Of a DNA stretch of 64,000 bases, positions 1 through 64,000 are shown piece after piece. How positions within the stretch are numbered: position 1 is the stretch's first letter; each line of letters starts with the position of its first letter. The notes under the pieces were generated by a model that saw only the letters and a list, made by a program, of their open reading frames with translations, did not search any database and had not been told where the DNA came from. Position numbers and translations under genes: made by a program. The stretch comes from Mycobacterium sherrisii (GTDB lineage: Bacteria; Actinomycetota; Actinomycetes; Mycobacteriales; Mycobacteriaceae), in contig NZ_LQPT01000093.1 in assembly GCF_002102355.1 (NCBI RefSeq), positions 62,001 to 126,000 on the forward strand, given 5' to 3'.

Positions 1-947
1 TCCTCGACGCCGTCAAACCGGGTGTGCAGAAGACCGAATACGACCTCGGCGCGCGGCGCTATCACGCCACCGGCGAGCTGCTGCCGGAGTCGGCGCTGGC
101 CGAACTGCGTGAGCACGACGCGATTCTGCTCGGCGCGATCGGTGACCCCTCGGTGCCCAGCGGCGTGCTGGAGCGAGGACTGTTGCTGCGACTGCGCTTT
201 GAGCTCGATCACCACGTCAACCTGCGCCCGGCCCGGCTCTACAAGGGCGTGAACAGTCCGCTCGCGGGAAACCCCGACATCGATTTCGTGGTGGTGCGCG
301 AGGGCACCGAAGGGCCGTACACGGGTAACGGCGGGGCGATCCGGGCGGGCACCGCGCACGAGGTGGCGACCGAGGTCAGCGTCAACACCGCGTACGGGGT
401 GCGCCGCGTGGTCAAGGACGCGTTCGAGCGAGCCCAACGGCGGCGCAAGCATGTGACGTTGGTGCACAAGAACAACGTGCTGGCGTTCGCCGGGAAACTG
501 TGGTCGCGCGTCTTCGCCGAGGTGGCGGCCGAGTATCCCGATGTCGAGGTGGCCTATCAGCACGTCGACGCCGCCACCATTTTTTTGGTGACCGACCCGG
601 GGCGTTTCGACGTGATCGTCACCGACAACCTGTTCGGTGACATCATCACCGACCTGGCCGCCGCGGTGTCCGGCGGAATCGGGTTGGCCGCCAGCGGAAA
701 CATCGATGCCACCCGAACCAATCCGTCGATGTTCGAGCCGGTGCACGGCAGCGCGCCCGACATCGCGGGCAAGGGCGTCGCCGATCCCACCGCGGCGATC
801 ATTTCGGTGGGGTTGCTGCTCGCCCATCTCGGCGAGGCCGACGCGGCTAGTCGGGTGGAGCGGGCCGTCGAGAGCTACCTGGCGTCGCGGGGCGGCGAAC
901 AGCTCGCCACCAGCGAAGTCGGCGAACGGATTGCAGCCGCGCTGTAG
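1..947 (+). CDS. leuB: 3-isopropylmalate dehydrogenase, 5' truncated by the window edge
   Basis: LeuB oxidatively decarboxylates 3-isopropylmalate to 2-oxoisocaproate in leucine synthesis, using NAD+, in the cytoplasm. The open frame enters from the left edge (codons in phase from base 3), and about 22 N-terminal residues, including the start, lie outside. The visible part matches mycobacterial LeuB closely: [13 protein letters not shown] near the start, the substrate-site arginines in [10 protein letters not shown], the metal-site segment [12 protein letters not shown], and [12 protein letters not shown] near the C-terminus. The stop is TAG at 945-947. leuC and leuD lie 5.5 kb downstream, the spacing seen in M. 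tuberculosis (Rv2995c versus Rv2988c/Rv2987c). The last 101 bp are also read on the other strand as the tail of the MFS gene. Confidence 0.97.
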
Positions 948-2151
948 TTTCCAAACCCGGTGGTAGCAAACGGATTGGCACCAGCGGGATCGCCAGGAGC
1001 GGGAACAGCCCGCACAACGCCCACGCCGGTGGATAACGCGCCGCGCTGATGAACGCACCGAAAAGCGGGGGACCCGCCGCCGCCATCAGCCGCTGGGTGG
1101 TGTTCTGGATGCCCAGCGCCCGCCCACTCCAGAACGGGCCGGCGAACTCGGTGATCGCGGTTGCCTCCAAACCGTTGTCGAGCACCGCGATCACCGAGAC
1201 CAGGATCATCAGCGGTACTTCGTAGCGGGAAGTGTGGCCGTCGGCGTACGCCAGCGCAAACAGGGTGAGGGTTGCGGCGGCGGCGATCAGGGCGACCGGG
1301 CGCATCCGCGAACCGATGCGGTCCGACCATCGTCCGACCAGGATGCGGCCCAGCGCGCCAAGCAGTTGCGAGACGGTCATCGCCGCGCCGGCGGACGCGA
1401 TCGACCAGCCGTCGTTGCGAATCAGCCAGACCAACATGAACGTCACGGTCACCGTCTGCGGCATCATCAGCAGCGCCGACGCCGCGTGGATTCGCCACAG
1501 CACCCACGACCCGCGATACGGGCTGGCCAGTTCCTTGTCGGTGGCCGACTCGCGGGATTTGCGCGGCGGGTCGGTGATCCCCACCAGGCTGATCAGCGCG
1601 CCCAGCGTGCACGCGATCGCGGGAAACATCAGGCCGGCGTGCGGACTGTGCTCACCCAACTCGGGTATCACCAAGGCGCCCAAGGCAATCCCCAGCGGCT
1701 GGGCCGTTTGGCGAATCCCCATCGCGAGACCGCGTTGCTGCGGCGGGAACCAGCCCGAGACCAGCCGGCCACCGGCGGCGTTACAACCGCCCGCAGCCAT
1801 TCCGCCGAAAAACAGCAACAGGCCGATCCACACCAGGGAGTCCGTCGCGGTCGCCGCATACGCCAAGGCCGCCGTCAGCGCCGAACCGACAGTCAAAACC
1901 ACTCGCTCGCCGGCGCGATCGAGTACGTAGCCCCACGCGATGAGTGTCACGACCATGCCCCAGCTGGGCATCGACGACAACAGGCCGGCCTGTGCCAGCG
2001 AGGTCTTCCGTTCGGCTTCCAGCGCGGGGATCAGGAATGCAACTCCGTTGATGAACAGGAACGAGCTTGCCGTCACGACCAGGGCGACGATCATGATCGA
2101 CCAGCGTGTGCCGGCATTCGGTGATTGCGGCGCCGTCGGCTCCTTCGCCAT
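847..2151 (-). CDS. MFS transporter (Rv2994-like)
   Basis: A 434-residue integral membrane protein with about twelve hydrophobic segments, a major facilitator superfamily permease; the substrate is unknown. MFS signatures include the loop after helix 2 ([11 protein letters not shown]) and its counterpart in the second half ([10 protein letters not shown]). The start is the ATG at 2149-2151, which begins a short polar leader ([14 protein letters not shown]) before the first helix; upstream in-frame sequence runs through the 56-bp repeat and is not coding-like. The position between leuB and the FAH gene, on the opposite strand, matches Rv2994. The last 34 or so residues are Arg/Pro-rich and lie antisense to the 3' end of leuB, so the true C-terminus is probably an eroded extension. 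Efflux or uptake role: inference only. Confidence 0.85.
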
Positions 2152-2217
2152 TTGTCCATGTTTCCACAAGTTTGTTCGAACGCGGCGGATGGCAATTTGG
2201 GACGGCGCATCATGTTT

Positions 2218-2339
2218 CGACCGCCACGGGGTTGATGGTGTCGGCCCGCGTCGCCCGGCTGCTGCCGGCCTCGCGACCGCCACGGGGTTGATGGTGTCGG
2301 CCCGCGTCGCCCGGCTGCTGCCGGCCTCGCGACCGCCAC
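2218..2339. repeat. 56-bp tandem repeat, two exact copies plus 10 bp of a third
   Basis: Copy one is 2218-2273 and copy two 2274-2329, with no mismatch between them. The first 10 bases of a third copy follow at 2330-2339. The unit begins CGACCGCCACGGGGTTGATG and ends GCTGCTGCCGGCCTCG. It occupies most of the 201-bp space between the divergent MFS and FAH starts and resembles a minisatellite (MIRU/VNTR-like) locus. Copy number may vary between strains. Confidence 0.95.
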
Positions 2340-2352
2340 TAGGCTCGACGGA

Positions 2353-3153
2353 ATGCGCCTTGGTCGAATCGCCAGTCCGGACGGTGTTTCCTTTGTCAGC
2401 ATTGAGGGTCCGCTGGAGGACCCCAGCGCGATGGTTGCCCGTGAAATCGCCGAACACCCGTTCGGCACCCCGACGTTCACCGGCCGCTCGTGGCCCGTCG
2501 CCGACGTCCGCCTGTTAGCCCCGATGCTCGCCGGCAAGGTGGTCTGCATCGGCAAGAACTACGCGGATCACATCGCCGAGATGGCGAAATTCGCCACCGG
2601 GCCGGCCGCCGAGGATCCGATCATCTTCCTCAAGCCCAACACCGCCATCATCGGGCCGAACGTGCCGATTCGGTTGCCGGCCAACGCATCTCCCGTGCAC
2701 TTCGAAGGGGAGCTCGCGGTGGTCATCGGCCGCCCGTGCAAGGACGTCCCCGCGGCCCAGGCCGCCGACAACATCCTCGGCTACACCATCGCCAACGACG
2801 TGTCTGCCCGCGACCAACAAAAGGCCGACGGGCAGTGGACCCGCGCGAAGGCGCACGACACCTTTTGCCCGGTCGGCCCATGGGTCGTCACGGATGTCGA
2901 CCCGTCCGACCTCGCGCTGCGCACCGAGGTCAACGGGGAGGTCAAACAGGACAGCCGTACCTCGCTGCTGATCCACGACGTCGGCGCGATCGTGGAGTGG
3001 ATTTCGGCGGTGATGACGTTGCTGCCGGGCGACCTCATCCTCACCGGGACGCCCGCCGGGGTCGGCCCCATCGAGGACGGTGACACCGTCGCCATCACCA
3101 TCGAGGGCATCGGCACCCTGTCCAATCCCGTGGTCCGAAAAGGAAAGTCGTGA
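2353..3153 (+). CDS. Fumarylacetoacetate hydrolase-fold protein (Rv2993c-like)
   Basis: A 266-residue member of the FAH superfamily, annotated in mycobacteria as 2-hydroxyhepta-2,4-diene-1,7-dioate isomerase. Members hydrolyse, isomerise or decarboxylate oxo-acids with a divalent metal. The N-terminal cap is followed by the FAH core (CIGKNYADH near residue 65), with metal-binding acidic residues in HFEGELAVV (E118, E120) and the family motif near [14 protein letters not shown]. The start ATG at 2353 lies 14 bp after the tandem repeat. The TGA stop overlaps the GTG start of gltX (GTGA), so the two are probably translationally coupled. The actual substrate cannot be read from sequence; oxaloacetate decarboxylase or acylpyruvase activity is equally possible for this short FAHD1-like form. 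Confidence 0.88.
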
Positions 3154-4622
3154 CCGCTTCGAGCGGGGTCCGGGTTCGGTTTTGTCCCTCGCCGACGGGC
3201 ACGCCGCACGTCGGGATGGTCCGCACCGCGCTGTTCAACTGGGCGTACGCCCGGCACACGGGCGGCACCTTCGTCTTTCGTATCGAGGACACCGACGCCG
3301 AACGAGACAGCGAGGAAAGCTATCTGGCCCTGCTCGACGCGCTGCGCTGGCTCGGCCTGGATTGGGACGAGGGGCCCGAGATCGGCGGCCCCTATGCCCC
3401 ATACCGGCAATCGCAGCGCAGCGATATCTACCGCGACGTGGCGGACCAGCTACTCGCGGCGGGTGAGGCGTACTACGCGTTTTCCACACCCGAAGAGGTC
3501 GAGGCCCGCCACATCGCCGCCGGCCGCAATCCCAAACTGGGCTACGACAACTTCGACCGGCAACTGACCGACGCCCAGCGCGCCGCGTATCTGGCCGAGG
3601 GCCGTAAGCCGGTGGTGCGCCTGCGGATGCCCGACGAGGACCTCAGTTGGACCGATCTGGTGCGCGGCACCACCACGTTCGCGGCCGGCTCGGTGCCCGA
3701 TTTTGCGTTGACCCGCGCCAGCGGAGATCCGTTGTACACGTTGGTCAACCCGTGCGACGACGCAATGATGAAGATCACCCACGTGCTGCGTGGCGAGGAC
3801 CTGCTGCCCTCCACCCCGCGTCAGCTCGCGTTGTACCAGGCGTTGATCCGTATCGGGGTGGCCGAGCGCGTTCCGGAATTCGCCCATCTGCCAACGGTTT
3901 TGGGGGAGGGCACCAAGAAGCTGTCCAAGCGCGACCCGCAGTCCAACCTGTTCGCGCACCGCGACCGGGGCTTCATCCCCGAAGGTCTGCTGAATTACCT
4001 TGCGCTGCTGGGCTGGGCGATCGCCGACGACCACGACGTGTTCAGCCTGGACGAGATGGTGGCCGCGTTCGACGTGGTCAACGTCAACTCCAACCCGGCC
4101 CGCTTCGACCAGAAAAAGGCCGACGCCATCAACGCCGAACACATCCGGATGCTCGAGGTCGGCGATTTCGCCGCCCGGCTGCGGGACTATTTCGACGCGC
4201 ACGGGCATCGGCTGCCGCTGGACGCGACGGCGTTGGTCACCGCGGCGGAGTTGGTTCAGACGCGCATCGTCGTGCTGGCCGACGCGTGGGATCTGCTGAA
4301 GTTCCTCAACGACGACGAGTACGCGATCGACCCCAAGGCCGCAGCCAAGGAGCTGGGACCCGACGGGGCTGCCGTGTTGGAGGCCACCCTGACGGCGCTG
4401 GACGCCGTGACGGACTGGACCGCGGCCCGCATCGAGGAGTCGCTCAAAACCGCCCTGATCGACGGTCTGGGCCTCAAACCGCGCAAGGCGTTCGGCCCCA
4501 TCCGGGTCGCCGCCACCGGGACGACCATCAGCCCGCCCCTGTTCGAGTCGCTGGAGCTGCTCGGTCGCGACCGCAGCCTGGCCCGGCTGCGGGTCGCGCG
4601 TGCGCAGACCGCCGCGCCGTAG
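3150..4622 (+). CDS. gltX: Glutamyl-tRNA synthetase
   Basis: Charges tRNA-Glu with glutamate; a class I aminoacyl-tRNA synthetase of 490 residues, the same length as M. tuberculosis GltS (Rv2992c). The HIGH-type motif is SPTGTPHVG at residues 14-22 and the KMSKS-type loop is KKLSKR at about 256-261. The Rossmann core is followed by an all-helical anticodon-binding C-terminus. The start is GTG at 3150, overlapping the FAH stop. Its cognate tRNA-Glu gene lies 320 bp downstream, with tRNA-Gln between. Mycobacteria lack glutaminyl-tRNA synthetase, so this enzyme is expected to be non-discriminating and also form Glu-tRNA-Gln for GatCAB (family knowledge). Confidence 0.97.
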
Positions 4623-4783
4623 GCCCGGCGGCCGGACAAGCCGACCGCGCATTCGGACGGACCGGTGAGTCTTTGGTAGTCTGCACTGCGGTTTGCAAAG
4701 GCCGACAACGGCTGGCAGCGGCGGCCTTTCCGGCGGGCACTGGCTCGCAGAAACCGCTCTGACCAGCAGTTTTAGGCAGCCAA

Positions 4784-4855
4784 TGGGGTATGGTGTAATT
4801 GGCAACACAGCTGATTCTGGTTCAGCCATTCTAGGTTCGAGTCCTGGTACCCCAG
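4784..4855 (+). tRNA. glnU: tRNA-Gln (anticodon CTG)
   Basis: The acceptor stem TGGGGTA pairs with TACCCCA. The anticodon stem GCTGA/TCAGC closes the loop TTCTGGT, giving anticodon CTG. The T arm reads AGGTTCGAGTCCT. Discriminator G4855 is followed by an encoded CCA at 4856-4858. The position after gltX matches glnU of M. tuberculosis. Confidence 0.96.
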
Positions 4856-4939
4856 CCAAGTCCGTCAAGCTGCGCACGGCTGCCGAGCGATTAGGTCGCC
4901 CCCGCCGGGTGAGCTATGCTGGCAGCTCGGATCGGTTCT

Positions 4940-5012
4940 GGCCCCGTCGTCTAGCGGCCTAGGACGCCGCCCTCTCACGGCGGTAGCGTGGGTTCGAATC
5001 CCATCGGGGCTA
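4940..5012 (+). tRNA. gltT: tRNA-Glu (anticodon CTC)
   Basis: The acceptor strand GGCCCCG pairs with CGGGGCT, with a G-U pair at 1-72. The anticodon stem CCGCC/GGCGG closes loop CTCTCAC, giving anticodon CTC. The T arm is GTGGGTTCGAATCCCAT, with discriminator A5012; no CCA is encoded. It is the cognate substrate of the upstream gltX product, as in M. tuberculosis (gltT). Confidence 0.95.
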
Positions 5013-5016
5013 CAAG

Positions 5017-5529
5017 TTATTGGCCGGTCCCCAGCACGGCCGGTGCGGTGGAACCGCCCACCGGCATCGCGGCCAAGCCAAGTTTGCGGTGATCCCACGA
5101 GCGTGCGCGCCGGGCGACGATGCGCACGCACACGCGCTTGTTCATCATCTGCTCGACGAACGGCTTCATCTCGTCGGTGTACGGCCCGGTGTAGCGCTCC
5201 CAGACACTGACCCCGACCCGGTGTGAGACGTCCGGGTCGTCGACGATCTCCGCGACGCCCTCGAACGAGACGCCGCGCAGCGTGTCGTAGGTGTGGCCGT
5301 CCTCGATCAGGAAGCTCACCCGCGGATCGCGGGTCAGGTTCACCGCCTTTTGCGACTTGGCTTTTGTCTCCAGCCAGATTTCGCCGTCGACAACGGCGTA
5401 CCACATGGCGGTCAGGTGCGGGTGGCCGTCGGGACCGACGGTGGCCAGCGTTCCGGTGCGGCTCTTTTCGACGAAATCAGCGATCTCCTCGTCCGACATG
5501 ACGATGCTCGCGCGTTGATTGGTTCCCAT
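5017..5529 (-). CDS. F420/flavin-binding PPOX-fold protein (Rv2991-like)
   Basis: A 170-residue single-domain split-barrel protein of the pyridoxamine-phosphate-oxidase/FDOR superfamily, close in size to Rv2991 (163 residues), a coenzyme F420-binding protein. The recognisable core is TGTLATVGPDGHPHLTAMWYAV, followed by VSFLIEDGHTYDTLRGVSFEG, the strand pattern that binds the deazaflavin or flavin. The start is the ATG at 5527-5529 (MGTNQRAS); a second in-frame Met lies 10 residues on, ahead of SDEEIADF. It stands alone, antisense to the tRNA genes and just beyond tRNA-Glu. F420 is made in this organism (fbiD is at 12.8 kb), so an F420-dependent reductase role is reasonable. Its substrate is unknown. 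Confidence 0.85.
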   Translation of the reverse strand: MGTNQRASIVMSDEEIADFVEKSRTGTLATVGPDGHPHLTAMWYAVVDGEIWLETKAKSQKAVNLTRDPRVSFLIEDGHTYDTLRGVSFEGVAEIVDDPDVSHRVGVSVWERYTGPYTDEMKPFVEQMMNKRVCVRIVARRARSWDHRKLGLAAMPVGGSTAPAVLGTGQ

Positions 5530-5627
5530 GGCGGTCAGTCTGACAGGCCGGTTGCCGTTGACTGTGCGCTGGTGGCGTTGGCTGTGCAGCCGCGGTGGGG
5601 ACACGCCGAGGCGGGCAGCCCTACCCA

Positions 5628-5706
5628 CACACCCAACGCCGCGGCTGCACACCCAACGCCGCGGCTACACACCCAAGGCCGCGACTGCACACCGGACGCC
5701 GCGGCT
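5628..5706. repeat. Degenerate 20-bp tandem array, four copies
   Basis: Four units of period 20 start at 5628, 5648, 5668 and 5688, built on CACACCCAACGCCGCGGCT. Units 3 and 4 carry substitutions (AAGGCCGCGACT; CGGACGCCGCGGCT). The array ends in the stop codon of the IclR gene. A partial inverted copy (GGCTGTGCAGCCGCGGTG) lies just upstream at about 5579-5596, so the transcript could fold. It sits between two minus-strand genes, in the leader of the Rv2991-like gene. Confidence 0.85.
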
Positions 5707-6407
5707 TAGAGCAGCCGGGTCATCGACTCGGCCGCTGCCAGCAGGTCGGCCGCCCAGCGCGCACCCGGGCGACGCCCGATCCGGTCGATGGGCCCCGACA
5801 CGGAGATGGCCGCGACGACCACACCGCGGCCGTCGCGCACCGGCGCCGAGACGCTGGCCACCCCGGGCTCGCGCTCGGCAACGCTTTGCGCCCAGCCGCG
5901 CCGGCGTACCTCGGCCAGCGTCCGTTCGGTGAACATCGCGTTGGGCAGCACCGCCTTCTGCGTGGCGGCATCACTGTGCGCCAACAAAACTTTGGCGCCC
6001 GAACCCGCCGTCATCGGCAGCCGAGCGCCGACCGGGACCGTATCGCGCAAACCCGCCGACGGTTCCAGGGCCGCCACGCAGACCCGCGAGTTGCCCTCGC
6101 GGCGGTATAACTGCACGCTCTCGCCCGTGGTCTCGCGCAGTTGGGGGAGGACCGCCGCGCCCGCAGCCAGCAACGGATCGTCAACGTGGGCCGCAAGTTC
6201 GGTCAGCGCGGGCCCGAGCTGCCAACGCCCGTCGTCATCGCGCGCAACCAGCCGATGCACCTCTAGGGCGGCGGCCAACCGGTAGGCGGTGGCCCGCGGA
6301 AATCCGGTCCGCTCGCACAGTTCGGCCAACCCGCAGGGGGATTCCGCGATCGTGTGCAGCACATCCACGGCTTTATCCAGGACGCCGATGCCGCTATGCT
6401 GTCTCAT
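5706..6407 (-). CDS. IclR-family regulator next to leuCD (Rv2989-like)
   Basis: A 233-residue transcription factor. The N-terminal winged helix-turn-helix spans about residues 5-65 (IGVLDKAVDVLHTIAESPCGLAELCERTGFPRATAYRLAAAL, read in two parts around the turn). The C-terminal IclR effector domain carries PVGARLPMTAGSGAKVLLA and ends near the family's GPIDRI motif. It is divergent from leuC with 85 bp between starts. In Streptomyces and Corynebacterium the orthologous regulators (NdgR, LtbR) sit beside leuCD and control it and amino-acid genes. A repressor or activator role for leuCD, and autoregulation, are therefore likely here. The start is the ATG at 6405-6407, which lies inside the first putative operator palindrome. 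Confidence 0.9.
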   Translation of the reverse strand: MRQHSGIGVLDKAVDVLHTIAESPCGLAELCERTGFPRATAYRLAAALEVHRLVARDDDGRWQLGPALTELAAHVDDPLLAAGAAVLPQLRETTGESVQLYRREGNSRVCVAALEPSAGLRDTVPVGARLPMTAGSGAKVLLAHSDAATQKAVLPNAMFTERTLAEVRRRGWAQSVAEREPGVASVSAPVRDGRGVVVAAISVSGPIDRIGRRPGARWAADLLAAAESMTRLL

Positions 6408-6437
6408 AAAGAGATATTAGCGTCTCGCATTCTGAGA
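6402..6437. promoter_or_regulatory. Putative IclR-type operator, two TCTC/GAGA palindromes
   Basis: Two inverted repeats sit in the leuC-iclR intergenic region: TCTC-N5-GAGA at 6402-6414 and TCTC-N7-GAGA at 6423-6437 (arms 6423-6426 and 6434-6437). They are 21 bp apart, about two helical turns, as expected for a dimer-of-dimers regulator. The first overlaps the regulator's own start codon. Assignment to the adjacent IclR protein is inference from position. Confidence 0.5.
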
Positions 6438-6492
6438 TCACAGCCCAGAGGATCGGCGAGCCGCGCACGAGGCGAATCGAGGCGAGTTCACG

Positions 6493-7953
6493 GTGGGAAG
6501 CGGAATACAGCGGCCGGACGACGGCCGGCGGCGCACCTTGGCCGAAAAGGTTTGGGAGGACCACGTTGTGGTATCCGGCGCCGCAGCCGAGGGCGCCGGT
6601 GCGCCCGACTTGATCTATATCGACCTGCATTTGGTGCACGAGGTCACCAGCCCGCAGGCGTTCGACGGTCTGCGCTTGGCCGGCCGTCGCGTGCGCCGGC
6701 CCGACCTGACGTTGGCGACCGAGGACCACAACGTGCCCACCGTCGACATCGACAAACCGATCGCCGACCCGGTATCGCGCACTCAGGTCGAGACATTGCG
6801 GACGAACTGCGCCGAATTCGGTGTGCGCCTGCATCCCATGGGCGATATCGAGCAGGGCATCGTCCATGTGGTCGGCCCGCAATTGGGACTCACCCAACCG
6901 GGAATGACGATCGTCTGTGGGGATAGTCACACCTCTACGCACGGCGCATTCGGCGCATTGGCAATGGGCATCGGCACTTCGGAGGTCGAGCATGTGCTGG
7001 CGACCCAGACTTTGCCGCTGCGGCCGTTCAAGACAATGGCGGTCAATGTAGATGGGGGGGTCGACGGAAAGTTGCCCCCCGGCGTGACGGCCAAGGACAT
7101 CATTCTCGCGCTGATCGCCAAGATCGGCACCGGCGGCGGGCAGGGCCATGTCATCGAATACCGCGGCAGCGCCATCGAATCGCTGTCCATGGAAGGCCGC
7201 ATGACGGTCTGCAATATGAGCATCGAGGCCGGCGCCCGGGCCGGGATGGTCGCACCGGATGACACCACGTTCGAATTTTTGCGCGGCCGGCCGCACGCCC
7301 CGACGGGCGCGCAATGGGATGCCGCGGTGCGGTACTGGCGACAGCTGCGCACCGACGAGGGCGCCGTCTTCGACACCGAGGTGTCCCTGGACGCCGAGTC
7401 GCTGACGCCGTTCGTCACCTGGGGAACCAATCCCGGCCAGGGCGTGCCGCTGGGGGCGACGGTGCCTGATCCCGAGTTGATGACCAACGACGCGGAACGG
7501 CAGGCGGCCGAGAAAGCGTTGGCGTATATGGACCTTCGGCCGGGCATGCCGATGCGGGAGATAGCGGTCGACACCGTGTTCGTCGGCTCCTGTACCAACG
7601 GTCGTATCGAAGATCTGCGCGTGGTCGCCGACGTGCTGCGCGGTCGCAAGGTGGCGCCGGGCGTGCGAATGCTGGTCGTCCCGGGCTCGATGCGGGTGCG
7701 CGCGCAGGCCGAAGCCGAAGGGCTGGGCGAGATTTTCACCGCCGCCGGCGCCGAATGGCGCCAGGCGGGCTGCTCGATGTGCCTGGGCATGAACCCCGAT
7801 CAGCTCGCGCCGGGCGAGCGGTGTGCCGCGACGTCCAACCGCAACTTCGAAGGGCGGCAGGGCAAAGGCGGCCGTACGCATTTGGTGTCGCCGGCTGTCG
7901 CGGCGGCAACTGCGGTCCGTGGCACCTTGTCCGCTCCGGCTGATTTGAACTGA
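6493..7953 (+). CDS. leuC: 3-isopropylmalate dehydratase large subunit
   Basis: With LeuD, isomerises 2-isopropylmalate to 3-isopropylmalate through a [4Fe-4S] cluster. It is 486 residues long, about the usual 470-480, with a slightly longer Asp/Arg-rich N-terminus before [13 protein letters not shown]. Aconitase-family signatures are [20 protein letters not shown], the cluster cysteine in GSCTNGR (C367) and the pair in CSMC (C427, C430). The GTG at 6493 is chosen because it leaves a short leader like that of M. tuberculosis LeuC and follows a purine-rich stretch. leuD follows after 20 bp, forming an operon. The IclR-type gene upstream is the probable regulator. Confidence 0.96.
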
Positions 7954-7973
7954 AAACGAAATCGAGGACGAAG

Positions 7974-8570
7974 ATGGAACCCTTTCAGACCCACACCGGG
8001 ATTGGCGTCCCGCTGCGCCGCTCCAATGTCGACACCGATCAGATCATCCCCGCGGTCTACCTGAAGCGCGTCACCCGAACTGGATTCGAGGACGGCTTGT
8101 TCGCGTCGTGGCGGACGGATCCGTCATTCGTGCTCAACCTCAGTCCCTTTGACCGAGGCTCGGTTTTGGTGGCCGGGCCCGACTTCGGGACCGGATCGTC
8201 GCGCGAGCATGCGGTGTGGGCACTGATGGACTACGGATTCCGAGTGGTGATCTCGTCTCGTTTCGGTGACATTTTTCGGGGTAACGCGGGCAAGGCGGGA
8301 CTGCTGGCGGCCGAAGTCGACCAAGACGGCGTGGAACTGCTTTGGAAGCTCATCGAGCAGCACCCGGGGCTGGAAATCACTGCCAATCTTCAAGATCGAA
8401 ATATCACCGCGGGAACGACGGTGCTGCCGTTCAGGATTGACGACCATACCGCCTGGCGACTGCTCGAAGGACTCGACGATATAGCCCTTACGCTGCGGAA
8501 ACTCGACGAGATCGAGTCTTTCGAGGCGGCTCGCCCGGACTGGAGGCCACGCACTCTCCCCGCCCCGTGA
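7974..8570 (+). CDS. leuD: 3-isopropylmalate dehydratase small subunit
   Basis: The swivelling small subunit of isopropylmalate isomerase, at 198 residues identical in length to M. tuberculosis LeuD (Rv2987c). It opens with [26 protein letters not shown] and contains the substrate-recognition loop [18 protein letters not shown] ribosome-binding site (GAGGACGA) precedes the ATG by a few bases. It is co-transcribed with leuC. A perfect stem-loop starts 7 bp after the stop and presumably ends the operon. Confidence 0.97.
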
Positions 8571-8576
8571 ACCCCG

Positions 8577-8602
8577 GATCGGAGTGAGATTTCACTCCGA
8601 TC
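8577..8602 (+). terminator. Hairpin terminator after leuCD
   Basis: A perfect 11-bp stem GATCGGAGTGA/TCACTCCGATC with a 4-base GATT loop lies 7 bases after the leuD stop. There is no U-tract, the I-shaped form common in mycobacteria. The leu operon ends here and hupB begins 180 bp further on. Confidence 0.7.
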
Positions 8603-8784
8603 GCCTTAGCTAGCAAGGCTTATTTTTCGCCGGCGTCACCTTCCAAGGGCGGCAACCGGATTCCCAAATTCCCTGTCGAGTGGCCGTGAAATTGCGCGTG
8701 GCGCTTGGCAATTTGCTGGGTGAGGGTTTACCGTGTTCGCTAGTCGGTTGCCAAAAATGGAACCACTGGCTTCGGAGGGTTTGG

Positions 8785-9414
8785 ATGAACAAAGCAGAGC
8801 TCATAGATGTGCTCACACAGAAATTGGGCTCGGACCGTCGGCAGGCGACCGCCGCCGTCGAGAATGTTGTCGACACCATTGTGCGTGCGGTGCACAAGGG
8901 CGACAGCGTGACGATCACCGGGTTCGGTGTGTTTGAACAACGGCGCCGCGCAGCGCGTGTGGCCCGCAACCCGCGTACCGGTGAGACGGTGAAGGTAAAG
9001 CCGACGTCTGTCCCGGCATTCCGCCCGGGCGCCCAATTCAAAGCGGTTGTCGCTGGCGCACAGCGCCTCCCGTCGGAAGGACCGGCCGTGAAACGTGGTG
9101 TTGTAGGAGGCGCAGCCAAGAAGACTGCCGCCAAGAAGACCGCAGCCAAGAAGACTGCAGCCAAGAAGACTGCGAGCAAGGCTCCGGTGAAGAAGGCCGC
9201 GACGAAAGCTCCGGCGAAGAAGGCCGCCACCAAGGCCCCGGCCAAGAAGGCCGCGACCAAGGCCCCGGTGAAGAAGGCCGCCACCAAGGCTCCGGCGAAG
9301 AAGGCCGCGACCAAGGCGCCGGTGCGCAAGGCCGCGACCAAGGCTCCGGCCAAGAAGACCGCGGCCAAGAAGGCGCCGGCCAAGAAGACCGCTGCCAAGC
9401 GCGGTCGCAAGTAA
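8785..9414 (+). CDS. hupB: Nucleoid protein HupB (HU with Lys/Ala-rich tail)
   Basis: The mycobacterial HU protein compacts DNA and has been linked to iron storage genes and cell-wall binding in family literature. It is 209 residues long (M. tuberculosis HupB 214). Residues 1-90 form the HU fold ([17 protein letters not shown], then [18 protein letters not shown] and [11 protein letters not shown]). The rest is a histone-H1-like basic tail of AAKKT and KAPxKKAAT repeats ending RGRK. The start is the ATG at 8785, after a good GGAGG site; the longer in-frame reading from 8680 lacks coding character. It is a single gene between two hairpins. Tail length differs between species because of the internal repeats. 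Confidence 0.97.
9178..9339 (+). repeat. Six 27-bp in-frame repeats in the hupB tail
   Basis: Six consecutive units encode the nonapeptide KAPxKKAAT (x = V, A, A, V, A; the sixth is KAPVRKAAT). They are preceded by four AAKKT pentapeptides at about 9115-9174. Synonymous differences (GCT/GCC, AAA/AAG) keep the units distinguishable, so the array is not a very recent duplication. Confidence 0.9.
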
Positions 9415-9428
9415 ACCAGTTCAGACGC

Positions 9429-9469
9429 AAATACCCTTCGGGCGGCATCGCTGCCCCCGAAGGGTATTT
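9429..9469. terminator. Strong hairpin between convergent hupB and mutT1
   Basis: A perfect 14-bp stem, AAATACCCTTCGGG at 9429-9442 pairing with CCCGAAGGGTATTT at 9456-9469, with a 13-base loop. T-rich sequence follows (CGCTTTTC) and A-rich sequence precedes. It starts 14 bp after the hupB stop and ends 6 bp before the mutT1 stop, so it can serve both strands. Confidence 0.85.
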
Positions 9470-9475
9470 CGCTTT

Positions 9476-10423
9476 TCAGGCCCGCACGTTCGCGGCCAGT
9501 GCCCCGCCGATGTGATCGGCGCCGACCAGCCGGCCGTCATGCAACGACAGCACCCAGGTGCTTCCCTTGTGGTTACGTGATTTATCGGGATGCACCCCGT
9601 CGCGCTCGCACCACCACTGGACCAGACCCGGAATCACCTTGCCCTGTGAGCAGATCACCGGGGTGCCCGGGTGTTCGGCGATTTCCAGCAGGCGATGCCG
9701 GCCGCGTTTGGGATTCTTGGCGTACGACTCTTCGGTGAGAGCGGGCTCGTTCTCGATCGTCACACCGAGCTCCTCCGCGAGCGGTTGCACCGTCTGGTGA
9801 CAGCGCAGCCGATCGGCGGCATGCACCTCGGTGGCACCGAACGCCAGCAGTTGCGGGACGAGTGCCTCGGCCTGGGCGCGGCCCCTCTTGTCCAACGGGC
9901 GCTTGGTGTCATCGCCGGAGAAGCGCGACTTCCGGCCCGCCGTGCCGTGCCGGACCACCAACACGGTATGGGTGTCCGCAGGGTGTTTTGTGGAGCGCTG
10001 CAACACATTTCGATCCTGTGCGTAGTCGAGTTTGTGCATCGCGTCGGCGACCGGCAGCCAGAGGAGTTCGTCGACCTCCTTACCCGGCGTGAATTCGCCG
10101 CCGGTGCTGCGGGCCACCCAGTAGTAGACCTTCTTGACGCCCTGATCGATGGGGTAGCTCACCTTGTTGAGTCGCCGGCCCAAGACGCAGCGGTGTCCGG
10201 TCTCTTCGAGCACCTCGCGCACCGCGGCCACGGGTGCCGTCTCGCCGGGGTCGACTTTGCCCTTCGGCAGCGACCAGTCGTCGTAGCGCGGACGGTGGAT
10301 GACGGCGATCTCCAGTTCGGGGTCGGCCGAATCGGAGCGACGCGGCCGCCACAACACCGCGCCCGCGGCGTAGACGACCCGGTTACTTGTGCGGCGACCT
10401 GCTGACGAGTTCTGGTCCGGCAC
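9476..10423 (-). CDS. mutT1: 8-oxo-(d)GTP hydrolase MutT1, Nudix plus histidine-phosphatase domains
   Basis: Sanitises the nucleotide pool by hydrolysing 8-oxo-dGTP/8-oxo-GTP, and in mycobacteria diadenosine polyphosphates (family knowledge for Rv2985). It is 315 residues long. The N-terminal Nudix box [20 protein letters not shown] is at about 55-74 with the G and EExG elements intact. The C-terminal phosphoglycerate-mutase-like domain has the catalytic RHG at about 158-160 (LVVRHGTAG) and DRLRCHQT. The start is the GTG at 10421-10423: VPDQNSSA aligns with the start of the M. tuberculosis protein and an AGGAG lies 4 bases upstream. A GTG at 10453 is the alternative. The gene is followed at 41 bp upstream by ppk on the same strand, a likely operon. 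Confidence 0.94.
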
Positions 10424-10493
10424 CTCACTCCTGCAGGTCAATTCGGCCAGCACCGCCGGCCATGGACATGGCCTGGAAAGTTACCACACGACG

Positions 10494-12692
10494 TCAGGCG
10501 CTGCGGTGCCGCTCCATGAGTGACTCCTGGTGATCGCGGACGGTGTGGCCGTCTCGAGGCGCCGCGATCCACTTGCCGCCGGCCTCGAGTTCCCAGCATC
10601 GCGTCGCGGGGTCCAGCGCCGACTCGAACAAATCGTTCAGATACGCCGTCAGCTTCGGGTCCTTGACCTGAACCAGGACCTCGACGCGCCGGTCGAGATT
10701 GCGATGCATCATGTCCGCGCTGCCGAGCCAGAACTCGTTGATTGCACCGAAATGCATGATGCGCGAGTGCTCGAGGAATCGCCCGAGAATCGACCGCACG
10801 GAAATGTTCTCCGAGAAGCCTTCCACGCCCGGCCGCAAAGCACAGATGCCGCGCACCACGACTTCGATCTGCACACCGGCCCGCGACGCGCGATACAGCG
10901 CATCGATGACCTGCTCGTCGACCAATGCATTCATCTTCATCCGGATGCGGCCGCCACCGTGCGCGCGGTGCGCCTCGATCTCGCGGTTGACGCGCTCGAT
11001 GATCCCGGTCCGAATCCCGTGTGGGGCAACCAAGAGATTGCGGTAGGACACCTTGCGCGAATATCCGGTGAGCGAATTGAACAGGTCCGTCAGGTCGGCG
11101 CCGATGTCCGGTGCGGCGGTGAGCAGACCGACATCCTCGTACAGGCGCGCCGTCTTGCCGTTGTAATTGCCGGTTCCGATATGGCAGTAGCGCCGGATCG
11201 TGGAACCTTCGCGCCGCACCACCAGGCAGGTCTTGCAGTGCGTCTTGAGTCCGACGTACCCGTAGACCACGTGCACGCCCGCCTGCTCCAGCGTTCGCGC
11301 CCAGCGGATGTTGGCCTGCTCGTCGAACCGCGCCTTGATCTCCACCAGCGCCACCACCTGCTTGCCGGCCTCGGCCGCGGCGATCAGCGCCCGCACGATA
11401 GGCGAATCACCGGACGTGCGATACAGCGTCTGCTTGATGGCGAGCACGTTCGGGTCGGCGGCCGCCTGTTCGATGAATCGCTGCACACTCGTGGAGAACG
11501 ACTCGTACGGATGATGAAGCAGCACATCGCCTTCGCGCAGGGTCGCGAAGATGCTCTTGGGTGTCTCCCGATCCGCGAAGGCGGGACTGGTGGCCGGGAC
11601 CCAGGCGCGGTCTTTGAGCGCCGGCCGGTCGACGCCGTAGATCTGCCACAGCGACGACAGGTCGAGCAGGCCGGGAACCTCAATGACGTCACCGGGATTC
11701 ACGTCGAGCTCGCGCAGCAGCAGCTCCAGCATGCTCTCGGTCATGTCATCGGCGATCTCCAGCCGTACCGGCGACCCGAAGCGTCGGCGGGCCAGTTCCC
11801 GCTCGAGTGCCTGCAGCAAGTCTTCGTCGCGATCCTCTTCGACCTCGTAGTCGGCGTTACGAGTGATGCGGAACGCGTGGTGCTCCACGATTTCCATGCC
11901 CGGGAAGAGAACCGGGAGGAATGCGGCGATCAGCTCTTCCATCGGCAGGTAACGGATGACGGCGTGCCCGTCGCTTCCGTCGCCGTCACTTCGTCCTTCG
12001 AGTTCTTCGAGTTCCACGAAACGATCGACGTTGTCGGGAACCTTGACTCGGGCGAAGTGCTGGCCGCCGTCGTCCTTGACGGTGACCGCCAGATTCAGGC
12101 TCAACCCGCTGACGAACGGGAACGGGTGAGCCGGGTCGACGGCCAGCGGGGTCAGCACCGGGAAGACCTGCTCGGTGAAGTAGACCGAGAGTTGGTCTCG
12201 TTCAGCCTGATCCAAATCCGCCCAGGTGACTATATAAATGCCTTCCTGCGCCAGCGCGGGTCGCACGGCGTCGAGGAACACCCGGGCATGCCGAGTCGCG
12301 ATCCGCTGGGTCTGCTCGCCGATGCGGGCCAGCTGCTCGCGCGGCGTCAAACCGTCCGCCGAGCGGACCGACAGCCCCATCTCGTCGCGGCGCTTGAGCC
12401 CTGCCACCCGGACCATGTAGAACTCGTCGAGGTTGGACGCGAAGATGGCCAGAAACTTGGCTCGTTCCAGCAACGGCAGCGAGGTGTCAGCGGCCAGGGA
12501 CAACACCCGCGCGTTGAAGTCCAGCCAGCTCAGTTCGCGGTTGAGGTACCGATCCTCCGGCAGTGCGTCGTCGATTGCGGCCTGGGTCGTCGCTGGCGGC
12601 GCTCCGACCGCGCTTTCGGAAGGTTGCCACACGGTTTCGTCGAGACGTGCTTGGGCTTCGGTTTCGGTCACCCTGAAATCATGGCGCATCAC
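10494..12692 (-). CDS. ppk: Polyphosphate kinase
   Basis: Reversibly transfers the ATP gamma-phosphate to polyphosphate; a peripheral membrane enzyme linked to stress response and persistence in mycobacteria. It is 732 residues long (M. tuberculosis Ppk1 742). The PPK N domain begins [17 protein letters not shown], the tunnel domain follows, and the C1/C2 phospholipase-D-like domains carry the catalytic histidines in THCKT and [11 protein letters not shown] and the HSRIMHF segment. The order ppk-mutT1 on one strand matches Rv2984-Rv2985. The start at 12692 begins [14 protein letters not shown], similar to the M. tuberculosis N-terminus. The dense antisense open frame over this gene is a GC-codon artefact. 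Confidence 0.97.
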
Positions 12693-12778
12693 CCGCCGGT
12701 GCTGCTAGCGCATGGTAGACATCCATCCGTCGTTGGTGCGGCGTTCATCGCACGGACAGGTTTGCTACACCGTCGCTC

Positions 12779-14662
<1,884 letters not shown>

Positions 14663-14669
14663 TTAGGTT

Positions 14670-15809
14670 GTGAACGCCGGCGACGGGACGAGCGGGTCCC
14701 CTGTGTCACCCGAACGGGTGCGCGTGGCGATCGTGTTCGGCGGGCGCAGCAACGAGCATGCGATCTCGTGCGTGTCCGCGGGCAGCATCTTGCGCAACCT
14801 CGACCCGCAGCGGTTCGACGTCGTCGCGATCGGCATCACCCCCGAAGGCTCGTGGGTACTCACCGACGGCGATCCGGATGCATTGGCGATCACCAACCGG
14901 CAACTGCCCGGGGTGACGGTGGAGTCGGGGACCGAGTTGGCGTTGCCGGCCGACCCGCGACGCAGCGGCCAGTTGGTGTCCCTGTCGACCGGTGCCGGCG
15001 AAGTGCTGGGCTCGGTCGACGTGGTGTTCCCCGTGCTGCACGGTCCTTACGGCGAGGACGGCACCATCCAAGGCCTGCTCGAACTGGCGGGGGTGCCCTA
15101 CGTCGGCGCCGGCGTGCTGTCCAGCGCGGTGGGAATGGACAAGGAGTTCACCAAGAAGCTGCTGGCCGCCGCCGGACTTCCGGTCGGGGCGCACGCCGTG
15201 CTGCGCCCGTCGCAACCGACGCTGGCCCCACCGGAGTGCGAACGGCTCGGCCTGCCCGTGTTCGTCAAACCCGCGCGCGGCGGTTCCTCGATCGGCGTCA
15301 ACCGGGTGACGAACTGGGACGAGCTGGCCGCCGCGGTCGCCGACGCCCGCCGGCACGATCCGAAGGTGATCGTCGAGGCCGCGATCAACGGACGCGAGCT
15401 GGAGTGTGGCGTGCTCGAAATGCCGGACGGCACAATAGAAGCCAGCACGGTCGGAGAGATCCGGGTGGCGGGGGTGCGCGGCCGCGAGGACGGCTTCTAC
15501 GATTTCGCGACCAAATACCTTGACGACGCAGCCGAATTGGATGTGCCCGCCAAGGTCGACGACGACATCGCCGACGCGGTACGGCAATTGGCGATCCGCG
15601 CGTTCCACGCCATCGACTGCCAGGGCCTGGCCCGCGTCGACTTTTTCCTGACCGACGACGGACCGGTGATCAACGAGGTCAACACGATGCCCGGGTTCAC
15701 CACGATCTCGATGTTCCCGAGGATGTGGGCGGCCAGCGGCGTGGACTATCCCACCCTGCTGGCGACGATGGTCGAAACGGCGTTGGCCCGGGGCGTGGGC
15801 CTGCGCTAG
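14670..15809 (+). CDS. ddlA: D-alanine--D-alanine ligase
   Basis: ATP-dependent ligation of two D-alanines for peptidoglycan; target of D-cycloserine. It is 379 residues long (M. tuberculosis 373). ATP-grasp hallmarks: [13 protein letters not shown] at the N-terminus, [16 protein letters not shown], the Ser loop [13 protein letters not shown], and [21 protein letters not shown] at the metal site. The start is GTG at 14670. The TAG stop shares its bases with the TAG of the opposing DUF3515 gene, both stops contained in one CTAG tetranucleotide at 15806-15809. Confidence 0.96.
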
Positions 15810-16393
15810 GGCTGCGCCGCGGGAGCGGGATCGATGGGTACCGCCGTGAGGGTGCGGGCGACGACCTCGGAAAGCTGCTGAATCGGCGTCGGCCCGGACC
15901 CCGTCGGCAATGTGAGCGCCAGATAGACCGGCCGGTCGACGGTGTACCAGGTGGATCTGCCTGCGTCACCGGCGGATTGCTCTTCGCCGGCCACTTCGAA
16001 CCACTGCACCTGATCGACCACCTGAATCGGGGACCCCACCACGAAACCGATGGGACGCTCGAGGCCGCAGCGCAGCACCACGGGCTCGGTGTCGGGCTTG
16101 GCGCGCCAGGCCGTTGCACCCTCGGGCGCCGGTTGGGCCAGCGGTGCCCGCTGGTAATCGCCGAGCCGGTCCGGGAGCACCGCGGCCAGCGCCCGACATG
16201 CGGGACTGCCGGCCTGCGGCGCCTGGACACCGGGGAGAGCGACCGGTTGCGGTGGTGCCTGACGGGTGGCCGCGATCCCCAGGACGACGCCGACCGCCAC
16301 CACCGCGATCACCACCGCGGCGATCAGCATGCCGCGCGGGGGTCCACCCAGATCGCCGGTGCCGGCTACGTCGTCGGTATCCGAAGTCGCCAT
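15806..16393 (-). CDS. DUF3515 membrane-anchored protein (Rv2980-like)
   Basis: A 195-residue protein with a short cytoplasmic leader, one transmembrane helix at about 22-43 ([20 protein letters not shown]) and an exported C-terminal domain of the DUF3515 family. The domain has two cysteines placed as in relatives (SPACRAL and LRCGLERP), probably disulfide-bonded, and a [12 protein letters not shown] stretch. No function is established. The start ATG is at 16391-16393. It converges on ddlA and diverges from thiL (214 bp between starts); the Rv2980 position is conserved. An envelope role is suggested by topology and by the ddlA neighbour, but this is inference. Confidence 0.85.
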
Positions 16394-16607
16394 CCTCGCC
16401 CGTCGTCGACACAGCGCGCCGAAGACCGGCCACCTCCCCTCTTTGTTTTTCCTCGCATTCGCGCTTTCTCGGGCCGCACGCGGCCCGCATCGCCACGGCG
16501 CTCTACACTGGCGCGGTCCGCTCGCGCGGGCAGGGACCAAACTTACCGCAGGTCGGGCCGCCGGACGAGGGGGCCGACGGGCACCGGACGCGGCAGAGGA
16601 GGTGGAC

Positions 16608-17579
16608 ATGCCCGACGAGGTGGTCGGCGCGCCGCCGTCCACATTGGGGCGGCTGGGCGAGTTCGCCGTCATCGACCGGCTGGTGCGCGGTCGGCGACAG
16701 CCCGATGCCGTGCTGGTGGGACCCGGCGACGATGCGGCGGTGCTGACCGTCGGCGACGGCCGCGCGCTGGTGTCGACCGACATGTTGGTGGCCGGCCGGC
16801 ATTTTCGGCTGGACTGGTCGACACCGCACGACGTCGGCCGCAAGGCCATCGCACAAAACGCCGCCGACGTCGAGGCGATGGGCGGCCGGGCCACGGCGTT
16901 CGTGGTCGGCTTCGGCGCGCCCGCAGACACGCCGACCGCGCAAGTGGAAGCGCTGGCCGACGGAATGTGGCAAGAGGCAACGCGAGTCGGCGCCGGCATC
17001 GCCGGCGGTGACCTGGTCAGTTCGCCGCAGTGGGTGCTCTCGGTCACGGTGCTGGGCGACCTGGCCGGCCGGGCCCCGGTGCTGCGTTCCGGTGCCCAGC
17101 CCGGGGCCGTGCTCGCGGTCGCCGGTGAGCTGGGGCGTTCGGCTGCGGGATATGCGTTGTGGCACAAGGGTATTAGCGGGTTCGAGCCGTTGCGGTCGCG
17201 TCATCTGGTGCCGGAACCGCCGTATGGTCAGGGCGCGGTGGCCGCCGCGCACGGCGCGCAAGCGATGATCGACGTCTCCGACGGCCTGGTCGCCGACCTG
17301 CGGCACGTCGCGGAGGCGTCGGGTGTGGGTATCGACCTATCCACGGCGGCCCTGGACCCCGACCGCGAGGCGCTGCGCGCGGCCGCCGCCGCCGTGGCCG
17401 AGGACCCCTTCTCGTGGGTGCTGGGCGGTGGCGAAGATCACGCTCTGGCGGCATGTTTCGCGGGTCCGCCGCCGCCGGGCTGGCGCGTGATCGGGCGGGT
17501 GCTCGACGGCCCGGCCCGGGTGTTGGTCGACGGCGCGCCGTGGCAGGGATACCCGGGCTGGCAGTCGTTCCAGGATTGA
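16608..17579 (+). CDS. thiL: Thiamine-monophosphate kinase
   Basis: Phosphorylates thiamine monophosphate to thiamine diphosphate, the last step of cofactor synthesis. It is 323 residues long (Rv2977c 333). The PurM/AIRS-like fold shows GEFAVIDRLV, VGPGDDAAVL (nucleotide/metal site), STDMLVAGRHFRLDW, AIAQNAADVEAMGG, AGGDLV and MIDVSDGLVADLRH. The start is ATG at 16608, following GAGGAGG; a GTG two codons upstream in the same frame (16602) is possible. The product's cofactor is needed by the transketolase-like E1 at 53-55 kb. ung follows after 39 bp on the same strand. Confidence 0.95.
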   Translation: MPDEVVGAPPSTLGRLGEFAVIDRLVRGRRQPDAVLVGPGDDAAVLTVGDGRALVSTDMLVAGRHFRLDWSTPHDVGRKAIAQNAADVEAMGGRATAFVVGFGAPADTPTAQVEALADGMWQEATRVGAGIAGGDLVSSPQWVLSVTVLGDLAGRAPVLRSGAQPGAVLAVAGELGRSAAGYALWHKGISGFEPLRSRHLVPEPPYGQGAVAAAHGAQAMIDVSDGLVADLRHVAEASGVGIDLSTAALDPDREALRAAAAAVAEDPFSWVLGGGEDHALAACFAGPPPPGWRVIGRVLDGPARVLVDGAPWQGYPGWQSFQD

Positions 17580-17618
17580 CGTGCTTTTTAATAACAACGT
17601 GACCGACACGGTGGTGGG

Positions 17619-18302
17619 ATGACTGCGCGTCCGTTACCCGAACTCGTGGAGCCCGGCTGGGCGGCGGCGCTGGAACCGGTCGCCGACCAGGTGACCCGGA
17701 TGGGGCAGTTCCTGCGAGAGGAAATCGCCGCGGGCCGCCGCTACCTGCCCGCCGGACCGAACGTCCTGCGCGCCTTCACCTTTCCGTTTGATCAGGTGCG
17801 GGTGCTGATCGTCGGCCAGGATCCCTACCCGACCCCCGGGCACGCGGTGGGCCTGAGCTTCTCGGTGGCTCCCGATGTGCATCCGCTGCCGCGGAGCCTG
17901 TCCAACATCTTCGACGAGTATTCAACCGACCTGGGCCACCCGCGACCCAGCTGCGGCGATTTGACGCCGTGGGCGCAGCGCGGGGTGCTGCTGCTGAACA
18001 GGGTCCTTACGGTGCGGCCGAGCAATCCCGCCTCGCATCGCGGCAAGGGTTGGGAAGCGGTCACCGAGTGCGCCATCCGCGCGCTGGTGGCCCGGTCCCG
18101 GCCGCTGGTGGCCATCCTGTGGGGCCGCGATGCGTCGACGCTCAAACCCATTCTGGCCGAGGGGAATTGTGTCGCGATCGAGTCGCCGCACCCGTCGCCC
18201 CTATCCGCCTCGCGCGGCTTCTTCGGCTCGCGCCCGTTCAGCCGCGCCAACGAGTTGCTCACCGGGATGGGTGCCGAACCGATCGACTGGCGATTGCCCT
18301 GA
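17619..18302 (+). CDS. ung: Uracil-DNA glycosylase
   Basis: Removes uracil arising from cytosine deamination, important in a 68-70% GC genome. It is 227 residues long, the same as M. tuberculosis Ung (Rv2976c). The family 1 motif [12 protein letters not shown] has catalytic Asp68, and motif [15 protein letters not shown] has His191. It probably forms an operon with thiL. It marks the left edge of the accessory block, because the next genes are not those that follow ung in M. tuberculosis. Confidence 0.97.
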
Positions 18303-18309
18303 GCGGTGC

Positions 18310-19140
18310 CTAGACGTCCGGGAAGTCGACGTCTTTGGTGACGGCCTTCCACTCCTCGATCGACGCCGACATCGCGGAGATCTTGTCCCGCACGGCTTTC
18401 AGCACGTCGCGGCCCAGCAGCAGCCGCAGCGGCGGATCATCGAGCGTGGTGATCATCAGCACCGCCGCCGCCACCTTTTTGGGGTCGCCCGGCAGCTGGT
18501 CGGCGAACTGCTTGATCAAATCCTTGCGCGCCGCGACCTCGACGTAATCGGGGATCGGGCGGCCCGATTCCTTCATCGACCGGGTGGCCCAGTCGGTGCG
18601 GAAGGCGCCCGGCTCGATGGCGGTCACCTTGATACCCAACGGACGCACCTCGGTCGCCAGCGCCTCGGTGAGCGCCTCGAGCGCGAACTTGGTCGACGAA
18701 TAGTAGGCGTTGGGCGGGTTGGCCACCAGCCCGGTCATCGAGGAGATGTTGACGATGTGTCCCGACCTGCGGGCGCGCATCTCGGGCAATACCGCCTTGA
18801 TCATGTCGACCGCCCCGAAGTAGTTGACGTCGAACAGCTTTCGCACCTCGGCGTCCTCGCCCTCCTCGACCGAGGACAGGTAACCGTGGCCGGCGTTGTT
18901 GACCAGGACGTCGATCCCGCCGAACGCGTCGTGCGCCGCCGACACCGCGGCCGCGATCTGGGCCGCGTCGGTTACGTCGAGCCCCACGGTCAGGGCGTGG
19001 TCGCCGAATTCGTCGGCGAGATCGGCCACCGTCTCGGGCCGCCGCGCGGTCACCACCGTGCGATGGCCCGCTTGCAAAGCGGCACGGGCGATTTCGCGGC
19101 CGAAGCCGGTGGAGCATCCGGTGATCAGCCAGCGCGACAT
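18310..19140 (-). CDS. Short-chain dehydrogenase/reductase
   Basis: A 276-residue classical SDR: cofactor motif TGCSTGFG at 7-14, NNAG at 81-84, catalytic Ser133/134 (NISSMTG), Tyr147 and Lys151 (YYSSTK). An arginine pair after the second strand (ARRPET) suggests NADP(H) preference. The substrate is unknown; the extended C-terminus (KAVRDKISAMSASIEEWKAV) is typical of the many mycobacterial oxidoreductases of this type. It begins the accessory block and converges on ung with only 7 bp between stops. The start is the ATG at 19138-19140. A role in steroid or lipid oxidation would be a guess. Confidence 0.88.
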   Translation of the reverse strand: MSRWLITGCSTGFGREIARAALQAGHRTVVTARRPETVADLADEFGDHALTVGLDVTDAAQIAAAVSAAHDAFGGIDVLVNNAGHGYLSSVEEGEDAEVRKLFDVNYFGAVDMIKAVLPEMRARRSGHIVNISSMTGLVANPPNAYYSSTKFALEALTEALATEVRPLGIKVTAIEPGAFRTDWATRSMKESGRPIPDYVEVAARKDLIKQFADQLPGDPKKVAAAVLMITTLDDPPLRLLLGRDVLKAVRDKISAMSASIEEWKAVTKDVDFPDV

Positions 19141-19172
19141 CGCTAGCTGGTCCCTTCCGGTAGCCGGCGCAG

Positions 19173-20392
19173 TTAGGCCGCGCGTCGACGGGCCAGTTCA
19201 GTTGCCCGCTGCGGGGCGGTGACCCGCGGCAGGTGTGGCACCTCCCGGTCCAGATCGTCGAGCTCGATGACCCGGCCGCGCGCGCCGAGACCTGCGCGGG
19301 GACCGGACTCGCCGAACTCCGCCATCCGCAGCGTCAGGATGGCCTCGGCCAGGCCGTCGGAGTCGATCCAATTCGCCCCGCCCGGGTCCACCGGGGAGAT
19401 CACGTAGGTGTAGGTGCCGTCGTCGTTGGCCACCGATTGCGCCTTGTTCAGGCTGCCGGTGCGGTCGACAAGATCGAGCGTGGTGCCCCAGATGTTGCTC
19501 AGCGGAACCGTGAAGTACTCCGCGCCACCGTCGTTGACGTCGACGACGAACGCCTCGCCCGGCCCGAGGTCCACGCGTCCCATCACGTAAACCTGGTTGC
19601 GCATCGCTCCCGCTTTGTCGGCCGACCAGGCCAGGTCGAAGTGGTTGGCCGGCATCTTGTACACGCCGTGGCTGAGCTTGCCGGTGAAGTTCGCGAAGTG
19701 TGCCATCATCGCCGCGGTGGCCTCGGCCTGCTCGTCGAGCGTGCGCGCCGGCCGCATCGTCGACGTCGTGGCGCCGAGTCGTTGTCCTCAAGGTAATTGG
19801 GGTCGTCGCGGTCCCAGTCCAGCAGCACGTCGCGGATGTAGAACTCGTGCGCCGCCGGTGAGCTCCGCACGTGGTTCGGGCGGCCGTCGGCGGGTGCGGA
19901 GTCGACGGTGATGGTGAAGCTGCCGTCGGACTCGACGTGCATGGTGCGGCCGTTGAGCACGGCGACGGTGCCCATGTTCGCGTCCCAGAGCGTGAAGTAG
20001 TTCTCGGTCATGCGGTGCGTGCCGACCCGGCCGTGGATTTCGTAGCGTTCGTCGCCGCAGATCGGGATGACCCGGTACACGCTGTCGGGATTGTCGATGC
20101 CCCAACGTGATCCGGGGACCTGACGGCCTGACACCGGATGCGCCAGCCGGGTGATGCAGCTGACCTTGGGCCGCAGCTTGTCCTGGTTGCACGACCATAT
20201 CGCCGCCGAGAACATCACCTCGGCGAACGCGTCGTCGAACCGTTCGCGCATGGCGGCGGAGGCCCGGGCCCGGCTCAGCCAGGTCCCGGCGACGCTGCGA
20301 TAGGTGGACTTGACGGTGGGGTGCTCGATCAGGTCGAGGGCGGCCAGTTCCTGTTCGTGTTGGGCGGCCGTCGCGACGGGGTGTTCAACCAT
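19173..20392 (-). pseudogene. DUF1214 protein gene broken by a one-base frameshift
   Basis: Two overlapping minus-strand frames make one protein. The upstream frame (20392 down to about 19785) encodes some 200 residues from MVEHPVATAAQHEQELAAL to DDPNYLEDN. It then degenerates into an Arg-rich tail (SAPRRRRCGRRARST) typical of out-of-phase GC-rich reading. The second frame takes over with RLGATTSTMRPARTLDEQ and runs to 19173. It carries the DUF1214 signature (YFTVPLSNIWGTT, SLNKAQSVANDDGTY, SPVDPGGANWID). The total span, 1220 bp, is not a multiple of three, which fits a single indel near 19785. Either a true pseudogene, a phase-variable site or a sequencing error. The function of DUF1214 proteins is unknown. 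Confidence 0.75.
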
Positions 20393-20474
20393 CAGCCGCT
20401 CCTATATTCGTCCGAAAATGTTGGGGCACAAAGCAAACCGGTCGCAGGCCTACGCGCAACATGCCGAAACCCGG

Positions 20475-20918
20475 TCAGAACTTCAGGTGCCGGCTGACGT
20501 CGCCGACCTGATCGACGAACATGGTGCGGCTGTCGAACCACCAGGCGCCGTCGACGCGGTGAAAGGTGTCCCGGTAATGCCCGGTGACGATCACCTGCAG
20601 GGGCAGGTCCGGGGTTGCTTGCGTGACACAGTAATACGACGTGCTGCGCGCGGTGCCCGCGTCCTCGTCGATGAACAGCTGCACGTTGGTGGTGTGGTGC
20701 CGGGTCTTGGGCGTGCCGTCGTCGTAGAACCGGGTGGCCATTTCGTACATCTGCCGCACCCGCGCCGGTCCCTCGAACACCGTCTCCGGCGGTCCGTCGG
20801 CCACGCCGCAGATGCGGCCGTGGGTGAAAAGGCCGGCCACCGCGTCCAGATCGCCGCCGTCGAGGAACTCGGCGTAGGTGTAGATCAGGTTGGTGATTTC
20901 TCGTGCGCTGTCGCTCAT
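20475..20918 (-). CDS. SnoaL/NTF2-like protein
   Basis: A 147-residue single-domain protein of the SnoaL-like (NTF2-fold) superfamily: the N-terminal helix ITNLIYTYAEFLDGGDLDAVAGLF, the strand with GPARVRQMYEMATRFY, and the HHTTNVQLFIDEDAGTARSTSYYCVTQ sheet. Such domains act as isomerases, dehydratases or cyclases, or only bind ligands, and accompany degradation gene sets in mycobacteria. It lies just upstream of the DUF1214 gene on the same strand, so the two are probably co-transcribed. The start is the ATG at 20916-20918. The catalytic role is not determined. Confidence 0.8.
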   Translation of the reverse strand: MSDSAREITNLIYTYAEFLDGGDLDAVAGLFTHGRICGVADGPPETVFEGPARVRQMYEMATRFYDDGTPKTRHHTTNVQLFIDEDAGTARSTSYYCVTQATPDLPLQVIVTGHYRDTFHRVDGAWWFDSRTMFVDQVGDVSRHLKF

Positions 20919-21014
20919 GCCAAGCCATCCCGGATCAACTCGTCGGCCGTGTCGCAGACCATGTTGGCAGAACTGACCCGACTTACATAGAACCGCCCAT
21001 TACTGTTAGTCGCC

Positions 21015-21905
21015 GTGGCCATTCCGTGGACGCCGAGCCGGCTCGGCAACCTGACCGGCAAACGGGTCGTCGTGACCGGGGCGACCAGCGGCGTCGGGCT
21101 GGGCACCGCCCGGGCGCTGGCCGCGGCCGGCGCGCACGTGGTGCTGGCCGTGCGCAACACCGACCTGGGTAAGCAGCGCGCGGCCGACATGCGCGGCCCC
21201 ACGTCGGTGCTCAAGCTCGATCTGTCGGATCTGGCGTCGGTGCGGGCGTTTCCCGATCAGCTCGACGGCGACATCGACATCTTGATCAACAATGCCGGCA
21301 CGCTCACCGACCGGCGCACCGAGACCGTCGACGGCTTCGAGACGACCCTGGGCACCAACCTGCTGGGGCCATTCGCCTTGACCAATCTGCTGCGCCCGAG
21401 GGTGCGTTCGCAGATCATCATCGTCGGCTCCGACGCCCACAAATCGGCCGTCCTGCACCTCGACGACATGCACCTGCGCCGCACCAAGTGGACGCGGCTG
21501 GGCAGCTACGCGTCCTCGAAGTTCGCGGTCATGTTGTGGGGGCTGGAACTGGACCGCAGGCTGCGCGCCGCCGGGTCGACGATCGTCAGCCAACTGACCC
21601 ACCCCGGATGGGTGGCCTCCAACCTGTCACACGTCGGGCAGACCCCGCTGCTGTCGCTGGCCCACAGGGCCGTCACGGTGGTGGCCGACCGGTTCGCCAA
21701 CGACATCGACGAAGGCGCGGCGCCCACCTTGTACTGCATCAGCGAACCGGTGCCGCCGGGCAGCTTCGTCGGCGTCAGCGGCCGGCTCGGCCTGCGCGGT
21801 GGCCCGGTGCTGGCCGGGCGTTCGGCGCTGGCATGCGACTACGACACGGCCGCCCGCCTGGTGGCCTTCGCCGAAGAACAGACCGGCACGCAGCTGGAGG
21901 TATAG
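21015..21905 (+). CDS. Short-chain dehydrogenase (retinol-dehydrogenase-like)
   Basis: A 296-residue SDR with TGATSGVG at 21-28, NNAG, the active-site region VGSDAHKSAVL and YASSK, followed by THPGWVASNL, a pattern typical of the extended retinol dehydrogenase/WW-domain oxidoreductase-like group. AVRNTD after the second strand suggests NADP(H) use. The substrate is unknown. The start is taken at GTG 21015 (MAIPWTPSRL). It is divergent from the SnoaL gene by 96 bp. The following SDR starts 3 bp after its stop, so the two form an operon. Confidence 0.85.
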   Translation: MAIPWTPSRLGNLTGKRVVVTGATSGVGLGTARALAAAGAHVVLAVRNTDLGKQRAADMRGPTSVLKLDLSDLASVRAFPDQLDGDIDILINNAGTLTDRRTETVDGFETTLGTNLLGPFALTNLLRPRVRSQIIIVGSDAHKSAVLHLDDMHLRRTKWTRLGSYASSKFAVMLWGLELDRRLRAAGSTIVSQLTHPGWVASNLSHVGQTPLLSLAHRAVTVVADRFANDIDEGAAPTLYCISEPVPPGSFVGVSGRLGLRGGPVLAGRSALACDYDTAARLVAFAEEQTGTQLEV

Positions 21906-21907
21906 CC

Positions 21908-22729
21908 ATGGGCGAACTCGACAACACCGTCGCCGTCATCACCGGCGCGGCCCGCGGGCAGGGCCGCAGCCACGCGGTGGCGCTCGCCGAACAGGGCGCC
22001 GACATCATCGCGGTGGACATCTGCGCCGACATCGACGCGATTCCCTATCCGCTGGGGACCAAAGCGGACCTCGAGGAGACGGCGCGACTGGTCGAAGCGA
22101 CCGGCCGCAGGGCGGCACCCGTCGTCGCCGACGTTCGCGACCTGCAGCAGTTGGCGGCCGCGGTGCGCGGCGGCATCGACGAGCTCGGCGACATCGACAT
22201 CGTCGTCGCCAACGCCGGGGTGGTGGCGATCGGCAACGACGAGACGGACAACGAGCCGGTGTTCACCTCGATCGTCGACACCAACCTCAAGGGGGTCTGG
22301 CACACGCTGCTGGCGACGGTGCCGTCGATGGTCCGCAAGGGGCGCGGCGGATCGATCGTGATGGTCAGCTCGTCACAGGGCCTGACCGGCCGCGGCGGTG
22401 ACGGCAGCGCGGCGATGTTCGGCTATGCCGCGTCCAAGCACGGTGTGGTGGGGCTGATGCGGTCGGCGGCCAATGCCTATGCGCCGCATAAGATTCGGGT
22501 CAACTCGGTACATCCGGCCGGGGTTGCGACACCGATGATCATCAACGACTTCGTGGTCAGCCGGATGCTGGAGAACCCGAATCCGGCGGTGGCCCAGATG
22601 TTGCTGCCCGATGTGCCGCTGGTCGAGGCGCAGGACGTGACGGAAGCCGTGCTGTGGCTGGTCAGTCCCCGGGCACGCTATGTGACCGGGGTGTCGATAC
22701 CCGTGGATGCCGGGCACATCGTGATGTAG
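21908..22729 (+). CDS. Mycofactocin-coupled type short-chain dehydrogenase
   Basis: A 273-residue SDR with TGAARGQGRSHA at the cofactor site, ANAG, SSSQGLTG and YAASKHG at the active site, and a C-terminus ending DAGHIVM. After the second strand it has the insertion DICADIDAIPYPLGTKADLEETARLVEATGRR, characteristic of the family (TIGR03971) whose NAD(H) stays bound and is re-oxidised by mycofactocin. No mft maturation genes are in view. Family members oxidise alcohols and carveol- or steroid-like substrates; the substrate here is unknown. The ATG at 21908 follows GGAGGTATAGCC, overlapping the previous gene's end. Confidence 0.88.
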   Translation: MGELDNTVAVITGAARGQGRSHAVALAEQGADIIAVDICADIDAIPYPLGTKADLEETARLVEATGRRAAPVVADVRDLQQLAAAVRGGIDELGDIDIVVANAGVVAIGNDETDNEPVFTSIVDTNLKGVWHTLLATVPSMVRKGRGGSIVMVSSSQGLTGRGGDGSAAMFGYAASKHGVVGLMRSAANAYAPHKIRVNSVHPAGVATPMIINDFVVSRMLENPNPAVAQMLLPDVPLVEAQDVTEAVLWLVSPRARYVTGVSIPVDAGHIVM

Positions 22730-22742
22730 GCGAGTGGCCGGG

Positions 22743-22937
22743 CTAGCCCCTGACGACCTTGCCGACCTTGATGCAGGACGTGCACGCGTTGACCCGCTTC
22801 TTGTTGCCGCCCGGGCGGGCCGCCACGTGCACGGTCTGAACGTTGGGGTCCCAGCGCCGGCTGGTGCGCCGGTGGGAGTGCGACACCGACTTGCCGAAGC
22901 CGGGGCCTTTCCCGCAGATTTCGCACACAGCGGCCAT
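22743..22937 (-). CDS. rpmB: 50S ribosomal protein L28 (zinc-binding form)
   Basis: A 64-residue bL28. Two CxxC pairs, C5-C8 (CEIC) and C52-C55 (CTSC), make the zinc ribbon of the C+ form. The basic core [16 protein letters not shown] is standard. It is divergent from the FakA-like gene by 215 bp. Mycobacteria usually also hold a cysteine-free paralogue under Zur control that replaces this one in zinc starvation (family knowledge). This matters because a second zinc regulon appears at 38-45 kb. The start is the ATG at 22935-22937. Confidence 0.95.
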
Positions 22938-23152
22938 CGTTCTAGCTCCTCAAATGTTCGGGGATCCGGCACGGTCAGCTCGCGCGCCGGAACGGCCCAG
23001 GTTACCCGGGCCGGTCCAGGATACCGACAGGGGTGGGCAACCTCCAAAACGCTGCACAACCGACGGTCGGCTGAACTCCGACACTGTCGCGGCCGCTGGC
23101 TAGGCTCAATAGACCGTCGGCTGGCTCGAATCGTTCGAGGAGGTGGGGTCAC

Positions 23153-24823
23153 GTGGGCAATCCGGATCGTCTGCTGGATGCGCCGGCTCTGCGGGACTGG
23201 GCGCACACCGCCGTCTCCGACCTGATCACCCACATCGACGAGATCAACCGCCTCAATGTGTTCCCGGTCGCCGATTCCGATACCGGTGCGAACATGCTGT
23301 TCACGATGCGTTCCGCGCTGGCCGAGGCCAATGCGGGGATCGGCGCCGACGGCGGGCCCGGCTGCGTGGCCCGGACCGCGTCAGCCCTCTCGGTGGGCGC
23401 CCTCAACGGCGCGCGCGGCAACTCCGGGGTGATCCTGTCGCAAATCCTGCGCGGCATCGCCGACGTCACCGCGACGGCGGCCGCCGAATCCGGCGGCGAA
23501 CTTGCGCACCTGGACGCCGCGTTGCTCGGCGCGGCGCTGCAGCGCGGGGTCGAGCTGGTGATCGCCTCGATGGGTGGTGAGGAGGTTCCGGGCACCATCG
23601 TCTCGGTGTTGCGGGCCGCCGCGCAGGCCGTCGAGGGATGCGCCGACGACGGCTTGGCCGCTGCGGTGACGGCCGCCGGCGACGCGGCGGTCGTCGCCCT
23701 GGAGAAGACCCCCGAGCAGCTCGAAGTGCTGGCCGACGCGGGTGCCGTGGACGCCGGCGGCCGCGGCCTGCTGGTCCTGCTGGATGCGTTGCGCTCGACG
23801 GTCACCGCGCCGCCGCCGGTCCGCACGGTCTATGAGCCCTCGCCGCGGGCGCAACCGGCCGACCGGCCCGCGCCGCAGTTCGAGGTGATGTACGCGCTGT
23901 CCGGGTGCGATGCACGCACCGCGGACCGATTGCGGCAGCGGCTCGAGGAGCTGGGTGAATCGGTGGCGATCGCCACCGATTCGGCCGCGTCGTCCAGTAG
24001 CTACTCGGTGCACGTGCATACCGACGACGCCGGCGCGGCGGTGGAAGCGGGTTTGGCGGCCGGGCAACCGAGCCGAATCGTGATCTCCGTGCTGAGTTCG
24101 GGGGCCGTCGGGCTGCCGGTGGGCAGCTGGACCCGGGAGCGGGCGGTGGTGGCCGTGGTGGACGGCGACGGCGCGGCCGCGCTGTTCGCCGGCGAGGGCG
24201 CTCATGTGCTGCGACTGGATCGGCGGGGCAGCGACCAGGCCACGACCGTCAGCGCCCACCAGCTGATGCGGGCGGTGGTCGACACCGGGGCCGCCCAGGT
24301 GATGGTGCTGCCCAACGGGTATGTGGCCGCCGAGGAGCTGGTCGCCGGCTGCACCGCGGCCATCGGCTGGGGCATCGACGTGGTGCCGATACCGACGGGG
24401 TCGATGGTGCAGGGCCTGGCCGCGCTGGCCGTGCACGAAACGGACCGCCAGGCCGTCGACGATGGCTACACGATGGCCCGCGCGGCCGGCAGCGCCCGCT
24501 GCGGTTCGGTGCGCGTCGCCACCGAGAGCGCGCTGACCTGGGCCGGCCGCTGCCAGCCGGGCGACGGCCTGGGTATTGCCGGCGACGAGGTGCTCATCGT
24601 CGCCGACGACGTGACCCGGGCGGCGATCGGGCTATTGGACCTGCTGCTGGCCTCCGGTGGTGATCTGGTGACCGTGCTGGTCGGCGCCGGCCTGGACGCG
24701 GCGGCCGGCGCGGCGGTGACCGACGTGCTGCAGGAGCACGTGCACGATCACCATCCGGGCACCGAGCTGGTGACCTACCGCACCGGGCATCGCGGCGACG
24801 CCCTGCTGATCGGGGTCGAGTAG
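23153..24823 (+). CDS. DAK/FakA-like fatty acid kinase protein (Rv2974c-like)
   Basis: A 556-residue protein of the dihydroxyacetone-kinase-like YloV/FakA family. The N-terminal DhaL-type ATP-binding domain (about 1-200) has INRLNVFPVADSDTGANM with metal-binding aspartates and LNGARGNSGVILSQILRG. The C-terminal FakA_C region, from about residue 240, follows an Ala/Pro-rich linker. FakA with a FakB partner phosphorylates fatty acids; no fakB is nearby. It is full-length here; in M. tuberculosis the equivalent is annotated as two shorter genes (Rv2975c and Rv2974c). The start is GTG at 23153. recG starts 3 bp after its stop, a conserved coupling. Confidence 0.88.
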   Translation: MGNPDRLLDAPALRDWAHTAVSDLITHIDEINRLNVFPVADSDTGANMLFTMRSALAEANAGIGADGGPGCVARTASALSVGALNGARGNSGVILSQILRGIADVTATAAAESGGELAHLDAALLGAALQRGVELVIASMGGEEVPGTIVSVLRAAAQAVEGCADDGLAAAVTAAGDAAVVALEKTPEQLEVLADAGAVDAGGRGLLVLLDALRSTVTAPPPVRTVYEPSPRAQPADRPAPQFEVMYALSGCDARTADRLRQRLEELGESVAIATDSAASSSSYSVHVHTDDAGAAVEAGLAAGQPSRIVISVLSSGAVGLPVGSWTRERAVVAVVDGDGAAALFAGEGAHVLRLDRRGSDQATTVSAHQLMRAVVDTGAAQVMVLPNGYVAAEELVAGCTAAIGWGIDVVPIPTGSMVQGLAALAVHETDRQAVDDGYTMARAAGSARCGSVRVATESALTWAGRCQPGDGLGIAGDEVLIVADDVTRAAIGLLDLLLASGGDLVTVLVGAGLDAAAGAAVTDVLQEHVHDHHPGTELVTYRTGHRGDALLIGVE

Positions 24824-24825
24824 CC

Positions 24826-27045
24826 GTGGTGTCCCTGCGTGATCGGCTGGACTACGTGCTGGGCGCCAAGGCCGCCGACCCCCTCGACGAGGTGTTCGGC
24901 ATCCGCACCGTCGACGACCTGCTGCGCCACTACCCGCGCAGCTACTCCGAGGGCGCCGCGCGCTGGGACAGCGACGACGACCGCCCGGAAACGGGCCAGC
25001 ACATCACCCTCGTCGACACGATCACCGACACCCACACGTTCCCGATGAAGAAGAACCCGAAGCGCAAATGCCTGCGCATCACCGTGGGCTCCGGGCGTCA
25101 CAAGGTGACCGCGACGTTCTTCAACGCCGACTACCTCAGCAAGGACCTGATCAAGGGCGCCAAGGTGATGCTCGCCGGCGAGGTCGGATACTTCCGGAAC
25201 GTCATGCAGCTGACCCACCCGGACTTTCTCCTGCTCGACGCGCCGGGGCGGCGCAACCGCGGCAGCAAGGCACTCAAATCCATCGCCGACGCCTCGCAGG
25301 CCGTCAGCGGCGAGGTGTTGATGTCGGAGTTCGAGCGTCGTTTCTTCCCGATCTATCCGGCCAGCACCAAACTGCAGAGCTGGGACATCTTCGCCTGCGT
25401 GCGTCAAGTGCTCGACGTCCTCGAGCCCGTCGAGGATCCGCTGCCCGCCGAGCTGATCGCCGCCCACGGCCTGATCTCCGAAGACCAGGCGCTGCGCGCC
25501 ATCCATCTGGCCGAGGACGAGGCGGACCGCCGCCGCGCGCGGGAACGGCTGAGTTTCGACGAAGCCGTCGGCCTGCAGTGGGCGCTGGTCTCGCGCCGGC
25601 ACGGCGAGCTGTCCCAGTCCGGGCCCCCGGCGCCGCCCCGGCCCGCTGGACTGGTCGCAGAACTGTTGCAGCGCTTGCCTTTTGAGCTGACCGAGGGGCA
25701 ACGTGCAACGCTCGCGGTGCTTTCCGACGGGCTCGCAGCGACCCGGCCGATGAACCGGCTGCTGCAGGGCGAGGTCGGCTCCGGCAAGACGATCATCGCG
25801 GTGCTGGCGATGCTGCAGATGGTCGACGCGGGCTACCAGTGCGCGATGTTGGCGCCCACTGAAGTCCTTGCCGCACAACATCTGCGGTCGATCACCGACG
25901 TGCTCGGCCCGCTGGCCATGGCCGGCCAGCTGGGCGGGGCGGATAACGCGACCCGGGCCGCGCTGCTGACCGGATCGATGTCCACCGCGCAGAAAAACCA
26001 GGTCCGCGCGGACATCGCGAGCGGCCAGGTCGGCATCGTCATCGGCACGCACGCGCTGCTGCAGGATTCGGTGGAGTTTCACAATCTGGGCATGGTGGTG
26101 GTCGACGAGCAGCACCGCTTCGGGGTGGAGCAACGAGACCAGTTGCGGACCAAGGCTCCTGCGGGCATCACACCCCACCTGCTGGTGATGACGGCGACGC
26201 CGATCCCGCGCACGGTCGCGCTGACGGTCTACGGCGACCTGGAAACCTCGACGCTGCGCGAGCTGCCGCGCGGGCGCCAGCCGATCACCAGCAACGTCAT
26301 CTTCGTCAAGGACAAACCAGCCTGGCTGGACCGCGCCTGGCAGCGCATCCGCGAGGAGGTCGCGGCCGGCCGGCAGGCCTACGTGGTGGCGCCCCGCATC
26401 GACGAGTCCGACGAGTCGGAGAAGGGTGGCGACGGCGCGCGGCCGACGGAAACCGCCGAGGGGCTGTTCGCCCGGCTGCGCTCCGGCGAGCTGGCGACGG
26501 TGCGCCTGGGACTGATGCATGGCCGATTGCCCGCCGAGGAGAAGGACGCCGCGATGGCGGCCTTCCGGACCGGGCAGATCGATGTGCTGGTGTGCACCAC
26601 CGTCATCGAGGTCGGCGTCGACGTTCCCAACGCGACGGTGATGCTGGTGCTGGACGCCGACCGGTTCGGGATCAGCCAGCTGCATCAGCTGCGCGGCCGT
26701 ATCGGCCGCGGCGAGCATCCGAGCCTGTGCCTGCTGGCCACCTGGAGCTCACCGGGCTCGCCGGCCGGCCGGCGGCTGCGCGCCGTCGCCGAGACCCTGG
26801 ACGGTTTCGCCCTCGCCGAGCTGGACCTCAAGGAGCGCCGCGAAGGAGATGTGTTGGGCCGCAACCAGTCCGGGCGGGCGATCGCGCTGCGGCTGCTGTC
26901 GCTGGCCGACCACCTGGCCTACATCGAAGCCGCGCGCGAGTACTGCACCACGGCCTACGAGCACAGCAGCGACCGCCCCGGATTGGATTTGCTGGCAGCA
27001 CAATTCACCAACACCGACCGTATCGAATACTTGGACAAGTCGTGA
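24826..27045 (+). CDS. recG: ATP-dependent DNA helicase RecG
   Basis: Branch-migrates Holliday junctions and reverses stalled forks. It is 739 residues long, of normal size. The N-terminal wedge OB domain covers about residues 60-150. The helicase core has Walker A GEVGSGKT at 315-322, the DEQH box at 427-430 (VVDEQHRFG), motif III TATPIPRT, motif V TTVIEVGVDVPNA and motif VI QLRGRIGRG. The start GTG at 24826 is followed immediately by a second GTG, so either may be used. The stop TGA overlaps the GTG of the next gene. Confidence 0.97.
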   Translation: MVSLRDRLDYVLGAKAADPLDEVFGIRTVDDLLRHYPRSYSEGAARWDSDDDRPETGQHITLVDTITDTHTFPMKKNPKRKCLRITVGSGRHKVTATFFNADYLSKDLIKGAKVMLAGEVGYFRNVMQLTHPDFLLLDAPGRRNRGSKALKSIADASQAVSGEVLMSEFERRFFPIYPASTKLQSWDIFACVRQVLDVLEPVEDPLPAELIAAHGLISEDQALRAIHLAEDEADRRRARERLSFDEAVGLQWALVSRRHGELSQSGPPAPPRPAGLVAELLQRLPFELTEGQRATLAVLSDGLAATRPMNRLLQGEVGSGKTIIAVLAMLQMVDAGYQCAMLAPTEVLAAQHLRSITDVLGPLAMAGQLGGADNATRAALLTGSMSTAQKNQVRADIASGQVGIVIGTHALLQDSVEFHNLGMVVVDEQHRFGVEQRDQLRTKAPAGITPHLLVMTATPIPRTVALTVYGDLETSTLRELPRGRQPITSNVIFVKDKPAWLDRAWQRIREEVAAGRQAYVVAPRIDESDESEKGGDGARPTETAEGLFARLRSGELATVRLGLMHGRLPAEEKDAAMAAFRTGQIDVLVCTTVIEVGVDVPNATVMLVLDADRFGISQLHQLRGRIGRGEHPSLCLLATWSSPGSPAGRRLRAVAETLDGFALAELDLKERREGDVLGRNQSGRAIALRLLSLADHLAYIEAAREYCTTAYEHSSDRPGLDLLAAQFTNTDRIEYLDKS

Positions 27046-27755
27046 CCCGCCGAACGCTGCTGTGGTTGTCGCTGGCCGCGGTGCTCGCGGTGCTGGTCGC
27101 CTATCAGACGCTGGATGCCACGGCGGCCAGACACGCCGAGATCACCGCCCGGGCCGACGTGCCCACGGTCGCGCCCGGCATCGACGTGCTGGCCGGTGTC
27201 GCGGTACTGCCACAGCGAACACACCGCTACGACTACCGCCGGGCGGCCTTCGGCGACGCCTGGGACGACGACAACGACGCTCCGGGCGGGCACAACGGCT
27301 GCGACACCCGCGACGACATCCTCGACCGCGACCTGGTCGACAAGACCTATGTGTCGATCAAGCGATGTCCCACCGCCGTGGCCACCGGCATCCTGCACGA
27401 CCCGTACACCAACACCACCATCGACTTCCGGCGCGGCGCCAAGATCGGGGAATCGGTGCAGATCGACCACATCGTCCCGCTCGCCTACGCCTGGGACATG
27501 GGCGCTTTCGGCTGGCCGGACTCGCAACGACGGCGCTTCGGCAACGACCCGGCCAACCTGCTGGCCGTCCAGGGCCAGGCCAACCAGGACAAGGGCGACC
27601 AGCCACCGGCGCTGTGGATGCCGCCGAACAAGGCGTTCGCCTGCCAATACGCGGTGCAGTTCATCGCCGTACTGCGCGGCTATCAGTTACCCGTGGACCA
27701 GCCGTCGGCGGAGGTGTTGCGGCGGGCCGCGGCGACCTGCCCGACGGGAGGATGA
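27042..27755 (+). CDS. Exported HNH-nuclease-like protein (Rv2972c-like)
   Basis: A 237-residue protein, the same length as Rv2972c. The N-terminal signal or anchor helix is LLWLSLAAVLAVLVAYQ. The exported domain resembles the GmrSD C-terminal (DUF1524) HNH family: IDHIVPLAYAWDMGA holds the catalytic-type His, followed by NDPANLLAVQGQANQDKGDQ with the Asn and Lys expected of a beta-beta-alpha-metal finger. Cysteines at GCDT, KRCPT, FACQY and ATCPT could form disulfides. Secreted nuclease activity is plausible but unproven. The GTG start overlaps the recG stop (GTGA), so it is translationally coupled. Confidence 0.83.
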   Translation: MTRRTLLWLSLAAVLAVLVAYQTLDATAARHAEITARADVPTVAPGIDVLAGVAVLPQRTHRYDYRRAAFGDAWDDDNDAPGGHNGCDTRDDILDRDLVDKTYVSIKRCPTAVATGILHDPYTNTTIDFRRGAKIGESVQIDHIVPLAYAWDMGAFGWPDSQRRRFGNDPANLLAVQGQANQDKGDQPPALWMPPNKAFACQYAVQFIAVLRGYQLPVDQPSAEVLRRAAATCPTGG

Positions 27756-27765
27756 CGCACGCCGC

Positions 27766-28617
27766 TCAGGTGCCCTCGTAGGTGTCCGGGTCCGGGCGCA
27801 GCCGGGTGCCGTCGTGCAGCGCGTTGATCGCGTCCATGTGCTCGGCGGCCAGTTCGAAGTCGAACACGTCCAGGTTTTTGGCGATGTGTTCGGCCGAGGC
27901 CGACCGGAAGACGACCGAATTACCCAGTTGCACGTTCCACCGCAGCAGCACCTGCGCGGGGGTCTTGTCGTATTCACCGGCCACCGAGGTCACCGTCGGG
28001 TTGTCCATCAGCTTGCCCAGCGCCAGCGGCGTGTAGGACTGCGTCACGACATTGTGCTGAGCGTTCACCTTGCGCATGTCGGCCTGGTTGAGCAGCGGGT
28101 GCAGCTCGATCTGGTTGACCGCCGGGGTGGTGAAGACCAGGTCGATGACCATCTCCAGGTACTCCTGGGTGAAGTTGGAGACACCGATCGAGCGGGTGTG
28201 TCCCTTCCCGCGCGCTTGCAGCAGCCCGCCGAAGGAGTCGACGTACTTGCCCAATGCCGGGGCCGGCCAGTGGATCAGGTAGAGATCGACGTAGTCCAGG
28301 CCCAGCCGCTGCACGCTGGCCACGCAGGCGTCCTCGGCGCCCTTGAAGCCCTGGTCGGCGGTGGCCAGCTTGCTGGTCACGAAGATCTCCGCGCGGGGGA
28401 TCCCGGAGGCGGCGATGGCGCGGCCGACGGCGGCCTCGTTGCCGTACGCCGCGGCGGTGTCGATCAGTCGGCAGCCGACCTCCAGCGCCGCGGTGACGGC
28501 GCGCTCGGTTTCCTCTTCTGACAAATCCGCGACACCGAGGCCGAGCACCGGCATCGTGTTTTCGTCATTGAGAGCAATCGAGGGTACGGCGGCGCTCGAG
28601 TCGCCAGTCAACGTCAT
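27766..28617 (-). CDS. Aldo/keto reductase (Rv2971-like)
   Basis: A 283-residue NADPH-dependent AKR of the AKR5 type; Rv2971 (282 residues) reduces dicarbonyls such as methylglyoxal and is reported essential in M. tuberculosis. The catalytic tetrad is visible: Asp53, Tyr58 (DTAAAYGNE), Lys83 (VTSKLA) and His116 (LIHWPAP). The signature [11 protein letters not shown] follows, and [22 protein letters not shown] precedes the C-terminal cofactor loop. In that loop FRSASAEH replaces the more usual IPKS seen in the neighbouring paralogue. The start ATG at 28615-28617 directly abuts the stop of the upstream paralogue, so the two form an operon. Confidence 0.92.
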
Positions 28618-29499
28618 TCACCTACCTGTGAAACTGAAGGTTTTCGGATCCGGGCCAAGCCGAGTTCCGTCGTCGAGCGAGGAAATCGACGCCATTTCAT
28701 CGGCGCTCAGTTCGAAATCGAACACGTCGAAGTTACTCGCAATCCGTGCAGGGTTCACCGACTTAGGGATCACGATATTACCGAGCTGTATATGCCACCT
28801 AATCAACACCTGGGCCGGTGTTCGTCCCAAACCTTCGGCGACGGCGGTGACGCCGGGGTGCGTCAGCAGCGCGCCCTGGCCCAGTGGCGCCCACGCCTCG
28901 GTCGCGATCCCGTGCTGCGCGTGGACTTTCCGCAATTCCGCTTGGGAGAACCGCGGATGCAATTCGACCTGATTGACCGCGGGCACCATGCCGGTGGCAT
29001 CGATGAGCACCATCAGGTGCTCGGGCTCGAAATTGCTGACTCCGATCGAGCGGATGCGGCCCTGATCGCGCAGGTGGGCGAAAGCCTTGAACGTCTCGAC
29101 GAACTTTCCCAGCGCGGGAACCGGCCAATGGATCAGGTACAGGTCGAGATAGTCCAGCCCGAGCCGGTCCATGCTGGCGTCGAATGCGGCCAGCGTGCTG
29201 TCGTAACCCTGGTCCGCGTTCCACAGTTTGGTCACCACGTAGAGTTGATCGCGCGGCACGCCGGAATTGGCAATCGCACGGCCGGTCTCTCGTTCATTGC
29301 GGTAGGCGGCGGCGGTGTCGATATGCCGGTAGCCGCTGCGTAGCGCGGCACTCACCACCTGCTCGGTCTCCGCCGGGGGAACCTGGAAGACGCCGAGCCC
29401 TACGGTGGGGATCGCACGACCGTCGTTGAGTGTGACTATCTTCTGGGCAGGGTTCTGGGCAGGGTTTTGTTCAGAGTTTCGTTCGAGGGGACCGGACAT
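28618..29499 (-). CDS. Aldo/keto reductase, tandem paralogue
   Basis: A 293-residue AKR clearly paralogous to the gene immediately downstream. The same tetrad context is present (DTAAAYRNE, VTKLWNAD, LIHWPVP), with GVSNFEPEHL and the canonical cofactor loop IPKSVNPARI. The N-terminus has a short internal duplication (NPAQNPAQ). The ATG at 29497-29499 is chosen because upstream sequence is inside the lipN gene. That start codon interlocks with the lipN start in CATG, leaving no dedicated promoter space. The substrate is unknown, probably small carbonyls. Tandem duplication with divergence is the simplest origin. Confidence 0.88.
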   Translation of the reverse strand: MSGPLERNSEQNPAQNPAQKIVTLNDGRAIPTVGLGVFQVPPAETEQVVSAALRSGYRHIDTAAAYRNERETGRAIANSGVPRDQLYVVTKLWNADQGYDSTLAAFDASMDRLGLDYLDLYLIHWPVPALGKFVETFKAFAHLRDQGRIRSIGVSNFEPEHLMVLIDATGMVPAVNQVELHPRFSQAELRKVHAQHGIATEAWAPLGQGALLTHPGVTAVAEGLGRTPAQVLIRWHIQLGNIVIPKSVNPARIASNFDVFDFELSADEMASISSLDDGTRLGPDPKTFSFTGR

Positions 29500-30616
29500 G
29501 ACACAGAGTCTGCCAGGCGCACCGGAGGTGGGTCTTGGAGCGCGGCGCGGATCGACCCGCTGGGCCGACCGCGTGCAGGACGCAGTGACCACGGTCGGTG
29601 TCAAGGCGATTCCGTGGATTCCGACCCCGGCCAAGCGGGTGATGTTCGCCGGCCGGGCGATCATCATCGACGGCAACACCCTGGATCCCACCCTGCAGCT
29701 GATGCTGTCCGGACTGCGGCTCGGCGGCATCGACGGGTTGGTCGTCGACAGCGACCCGGCGGCCTCGCGGACGCAACTGCGCCAGTCAATGCTGGCGCTG
29801 CCCGGCCCGCAGATTCACGTCACGGTCGACGAGCTGACGCTGCCCGGGCCCGCCGGCCCGATTCCGGCGCGGCACTACCGTCCCGCCAGCGGCGTGGCCA
29901 CCGACCTGCTGGTCTTCTACCACGGCGGCGGCTGGGTGCTGGGCGACCTCGACACCGCCGACGCGCTGTGCCGGCTCACCAGCCGCGACGCCGGGGTGCA
30001 CGTGCTTTCGGTCGGTTATCGGCTGGCTCCCGAGCATCCGGCACCGGCCGGCCTCGACGACGCCTATGCGGCGTATCGGTGGGCGTGCGAGCACGCCGCC
30101 GAACTCGGCGCGGTGCCCGGACGGGTCGCGGTCGGCGGCGACAGCGCCGGCGGCAACCTGGCCGCCGTGGTGTGCCAGCTCGCCCGTGACGAGGGCGGCC
30201 CGGCGCCGCTGCTGCAGTGGCTGATGTACCCGCGGACCGACTTCACCGCCTACACCCGGTCGCTGAGCCTGTTCGTCCGCGGCTTCTTACTGACCAAGCG
30301 CGACATCGACTGGTTCTCCGACCAATACCTGAAGGGCACCGGCATCGACCTGACGGATCCCCGGGTGTCGCCGGCGTACGCCGAGTCGCTGTCCGGGCTG
30401 GCGCCCGCGCTGATCGCCGTCGCCGGGTTCGACCCGCTGCGCGACGAGGGACAGCGCTACGCGGCAGCGTTACAGGAGGCCGGCACTCCGGTTGACCTGC
30501 GCTACCTCGGTTCGCTGACGCACGGATTCGCCAGCCTGTTCCAGCTCGGCGGCGACAGCGCGGCCGCGACCAGCGATCTGATCTCGGCGCTGCGTGCTCA
30601 CCTGAGCCGGGCCTGA
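29498..30616 (+). CDS. lipN: Esterase/lipase LipN (HSL family)
   Basis: A 372-residue alpha/beta hydrolase of the hormone-sensitive-lipase group, matching Rv2970c (376 residues) from the first residues (MTQSLPG against MTKSLPG). The oxyanion-hole motif HGGGW is in LVFYHGGGWVLGDLD, the nucleophile elbow in GGDSAGGN, the catalytic Asp in GFDPLRDEG and the His in LTHGF. M. tuberculosis LipN hydrolyses short acyl esters (family knowledge). There is no signal peptide. The start ATG at 29498-29500 overlaps the divergent AKR start by two bases. Confidence 0.94.
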   Translation: MTQSLPGAPEVGLGARRGSTRWADRVQDAVTTVGVKAIPWIPTPAKRVMFAGRAIIIDGNTLDPTLQLMLSGLRLGGIDGLVVDSDPAASRTQLRQSMLALPGPQIHVTVDELTLPGPAGPIPARHYRPASGVATDLLVFYHGGGWVLGDLDTADALCRLTSRDAGVHVLSVGYRLAPEHPAPAGLDDAYAAYRWACEHAAELGAVPGRVAVGGDSAGGNLAAVVCQLARDEGGPAPLLQWLMYPRTDFTAYTRSLSLFVRGFLLTKRDIDWFSDQYLKGTGIDLTDPRVSPAYAESLSGLAPALIAVAGFDPLRDEGQRYAAALQEAGTPVDLRYLGSLTHGFASLFQLGGDSAAATSDLISALRAHLSRA

Positions 30617-30720
30617 TCCGCCCGGGGCCCCGCGCCGGTAACCTAGAAGCGCCATCGCGCGCCGGGCCGACCGACGGACCTGCTCGCAAGCCGACTCAGC
30701 ACACAAAGGACCTCCGGACC

Positions 30721-31488
30721 GTGGCCGACAAATCGAAACGTCCCCCCCGATTCGACCTGAAGGCCTCCGACGGTAAGTCCGGCCGACTCATACAGATCGG
30801 TGGCACCGCGTTCATCGTCATCTTCGCCGTGGCGCTCGTGTTCTACATCGTGACGTCGCATCACGACAAGAAGGGCGGCGTGCCGGGCGAGGGCGACACG
30901 GTCCGGGTGACGTCGAGCAAGCTAATCACCCAACCGGGCACGAACAACCCCAAGGCCGTGATCACCTTCTACGAGGACTTCCTGTGCCCGGCCTGCGGTA
31001 ACTTCGAGCGAACCTTCGGGCCGACGGTGTCCAGGTTGATCGACGCCGGCGCCATCGCGGCGGACTACGCGATGGTGGCCATCCTGGACAGCAACAAGAA
31101 CCAGAACTATTCCTCGCGGGCGGGGGCGGCCGCGCTGTGTGTCGCCGACGAGAACATGGACGCGTTCCGGCGCTTCCACACCGCGCTGTTCTCCACGGGG
31201 ATCCAGCCCGACGAACGCGGCCCGAACTTCCCGGACAACGCGAAGCTGATCGAATACGCCCGTCAGGCCGGCGTCGTCGGCAAGGTGCCGGACTGCATCA
31301 ACAGCGGAAAGTACCTCGCCAAGGTCGGTGGGGAGGCCTCGGCCGCGGGCATCACCGCCACGCCGACGGTCAAGATCAACGGCGAGAACTACGACCCGTC
31401 CACGCCGGACGCGCTGGTTGCCAAGATCAAGACCATCGTGGGCGACATACCGGGCATCGACACGGCCGTCGCCCCCGCGGCCGCCTAG
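30721..31488 (+). CDS. Membrane-anchored DsbA-like thiol oxidoreductase (Rv2969c-like)
   Basis: A 255-residue disulfide-forming protein. The N-terminal cytoplasmic stretch is followed by one helix at about 26-46 (GGTAFIVIFAVALVFYIVTS). The exported thioredoxin-fold domain has a CPAC active site (YEDFLCPACGNFERTF), a helical insertion with a second Cys pair (ALCVADE and PDCINSG), and the cis-proline loop TATPTVKINGE. The M. tuberculosis homologue is the extracytoplasmic oxidase partnered with VKOR. The gene directly following encodes that VKOR, 8 bp away. The start is GTG at 30721. Confidence 0.94.
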   Translation: MADKSKRPPRFDLKASDGKSGRLIQIGGTAFIVIFAVALVFYIVTSHHDKKGGVPGEGDTVRVTSSKLITQPGTNNPKAVITFYEDFLCPACGNFERTFGPTVSRLIDAGAIAADYAMVAILDSNKNQNYSSRAGAAALCVADENMDAFRRFHTALFSTGIQPDERGPNFPDNAKLIEYARQAGVVGKVPDCINSGKYLAKVGGEASAAGITATPTVKINGENYDPSTPDALVAKIKTIVGDIPGIDTAVAPAAA

Positions 31489-31496
31489 GCGTTGCG

Positions 31497-32126
31497 GTGT
31501 CGGACCAACCCGCCGAGCCCTGCGCAGATCCGGCACCGGCTACTACTCGTGCGGTACCGACGCCGGCTGCCTGGTGGGTGCTGATCGCCGGTGCGATCGG
31601 CCTGGCCGCGTCGGCGACGCTGACGGTGGAGAAGATTGACATTTTGCTCAACCCGTTGTACGTGCCGTCCTGCAACCTCAACCCGATCATCTCGTGCGGC
31701 TCGGTGATGGTGACGCCGCAGGCGTCGCTGCTGGGCTTTCCCAATCCGTTGCTCGGCATGGTGGCTTTCACCGTGGTATTGGTCACCGGGGTCTTGGCCG
31801 TGGCGAAAGTGCAAATACCGCAATGGTTTTGGCTGGCGCTGACCGCCGGGACACTGCTGGGGGCGGTGTTCGTGCACTGGCTGATCTTTGAAAGCCTGTA
31901 CCGGATCGGTGCGCTGTGCCCGTACTGCATGGTGGTCTGGGCGATGACGATTACCCTGCTGGTGGTGCTCGCGTCCATCGCGTTCCGCCCGGCGCTGCAA
32001 AGCCGGGACAGCGCCGCGGCGCGGCTGCTCGACCAATGGCGGTGGTCGCTGGTCACGCTATGGTTTACCGGAGTGTTTCTGCTGATCATGGTGCGATTCT
32101 GGGACTATTGGTCGACGCTGCTGTGA
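31497..32126 (+). CDS. VKOR-family membrane disulfide oxidase (Rv2968c-like)
   Basis: A 209-residue integral membrane protein (Rv2968c 210) that re-oxidises DsbA, passing electrons to quinone. It has five predicted helices. The essential cysteines are present: the loop pair in SCNLNPIISCGS and the active-site CPYC in GALCPYCMVVWA. The start GTG at 31497 lies 8 bp after the dsbA-like stop and gives VSDQPAEPCADP; earlier codons read through the preceding gene. Pyruvate carboxylase follows after 10 bp. Confidence 0.94.
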   Translation: MSDQPAEPCADPAPATTRAVPTPAAWWVLIAGAIGLAASATLTVEKIDILLNPLYVPSCNLNPIISCGSVMVTPQASLLGFPNPLLGMVAFTVVLVTGVLAVAKVQIPQWFWLALTAGTLLGAVFVHWLIFESLYRIGALCPYCMVVWAMTITLLVVLASIAFRPALQSRDSAAARLLDQWRWSLVTLWFTGVFLLIMVRFWDYWSTLL

Positions 32127-32136
32127 GGAGTCAAAA

Positions 32137-35100
32137 GTGATCTCCAAGGTGCTGGTAGCCAATCGCGGTGAGATCGCGATTCGTGCCTTCCGCGCGGCCT
32201 ACGAACTCGGGGTGGGCACCGTCGCCGTGTATGCCTACGAGGACCGCAATTCCCAACACCGCCTCAAGGCCGACGAGTCCTATCAGATCGGCGAGGTCGG
32301 CCATCCGGTGCGGGCCTACCTGTCCATCGACGAGATCGTGGAAACCGCCCGCCGGGCGGGCGCCGACGCCGTCTACCCCGGTTATGGTTTCCTGTCGGAG
32401 AACCCGGACCTGGCCGCGGCGTGCGCGGCGGCCGGCATCACATTCGTGGGTCCGGGCGCGGAAATCCTTGAGCTGACTGGAAACAAGGCGCGAGCCATCC
32501 AGGCCGCCCGGGAAGCCGGGCTGCCGGTACTGCGCTCGTCGGCGCCGTCGGCGTCGGTCGACGAGTTGGTTGCCATGGCCGAGTCCGAGGCCGACGGCAT
32601 CCGGTTTCCGTTGTTCGTCAAGGCAGTTGCCGGCGGCGGGGGCCGGGGGATGCGCCGGGTCACCGAGTTGGCCGCGCTGCCCGAGGCCATCGAGGCGGCC
32701 AGCCGCGAGGCCGAGTCGGCCTTCGGCGACCCGACCGTCTATCTCGAGCAGGCGGTGCTCAAGCCACGACACATCGAGGTGCAGATCCTGGCGGACAATG
32801 CCGGCAACGTGATCCACCTGTACGAGCGGGACTGCAGCGTGCAGCGACGCCACCAGAAGGTCGTCGAATTGGCGCCTGCGCCAAACCTTTCCGCTGAGCT
32901 GCGGGACAAAATCTGCGCCGACGCGGTCGCGTTCGCCCGGCACATCGGTTACAGCTGCGCGGGCACGGTGGAGTTCCTGCTGGACGAGAGCGGCCAGTAC
33001 GTCTTCATCGAGATGAATCCCCGAATTCAGGTGGAGCACACCGTCACCGAAGAGATCACCGACGTCGACCTGGTGTCCAGCCAGCTGCGCATCGCATCCG
33101 GCGAGACCCTCGACGATCTCGGGCTGCGGCAGGAGAACATCGCCCCGCACGGCGCCGCGCTGCAGTGCCGCATCACCACCGAGGATCCGGCCAACGGGTT
33201 CCGACCCGACACCGGTCGGATCAGCACCTACCGCAGCCCCGGCGGCGCGGGCATCCGCCTGGACGGCAGCACCAACCTGGGGGCGGAGATCGGGGCCCAT
33301 TTCGACTCCATGCTGGTCAAATTGACCTGCCGGGGTCGCGACTTTCACGCCGCCGTCGCCCGGGCCCGGCGCGCGATCGCCGAGTTCCGGATTCGCGGCG
33401 TGTCGACGAATATCCCGTTCCTGCAAGCGGTTTTGGAGGACCCGGACTTTCAGGCCGGCCGGATCACCACGTCGTTCATCGACGACCGGCCGCACCTGCT
33501 GACGGCGCGGGCCTCGGCCGACCGCGGCACCAAGATTCTCAATTATCTGGCCGATGTCACCGTCAACCAGCCGCACGGCCCGCGGCAGTCGATGGTGTAT
33601 CCACATGACAAACTGCCCGAGATCGACCTGGAGACCGCCCCGCCGGTCGGCTCCAAGCAGCGCCTCGTCGAGTTGGGGCCCGAAGGCTTCGCGCGCTGGA
33701 TGCGTGAGTCGCCCGCGGTGGGCGTCACCGACACCACCTTCCGCGATGCGCACCAGTCGCTGCTGGCCACGCGGGTGCGCACCAGCGGCCTGCTGATGGT
33801 GGCGCCATACCTGGCGCGCACGATGCCGCAGCTGTTGTCCGTGGAATGCTGGGGTGGTGCGACTTACGATGTGGCACTGCGGTTTTTGAAGGAAGATCCC
33901 TGGGAACGACTGGCCGCACTGCGCGAGGAGATCCCGAACATCTGTCTGCAGATGTTGCTGCGGGGTCGCAACACGGTGGGGTACACGCCCTACCCCGAAT
34001 CGGTCACGTCGGCCTTCGTCGAGGAGGCGACGGCGACCGGGATCGACATCTTCCGCATCTTCGATGCCCTGAACAACCTGGATTCGATGCGCGCGGCGAT
34101 CGACGCCGTGCGCGAAACCGGCTCGGCCATAGCCGAAGTCGCGATGTGCTACACGGGCGACCTGAGCGATCCGGGCGAACGGCTCTACACGCTGGACTAC
34201 TACCTCGATCTGGCCGAGCGGATCGTCGAAGCCGGTGCGCACGTGCTGGGCATCAAGGACATGGCCGGACTGCTGCGCCCGCAGGCCGCGCACCGGCTGG
34301 TCAGCGCGCTGCGCAGTCGCTTCGATCTGCCCATCCACGTCCACACGCACGACACCCCGGGCGGTCAGTTGGCCAGCTACCTGGCCGCCTGGCAGGCCGG
34401 GGCGGATGCGGTCGACGGCGCCGCGGCGCCGATGGCTGGCACCACCAGCCAGCCGTCCCTGAGCTCGATCGTCGCCGCCGCGACGAATACCCCGCACGAC
34501 ACCGGCCTGTCGTTGGCGGCGGTGTGCGCGTTGGAGCCCTACTGGGAGGCGCTGCGAAAGGTGTACGCCCCCTTTGAATCCGGCTTGCCCGGACCCACGG
34601 GGCGGGTGTACCGCCACGAGATCCCGGGCGGGCAGCTGTCCAACCTGCGGCAGCAGGCGATCGCGCTGGGGCTCGGCGACCGCTTCGAGGAGGTCGAAGA
34701 GGCCTACGCCGGGGCCGACCGGGTGCTGGGCCGGCTGATCAAGGTGACCCCGTCGTCGAAGGTGGTCGGCGATCTGGCCCTGGCTCTGGTCGGTGCGAGC
34801 GCCAGTGCGGACGAATTCGCTTCCGACCCGGGCCGATTCGACATCCCGGAATCGGTGCTGGGATTCTTGCGGGGCGAGCTGGGCGATCCGCTCGGGGGCT
34901 GGCCGGAGCCGTTGCGCAGTGCCGCGCTGGCCGGCCGTGGACCGGCCAAACCGGTCGAGCAGCTCAGCGCCGAGGACGAGGCCGGGTTGGCGCTGACCGG
35001 ACCGAAACGCCAGGCCACCCTGAACCGTCTGCTATTCCCCGGCCCGACAAAGGAATTCGAGGAGCACCGGGAGACATTCGGCGACACCTCGCACCTGTCG

Positions 35101-35532
35101 GCCAACCAATTCTTCTACGGGCTGCGGCAGGGCGACGAACACCGGGTCAAGCTGGAGCGCGGGGTCGACCTGTTGATCGGACTCGAAGCGATCTCCGAAC
35201 CCGACGAGCGCGGCATGCGCACGGTGATGTGCATCATCAACGGCCAACTGCGCCCGGTGCTGGTGCGCGACCGCAGCATTGCCAGCACCGTCCCCACCGC
35301 GGAGAAGGCCGACCGCGGCAACCCCGACCATGTCGCCGCGCCGTTCGCCGGCGTGGTCAGCGTCTCGGTGGCCGAGGGCGATCGGGTCAGCGCCGGCCAG
35401 ACCATCGCCACGATCGAGGCGATGAAGATGGAAGCTCCGATCACCGCGCCGAAGGACGCCACAGTGGCGCGGGTCGCCGTCTCGAGCACCGAGCAGGTCG
35501 AGGGCGGAGACCTGCTGGTGGTGCTGGGCTGA
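32137..35532 (+). CDS. pca: Pyruvate carboxylase
   Basis: Biotin-dependent carboxylation of pyruvate to oxaloacetate, the anaplerotic entry to the TCA cycle. It is 1131 residues long (M. tuberculosis Pca 1127). Biotin carboxylase domain: [33 protein letters not shown] and [15 protein letters not shown]. Carboxyltransferase domain: [21 protein letters not shown] and [18 protein letters not shown]. Biotinyl domain: EAMKMEA with the acceptor Lys at about 1097. The start GTG at 32137 has GAGGAG upstream. The orientation and link to the VKOR gene and rsmD match Rv2966c-Rv2968c. Confidence 0.97.
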
Positions 35533-35545
35533 CACGCCGGCGGAC

Positions 35546-36118
35546 GTGACCAGGATCATCGGCGGGTCGGCCGGTGGGCGGCGCATCGCGGTGCCGCCGC
35601 GGGGGACCCGGCCCACCACCGACCGGGTCCGCGAGTCGCTGTTCAACATCGTCACCGCGCGGCGGGATCTGACCGGCGTGGCGGTGCTCGACCTCTACGC
35701 CGGCTCGGGCGCGCTGGGTCTGGAGGCGCTGTCCCGCGGCGCGGTGTCGGCGCTGTTCGTCGAGGCGGACCCGCGCACCGCGGCCGTCATCGCCGCAAAC
35801 ATCGAGGCGCTGGGTCTGCCCGGTGCGACGCTGCGCCGCGGCACGGTGGCGGCCGTGCTCGCCGGCGGTGCCGCGGCCCCGGTCGATCTGGTGCTCGCCG
35901 ATCCGCCCTATGACCTCGACACCGCCGAGGTCCAGTCCGTCGTGGCCGCGCTGGGCGAGCGCGGGTGGGTGCGCTCCGGGTCGCTCGCCGTCGTCGAGCG
36001 TGCCGCCGCCGCGACGGAGCTGACCTGGCCGGACGGCTGGACACCGTGGCCGCAGCGAGTGTATGGCGACACCCGGCTGGAGCTCGCCGAGTTTGACCGA
36101 GACGCCCTGCTACCTTGA
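35546..36118 (+). CDS. rsmD: 16S rRNA (guanine966-N2)-methyltransferase RsmD
   Basis: Methylates G966 of 16S rRNA using SAM. It is 190 residues long (Rv2966c 188). RsmD signatures: [35 protein letters not shown] motif [20 protein letters not shown] and the catalytic motif DPPY at 119-122. The GTG start at 35546 follows pca by 13 bp and coaD follows by 6 bp, the rsmD-coaD pair being very widely conserved. Confidence 0.96.
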
Positions 36119-36124
36119 TCGCTT

Positions 36125-36607
36125 ATGAGCGGCGCCGTATGTCCTGGCTCGTTTGACCCGGTGACGTTGGGTCACATCGACGTCTTCGAACGCGCTGCGG
36201 CGCAATTCGACGAGGTGATCGTCGCGATCCTGACCAACCCCGCGAAAAAGGGCATGTTCGACATCGACGAGCGGATCGCGATGATCGAGGAGTCCACCAC
36301 GCACCTGCCCAACCTGCGCGTCGAGGTCGGACAAGGCCTGGTGGTGGACTTCGTCACGTCCCACGGGATGACCGCGATCGTCAAGGGTCTGCGCACCGGC
36401 ACCGATTTCGAATACGAGCTGCAGATGGCGCAGATGAACAAGCACGTCGCGAATGTGGACACATTTTTCGTGGCGACCTCGCCGCGGTACTCCTTCGTGT
36501 CGTCGTCGTTGGCCAAGGAGGTCGCGATGCTGGGCGGCGACGTCACCGCGCTGTTGCCCGACCCGGTGAACCGCCGGCTGCGGGAGCGACGTTCGGATGC
36601 GTACTGA
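36125..36607 (+). CDS. coaD: Phosphopantetheine adenylyltransferase
   Basis: Adenylates 4'-phosphopantetheine to dephospho-CoA, the penultimate CoA step. It is 160 residues long (161 in M. tuberculosis). The nucleotidyltransferase motif [18 protein letters not shown] includes the (T/H)xGH element. ATP contacts lie in [19 protein letters not shown], and the SSSLAKEVA loop is near the C-terminus. Its start ATG at 36125 is closely spaced to rsmD. In M. tuberculosis purU (Rv2964) comes next; it is absent here. Confidence 0.97.
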
Positions 36608-36649
36608 CACGGTCGTGCGCCGATGGCGGTGCCGCCAGGAGCCTGACCC

Positions 36650-37906
36650 GTGAGTGCGGACGAACGCGAGTTCGACATCGTCGTCTACGGCGGGACGGGC
36701 TACTCCGGCCGGCTGACGGCCGAATACCTGGCCCGGGTGGCGGGCGGCGCGCGGGTCGCGCTGGCCGGGCGCTCCCGGCAGCGGCTGCTGGCGGTGCGCG
36801 AATCCCTCGGCGCCACGGCGGGACACTGGCCGCTGATCGTGGCCGACGCCGCGGACCCCGCCGCCGTGCAGGCGATGGCGGCCCGCACCCGCGTGGTGCT
36901 GACCACGGTGGGGCCCTACACGACGCACGGTTTACCGGTCGTGGCGGCGTGTGCCAAGACCGGGACCGACTACGCCGACCTGACCGGCGAGGTGATGTTC
37001 GTGCGCACCAGCATCGACCGCTACCACAAACAGGCCGCCGACACCGGAGCCCGGATCGTCGTCTCGTGTGGATTCGCTTCGCTGCCTTCGGATCTGAACG
37101 TATACCAGCTGTACCGCCGGGCACTCGACGACGGGGCGGGCGAATTGTGCGACACCACCCTGGTGTTCCGGTCCTTCTTCCAGGGCGGGGGATCGGGCGG
37201 CACCGTCGCCTCGGAATTCGAGTCGATGCGCACCGCCTCCAGCGACCCCGAGGCGCGACGGCTGATGGCCGACCCGTACACGTTGACCCCCGACCGCGGG
37301 GCCGAACCGGAGCTGGGGCGCCAGCCCGACTTCGGGTGCCGGCCGGGCGGCCGGATCGCACCCGAACTCGCCGGCTTCTGGGTGGGTGGCCTGCTGTGGG
37401 CGCCGCACAACACCCGAATCGTCCGGCGCAGCAACGCATTACAGAATTGGGCCTACGGCCGGCGGTTTCGCTATGCGGAGACCATGAGTCTGGGCAGGTC
37501 GTTCGCCGCGCCGGTGGCCGCCGCTGCGCTGACCGGAACCGTGGCGGCTGCATTCGGCTTGGGCGCCAGGCACTTTCGCCGGATACCGCGGCGATGGGTG
37601 CAGCGGGTGGTGAAGCCCGGCAGCGGTCCGGGCGAATCGCTGCGTCAGCGCGGCCATTACACGGCGCAGACCTACACCACCACCACGACCGGGGCCCGCT
37701 ACCTGGCGACCTTCGGCCAGCAGTTGGATGCCTACAGCGGCACCGGAGTGCTGCTCGCCGAGTGCGGTCTGGCGCTGGCCCTCGACCGTGATCGCCTCAC
37801 CGACGTGCGCGGCGTGCTCACCCCGGCCGCCGCGATGGGGGAGGCGTTGCTGACGCGGCTGCCGGACGCCGGGGTGGCGATGAACACGGTGCGGCTGACC
37901 CCCTAG
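36650..37906 (+). CDS. Trans-acting enoyl reductase (Rv2953-like) for DIM synthesis
   Basis: A 418-residue protein of the saccharopine-dehydrogenase-like family, the same length as Rv2953. Rv2953 is the stand-alone enoyl reductase that reduces the PpsD-bound intermediate during phthiocerol synthesis. The Rossmann start FDIVVYGGTGYSGRLTAEYLA is followed by stretches close to Rv2953: [63 protein letters not shown] and GVLTPAAAMGEALL. The paralogue type Rv2449c is the alternative, but co-location with mas, papA5, drr and ppsE supports the DIM role. The start is GTG at 36650. Confidence 0.85.
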   Translation: MSADEREFDIVVYGGTGYSGRLTAEYLARVAGGARVALAGRSRQRLLAVRESLGATAGHWPLIVADAADPAAVQAMAARTRVVLTTVGPYTTHGLPVVAACAKTGTDYADLTGEVMFVRTSIDRYHKQAADTGARIVVSCGFASLPSDLNVYQLYRRALDDGAGELCDTTLVFRSFFQGGGSGGTVASEFESMRTASSDPEARRLMADPYTLTPDRGAEPELGRQPDFGCRPGGRIAPELAGFWVGGLLWAPHNTRIVRRSNALQNWAYGRRFRYAETMSLGRSFAAPVAAAALTGTVAAAFGLGARHFRRIPRRWVQRVVKPGSGPGESLRQRGHYTAQTYTTTTTGARYLATFGQQLDAYSGTGVLLAECGLALALDRDRLTDVRGVLTPAAAMGEALLTRLPDAGVAMNTVRLTP

Positions 37907-38260
37907 CGAATTGCCTTCTGCGACAACCGATCAGCAAGATCGACAGCGAACTGCCGAGTCTGCTCGAATTGATAGGGCGCGAAGTGGGCCGGCGGGAAGG
38001 GCACGCCGAAGTAGCGATCGCGGTACCGGCCGCAGGTAGCTGATCTTCGACAAGCCGGACGCGCGCTGCCCGCGGTGCGTAGCGGCGATCGGCCGTTTGG
38101 CATACCGCCGGCGCGGGGTGCCCGTTCGGGGGCGGCCGGGTGACCTACGTCATGTCGACATGTGCGGCGCAGGCGGTATGGTACGGCTTGCTTAATGAAA
38201 ACGATTATCAATAAGCTTGGGCCGCCGACAACAGGTCGGGCCGGCGCTGAAAGGGAGTTC
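37907..38260. other. 354-bp intergenic region with a possible gene remnant and the first Zur-like operator
   Basis: No complete gene is seen. On the minus strand, about 37903-38040 reads as protein-like sequence without a plausible start (YRDRYFGVPFPPAHFAPYQF, then ADRLSQKAIR) and may be the C-terminal stub of a decayed gene that I cannot identify. The 3' part is AT-richer and holds the operator at 38192-38214, followed by the PPE leader. The local drop in GC around the operator is marked. Confidence 0.4.
38192..38214. promoter_or_regulatory. Putative Zur operator upstream of the PPE genes
   Basis: A 23-bp AT-rich imperfect palindrome with core TGAAAACGATTATCA, flanked by TTAA on the left and ATAA on the right. 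It lies 46 bp before the first PPE start codon. The form matches mycobacterial Zur (FurB) boxes, and a near copy precedes the zinc-transporter genes at 41123. Confidence 0.75.
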
Positions 38261-39466
38261 ATGCTGGATTTCGCGGCGTTGCCGCCGGAGGTCAACTCGG
38301 CCAGGATGTATGCCGGTCCCGGGTCGGCACCCATGCTGGCCGCCGCGGGGGCCTGGCGGGCGCTGGCCGCCGAGATGCGGTCCGCGGCAACAGATTACGA
38401 TTTGGTGCTGCGAGACTTGACCGGCGCCACCTGGCATGGGCCGTCGTCGGTGTCGATGTCGGCCGCCGCGGCGCCGTTTGTGGCCTGGCTGCAAGCCACG
38501 GCGGGCCAGGCCGAACAGACCGGGGTGCAGGCTACCGCGGCCGCGGCGGCTTTCGAGGCCGCGTACGCGATGACGGTCAGCCCGGCGGCCGTTGCGGCCA
38601 ATCGCACACTGCTGGCAAACCTGGTGGCCACCAATATTTTCGGGCAGAACACCCCGGCCATCGCGGCCACCGACGCCGAGTACGCCGAAATGTGGGCGCA
38701 AGATGTCGCAGCGATGACCGGCTACGCCAGCGCATCGAGATCCGCGTCGCAGATGACGCCGTTCACCTCGCCGAGCACGAACACCACCGCCGAGGGGGTG
38801 GCCGGACAGAACCAGGCCGTCGGTCAGGCGGCGAACACGGCCGCTGGCACTGCACAGTCATCGTTATCGGCCAACCCCACTTCGGCAGCGGGGGCAACGT
38901 CGGATGCCGGCGCGGCCACGCCGGGGTCGGCGGGTGATTTCCTGACGGGCCTGTTGGATGGGTCGAACGATACCGCGCTGGGCAGCTTCCTGAATAGCAA
39001 TTTCTTCAGCAACTCACTGCTGAACGGCTCGCTTGCCGGCGGACCGTTCAACCCGCAGACGATTGTTTCCACCGCGCAGGGCTTCAGTTTCCTTCAGACG
39101 GTTGCCACCACGCTCGGCGGCCTGGACGACTTCGCGGACGGGGCCGAAAGTGCCACCGTGAGTTTGTCGTCCAGCACGACGGAAGCAGCGGGTCTGACCG
39201 GTGCCGCGGCGGAGGTGGGTCGCGCGGACCTGGTGGGATCGATGTCGGTGCCACCGAGTTGGGCATCGGCAACCAACATCACGCCCAGTCAGACTGCAGT
39301 GCCCGTTGGTGGGCTCAGCGATATCGGTTCGGCCGCGGCGCCGGCCGCGGGAGGTCCCGGTGGCGTCGCGGGTCCGCTCGGCGGCAACGGCCGCAGGCTC
39401 CGCCGAGCCATTCCACGGTACGGATTTCGGCCGATCGTTATGCCACATCCGCCGGCCGCCGGTTGA
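38261..39466 (+). CDS. PPE-family protein, SVP subgroup (first of pair)
   Basis: A 401-residue PPE protein. The N-terminal PPE domain (about 1-175) opens [21 protein letters not shown] with the PPE residues at 8-10 and contains the WxG-type ATWHGPSS turn. The C-terminal region is Gly/Ala/Ser/Asn-rich and carries the SVP motif GSMSVPPSW at 326-334 and the terminal [16 protein letters not shown] proteins go out through ESX systems, and several act as outer-membrane solute channels (PPE51 and relatives). The start ATG at 38261 follows AAGGGAG. It is the first gene after a Zur-like operator; no PE partner gene is adjacent. A zinc-uptake role is inference. Confidence 0.92.
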
Positions 39467-39485
39467 GAAACCAGGAGAAGATGTC

Positions 39486-40697
39486 ATGCTGAATTTTGGG
39501 GCGATACCGCCGGAAATCATCTCGGCCAAAATGTACGCAGGTCCCGGATCGGGATCACTACTGGCGGCCGCGGCGGCGTGGAATGCGTTATCCGCTGAAT
39601 TACATTCGGCCGTCGGCAATTACGAATCAGTCATCACGTCGCTGGTCGCCGAAAACTGGCTGGGGCCGTCCGCGGAGAAGATGGCGGCGGCGGTCCAACC
39701 GTACCTGGCATGGCTGGCGGCAGCCGCCGTGCAGACCGAGCATGTCGGCGCTTCGGCCGCCGCCGCCGCGACAGCGTACGAGGCGGCGTTTGCCGCGACG
39801 GTCCCGCCCACGGTCATCTCGGCCAATCGGACCTTGCTGGCGAACCTGTTGGCGAGCAACCTGTTTGGCCAGAATGCCGGGGCGATCGCGGCCGCCAACG
39901 CCCAGTATGCCGAGATGTGGGCGCAAAACAGCGCCACGATGACCAGCTACGCGATCGCCGCGCGCGCGGCCGGTGACATGACGCCGTTCAGCCAGCCTCG
40001 GGCCGATACCGCCCAGGACGCCGCAGCCGGGCAGGCGGCCGCGGTCAACCAGGCCGGCAGCGCCGCCGGTGCCGCGGCGGCCCCTGCACCGACCGGCATC
40101 TGGTCGTGGCTCGGTCTAGCTCCCGGTTCGGACACCTCCACCACCGGGCTGGCCGGCGTCATGAACCTGTTCAGCAATTCCAACGAGAATCTCCTGGGCG
40201 CCTTCCTCAACAACAACAGCGTAGGCGGATTGTCGAACGCCTTCACTACCAACGGAATTCTGAATCCGACGACGTTCATCGATCCGGCAGCCACGGCCGC
40301 CGCGAATGGTGCCATCACAAGCGCGACCACCTCGGGGCTCGAAGATCTGGCGGCCGGGCTCGGCAATGTCGGCTTGGCGTCGTCGGTCGCGAAGCTGCCC
40401 GGTGCCGCCGCCACCGCGGGGTTGGGACAGGCGAGTTTGGTGGGGACCTTGTCCGTACCGACGACCTGGGCCGACACCGGGGCGACGGTCAGCACCGTAG
40501 CGGCGACGACGAAGGTGGGTGCCGCGGCGTACCACGGCTTCGGCGCCGCGACCCCGATGGTGATGGAAGGCGCAGGGGCGGTGGGCATGCCGGGGGTGCC
40601 GCTGGCCGGTATCCCGGGTTCCCCCGAGGACGAGTTCGCCGACCCGATCTACGGATTCCGCCCCCGCGTCATCGGACGCCCGCCCGCCGCAGGATAA
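39486..40697 (+). CDS. PPE-family protein, SVP subgroup (second of pair)
   Basis: A 403-residue paralogue of the preceding gene, starting 19 bp after its stop. It opens MLNFGAIPPEIISAKMYAGPG with PPE at 8-10, and has the WLGPSAEKMAAAVQPYLAWL turn, SVP motif GTLSVPTTW at 320-328 and terminal FRPRVIGRPPAAG. The N-terminal domains of the two are strongly alike and the C-terminal halves differ more, pointing to an old tandem duplication. The ATG at 39486 has AGGAGA upstream. The DUF732 gene follows 6 bp later, so the three genes probably form one Zur-controlled transcript. ESX export is expected from the family. Confidence 0.92.
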   Translation: MLNFGAIPPEIISAKMYAGPGSGSLLAAAAAWNALSAELHSAVGNYESVITSLVAENWLGPSAEKMAAAVQPYLAWLAAAAVQTEHVGASAAAAATAYEAAFAATVPPTVISANRTLLANLLASNLFGQNAGAIAAANAQYAEMWAQNSATMTSYAIAARAAGDMTPFSQPRADTAQDAAAGQAAAVNQAGSAAGAAAAPAPTGIWSWLGLAPGSDTSTTGLAGVMNLFSNSNENLLGAFLNNNSVGGLSNAFTTNGILNPTTFIDPAATAAANGAITSATTSGLEDLAAGLGNVGLASSVAKLPGAAATAGLGQASLVGTLSVPTTWADTGATVSTVAATTKVGAAAYHGFGAATPMVMEGAGAVGMPGVPLAGIPGSPEDEFADPIYGFRPRVIGRPPAAG

Positions 40698-40703
40698 CCG
40701 CAT

Positions 40704-41051
40704 ATGAGATTCGCACCAGGGCTCGCCGCCGTCGTCGCCTCGATTGGCCTGGCCGCCGCGGCACACGCCGACCCGGGCGACGAGGCCGACCAGGCATTCC
40801 TCGCCGCGCTCGCCGACGCACACATCACCTATCACGACCGCGAGCATGTGATCAAAGCCGGCCAAAAGGTCTGCGACTTAGCCAATTCCGGCGCGTCTGA
40901 GCTCGACATCATCCGCGACATCCGAGATCTCAACCCCGCCTTCACCATGACCAGCGCTGCCAGGTTTGCGAAAGCGGCCGCCAGCGCCTACTGCCCCGAC
41001 CGGCTGGCCGCCGACGGCGACGCCGCCAATGTCGACGGCCAGCCGGGCTGA
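40704..41051 (+). CDS. Small secreted DUF732 protein
   Basis: A 115-residue protein with a Sec signal peptide (MRFAPGLAAVVASIGLAAAAHA, cleavage likely after AHA) and a DUF732 domain. The domain is a helical bundle with the conserved DQAFLAALADAHI start and two cysteines, KVCDLANSG and SAYCPDR, placed to form a disulfide. DUF732 proteins are common, unexplained mycobacterial exported proteins. It starts 6 bp after the second PPE gene. Its place in a putative zinc regulon suggests a periplasmic or cell-wall accessory role, inferred from context only. Confidence 0.88.
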   Translation: MRFAPGLAAVVASIGLAAAAHADPGDEADQAFLAALADAHITYHDREHVIKAGQKVCDLANSGASELDIIRDIRDLNPAFTMTSAARFAKAAASAYCPDRLAADGDAANVDGQPG

Positions 41052-41122
41052 CCATCGGCCTTGTCACCGGTGCCCGGACCGGTCGAGTGCAAAGCTCGCG
41101 GCGGCGTGCTACCGTCGCCATG

Positions 41123-41145
41123 TTAATGGAAATCATTTTCAATAA
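41123..41145. promoter_or_regulatory. Putative Zur operator upstream of the zinc ABC genes
   Basis: A 23-bp imperfect palindrome with core TGGAAATCATTTTCA and the same TTAA/ATAA flanks as the box at 38192. It ends 15 bp before the first possible start codon of the binding-protein gene and 3 bp before the AGGGGAG ribosome site, so a bound repressor would cover the transcription start. Confidence 0.8.
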
Positions 41146-41160
41146 AGTCAGGGGAGTGAT

Positions 41161-42114
41161 GTGATGGCAGGTCGGCGGCGCAGCGCGGCATGGGTGGCGG
41201 TGAACACGGTCGCGGTGCTGTTCGGCGTTATCGCGTGCGGCGGTGGCAATCCGGCGCAATCGGGGCCCACCGGCACGAGCGGCCCCGGGGCCGCGTCCAA
41301 GTTGGCGGTGGTCGCCACCATCAACGCGTGGGGCAGCATCGCGGCTCAGCTCGGTGGCGATCGCGTGCAGGAGACCAGCATCATCACCAATCCCAACACC
41401 GACCCGCACAGCTACGAGCCGTCGGCTGCCGACGCCCGCGCCGTCTCGGATGCCACGGTCGTCATCGAAAACGGCATCGGCTACGACGCCTGGGCCGACA
41501 AAATGCTTGCCTCCGAATCAAATTCGAAGCACACCGTGGTCAACGTCGGCGACACCGTCGGGGTCCCGGCGGGCGGGAACCCGCACCAGTGGTATTCGCC
41601 CGACTCGGTGACCAAGGTTGCCGGGGCGATCACCGCCGCATACAAAAAGGCGGACCCTGCCGACTCGGCCTATTTCGACCAGCGCAACACCGAGTTCCTC
41701 AACCAAACCTTGGCGACCTACCACGGTCTGATCGCCACCATCAAAGCCAAATACGCCGGGACACCGGTCGGCGCCAGCGAATCGATTTTCGCTCCGCTCT
41801 CGGATGCGTTGGGGCTCAACCTGATCACCCCACCGGAATTTCTGAAGGCAATCAGCGAGGGCACGGATCCCTCGCCGGCGGACAAGGCCACCATCGACCA
41901 CCAGATCGCCACCAAGGCCGTCAGGGTGTACGTGTTCAACACTCAAAACGCCACACCGGATGTGCAGGCCCAAGTCGACGCGGCCAAAAACCAGGGCATC
42001 CGCGTCACCACCGTGACCGAGACCTTGTCGCCGGAAAACGCATCGTTCCAAGATTGGCAGTCCAGCCAACTGTCCGCGCTCTCCGACGCTCTACACGGCG
42101 CGACGGGCAAGTAG
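41161..42114 (+). CDS. Zinc/manganese-type ABC substrate-binding lipoprotein (ZnuA-like)
   Basis: A 317-residue cluster A-I (TroA/ZnuA) binding protein. The lipoprotein signal is VAVLFGVIAC with the lipobox Cys at 26. Metal-ligand histidines are placed as in the family: H83 in NTDPHSYEPS, H142 in NPHQWYSP and H188 in TYHGLIA. A C-terminal Asp/Glu ligand is less certain. There is no long His-rich loop, unlike E. coli ZnuA. The start may be GTG 41161 or ATG 41164, the latter better spaced from AGGGGAG. It is the first gene of an operon with an ATPase and two permeases. Zinc is the likely substrate given the Zur-like operator and repressor; manganese cannot be excluded. Confidence 0.9.
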   Translation: MMAGRRRSAAWVAVNTVAVLFGVIACGGGNPAQSGPTGTSGPGAASKLAVVATINAWGSIAAQLGGDRVQETSIITNPNTDPHSYEPSAADARAVSDATVVIENGIGYDAWADKMLASESNSKHTVVNVGDTVGVPAGGNPHQWYSPDSVTKVAGAITAAYKKADPADSAYFDQRNTEFLNQTLATYHGLIATIKAKYAGTPVGASESIFAPLSDALGLNLITPPEFLKAISEGTDPSPADKATIDHQIATKAVRVYVFNTQNATPDVQAQVDAAKNQGIRVTTVTETLSPENASFQDWQSSQLSALSDALHGATGK

Positions 42115-42972
42115 ATGACCGCCGTGGGGTCCGAGCAGACCGTGGTCCGGATGCGCGCCGCGTCGGCCGTGGTGGGCGGCAAGACCGTGTGGTCGGAGGT
42201 GTCCCTGGAGCTCGGCGCCGGAGAATTCGTCGCGGTGCTCGGACCGAATGGCTGCGGTAAATCGACGCTATTGAAATCCCTGATCGGCCTGACTCCGACG
42301 CGCGGATTGGTTGAGGTGCTGGGCGCGCGGCCCGGCCGGCGCGCGAACCTGATCGGGTACCTGCCGCAACGGCGCGCGTTCGACGCCAGCGTGCGGATCC
42401 GCGGCATCGACGTGGTGTCCCTGGGACTGGACGGCGCACGCTGGGGCACACCCGTGCCCGGGCTGGCCCGCCTGCTGGCCCCGCGACGTTCGGCGCGACG
42501 GCGGCAACGGCTCGACTACGTCATCGACATGGTCGGCGCCGCTGACTATGCCACGCGTCCGATCGGCCGCTGCTCCGGTGGCGAACAACAGCGGCTGCTG
42601 ATCGCGCAGGCACTGATCCGCCGGCCCAAACTGTTGTTGCTCGACGAACCGCTGGACAGTCTGGACGTGCCCAGCCAGGCCGGGATCTGCGCCTTGGTAG
42701 GCGACGTCTGCCGCCGCGAGAATGTCGCGGTGGTCATGGTCGCCCACGACGTCAACCCGATCCTGCCCTACCTCGACCGCGTCATCTATCTTGCCGCCGG
42801 TTCGGCGATGATCGGAACACCGGAAGAGGTGATCACCGCCGATCAACTGTCCGCGCTCTACGGCATGCCGATCGACGTGCTGCACGACCGGGCGGGGCAT
42901 TTGTTCGTCGTCGGCCAGCCCGGTGCCGTTGGACCGGCCGCAGCCACCCAGATCGCCGGAGCGCCTGCATGA
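42115..42972 (+). CDS. Zinc ABC transporter ATP-binding protein (ZnuC-like)
   Basis: A 285-residue ATPase of metal-chelate type. Walker A GPNGCGKST is at 43-51, the Q-loop in LPQRRAFD, the signature CSGGEQQ from residue 153, Walker B LLLLDEP at 173-179 and the H-loop in VMVAHDVNP. A Pro/Ala-rich C-terminal extension (GQPGAVGPAAATQIAGAPA) follows. The start ATG directly abuts the binding-protein stop (TAGATG). The TGA stop overlaps the first permease start (ATGA), so coupling is tight. Confidence 0.93.
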   Translation: MTAVGSEQTVVRMRAASAVVGGKTVWSEVSLELGAGEFVAVLGPNGCGKSTLLKSLIGLTPTRGLVEVLGARPGRRANLIGYLPQRRAFDASVRIRGIDVVSLGLDGARWGTPVPGLARLLAPRRSARRRQRLDYVIDMVGAADYATRPIGRCSGGEQQRLLIAQALIRRPKLLLLDEPLDSLDVPSQAGICALVGDVCRRENVAVVMVAHDVNPILPYLDRVIYLAAGSAMIGTPEEVITADQLSALYGMPIDVLHDRAGHLFVVGQPGAVGPAAATQIAGAPA

Positions 42973-43886
42973 TTGCGCAGCCGGGCTGGAACGTGATCGC
43001 CGACGTGCAGCAGATGTGGGTCTATCCGTTCATGGTGACCGCCTTCCGGGCCGGCACCGTGGTCGCCGTGCTGGCCGGTGTCGTCGGATGGATCATGGTG
43101 CTGCGCAAGGAAAGCTTCGCCGGACACACCCTGGCCATCGTCGGCTTCCCCGGGGCCGCCGCCGCGGCGTGGCTGGGCATCGCCACCGGCTACGGCTACT
43201 TCGCCGCCAGCGTCGGCGCTGCCGCGGTAATCGCGTTGCTGCCCAGGTCAACTCGCGCGGGAACGCTGAGCAGCCTCAGCGAGGAATCCGCCGGCATCGG
43301 CACGATCCAGGCCCTGGCACTGGCGACCGGGTTTTTGTTCGTCAGCCTGTATCACGGATTCCTGTCGGGGTTGACCAACCTGCTGTTCGGCGCCATCACC
43401 GGCGTCACCACCGGGCAGCTCGGCGCGCTGATGATCGCCGCGCTGGTGTGCCTGGTGGTGCTGGCCGCGATCGGGCGGCCGCTGCTGTGGGCCTCGATCG
43501 ACCCCGACGCGGCCACCGCCAACGGCGTCCCCACCCGCGGCGTCGCCATGGTGTTCCTGCTGGTGCTCGGTGCTGCCACCGCCGGCGCCAGCCAAATCAC
43601 GGGCAGCCTCCTGGTTTTCGTGTTGTTAGTGGCCCCGCCCGCGGCCGCGTTCCAACTGACCGCCCGGCCCGTGACGGGAATCGTGCTGTCCATCGTGCTG
43701 GCGGTCACGGTGACCTGGCTGGGCATCGGGTGCGCCTTCTACTCGCCCTATCCAATCGGATTCTGGGTCAGCAGTTTCGCATTCGCCGGCTATCTGCTGG
43801 CCGTCGGTTATCGCACGGCCGCCGAGCGGGCGCTGCTGCGGGTCGACCGGCAGGGCATCCCGGCACGGCCGGTGGTGACGGCATGA
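42969..43886 (+). CDS. Zinc ABC transporter permease 1 (ZnuB-like)
   Basis: A 305-residue ABC-3 family membrane protein with about eight helices, first of two permeases. Signatures: FRAGTVVAVLAGVVGWIMVLRKESFAGHTLAIVGFPGAAAAAWLG around the coupling loop and TNLLFGAITGVTTGQLGALMIAAL in the core. The ABC-3 EAA-like region GVPTRGVAMVFLLVLGAATAGASQITGSLLVFVLLVAPPAAA follows. ATGA overlaps occur at both ends, linking ATPase, permease 1 and permease 2. It probably pairs with permease 2 as a heterodimer. Confidence 0.92.
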   Translation: MIAQPGWNVIADVQQMWVYPFMVTAFRAGTVVAVLAGVVGWIMVLRKESFAGHTLAIVGFPGAAAAAWLGIATGYGYFAASVGAAAVIALLPRSTRAGTLSSLSEESAGIGTIQALALATGFLFVSLYHGFLSGLTNLLFGAITGVTTGQLGALMIAALVCLVVLAAIGRPLLWASIDPDAATANGVPTRGVAMVFLLVLGAATAGASQITGSLLVFVLLVAPPAAAFQLTARPVTGIVLSIVLAVTVTWLGIGCAFYSPYPIGFWVSSFAFAGYLLAVGYRTAAERALLRVDRQGIPARPVVTA

Positions 43887-44890
43887 GCAAGATCGACGTG
43901 TACGTCGGGGCGTCGGACCCACTGACCGGCGCGGCGAACATGCTGTCGCATCCGTTCATCGAGCACGCCCTGGTGGCCGGGACCGCGGTGGCCGCGGTGT
44001 GCGGGCTGGCCGGCTACTTCCTCGTGCTGCGCGGCCAGGTCTTCGCCGGGGACGCGCAGGGACACGTCGCCTACTCGGGCGCCATGGCGGCGCTGGTGGC
44101 CGGGATCGATCCACGGGTGGGACTGTTCGCGTCGACGATCATCGCGGCGGTCCTGCTGGCCGCGATGAGCCGACTCGGTGCCGACGACGTCGCGATCGGG
44201 TCGTTTTTCTCCTGGATACTCGGACTGGGTGCGCTGTTTTTGACCTACTACACCAGCCACGGCAGCGGCCACAACGGCACGGCGAACGTAAATGTCTTGT
44301 TCGGCAGCATCTTTGGGATCAACGACGACGCCCGCACCTTCGCGGTCGTCGGCGCGGCGGCGTTGACCGCGGTGTTGGTCACGATCGCCCGCCCATTGCT
44401 GTTCGCCACCATCGATCCGGGCATCGCCCGGGCTGCCGGCGTGCCGACCCGACTGCTGAGCACGACCTTTTTGATCGTCGTCGGAATCACCGTCGCCGAA
44501 GCCACCCAGATCATCGGCACCCTCGTCGTCCTCGGTCTGCTCGCCGCCCCGGCCGCCGCGGCCGCCCGGCTGACCAATCATCCCTGGCGGGCGTTCTGGC
44601 TGTCCGCGCTGCTGGCCGCCGCCGCGGTCTGGATCGGCGTCGCCGTCGCCTATGCCGTTCCGGCGGCCCCGGCCACCTTCACCATCATGAGCACCGCCGC
44701 CCTCATCTACCTGCTCACCGCCGTCGTCGGTGCCCGCGACCGTCGGGGCTCGTACCGGCCGGCGGCCTTGCCACACAACACATCCGAGGAGCACAACAAT
44801 GCCGTCGTCGCGGCTGCTACATCGCTCGCGCATGACCGCCCAGCAACGAGCCGTGCTCGAGCTGCTGCAGCGCAGCGACCGTTTCCGTAG
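43883..44890 (+). CDS. Zinc ABC transporter permease 2 (ZnuB-like)
   Basis: A second ABC-3 permease, 335 residues. FLVLRGQVFAGDAQGHVAYSGAMAALVAG is followed by NVLFGSIFGINDDARTFAVVGAAALTAVL and GVPTRLLSTTFLIVVGITVAEATQIIGTLVVLGLLAAPAAAA, parallel to permease 1. The start ATG at 43883 overlaps permease 1 by four bases. The hydrophilic C-terminal 45 residues (from about RDRRGSYRPA) overlap the start of the Zur-like gene by 92 bp and may be a read-through tail. Two different permeases in one operon suggest an obligate heterodimer, as known for some metal ABC importers. Confidence 0.9.
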   Translation: MSKIDVYVGASDPLTGAANMLSHPFIEHALVAGTAVAAVCGLAGYFLVLRGQVFAGDAQGHVAYSGAMAALVAGIDPRVGLFASTIIAAVLLAAMSRLGADDVAIGSFFSWILGLGALFLTYYTSHGSGHNGTANVNVLFGSIFGINDDARTFAVVGAAALTAVLVTIARPLLFATIDPGIARAAGVPTRLLSTTFLIVVGITVAEATQIIGTLVVLGLLAAPAAAAARLTNHPWRAFWLSALLAAAAVWIGVAVAYAVPAAPATFTIMSTAALIYLLTAVVGARDRRGSYRPAALPHNTSEEHNNAVVAAATSLAHDRPATSRARAAAAQRPFP

Positions 44891-45212
44891 CGCCCAACAG
44901 CTGCATCTCGAGCTCCGTCACGACGACGGCGTTCGGATCGGGCTGGTGACCGTGTACCGGATCCTGCACGCGTTCGCCGACCAGGACATCGTGGAAACCC
45001 AGCGCGCCGAAGACGGTGAGATGCTGTATCGGCTACGCACCGTGTCCGGGCATCGCCACTACTTGCTGTGCCGCCAGTGCGGGTTCGCGATCGGGTTCAC
45101 CGTCGACGACGTCGAATGCCTCACCACCCAACTGGCCCGGCAACACCACTTCACCGGGGTCGCCCACCAGATCGACTTCTACGGCACCTGCCCACAATGC
45201 GTTGACACCTGA
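44799..45212 (+). CDS. Fur-family zinc repressor (Zur-like)
   Basis: A 137-residue Fur-family regulator. Winged helix: TAQQRAVLELLQRSDRFRSAQQLHLELR and GLVTVYRILHAF. The structural zinc site is C91-x2-C94 and C131-x2-C134 (CRQCG and TCPQC), and the regulatory ligands include H85 and H87 (SGHRHYLL) and the QHH pair near 116. It resembles mycobacterial FurB/Zur but is linked to a transporter operon rather than to the usual smtB-furB pair, so it is likely a second, dedicated Zur. The ATG at 44799 has GAGGAG upstream; an internal ATG at 44832 would avoid most of the overlap with permease 2. It is expected to bind the two boxes at 38192 and 41123. Confidence 0.88.
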   Translation: MPSSRLLHRSRMTAQQRAVLELLQRSDRFRSAQQLHLELRHDDGVRIGLVTVYRILHAFADQDIVETQRAEDGEMLYRLRTVSGHRHYLLCRQCGFAIGFTVDDVECLTTQLARQHHFTGVAHQIDFYGTCPQCVDT

Positions 45213-45228
45213 GGCGACGCGCCGGTGT

Positions 45229-46404
45229 TCAGTGGTGGTGGTGTCCGCCGGGTTCGGGTTCGGGGGAGCCGCCCATCATCCGCAGCATCGGCAGCCCGCC
45301 GGAGGTGACGAAGCGGGCCACCAGCACGGCCCCGATCGCCAGGAACACGATGTTCAGCCAGGTGGTGTAATTCCACGAGACCGCCGCCTCCATGACGGTG
45401 GCGTTGCGGTGGTGGGGTATGAGATCCGTTGCGCCGAACAGCAATTCGATAGCGTAGCCGGCGCCGACCATGGCGAGATAGAAGGTTGCCAGGATCGTCA
45501 GCATCATCCTGGTGCCGTAGTACTTCCGGTAGATGTTCAGGATCGGCAGGATGATCAGGTCGGCGAAGATGAACGCGACCACACCGCCGAAGCTGATGCC
45601 GCCGTTCCACAGCACCGCGGCCAGCGGCACGTTCCCGATCGAGCAGACGAACGACACGATCGCCACGACCGGGCCGACGATCGGGCCCCACAGCGCCGCC
45701 GCACCGGGATGGTTGGCGAAAAAGAAACTCTGCCAAAATGATTCGGGAACCCACGCCGCGATGGCGCCGGCGATCAACAGGCCCAGCACCAGATCGCGCA
45801 CGATCGCCAACCACTCCATCACGAACACGTGCGACACCGAGGTGAAGCCCTCGGCGGAGAACAACCGCTGCCGAAACGATCCGTCCCGCTTGATCGACAT
45901 GTCCATCGCGGCGTGGCCTTCCATCGAACCGGCGATGCCGCGCTCGGCCTGGGCGCGGGCGGCGTCGACCAGCCGGGAGGGCACGAACATCCGGAACAGC
46001 AGCGCCAGCGCCACGATCATGATCGGGCCCCCGACGAACTCCGCGGCGGTGAACTGCCAGCCCATCAACAACGCCAGGATGATGCCCAGTTCGATGACCA
46101 GGTTGGTGGAGCCGATCTCGAACGCCATCGCGGCGGTGAAGTTGGCGCCCTTGCGGAACAGCGACCGGGCCAGCGCCACCGCGGCGTACGAACACGACGA
46201 CGACGCCGCGCCCAGCCCGGCGGCCACGGCCAGCGTGCGGGGCCGGTCGTCGCCGATCAGATTCACGATCGTCGATCGGCGTACCACCGCCTGCACCACT
46301 GCCGAGAGCAAAAAGCCCAGGATCAGCGCCCAGGTGATCTCCCACGTCATCGACCCGGCCAAGGTCAAGGCGTGGCCCAGGGCCGCTGGCGCTTTGCTCG
46401 TCAC
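45229..46404 (-). CDS. Rv2963-like permease (UPF0718/DUF318) with C-terminal His tail
   Basis: A 391-residue membrane protein with about eight to ten helices, of the predicted permease family that includes arsenic permease ArsP. Conserved cysteine motifs: AASSSCSYAAVALARSLF and VSFVCSIGNVPLAAVLWNGG in the two repeats, each followed by a GxNFTAAMAFxxGSTNL- or FADLIILPI-type helix. The extreme C-terminus is EPGGHHHH, a possible metal ligand. The start is taken as GTG 46402-46404 with GGAGA five bases upstream; an ATG at 46527 would add a non-coding-like leader. The syntenic counterpart is Rv2963, near coaD. The stop is 16 bp from the zur stop (convergent). The substrate is unknown; metal or metalloid efflux is a guess. 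Confidence 0.85.
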   Translation of the reverse strand: MTSKAPAALGHALTLAGSMTWEITWALILGFLLSAVVQAVVRRSTIVNLIGDDRPRTLAVAAGLGAASSSCSYAAVALARSLFRKGANFTAAMAFEIGSTNLVIELGIILALLMGWQFTAAEFVGGPIMIVALALLFRMFVPSRLVDAARAQAERGIAGSMEGHAAMDMSIKRDGSFRQRLFSAEGFTSVSHVFVMEWLAIVRDLVLGLLIAGAIAAWVPESFWQSFFFANHPGAAALWGPIVGPVVAIVSFVCSIGNVPLAAVLWNGGISFGGVVAFIFADLIILPILNIYRKYYGTRMMLTILATFYLAMVGAGYAIELLFGATDLIPHHRNATVMEAAVSWNYTTWLNIVFLAIGAVLVARFVTSGGLPMLRMMGGSPEPEPGGHHHH

Positions 46405-46701
46405 TTTGATCTCCGCGGTGGGTTGCGTGCTGCGGTGATTATGGCCCACCGGGGCCGGGCGCGTCCGTTCGCGGTGCTCGGTGCCGGTTGTGCACCGCGC
46501 CGGCGGGCGCGGGAACAATTCATCCATTCCCGCGCCGCCGCGAAGCCCGGCGTCTAAGCTGGGGCGGTTCGAGTATTTCCGTGTCGATACCCGGATTAGT
46601 GGTTCTGCGAGCGCTGCTACGGGGGTTCCGTTGCGCGTATCGACATCTGGTGGTGCTTGGGGAGGCGCCGCCGGCAGAGCTGAGACGAGGTATGAACGGC
46701 G
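46405..46701. other. Divergent promoter region of the permease and mas
   Basis: 297 bp between the GTG of the permease (minus strand) and the ATG of mas (plus strand). It is expected to hold both promoters. I see no hairpin, repeat or Zur-like palindrome, and no confident sigma-factor hexamers. fadD28, which lies upstream of mas in M. tuberculosis, is absent. Confidence 0.5.
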
Positions 46702-49700
46702 ATGCAGTCGCGTGTCACGCCCATTGCGGTCATCGGGATGGGCTGCCGGCTCCCCGGCGGTATCGACTCACCCGACGCCTTCTGGCGGGCGCTGCTGCGC
46801 GGCGACGACCTGGTGACCGAGATCCCGCCCGACCGGTGGGATGTCGAGGACCACTACGACCCCGAGCGCGGTGTCCCGGATCGGTCGGTGTCGCGCTGGG
46901 GCGGCTTCATCGACGACGTCGGCGGCTTCGACGCCGCCTTCTTCGGTTTCGGCGAACGCGAGGCGACGGCCATCGATCCGCAGCACCGGTTGCTGCTGGA
47001 GACGTCCTGGGAGGCGATCGAGCACGCCGGGATCGTGCCGGCGTCGATGAGCGGCTCGCGCACTGGCGTGTTCATCGGGTTGTGCCAGCAGGACTACACG
47101 CTGATGACCGGCGATGCGGGCGTGCTGGGCGACGCCTACGGCTACACCTGCACGCCGTTCAGCATGGCCTCCGGACGCATCGCCTACGGGCTGGGTTTGC
47201 AGGGACCGGCCATCACGATGGACACCTCGTGCTCGTCGGGTCTGCTCGCCGTGCACCTGGCCTGCCGGAGCCTGGACAGCGGCGAAAGCGACCTGGCGTT
47301 GGCCGGGGGCGCGATGCTGGTGCTGGACCCGCGGGTGTCAACGTCGGCGTCGGGCCAGGGCATGCTCTCACCGACGGGTCGCTGCCACACGTTCGACGTC
47401 GCCGCCGACGGTTTCGTGCGCTCCGATGGTTGCGCCGTGGTGATGCTCAAGCGGCTGCCCGATGCCGAGCGCGACGGCGACCGGATCCTGGCGGTGGTGC
47501 GCGGCACCGCGGCCAACCAGGACGGCCGGTCCGAGACCATCACCACGCCATCGCGCACCGCCCAGGCCACGGTGTACCGCGCGGCATTGGAAGCGGCCGG
47601 GGTCGATCCGTCGACGGTGGGCGTGGTGGAAGCGCACGGCACCGGGACCCCGAAGGGTGACCCACTCGAATTCGCCAGCCTGGCAGAGGTTTACGGCGCC
47701 GCCGGTAACCGGGTCGCGCTGGGGTCGGCCAAGAGCAACGTCGGCCACACCGAAGCGGCCGCCGGTGCCGTCGGGTTGGTGAAGGCCGTCCTCGAGTTAC
47801 GCCACGGCCTGGTGCCGCCGATGGCGCACTTCACCCGCCTGCCCGACGAACTCGCCCGCATCGACACCGGATTGTTTGTGCCGCAAGAGGTTACGCCGTG
47901 GCCGGACAAAGGCGACGCGCGGGGCCCGGTGCCGCGACGGGCCGGGGTGACGTCGTTCGGGATGTCGGGCACCAACGTGCACGCCGTGCTCGAGCAGGCG
48001 CCCGACGCCTCCGGCGCGCCCGCCGAGCGTCCCGCGCCCGGCGCGCTGGTCGTTCCGCTGTCGTCGACCTCGGCGGGCGAGCTGCGCCGAACCGCGGGGC
48101 GGCTGGCGGACTGGCTGGCCGCCCAGGAGTGCGGCGTGCGGCCCGTCGACCTGGCCTACACGCTGGCGCGGCGGCGCGGGCACCGCACCGTGCGCACCGC
48201 GGTGGTCGCCGGGAACAGCGTCGACGATCTGGTTGATAAGCTCCGCGAAATCGCTTGCAGCCAAACCCCTTACCCGCCGGCGGCCGGGCACGACGACCGC
48301 GGGCCGGTGTGGATCTTCTCCGGGCAGGGCTCGCAGTGGGCGGCGATGGGTGCCGAGCTTCTGGCCAACGAGCCGGCGTTCGCGGCGACCGTCGCGCGGG
48401 CCGAGCCGCTGATTGCGGCGGAGTCGGGGTTTTCGGTCACCGAGGCGATGTCGGCAGCGGAGACGGTGACCGGCATCGGGCGGGTGCAACCCACGCTGTT
48501 CGCGTTCCAAGTCGCGATGGCCGAGGCGATGCGGTGCCACGGGGTGCGGCCCGGCGCGGTCATCGGCCACTCGATGGGCGAGATCGCCGCGGCCGTCGTC
48601 GCCGGTGCGCTGTCGCTACAAGACGGCGTCAAGGTGATCTGCCGACGCTCGGAACTGATGTCCCGGGTGGCCGGTGCCGGGGCGATGGCCACGGTCGAGC
48701 TGCCCGCCCGGCAGGTGCGCGACGAGCTGGCGACCCGCGGCATCGCCGACGTCGTGGTGTCGGTGATCGCCTCGCCGAACTCCGTCGTGATCGGCGGTGC
48801 CGCCCACCGGGTTCGCGATCTGGTCGCCGGGTGGGAAGCCCGCGACGTGATGGCGCGCGAGGTGGCCGTGGACGTCGCGTCGCACTCGTCCCAGGTCGAC
48901 CCGATCCTGGCCGAGCTGGCCGAGCGGCTCGCCGACCTGGCGCCGAGCGCGCCGGTGGTGCCGTGTTACTCTGCGACGCTTGATGATCCGCGCGTGGCGC
49001 CGACCTTCGACGCCGGGTACTGGGTGAACAACCTGCGCGGTTCGGTGAAGTTCGCCGCCGCCGTGCAGGCCGCGTTGGACGACGGGCACCGGGTGTTTGC
49101 CGAGCCGTCGCCGCACCCGCTGCTGACCCGCGCGGTGGAACAGACCGCCGCCGCGGCCGACATCGTCGTGCAAGCGCTGGCCGGCCTGCGCCGCGAGCAG
49201 CCCGTTCCGCATGGGCTGCTGGGGTTTCTGGGCGACCTCTACAGTGCCGGTGCCGCAATCGATTTCGCCGCGCTGTATCCGGCGGGCCGGCTGGTGGATG
49301 CGCCGCTGCCGACCTGGACCCGGCAGCGGCTGCTAGTCGAGTCCGACGGGTCGACCGGGCGCGGGGAGCCCACCGTTGCGGTGCATCCGCTGCTGGGTGC
49401 GCATGTCCGGCTGCCCGAGGAGCCGGAGCGGCACGCCTGGCAGGGCGAGATCGGCACCGCGACGCTGCCCTGGCTGGCCGACCATCGGGTGAACGGCGTC
49501 GCGGTGTTCCCGGGCGCGGGCTTTTGCGAGATGGCCCTGGCCGGCGCGGCCCAGATCTTCGGGCCGGACGCCGAGGTGCGCGATGTCCGGTTCGAGCAGA
49601 TGCTGCTGTTGGACGACGAAACCCCGGTCAGCGCAGTGGCTTCGATCAAGGACGCCGGCGTCGCCGCGTTCGCGGTGGACACCGATCGCGACGGTGAACG

Positions 49701-52700
49701 GTCCCGCAGCGCGACGGCGACGTTGTGCCGCGCCGCCGACGCGGGCGCCGAGGAACAACCGCAGCGCCGCGACATCGCGGCCCTGCTGGCCACCCACCCG
49801 CAGCGGACGGACGGCGCCGCGCTGCGGCGCGCCTTTGCCGAGCGCGGCGTCGATTACGGCCCGGCCTTTGCCGGCCTGGTGTCGGCTTGTAACGCAGCAG
49901 GCAAGAGCCGCACCGTCGTTGCCGAGGTGGAGCTGCCCAGGGCGGTGCGCTCGCAGCAGGGCGGTTACGGCGTACATCCGGCGCTGCTGGACGCCTGCTT
50001 CCAGACGGTGCTGGCCCACCCTGCCATCAAGGACGCGGCGCACGTCGGCCTGCTGCTACCGGTGAGTGTGGCGCGGTTGCGCCGCTACGCCCCGGTCCGG
50101 GGCACGCGCTACTGCCAGGCGCGCATCGTGTCGGCGAGCGAGTCGGCGCTGCAGGTGGACCTGGACCTGCTCGACGAGACCGGTGCCGTCGTGCTGGCCG
50201 TCGAAGGTCTGCGCATGACGGCCGGTGGCGGCGCCGCCGACCAGCTGATGACCGAGCGACTGTTGACCGTCGAGTGGCAGCGCCAGACCTTGCAGCCGGT
50301 GCCCGAGCGGCCGGTGGGCAGCTGGCTGTTGATCACCCCCGCCGAGTCCGATCTGCTGGGGTCCCGTCTCGCCGACGCCCTGAAATCCCTTGCCGCCCAA
50401 CCCTGCACACTGATCTGGCCACGGCAGGCCGACCATGCCGCGAAGACCGCGGAGCTGTCCGCGGTGGTGCGCGGTGGACTCGATGGGGTGGTGATCGTGT
50501 GCCCGCCGCCCGGCGGTCCGCCCGACGAGCCGGGGCTGCTGGCGGGCCGCGAGCAGGTGCGCCACCTGGTCCGCATGATCCGCGAACTGCCGGAGATGTC
50601 GGCCGAGCCGCCGCGGCTGTACGTCCTGACCCGACGGGCGCAACTCGTGCGGGGCGATGACGATCCCAACCTGGTACAGGCCGGGCTGCGCGGCCTGCTG
50701 CGCGTGGTCGGCGCGGAGAATCCGCAACTGCGCACCACCCAGATCGACCTGGCCGCCGAGGACGACATCGAGCTGGTCGCCCAGGAACTGCTGTCGGGTA
50801 CGCCCGAGGACGAGACGGCCTGGCGAGGTGGCCAGTGGTACACGGCGCGGCTGCGCTGCACCCCGCTGGCGGCCGACGAACGCCGGACCACCACGGTCCG
50901 CCACGAGACCGAGCAGCTGCGCGCGGTCGTGCGCCACCCCGGCGACCTGCAGACCCTGGAGTTCGTCGCACTCGACCGCACCGCGCCCCGCGCCGGGGAG
51001 GTGGAGATCGCGGTCGACGCCGCCAGCGTCAACTTCGCCGAAGTGATTGCGGCTCTTGGTCGTTACCCGGATCTGGAGGGTCGGCCGCATCAATTGGGTT
51101 TCGACGTGGGTGGTGTGGTGGCCCGGGTTGGTGACGGCGTCACCGGCCTGCACGTCGGCGACCGGGTGGGCGGCTTCGCCGGATTCGGCAACGGCAGCTG
51201 GGGCACGTTCGTCACCTGCGATGCCCGATTGGTGGTCGGCTTGCCGGCCGCCGTGACCACCGTGCAGGCCGCCGCGGCGGCCACGGCGTACGGCACCGCC
51301 TGGTACGGGCTGTGCGAGCTGGCCCGGATCTGCGCCGAGGACAAGGTGCTGATCCACTCCGGCACCGGTGGCGTCGGTCAGGCCGCGATCGCGATCGCGC
51401 GGCGGGCAGGCGCCGACGTTTTCGCCACCGCGGGCAGCCCTGAGCGTCGAGAGTTGTTGCAGCGCATGGGAATTGAACACGTCTACGACTCGCGCAGCAC
51501 CGCGTTCGCCGAGCAGATCCGCCGCGACACCGACGGGTACGGCGTCGACATCGTGCTGAACTCGCTGACCGGGGCGGCCCAGCAGGCCGGGATCGAACTG
51601 CTGGCCTACGGCGGAAGGTTCGTGGAGATCGGCAAGCGGGACATCTACGCCGACGCGCGGCTGGGCCTGTTCCCGTTCCGCCGCAACCTGTCGTTCTACG
51701 CCGTCGACCTGGCACTGCTCACGCACACCCATCCGGGCCGGGTGCAACAGTTGCTGCGCACGCTCTACCAGCGGATCGCGGACGGCGAGCTGCCGGTGCC
51801 GACCTGCACCGAATATCCGCTGTCGGAGGCGGCGACGGCGATCCGGGTGATGAGCGGCGCCGAGCACACCGGCAAGCTGGTGCTCACGGTGCCCCGCGCC
51901 GGAAGGACCGACGCGGTGCTGCTGCCGGAGCGGGCGCCGGTGTTCCGCAACGACGGCGCCTACATCGTCACCGGGGGCCTGGGCGGTCTGGGCCTGTTCC
52001 TGGCCGGCCAGATGGCCTCGCGCAACGGCAAGGCGGGCTGCGGCCGCATCGTGCTGACCGCCCGGTCCGCCCCAACTCCCAAGGCGCGCCAGGCGATCGA
52101 GCGCCTACGCGCGAACGGCACCGATGTGGTGGTGCACAGCGGCAACATCGCGGAACCCGAGACGGCCGCCGCGGTGGTGGCCGCGGCCACCGCGACCGGG
52201 TTGCCGTTGCGCGGGGTGCTGCATGCCGCCGCCGTCGTCGAGGACGCCGTGCTGGCCAACATCACCGACGAGCTGATCGACAAGGACTGGGCGCCAAAGG
52301 TCAACGGGGTGTGGAACTTACATCACGCGACCGCCGGGCAGCCGCTGGACTGGTTCTGCTCCTTCTCCTCGGTGGCCGCGCTGTTCGGCTCGGCCGGGCA
52401 GGGCGCCTACGCCGCGGCCTCGAGCTGGCTGGACGCGTTCACTCGCTGGCGGCGCAGCCAGGGTCTGCCGGCGACCGCGATCGCCTGGGGGGCGTGGGGT
52501 GAGATCGGCCGCGCCACCTTCTTGGCCGCCGGCGGGCGCACGACGATGATCGCGCCGGACGAGGGGGCCCGGGCGTTCGAGACGTTGTTGCGCTACGACC
52601 GCACCTACACCGGCTACGTCCCGACGACGGGGGCGCCCTGGCTGGCCGCGCTGGTGGCGCGCAGCCCGTTCGCCGAGGCCTTCCGAGACTCCGGCGATCA

Positions 52701-53016
52701 GCACGGCGCCGAAAGCTCGGCGCTGCGAGACGAATTGCGCGCCCTGGCGCCCGACGAGTGGCCGGCCCGGCTGCGCCGCCTGATCGCCGACCAGACCGGC
52801 CTGATCCTGCGCCGCGCCATCGACCCGGACCGGCCGTTCGCCGAGCACGGCCTGGACTCGCTGGGCAATCTGGAACTGCGCACCCGCATCGAAGCCGAGA
52901 CCGGGATCCGCCTGACGCCCAAAACCATCGCCACCTACAACTCGGCGCGCGCGTTGGGGGCGCACCTGTCGGAGGCGCTGGCCGCCGAAGAGGCACACCT
53001 GGCGGCCCCGGGCTAG
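46702..53016 (+). CDS. mas: Mycocerosic acid synthase-type iterative polyketide synthase
   Basis: A 2104-residue type I PKS that elongates fatty acyl starters with methylmalonyl-CoA to multimethyl-branched mycocerosates, later esterified on phthiocerol (M. tuberculosis Mas 2111). Domains in order: KS (active Cys177, His312), AT (GHSMG with Ser624; VASH at 725-728, the methylmalonyl-type motif), DH (His928 in [12 protein letters not shown]), ER ([10 protein letters not shown] from about 1555), KR (TGGLGGLG from about 1756, YAAASSW) and ACP (GLDSL, Ser2053). There is no thioesterase, as for Mas. Convergent placement facing papA5 supports Mas rather than a Pks5-type paralogue, though the KS differs from Mtb Mas in places. 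The stop shares a CTAG with the E1 gene. Confidence 0.88.
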
Positions 53017-55349
53017 CCGGCGATGTCGAGTGCCGCCCGCACGATGCTGTCGGTGTCGATGCCGTGGTAGCGGTACACGTCCTGGAGGCCGCCGGCCTGA
53101 CCGAACGTCGACACGCCCAAGGCGGTCAACGGAACTCGCTGAATGTTAGCCAGGAACGCGAGCGTGTGGGGGTGACCGTCCAGGACGGTGACCATCGGGT
53201 GGGCGCGGTCGACGGGGAAGACCTGATCGAGGATCCAGCTGTCGGCGCGGCCCCGGCCCTGGCGGGCCTGCCAGGCCTGGAACAGCAGGCCCGGACTGGT
53301 CACGCAGACCACGTCGGCCGGGACTCCGAGCTGCGCCAGCCGATCGGCGGCGGCCAGCGCCTCGGTGATCATGGTGCCCATCGCCGCAATGGTGACCTTC
53401 GCGGAGCCGTTGCGCCGCAACGGATATCCCCCCGCCACCACCTGGCGACGGCGGCGTTCCCGAGCCGCGGGGTCCTGCGGCACGGCGGCGGCCGTCTGGT
53501 CAACCGGGCGAGTCGACAGTCTCAGATACGCCGAGCTGCCGTCCGGCCGGCCGAGCCGGGCGATGCTGGCCAGCAGGGTCCACTCGACGTCGATCGCGAA
53601 CGCCGGCTCGTAGCTGATGCAGCCCGGCTGCTCGAGCCCGATCGACGGGGTCTTGATGGACTGGTGTGCGCCGCCTTCGGCGGCCAGGCTCACCCCGGAC
53701 GGGGTGCCGATCAGGATGGAGTGACCACCGGCGTAAATCCCGAAAGACCATGGCTCGAGCGCGCGTTCGACGAACGGGTCGTAGAGCACGCCGATCGGGA
53801 ACAGCGGCTCACCCCACCGACTCCAGGTCGCTCCCAGTTCGCCGATCAAGCCCACCAGGTTGGTCTCGGCGATACCGAGCTCGATGTGCTGCCCGCTCGG
53901 GCGTTCGTTCCAGTGCATCAGGGTTTGTCCATCGTCGGCGAACCAATTGCGCCGCTCGCTGGCCGACCACACGCCGACCTTGTTCACCCAGCCGGCCAGA
54001 TTGGTGGTCGAACTGACGTCCGGGCTGACCGTGACGACGCGCTTGGCCACGTCGGGCGCCTCGCGGGTCAGGTCCAACAGCAGGCGGCCGAGCGCGGCCT
54101 GCGTCGTCGAGGTGCCCTTCGGGGTGCGCCCGATATCGGTAGGCACCGCGGGCGCAACCGGCGCCGGGACGGGGGCTCGGCGTAACCGCGCCGCGGTGGC
54201 GGCGCACAGCCGTCCCATCGGGCTGTCCGGGCTGAACCGGGCCCACGGCTTCTCGGTGTCCATGCCGAGTCTGGTTGCCAATCCCGCGAATTCGTCGTCG
54301 GTGAGCAGGGCCGAATGGTTCTGCGGGTGTCCCTCGGTGGGCAGTCCGTACCCCTTGATGGTGTACGCCAGGATCACCGTGGGCTGGGTGTCGTCGATCT
54401 GGCGATAGGCCGCGGTGAGGGCCGCCAGGTCGTGGCCGCCCAGGTTGCGGATCGCCCCGGTCAGCGTCTCGTCGTCCAGCGTGGCGATCAAGTCGGCGAT
54501 CGCGCCGCTGCCGGGACCCGCACCGGGCAGCCGCTGCCGGATCCCGTCCGCGTCGCAGCGCAGCAGCCGCTGGTATTCGGCGTTCTCCATGGCGATGATC
54601 CGCTGCCGCAGGGCATCTCCGCTGGGGCGGGCGAACACCGACTCGAGCTGACGGCCGAAGTCGACCGTGATGACCTGCCAGCCCGCCGCGCCGAACATCG
54701 CCTCCAGTCGTCGCGCGGCGATGTTGGGCACCACCCGATCCAGGGACTGCCGGTTGAGGTCGACGATCCAGACCACCTCGCCCAGTTCGGCGATGGCCGG
54801 ATCGAGGATGGCCTCCCACACCGCGCCCTCGTCCAGCTCGGCGTCGCCGACCAGCGAGTACTGGCGGCCGTGCCCGCCCGAACCTAGTTGCGCGCCGACG
54901 TAGCGGCGCGCCAGCGTGCCCCAGATCGGGGCGGTGGCACCGATGCCGACCGAACCCGTCGAGTAGTCCACCACGTCCGGGTCCTTCGAGCGGCTCGGAT
55001 ACGACTGCAGACCGCCGAACTCCCGCAGCGTGGTCAGGTACTTCTCGTCCAGCTCGCCCAGCAGGTAGTTGATGCTGTGCAGCACCGGCGACGCGTGCGG
55101 CTTGACCGACACCCGGTCGCCGGGCTGCAGTTGACGGAACCACAGCGAGGTCATGATGGCCACCATCGAGGCGCTCGAGGCCTGGTGACCGCCGACCTTC
55201 AGTCCGGAGGGGTTGGGCCGCACCCGGTTGGCGTGATGCACCACCGCCGTGGACAGCCACAGCACCCGCTCGGCGATGGCGTGCAGGGCGTCGAGTTCGC
55301 TGATCGCGGGATCAATATCGCCAACGGCCACGGTGTTCAGGGTGGTCAT
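53013..55349 (-). CDS. Homodimeric 2-oxoacid dehydrogenase E1 / transketolase-like protein (MdeB-like)
   Basis: A 778-residue thiamine-diphosphate enzyme. N-terminal half: [35 protein letters not shown], then the ThDP site GD at 168-169 (GDAELDEG) with N199 in [11 protein letters not shown], the E1 version of the GDG...N motif. Second half: pyrimidine domain with [17 protein letters not shown] (catalytic Glu), [13 protein letters not shown], and a transketolase C-terminal domain. This architecture is that of single-chain E1 (AceE) and of Pseudomonas MdeB, an E1-like protein for 2-oxobutyrate whose gene is paired with an Lrp-type regulator. A divergent Lrp/AsnC gene is also present here. Plain transketolase is less likely. 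No E2/E3 genes are adjacent. Product propionyl- or acetyl-CoA is inference. Confidence 0.8.
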
Positions 55350-55383
55350 AATGTCCTGCCGGTTCGGTTGCGCAGATAGATCA

Positions 55384-55463
55384 CAAAGTTGACCAGTCTC
55401 CGGTATCTCGTGGCAAGCTGCTTTCTGTGTATTGAGCAGAATGCCCAAAATTGGTGACCTTTG
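55384..55463. promoter_or_regulatory. Possible operator pair between the E1 and Lrp/AsnC genes
   Basis: The 134-bp divergent intergenic region contains CAAAGTTGACC at 55384-55394 and GGTGACCTTTG at 55453-55463. They match as inverted repeats at 9 of 11 positions, with centres about 69 bp apart. Spaced sites around a shared promoter are typical for Lrp/AsnC proteins, but no consensus proves this. Confidence 0.35.
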
Positions 55464-55483
55464 AGTGATCGGTGGTTTGCAAC

Positions 55484-55957
55484 ATGGCCAATCCGCAACG
55501 GGTCGTCGACGACACCGACGCGCGCATCCTGCGGGCGCTCGTGGCGGCGCCTCGCGCGACCGCGGTGGCGTTGGCCCAGACCACCGGTCTGGCCCGCAAC
55601 ACGGTGCACGCGCGCTTGGCGCGATTGGAGTCCGCCGGTGTCTTGCAGTCGCTGGAGCGGCGGATCGATCCGGCGGCACTCGGCTATCCGCTGACCGCGT
55701 TCGTCATGGTTACCGTCACCCAGCGCAAGCTGAACCAGATCGGCGACGCTCTGGCCGGGGTGCCCGAAGTCCTCGAGGTGCATGGCCTCAGCGGTGTCAC
55801 CGATCTGCTGGTGCACGTGGTGGCCCGCGACGCCGACGATCTCTATCGTTTGGCGGGTCAGATCCTCGACATCGACGGGGTCGAGAAGACCACCACCGGT
55901 CTGGTGATGCGTCGGCTCGTCGACTATCGGCTCGGCCCGCTGCTCGGGCCGCCGTGA
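55484..55957 (+). CDS. Lrp/AsnC-family regulator
   Basis: A 157-residue regulator. N-terminal HTH: DTDARILRALVAAPRATAVALAQTTGLARNTVHARLARLESAGVL (read across about 10-55). C-terminal RAM/AsnC ligand domain: FVMVTVTQRKLNQIGDALAGVPEVLEVHGLSGVTDLLVHVVARDADDLYRL, where the GxxD turn forms the amino-acid pocket. It is divergent from the E1 gene, so it is probably its local regulator responding to an amino acid; in Pseudomonas the MdeR/MdeB pair responds to methionine. The ATG at 55484 is preferred; GTG 55472 would add four residues. It converges on papA5 with 93 bp between. Confidence 0.88.
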   Translation: MANPQRVVDDTDARILRALVAAPRATAVALAQTTGLARNTVHARLARLESAGVLQSLERRIDPAALGYPLTAFVMVTVTQRKLNQIGDALAGVPEVLEVHGLSGVTDLLVHVVARDADDLYRLAGQILDIDGVEKTTTGLVMRRLVDYRLGPLLGPP

Positions 55958-56050
55958 TCGCCCGCTTTCGGCGAGACTTAATCCACTGCGGGTGAGCGCG
56001 GCGTGTCGTCGCAGAGGTTTAAGTGTCGCGGAATCAGTGGCCGGCCGTGG

Positions 56051-57316
56051 TTACTCCACGACCCAGCTGTCCTCCTCGCTCAGCAGTGCGCACAGCCGGG
56101 AATGTATTGCCTCCAACGGCTTTTCCCGCCCGGGCAGGTGGGCGTGATGCTCGATGAACAACCGGCCGGCGAATGTCCCGCAGCTGTACAGGTCGACGGG
56201 AGCGCGGGTGGGGAACCACAGTTCGCTCTGAAAGTCGTCGAGCCGCATGCCGGGTGGGGTGCGCAGCGGCGGGATCGTCCCGGTGTCCGTGCACAGCACC
56301 ACCGGCGGCAGCCCCGGCGGGGTGCCTTGGTACTGCAAGTTGAAATGCATGGCCGACTGCTGGATGACGCCCTCGGCGAGGTCGGTCCGGAACGACTCCA
56401 CCATGCCGCGGGCCAGATCCACCACCTCGGTATCGGGCTTGATCTCCGCCAAATAGGTGGCCACGCCCAGTGGCAGCGTGCTGCCGGTCAGGCTGACCGG
56501 TGGCGACAACAGGTAGCGCAGATCGACCGGGTAGATGTAGGGAATCGGAACGTGCGGGGTGTTGCGCAGTTCCCACTCGGCCAGCAGGATGGCCGCGGCC
56601 ACCACCGAGTTGAGGCTGAGCTGATTGGCGAGCCCGAACTCCACCAGTTCCGACGTCTCCTCCTCGGTGAACCGGATGCGGGCGATCGGGATCGGCCGGA
56701 TGGCGTCCGGGTCCGCCAGCTGTGGCGGCTTCTCGGGTTCGGGTAGGTCGTAGGCGAACATCGCCCGGAAAAGCTTTTCCAGCCCCGACTTTTGCTGCTT
56801 GGTCACGCCGCGTTGTTCGAGCAACAGCTCCAGCGACTCGGGGGCGGGCTGCGGTGTCACCGGCGCCGGCGCGCCGGTGGTGACCACGTCGGTGTAGAGC
56901 GAGAAGAGCTCCTCCAGCAGGCCGAACGCATGGTGGGCGTCGGCCAGGCTGTGGTGGGTGTACAGCGTGAGCTCGGTGCGCTCACCGCTGCGCTTGAGCC
57001 GCAGATTGAGCAATGTCTGACGCTGATCCAGCCGCATCCCCGGGGTGTTCGAGATGTCTGCCGCAGCATCGGAGTCGATCACCCAAATGCCCGGGTGCAT
57101 AAGGTCTTCGGCGACGATCTGGTAGTGCCCGTCCTGCGTCTGCTCGAGCCTGCCGGTGAACACCGGATGGGATTCCAGCAGCGCGTCGAACGCGTCGGAC
57201 ATCGCGTCGAGGTCGACGGGACCGTGCACGTGGGCGGTGAACGCGAAATAGGTCTCGTTGACCGCGAAGACCTCTTCGCTGCGGGTCAGCTTGCGGATCA
57301 CGGATCCGGGAAACAC
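56051..57316 (-). CDS. papA5: Phthiocerol/phthiodiolone dimycocerosyl transferase
   Basis: Transfers mycocerosyl chains from the Mas ACP onto the two hydroxyls of phthiocerol. It is 421 residues long (M. tuberculosis PapA5 422), a member of the condensation/BAHD-like acyltransferase superfamily. The catalytic HHxxxD is HHSLAD at 121-126. The opening MFPGSVIRKLTRSEEVFA and later LSLNSVVAAAILLAEWELRNTPHVPIPY and VDLYSCGTFAGRLFIEHHAH match PapA5 well. The start is GTG 57314-57316. It follows drrC by 15 bp in the ppsE-drrABC-papA5 transcript. It is separated from mas by the E1/AsnC pair, whereas in M. tuberculosis the two are adjacent. Confidence 0.95.
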   Translation of the reverse strand: MFPGSVIRKLTRSEEVFAVNETYFAFTAHVHGPVDLDAMSDAFDALLESHPVFTGRLEQTQDGHYQIVAEDLMHPGIWVIDSDAAADISNTPGMRLDQRQTLLNLRLKRSGERTELTLYTHHSLADAHHAFGLLEELFSLYTDVVTTGAPAPVTPQPAPESLELLLEQRGVTKQQKSGLEKLFRAMFAYDLPEPEKPPQLADPDAIRPIPIARIRFTEEETSELVEFGLANQLSLNSVVAAAILLAEWELRNTPHVPIPYIYPVDLRYLLSPPVSLTGSTLPLGVATYLAEIKPDTEVVDLARGMVESFRTDLAEGVIQQSAMHFNLQYQGTPPGLPPVVLCTDTGTIPPLRTPPGMRLDDFQSELWFPTRAPVDLYSCGTFAGRLFIEHHAHLPGREKPLEAIHSRLCALLSEEDSWVVE

Positions 57317-57331
57317 GTCATACCCCCTTGT

Positions 57332-58156
57332 TCAGCTGGTGCTGGCTCGCCGATAACCGATGAACGCCGGAACGCTGCACACCGCGGCGATGCCGGCGGC
57401 CCACACCAGCGTCGCGATCATGGGCGCGCGCACCGGACCGCCCATCGACAACCCGCGCATGGCCTCGATCGCGTCGCTCATCGGCTGATGCGCGACGACC
57501 GGACGAATCCAGCGCGGAAATTGGTCGACCGGTAAGAAGCCGGTGGAGAACACCACGGCAAGGACATGCACCAGGGTGACCGTCTCGAGCAGGAAGTTGT
57601 TGGCCGTGTACAGCGCCACCATCGTGATCAGCGTCGCGAAGGCCAACCCGAAGACGAGCGGGACGAGAAACCAGAGCAGGGTAGCCGGAATGCCTTGCCG
57701 GAAGCGGAATCCCAACACCATCCCGACTGCCAGCACGACGAGCGTGGTGAGCATGATCCGGACGACCTCGGCGGCGATGCGCGACAGCACGCCCGACGCC
57801 CGGTGCACGGGCACCACCCAGAGCCGGCGCAGCAGGCCATCGGAGCGTTCGCCGATCAGGCCGATCGCCCCGACCGCCGCGCCGTTGATCGTCGCGGCCA
57901 GCGCGTTGAGCGGGACCGTCCCGTACAGCGCGCTGTGACCGGTGACCTGCGAGATGACATTGCCCAGAATGATGTTCAGGGTCAACAGGAACAGGACCGG
58001 CAACACCAATGCCTCGATCACGGTGGTGAGGTCGCGCGCCCAGCGCAGCAGGATGCGCCGGGTCTGCACCAGGGTTTGCGACAGCAGCGCCGACGGCGAA
58101 TTCTCATGGTATTGCTCGGCGTCCAGATCGGCGCGGGGCTGGTGTGTCAGGGTCAT
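57332..58156 (-). CDS. drrC: DIM ABC transporter permease DrrC
   Basis: An ABC-2 type membrane protein, 274 residues (M. tuberculosis 276), with six helices. A cytoplasmic leader MTLTHQPRADLDAEQYHEN is followed by LVQTRRILLRWARDLTTVIEALVLPVLFLLTLNIILG, and a C-terminal part has GFLPVDQFPRWIRPVVAHQPMSDAIEAMRGL, the ABC-2 signature region. With DrrA and DrrB it is needed to localise DIM at the cell surface. The start ATG at 58154-58156 overlaps the drrB stop (ATGA). Confidence 0.94.
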   Translation of the reverse strand: MTLTHQPRADLDAEQYHENSPSALLSQTLVQTRRILLRWARDLTTVIEALVLPVLFLLTLNIILGNVISQVTGHSALYGTVPLNALAATINGAAVGAIGLIGERSDGLLRRLWVVPVHRASGVLSRIAAEVVRIMLTTLVVLAVGMVLGFRFRQGIPATLLWFLVPLVFGLAFATLITMVALYTANNFLLETVTLVHVLAVVFSTGFLPVDQFPRWIRPVVAHQPMSDAIEAMRGLSMGGPVRAPMIATLVWAAGIAAVCSVPAFIGYRRASTS

Positions 58157-58968
58157 TTGGCGCGCCTCGACAGGACGACCGCCGATGTCGGGATCAGAAA
58201 TAGGATCAGCCCGGCCAGCCACGCCAGCGTGGGCGCCAGCACCGAGCAGGTCACCAGCCCGCCGTACGGGGCGGCGTCGCCGGCCAGGGCGCGCAGCGCG
58301 GTGACGAACTGCGAGACCGGCTGGTTGCGCACGACCGGCTGAATCCACTGCGGAAACTGTTGGGCGGGCTGGACTCCGGTGGACAACAACCCGAAGATCA
58401 GCGGCGGCAGGATCAGCAGCGGTGTCATCGCCTCCGGGTTGCGGCTGCCGGTGCCGACCAGGTCGGCGCCGAACGACAGGATCGACCCGATCGCCACCAC
58501 CAGCAGCATGAAGGCAACGATGTAAGGCGCGCCGTGGTGGAACCTGAATCCGATCACGTAACCGCACGCGATCGCCACCGCGATCGAAATCGTGCACCGG
58601 TACACCGCCGCCGAGATGCGGGCGCCCACCGGCGCGAAGGGAGCCATGGGCATCGAGCGGAATCGGCGGTTGATGCCCTGGACCGAATCGGTCGCCGCCC
58701 GAAACGCCGTCGACATCGCGGCGAACGTGATGGCCTGCAAGGCGATCAGCGGCATCACGTACTGCGCGTAGCTACTGGCCAGGGTTTTGGTGGCGGTCCC
58801 CATGATCTGATGCAGCGGAATGTAGAAGCCCGCCGTGAAGACCACCGAGGACGCGACCGTGACGACGAGTTCGCCGTTGCGCAGGGTCGGCGCGATGAAA
58901 CGCTTGGTGAGTACCCACCACTGGGCGATCGGTGACGGGTGTCGCTCGGTGGTGCTTGCCGCGGTCAC
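58153..58968 (-). CDS. drrB: DIM ABC transporter permease DrrB
   Basis: An ABC-2 type membrane protein, 271 residues (M. tuberculosis 289), paralogous to DrrC. It contains KRFIAPTLRNGELVVTVASSVVFTAGFYIPLHQIMG, then ALQAITFAAMSTAFRAATDSVQGINRRFRSMP and the C-terminal QPAQQFPQWIQPVVRNQPVSQFVTALRALA. The GTG start at 58966-58968 overlaps the drrA stop (GTGA) and its stop overlaps the drrC start, so the three subunits are translationally coupled. Confidence 0.94.
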   Translation of the reverse strand: MTAASTTERHPSPIAQWWVLTKRFIAPTLRNGELVVTVASSVVFTAGFYIPLHQIMGTATKTLASSYAQYVMPLIALQAITFAAMSTAFRAATDSVQGINRRFRSMPMAPFAPVGARISAAVYRCTISIAVAIACGYVIGFRFHHGAPYIVAFMLLVVAIGSILSFGADLVGTGSRNPEAMTPLLILPPLIFGLLSTGVQPAQQFPQWIQPVVRNQPVSQFVTALRALAGDAAPYGGLVTCSVLAPTLAWLAGLILFLIPTSAVVLSRRAK

Positions 58969-59969
58969 CCGGCGGCCCGCGTTGCGACGGGGGTGCGGGT
59001 GCGCGGGGAATCGTCTGTCAGCGCGAGGAATACGTCGTCGAGGGAGGGGCGCCGCAGGGCGACGTCGGCCACGGCGATGTTGGCGGCGGCCAGCCGCCCG
59101 ACGGCGTCGATCAGCGTGTTGGCGCCGTCCGGTGCGGGTATGGCGATGCGGTCCGACTCGGGGGTCAGGGCGGCCCTGATCTTGTCGGGCACCAACGCGC
59201 CGAGCGTGTCGGCGATGACCGCCAGATCCTGCAGGTTACGCGGCACGATCTCGCAGTAACTGCCGCCGGTGCGTTCCTTGAGCGCATCGGCGGTGCCCTG
59301 GGCGATGACCCGCCCGTGGTCGATCACCACGATCCGGTCGGCCAACGCGTCGGCCTCCTCGAGATACTGCGTGGTCAGCAGCGTCGCGATGCCCAGACCC
59401 TGGAATTTGCCGACCAGGTCCCAAATGCTCTGTCGGCTGCGGGGATCCAGGCCGGTGGTGGGTTCGTCCAAAAACACCACCTGGGGGCGCACCACCAGAC
59501 CGCAGGCGATGTCGATGCGCCGGCGCATGCCGCCCGAGTAGGTCTTCACCCGCCGGCCGGCGGCGTAGGCCAGGTCGAATTCGTCGATGAGTTCCTCGGC
59601 GCGGGCGCGCGCCGCCGACTTGCCCAGCCCGAACAGCCGGCCGAACATCACGAGATTTTCGCTGCCCGTGAGCATGTCGTCGATCGCCACCTGCTGGCCG
59701 GTGAGCATGATCGAACGCCGCACCCCGGCCGGCTCGGAAACGACGTCATATCCCGCGACCACCGCGCGGCCGCTGTCCGGGCGGCTCAGCGTGGACAGGA
59801 TGTCGACGAGCGTGGTCTTGCCCGCCCCGTTCGGGCCGAGCAGTCCGAGCACTTCACCGCGGCCGACCTCGAAGCTGACCTCGTGCAGCGCCACGAAATC
59901 GCCGAACGTCTTGCGGACCTTGTCGACGACGACAGCCTTTTCGTCAGCCTTTTCGTCAGCCTTCACCAT
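58965..59969 (-). CDS. drrA: DIM ABC transporter ATPase DrrA
   Basis: A 334-residue ATPase (M. tuberculosis 331). Walker A GPNGAGKTT, signature YSGGMRRRIDIA, Walker B VVFLDEPTTGLD and a C-terminal DrrA-specific domain ending PSLDDVFLALT. The N-terminus has a small tandem duplication, KADEKADEKA, encoded by a repeated 12-bp unit near 59935-59960. It powers export of DIM together with DrrB and DrrC and interacts with the Pps/MmpL7 machinery in M. tuberculosis (family knowledge). Its start lies 4 bp after the ppsE stop. Confidence 0.95.
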   Translation of the reverse strand: MVKADEKADEKAVVVDKVRKTFGDFVALHEVSFEVGRGEVLGLLGPNGAGKTTLVDILSTLSRPDSGRAVVAGYDVVSEPAGVRRSIMLTGQQVAIDDMLTGSENLVMFGRLFGLGKSAARARAEELIDEFDLAYAAGRRVKTYSGGMRRRIDIACGLVVRPQVVFLDEPTTGLDPRSRQSIWDLVGKFQGLGIATLLTTQYLEEADALADRIVVIDHGRVIAQGTADALKERTGGSYCEIVPRNLQDLAVIADTLGALVPDKIRAALTPESDRIAIPAPDGANTLIDAVGRLAAANIAVADVALRRPSLDDVFLALTDDSPRTRTPVATRAAG

Positions 59970-59973
59970 CGGC

Positions 59974-62900
59974 TCAACCCGCGTCCAGAGCGGACAGGTC
60001 CACCAGCGCCAGCTCGACGGGCTGCGCCGCCGAGTCGTCGTCGGGCCGCGCGGCGAGGGCCTCCGCGATCAGGTCGAGCAGCGCGCCCGGGAAGCGCCGC
60101 GCCAGCGCCTCGGCACGGGTGTCGGCAATCCGGCGGGTGTCGTACCACCAATCCAGGTGCAACACCCCGGAGTGGCGGTACACCCGCAACTCGACGGCAT
60201 GACCCAGTCCCGGGATCGTGTCGCGCACCGGCCCGAGTAGCGCCGTGGTGTCGGAGTCGAACTGCACGGCGGCGTCCATGGCCGGCACGGCAGGGATCGC
60301 ACCGGCGTAGCGCAGGTGCATATCGGCCGTGGCGGCGTCCGCCAGCAGCCGGGCGGTGGGCGCGTAGAGGTGGCGCAGCAACCCGTACCCGATGCCGTAG
60401 TGCGGCACGGCGCCGAGGATGCCGTGGACGGCTTCCACCAGTGCGCGGGCGCCGGTGGCAGCGCTCGTGGCACACGGCAGCGCGATCGGATAGATCGTGG
60501 TGAACTGCCCGATCGTGCGGCGCAGGTCGACGTCCGGTCGCAGCACCGAGCGGCCGGGCCCTTCCACGTCGACGGCCACCAGCCCGGGGCCGACGGTTTC
60601 GGCGAGGGTCCGGCCGAGCGCCGCCAGCAGCAGTTCCTCGACCGACCACCCGAGCACCCGGCGGGCGGCGTCGAGTTCGGTGGTTTGTTCGACGGTCAGC
60701 CGGGCCGAGATCTTGGCCAGATCGTCGGCGTGCGGCGGTCCGGTGACGTCGGTGGACGCCGCCCGCACGGTCGCCTGCCGCACGGTCTGCAGCCAGTAGT
60801 CGCGGGTGTCCAGGACGGCCGGGTGCGCCGCGAGCGCCGCGCAGCGCAGTGACCAGTCCCGCCACGAGGTGGTGCGGGGCGGCAGCGAAATGTCCTCGCC
60901 GGCAAGGCGTTGGGTGAACGCGACGAACAGGTCGGAGATCAGGATCTCCCGCGACGCGGTGTCGGCGACGACCTCGTGCAGGGACAGCACCAGATAGCGC
61001 GCTCCGTGCGGGTCTGTGACGTACACCGCGGTCACCGGTGTGCCCAGCTCACCGCTGTTCAGTTCGGCGACGATGTCCTGGATCGCCGTCCGTTGCGCGT
61101 CCGGGTCAAAGTCACTCAGTTCACGCGACGACAGGGCCGCGAATTCCTGTGCCGCCCCAATGTGTTGCTCCCACACCCCGGCGCGCTCGACGAGCGTCAC
61201 GCGCAACGCGTCGTGGTGAGTGGTCAGCGCGGTGAGCACGCCGCGAACATCGTCGAGGCCGACCTTCGGGTCGAGCCGCAGAATCAGCGGCAACCGCCAG
61301 CGTCCGGCCTCGCGCACACCGTCTTCGAGGAAGTGTGCGATGTTCGGCGGGATCGGCGGATTCGCCTCGGCCTCAGGCGGTTTCGCCAGGCCGCCCGAGG
61401 CGTACTTCGCGTCGACCTGGGCCGCCAGGGCGGCCAGGGTCGGGTTGGCGTAGAGGTCCTGCGGGCTGACGTCCAGGCCCGCGTTGCTGGCGTTGGTCGC
61501 GATCCCGATCGCGATCAGCGAGTCGCCGCCGAGGTCGAAGAAATTGTCGGTACGGCCGATGGAGTTCAGCCCCAGGCACTGCATCCAGATCTGGCGCAGC
61601 ACCGTCTCGGTGTGCGACTGCCCAGCGCCAACGCCCCCAGCTCGACCCCGAGTTTGACCGTTGCCGTTGCTGCCCACGTCGGTCACCGACTGGGCCACCA
61701 ACTGCATCTCGACGGCCCTGCCGGTCAGGTTGACCGGCTGCGGATCAACCCAATGCCGGTCGCGGGCAAAGGAATAACCGGGGACGGACACGATGTGATG
61801 CTTGGTCCCGGTCGCCGCCGTCCAGTCGACCGGCACACCCGCCGACCACAATTGGCCGAGGCCGAGCAGGAAGGTGTCCCGGTCGTCGACGTTTTGGATC
61901 GGATGCCGCATCAGCCGAACACCGCGGTGCTTGTCCGACCACTTGGGGTGGCGCATCGCCGAACCCGTCAGGCTGCCGCCGGGGCCGACCTCGACCAGGA
62001 TCCGGTCCGGGGCGCTCAGGAGCGCGTCGAGTTCGTCGGCGAAGCGGATGGTGGAGCTGATCTGGCGCGCCCAGGTGCCGGGATCGGTGACCTGTTCGTC
62101 GGTCATCCAGGTGCCGGTGAGGTTGGACAGCAGCGGTGTGGTCGGCGGCCGCAGCTCGACGCCGGGCAGGAACTGTCCGAACTCCGCGGCCATCGCATCC
62201 ATGGCGCTGGAATGAAATGCGTGCGTCGCGCGCACTCGCCGTGCGGTGATGTCGGCGGCGCGCAGGCGCTGGGTGAACGCGCGGATTCCGTCGATGGGCC
62301 CGGCGACGACGCAGTTGCCCGGGTCGTTCACCGCGGACAGTTCGACGCCCTGGGCCGCGAATTCCGAGAGGTACGGGGCGATGTCGTCGGGGCCCAGCGC
62401 GACGGCGACCATGGCACCGGCCGGGGATTCGTGCATCAGCCGCGCCCGCAGCGCCACCAGCTTGATCGCGGTCTGAAGGTCGAAGACACCGGCCAGCGTG
62501 GCGGCAATGTATTCGCCGGTGCTGTACCCGATGTACGCCCCGGCGCGGACGCCGTAGGTCTCGAGCAGCCGGGCCAACGCGTACTCCACCGTGAACAGCG
62601 CGGGCTGGGAACGATCGATGCGTTCCAGATCGGTGCTGGCGTCGCCGAAGATCTGCGCGTGCAGGTCGATACCCATCTCAGTGCGGAAGCCCGCGACGCA
62701 CGCGTCGAAGTGCAGGGCGAAGACCGGGGCGGTGTCGTAGAGCCTGCGGGCCATGCCCACGTGCTGAGCACCCTGCCCGGGAAACATGAAAACGACTCGT
62801 TCCGAAGCGGATTCGCCGGTGAGCTGACCGTCGCCGCCGGATTCCCCGACGAAGGCGTTGTCGTGCTCGACGGCGCGCAGCACGGTCGCGGCTTGCTCAC

Positions 62901-64000
62901 GGTCGTGCACCACGACGGCCGCGGTGACGGCGTGCTTGCGGCGCCGGGCCAGCGTGAAGGCGACGTCGGACAACTCGGGGGCGTCCGGTGCGTCCAGCGC
63001 GTCGGCCAGGGTCTTGCGCGATTCGTCTAGCGCCGCACGGGTTCGCGCCGACAACAGCAGCACCTGAGGCCCGGTCGTGGCGGCCTGCGCGAAAACCCCC
63101 GGCGCCTCCTCCACAACGACGTGCGCGTTGGTGCCGCCCACACCGAACGAGCTGACCCCGGCCCGGCGCACGCCGTCCCACTCCCAGGGGCCGTAGCTGC
63201 TGTGCACGGTGAACGGGGTCTCGTCCAGGCGCAGCTCCGGGTTCGGGCTGGTGTAGTGCAGGGTTCCCGGAATCGCCCGGTGCTGCAGGCACAGGATCGT
63301 CTTGATCAGGCCCACCACGCCGGCGGCCACCTCCAGGTGGCCGATGTTCGACTTCACCGAACCCAACACACAGGGACCCGGCCGCGCGGTGTCGGACACG
63401 GCGAACGCGTTCCTCAACCCCTGTATTTCGATGGGATCACCCAGCGGTGTGCCGGTGCCGTGCGTCTCGACGTAGCTCACGGTCGCGGCGTCGACGCCGG
63501 CCACCGCGTGCGCCTCGGCGATGACGTCGGCCTGGGCGGCCGGATTCGGCGCCGCGTAGCCCATTTTCGCCGAGCCGTCGTTGTTGATCGCCGAGCCGCG
63601 GATCACGGCGTGAATGCGGTCCCCGGCGTCCAGGGCGGCCTGCAATGGCCGGAGTACCACGATGCCCACCCCGCTGCCGAACACCGTGCCGTCGGCGCGG
63701 ACGTCGAAGGGCCGGCAGTGTCCGACGGCCGACACCATCGAGCCCGGCGAGTTCCAGTAACCGACGTGGTGCGGAACCGACAATGACACCCCGCCGGCCA
63801 GGGCCATGTCGCACTCCCCGCTCAGCAGGCTCTGGCAGGCCAGATGAACCGCGACCAGCGACGACGAGCACGCGGTCTGCACGGTGAGGCTGGGGCCGCG
63901 CAGGTCGAACTGGTGCGACACCCGGGTGGCCAGGAAATCCTTGTCGTTCTGCAGGAACAGGTTGAACTGTTCGAAGTTGAGTCCGGTCCCCATGAACGCG
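59974..64000 (-). CDS. ppsE: Phthiocerol synthesis polyketide synthase PpsE, N-terminus beyond the window
   Basis: The last module of phthiocerol assembly; about 1340 residues are visible and roughly the first 150 of an expected 1490 are missing. KS: active Cys codon at 63868-63870 ([14 protein letters not shown]), [12 protein letters not shown] and [20 protein letters not shown] with Ser codon at 62521-62523 and HAFH at 62212-62223, the motif usual for malonyl rather than methylmalonyl selection. ACP: LGGDSL with the phosphopantetheine Ser at 61519-61521. After the ACP comes a condensation-like C-terminal domain of some 450 residues, the PpsE-specific part that works with TesA for chain release. 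No reductive domains, as in M. tuberculosis PpsE. Confidence 0.95.

Follow-up and report, generated by a model that had tools for sequence, protein, structure and literature searches.

A predicted Zur-boxed copy of an M-box PPE cassette lies directly upstream of a ZnuABC-type importer in Mycobacterium sherrisii and hints at how zinc might cross the waxy outer membrane

The passage of zinc through the mycomembrane was called unexplored in a 2026 paper on MspD (PMC13098993), and the closest described systems are summarised here from published reports. In M. smegmatis, zinc is served by the Zur-regulated porin MspD (PMC13098993). Like the locus presented below, this is a case of a Zur-regulated outer-membrane protein near zinc ABC importers, with a two-membrane logic; however, MspD is an Msp porin of a fast grower, from a family unrelated to PPE (PMC13098993, PMC7174638). 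PPE proteins have themselves been linked to transport, as PE15-PPE20 serves calcium (PMC12209268) and PPE64 forms channels (PMC12802285). The M. tuberculosis pe20 locus comprises PE20, PPE31, PPE32, PPE33, Rv1810 and MgtC behind an M-box; PE20-PPE31 is needed in low Mg2+/low pH, and expression of pe20-ppe31 in M. smegmatis left the Mg-dependent biofilm visibly unchanged (PMC12810186).

ZnGI (LSP14/LSP15) of M. avium ssp. paratuberculosis resembles our locus in its Zur-boxed PPE genes (MAP3737 and MAP3765), in a Fur-family protein, MAP3773c, encoded next to a Mn/Zn ABC importer, and in its induction in zinc starvation; the accessible part of its description mentions neither a PPE-PPE-DUF732 cassette joined to the znu operon nor a link to an M-box (PMC4298942). 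MAP3773c was investigated as an iron/Mn2+ regulator and its ChIP peaks were mostly intragenic, with no significant peak at MAP3739c, whose promoter bears a predicted Zur box. Binding to the mptA box has been described; when the gene for MAP3773c is deleted, the znu operon that goes with it is derepressed, and MAP3774c-3776c, MAP0487c and MAP3737 rise under iron starvation (PMC7192006, PMC11026511). It is reported to hold two metal sites, a structural zinc plus a site of His85, His87, His123 and Glu107 (PMC7192006, PMC9405291, PMC11026511).

Here, we analysed a locus within a 64,000-nucleotide stretch of the M. sherrisii contig NZ_LQPT01000093.1 (the window); its anatomy, boxes and homologies were read from sequence, as were the paralogue behind an M-box, the exchange of cassettes and the loss of the M-site described below. 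Domain matches confirmed the gene content proposed in an earlier sequence-only reading: two PPE genes and a DUF732 gene, then genes for a TroA-type lipoprotein, an ATPase, two ABC-3 permeases and a Fur-family protein, all on the forward strand. Both PPE1 (38261..39466, 401 aa) and PPE2 (39486..40697, 403 aa) carry the PPE domain (PF00823) and the C-terminal PPE-SVP region of the family. The small DUF732 protein (40704..41051) has an N-terminus that, read by eye, is signal-peptide-like; its AlphaFold model is a five-helix bundle (mean pLDDT 74.7), to which no PDB structure matched at E < 0.001. Purifying selection acts on both PPE genes and on the DUF732 gene, as their dN/dS values show (0.17-0.24 for PPE1, 0.21-0.27 for PPE2, 0.17-0.32 over all three genes). 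A plasmid collection searched with positions 38150-45250 gave zero matches.

The downstream genes encode a ZnuA/TroA-type substrate-binding lipoprotein (41164..42114, PF01297), a ZnuC-type ABC ATPase (42115..42972) and two ABC-3 permeases (42969..43886 and 43883..44890, the latter overlapping zur2 by 92 bp), which is the composition of a ZnuABC-type importer. In ZnuA, H82, H141 and E206 are invariant in six window-type sequences and are presumably the metal ligands. At what we take to be the third-ligand position, this protein has Glu in place of the His of PDB 8svc, and its zinc specificity is therefore uncertain. The same Glu is found in the genome's other ZnuA, whose gene has a Zur-type box, and in the remaining full-length rows aligned; the reading of ZnuA as a manganese importer by way of this ligand was dropped on account of that second, Zur-boxed ZnuA. 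Convergent with zur2, on the reverse strand, lies an ArsP_1 permease gene (45229..46527) that three relatives share, L104 and L105 with the gene whole and L145 with it in pieces. Against the NCBIfam Cu/Zn efflux model SO_0444 it reached 60 of 300 bits, far under the cut-off. Beyond it stands a large open reading frame (46702-53016) that we read as a type-I PKS.

The two near-identical palindromes pointed out earlier at 38192 and 41123 were borne out as Zur-type boxes. Box 1, the 23-bp TTAATGAAAACGATTATCAATAA (38192..38214, no strand assigned), lies about 47 nt 5' of PPE1, and box 2, TTAATGGAAATCATTTTCAATAA (41123..41145, likewise), lies 5' of znuA; they are identical at 19 of 23 positions. By a weight matrix made from 19 published M. 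avium paratuberculosis boxes, themselves scoring 28-43 (PMC4298942, Table 2), they score 39.4 and 40.3, a match to published Zur boxes that marks both as genuine. In a control of 342 kb of reversed sequence, one match scored at least 18 (reaching 20) and none at least 24. The core Zur pattern matched four times in the window, that is, both boxes on both strands, as against a mean of 0.11 after shuffling. TANNNT is the -10 consensus, and such elements lie on the forward strand 9 nt 5' of box 1 (38177..38182) and 7 nt 5' of box 2 (41110..41115). In a set of 16 chosen boxes from nine loci, one box per promoter, all 16 have TANNNT within 14 nt on the 5' side, compared with 1.3% of random 30-mers from the window. 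Both predicted boxes thus look like operators of the Zur regulon, with scores in the published range and TANNNT just upstream.

A second PPE-PPE-DUF732 cassette, in the same order, was found in the same genome on contig C37, where it stands 3' of eccA/eccE/mycosin genes and behind an M-box Mg2+ riboswitch (148.8 bits). Its products are about 70% identical to those of the window (69, 70 and 69% for PPE1, PPE2 and DUF732). By its order and its homology to the C37 copy, the window copy is a cassette of the M-box, pe20-like kind, and we take Rv1810 of the pe20 locus to be a DUF732 protein. Going by the published description, the pe20 locus and ours are alike in having PPE genes followed by DUF732 behind a divalent-cation sensor; unlike the described locus, the window copy stands behind a Zur box and not an M-box, adjoins znuABC and is without PE or MgtC (PMC12810186). 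No M-box riboswitch was detected in the window stretch (L040), in five other Zn loci or in L206.

Across 396 congeneric genomes, PPE2-type proteins are encoded at 44 places in 31 genomes; seven of these lie directly 5' of a window-type znuA, and 30 of the 37 others lie behind an M-box. The rule that every copy away from znuA has an M-box was true of the first eight found and fails in this larger set. A separate clade of the cassette, with neither M-box nor Zur box, adjoins a DUF347 membrane protein and a two-component system at the two loci read, and is possibly a third setting. Zur-like boxes occur also at three M-box loci (26.3 in L225; 20.8 in L227 and L230), no MgtC reading frame was recognised by eye 3' of DUF732 in M-box loci L187 and L174, and no Zur box of 18 or more was found 5' of PPE1 in a degraded M. 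tilburgii locus. Window-type znuA itself is present in 15 of the 396 genomes. The co-occurrence of PPE pair and znuABC, a search proposed by the sequence-only reading, is conserved in seven of them, with this cassette directly 5' of znuA; two more have another PPE pair there, and in six a PPE pair is absent upstream. As judged from these comparisons, PPE1-PPE2-DUF732 in the window is a copy of a cassette whose counterpart on C37 is predicted to be M-box-controlled, which is a new result.

The AU test excludes a single Zn clade for both PPE1 (p 0.0008) and PPE2 (p 0.0003), and with it one common origin of the Zn copies. In genome G284, the cassette at the Zn locus and the one behind the M-box share 99% identity along 2.83 kb, with sharp borders. 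On this evidence Mg and Zn loci have swapped copies, an exchange that can be plain gene conversion without a common function. Neither such exchange nor a znuABC locus containing a PPE pair was reported in the mainly open-access literature searched.

The absence of an adjacent PE gene, noted before, stands: tblastn with seven of the genome's 13 PE matches found none in the window. Two relatives have a PE gene between Zur box and PPE1, one intact and one decayed, and these likely explain the absent partner. In the same interval cobW is intact in L206, survives as a remnant in L124 (E 9.8e-7) and as an 11-aa remnant in L107 (E 0.014), and was not found in the window. In six genomes where cobW is lost or broken, the Zur box and the -10-like element are kept and the distance to PPE1 varies.

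The Fur-family protein that closes the locus (44799..45212, PF01475) had been regarded as the locus's own Zur. Both CxxC zinc-site pairs are indeed present (C-site C,C,C,C), with a D-site of H,H,E,H. The M-site of Zur, which we take to be D62, C76, H81 and H83 in M. tuberculosis numbering, is missing, these positions being E,R,R,Y (one alignment instead puts Thr at the Cys position). The D,C,H,H set occurs in 0 of 39 rows of such proteins, some of them from one genome, versus all six mycobacterial canonical Zur rows. Because these residues are missing, the protein is a conserved Zur paralogue, here called Zur2, and not the genome's Zur. The canonical Zur is encoded on contig C101, 3' of an SmtB-like gene (identified by eye), a pairing not seen for zur2, which follows the znu genes and is linked to them in 19 of 22 fetched loci, the window not counted. 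At least seven other contigs of the genome carry the Zur-type box ahead of genes; it is found 5' of cobW, an EccA-led ESX cluster, two other PPE genes, the second znuA (a moderate 24.3) and, read by eye, the alternative ribosomal-protein genes rpmE2/rpmG. Since a canonical Zur and boxes at other genes exist elsewhere, the regulon is not self-contained, and the same facts speak against the idea of one local repressor. Sole control of both boxes by the local Fur protein is hardly credible, even with the zur2-znu linkage and the derepression of the znu operon on MAP3773c deletion in its favour. MAP3773c, a probable relative, resembles Zur2 in its genomic setting and in properties published for it, namely two metal sites, affinity for a Zur-like box and that derepression; in print it is mainly an iron regulator (PMC7192006, PMC9405291, PMC11026511). 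In loci that gene order marks as LSP15-like, ZnuA is 36-40% identical to that of the window. By analogy with the published work on MAP3773c, Zur2 is likely a second repressor beside canonical Zur.

On balance, we consider it probable that this is a two-promoter zinc-starvation locus within the genome-wide Zur regulon, built of a portable PPE cassette and znuA-C-B-B-zur2 and working in five steps, for which we infer repression by each protein, ESX-5 export, a PE acting in trans and zinc transport. Promoter 1 would drive PPE-PPE-DUF732, and promoter 2 znuA-C-B-B with zur2. With zinc present, canonical Zur would occupy both boxes over the promoters; in zinc starvation, both would fire. The PPE pair, with its PE partner, would then be exported by a type VII system and render the mycomembrane permeable to divalent cations, the cargo being set by regulation rather than by the protein (Mg2+ behind an M-box, Zn2+ behind Zur). 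ZnuABC would move zinc over the inner membrane, and Zur2, co-made with the importer and without the M-site, would act as second repressor at the same boxes once metal returns. The cassette is most likely a portable PPE divalent-cation passage put under Zur to feed ZnuABC. The two-membrane zinc route suggested earlier is plausible, and the M-box paralogue strengthens it. Several points weigh against this reading: the published Mg2+ evidence concerns PE20-PPE31, whose expression left the M. smegmatis biofilm unchanged; the exchange of copies can be plain gene conversion; ZnuA has Glu at the presumed third-ligand position; three M-box loci also have Zur-like boxes; the M. tilburgii locus lacks a box 5' of PPE1; six znuA genomes lack the PPE pair; and MAP3773c was investigated as an iron/Mn2+ regulator, with no significant peak at MAP3739c.

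The PPE pair might instead be Zur-controlled without carrying zinc, having a surface role or serving general permeability or another nutrient, while ZnuABC receives its zinc via porins or via different PPE proteins. In favour of this, the roles of the PPE family are varied, an MspA-family porin is encoded in this genome together with two further PPE genes behind Zur boxes, MspD offers a precedent, and the cassette lacks a PE partner at this znu locus. Nevertheless, we find such a role rather unlikely, as the usual regulator of the cassette, the M-box, senses another divalent cation, and the cassette reached znuA more than once or was exchanged there, which is unexpected for a pure surface role. 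Porin shortage does not explain the pairing, because 27 of the 30 genomes checked, this one included, encode porins of the MspA family; the idea that the PPE-znu pairing marks genomes without such porins was rejected for that reason.

Graded cobW loss and the near-identical copies in G284 would also fit a passenger inserted in a Zur-controlled cobW-znu locus, kept uniform with its M-box counterpart through gene conversion and without any zinc role. The purifying selection on all three genes and the box and -10-like element retained where cobW is lost or broken make this distinctly improbable. We give even less credence to import of a zinc-metallophore complex in place of free Zn2+. PPE proteins are tied to mycobactin-bound and haem iron (PMC12209268, PMC12802285), and the putative PKS lies nearby; it is, however, beyond the convergent ArsP_1 gene, and no metallophore cluster is established here. 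ZnuA, moreover, belongs to the TroA/ZnuA-type cluster proteins (PF01297). Proteins of this type normally bind the bare ion.

This locus provides a concrete candidate for zinc passage of the mycomembrane in mycobacteria with PPE proteins, and it presents two putative Zur-type repressors for one box. Genome G284, with near-identical cassettes behind a Mg2+ riboswitch and behind a Zur box, amounts to a natural experiment that makes PPE cargo specificity directly testable. More tentatively, PPE-PPE-DUF732 may be a general, exchangeable mycomembrane cation passage whose ion is set by regulator and inner-membrane partner, and Zur2 may represent a second class of actinobacterial zinc-locus repressors working without the M-site. 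The findings suggest that PPE families evolve by shifting whole cassettes between metal-specific promoters, and the Zur-boxed copy directly 5' of a zinc importer hints at how zinc might cross the waxy outer membrane.

On the + strand of the window, Zur box 1 (38192) is followed by PPE1, PPE2 and a DUF732 gene, and Zur box 2 (41123) by znuA, an ABC ATPase gene (znuC), two ABC-3 permease genes and the Fur-family gene zur2, which confirms what a sequence-only reading had described here. The gaps are 19 nt between PPE1 and PPE2 and 6 nt between PPE2 and DUF732, with box 2 coming after DUF732 at 71 nt, while znuC abuts znuA and the genes after it overlap; this spacing suggests two transcription units. 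Scored with a matrix trained on published Zur boxes of M. avium paratuberculosis (self-scores 28-43), boxes 1 and 2 reach 39.4 and 40.3, thus resembling the published sites in score. As a control, 342 kb of reversed sequence gave one match ≥18 (reaching 20) and none ≥24. A TANNNT element, which we take to be the mycobacterial -10 consensus, lies at most 14 nt upstream of the box in all 16 Zur boxes picked (9 loci, one box per promoter), compared with 1.3% of random window positions. From this placement, transcription most probably begins within the Zur operator.

The same reading had proposed that the PPE pair and the importer form a self-contained regulon under one local repressor. The M. sherrisii genome (5.56 Mb, 128 contigs) holds five FUR family matches, and the one on contig C101, whose gene overlaps smtB (read by eye), reads as the canonical Zur. 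In the stretches of this genome that were fetched and scanned, Zur boxes scoring ≥20 were found upstream of cobW genes on C15, C19, C23 and C89, of genes read as rpmE2 and rpmG, of a type VII cluster that begins with EccA, includes a PE-PPE pair and is read as ESX-3, and of a second znuA on C28. Two PPE genes outside the window locus (loci L029 and L030) also have upstream boxes (C70:2162-2185, score 29.2; C111:2198-2221, 24.9), and an ArsP_1 permease on C19 (L001, 470-1465) lies behind a Zur-like box (22.5). Since the same box stands ahead of so many other genes, neither window box belongs to a private regulon; the zinc-controlled PPE pair beside its own importer stands, and the private repressor does not. 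Another ArsP_1 permease, at 45229-46527 of the window, is convergent with zur2, making this a second zinc-regulated neighbourhood with ArsP_1 besides that on C19.

Zur2 shares 41-48% identity with canonical Zur proteins. A match at E 1e-15 occurs in 196 of 198 congeneric genomes, and the Zur2 paralogue itself (≥50% identity) in 22 (23 genes, two in G134); with the window set aside, znu genes adjoin zur2 in 19 of 22 fetched loci (exceptions L090, L091 and L094). We compared 39 Zur2 rows, some of them one genome fetched twice, numbering M-site and D-site residues after the structures of the M. tuberculosis and Streptomyces proteins. The CxxC/CxxC site is kept in 37 rows, the remaining two being truncated and from one genome, and the D-site reads H,H,E,H in 36. 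The canonical M-site state D,C,H,H was found in none of the 39; window Zur2 has E,R,R,Y, the final Tyr is present in 33 rows, and the closest row to the canonical state is L108 (E,C,H,H). In our reading, Zur2 proteins are a second kind of repressor acting at Zur boxes, their sensor being altered. At other zur2 loci (L086-L089, L091, L093, L094 and L096), PPE genes and Zur boxes frequently share the 20-kb stretch; most of these loci encode a ZnuA 36-40% identical to that of the window, L091 and L094 being without znu genes, and several carry double Zur boxes about 55 bp apart, a spacing as at cobW genes. A zur2-like gene also lies upstream of znuA in L116 and L232, and the znu operon of L116 is flanked by two.

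A probable relative, set beside Zur2 here by gene context and reported features, is MAP3773c. Excerpts of the published reports give its ChIP motif as SRYAATGAAAATSRTTWTC, with Mn2+ aiding binding to the mptA box, peaks mostly within genes and no significant peak at MAP3739c (PMC7192006); they also describe two metal sites (PMC9405291) and increased MAP3774c-3776c, MAP0487c and MAP3737 upon its deletion under iron starvation (PMC11026511). In these excerpts the authors interpret it as an iron regulator (PMC7192006, PMC9405291, PMC11026511).

Searching the own genome at the protein level revealed a second PPE pair on contig C37, 69% identical to PPE1. It forms part of a PPE1'-PPE2'-DUF732' cassette, 69, 70 and 69% identical to the window counterparts, which is preceded by an M-box riboswitch (RF00380, 148.8 bits) and lies downstream of eccA, eccE and mycosin genes. 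Judged by sequence, the PPE part of the window locus is a copy of this M-box cassette. In gene arrangement, C37 resembles the pe20 locus of M. tuberculosis (PE20, PPE31, PPE32, PPE33, Rv1810, MgtC), which an excerpted report places under M-box control; the bacterium needs its PE20-PPE31 to grow when Mg2+ and pH are low (PMC12810186). No MgtC was recognised by eye behind the two M-box copies inspected.

We surveyed 396 congeneric genomes, the own genome included, scoring the best 4 or 5 first-look candidates in each, so that the counts are lower bounds. PPE2-type proteins (E 1e-110) occupy at least 44 places in at least 31 genomes, and window-type ZnuA (E 1e-90) occurs in at least 15. The cassette lies directly upstream of znuA in 7 of these 15 (G000, G224, G240, G257, G276, G281, G284), a different PPE pair with two boxes in G103 and G129, and neither arrangement in six (G132, G134, G066, G157, G374 and G341, the last with only ~2 kb of upstream sequence). 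Among 58 loci, counterparts were found in M. montefiorense (L105), M. vulneris (L107), M. colombiense (L124), M. sp. 1100029.7 (L104) and M. sp. 1465703.0 (L108), with a degraded version in M. tilburgii (L145); in M. interjectum and Nocardia the znu genes are present and this cassette is absent.

An M-box precedes 30 of the 37 PPE2-type places away from znuA (23 of 30 such loci among L200-L230 and 7 of 7 fetched earlier, G198-G202 coinciding in coordinates with G224, G257, G281, G276 and G240), and is absent from all seven cassette-bearing znuA loci. No Zur box ≥18 was found at the first 8 M-box loci; at 3 of the 23 later ones (3 of 31 overall) a Zur-like box ≥20 lies between the M-box and a PE gene (L225, 1868-1891, score 26.3; L227, 1866-1889, 20.8; L230, 1942-1965, 20.8). 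The two controls are thus not strictly exclusive, hinting that some M-box loci may be under dual control. The seven places without an M-box are L220 and six loci of one clade (L201, L203, L205, L208, L210, L211). In these six the PPE1-PPE2 cassette occupies a third place in the genome, with neither an M-box nor a Zur box ≥20; in the two that were read, L201 and L208, it adjoins a DUF347 membrane protein and a two-component system, and Pfam confirmed DUF347 and the response regulator in L208.

The space between the Zur box and PPE1 varies. It holds an intact cobW (399 aa) in G284, a broken cobW start in L124 (E 9.8e-7) and eleven cobW residues in L107 (E 0.014), and no cobW remnant was found in the window. 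An intact PE gene (959-1258, PF00934) occupies it in M. vulneris and a decayed one in M. colombiense. With 7 of the own genome's 13 PE matches as queries, PE was found at 13 of 23 M-box loci in L200-L230 and at 3 of 7 earlier ones (L174, L186-L191). The M. vulneris PE is 79% identical to one on contig C86, a candidate partner in trans for the window PPE pair. At the M-box locus L207 (~2200-2280), a very short PE-like frame lacking the PE middle was read by eye before PPE1.

Trees of PPE1 and PPE2, built separately, agree that copies upstream of znuA (Zn copies) and copies behind the riboswitch are not two clades. Forcing 6 Zn copies into one clade, with M. tilburgii rows omitted, was rejected (AU p 0.0008 for PPE1 and 0.0003 for PPE2); DUF732 alone gives little resolution. 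In a 41-row tree with 7 Zn rows, starred branches require at least four changes for Zn, and the third group is one clade. Moreover, the Zn and M-box cassettes of G284 are 99% identical across 2.83 kb, from ~40 nt before PPE1 to just beyond DUF732, with unrelated flanks. The mixed trees and this near-identity thus mark the cassette as a unit of exchange, through gene conversion or fresh insertion; the direction of each exchange we infer. The dN/dS values of the window cassette genes (0.17-0.32; dS 0.77-1.11) indicate that they have been kept functional.

From gene context, we infer that PPE1-PPE2 would form a divalent-cation passage feeding ZnuABC. Excerpted sources report PPE-linked uptake of magnesium (PE20-PPE31) and calcium (PE15-PPE20) (PMC12209268) and channels formed by PPE64 (PMC12802285); the word zinc is absent from the main text of the former review, and a further excerpt calls zinc passage of the mycobacterial outer membrane unexplored, with MspD proposed in M. 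smegmatis (PMC13098993). Against such a passage, the Mg2+ evidence concerns PPE31, of which the window proteins are no more than candidate orthologues, and pe20-ppe31 expressed in M. smegmatis made no visible biofilm difference, according to an excerpted report (PMC12810186). MspA-family porins, present in 27 of 30 genomes, also count against it, and the ZnuA ligand set does not establish zinc as the cargo. What is new is that the PPE part of this locus is, on the comparisons made here, an exchangeable cassette common with a Mg2+-sensing riboswitch locus.
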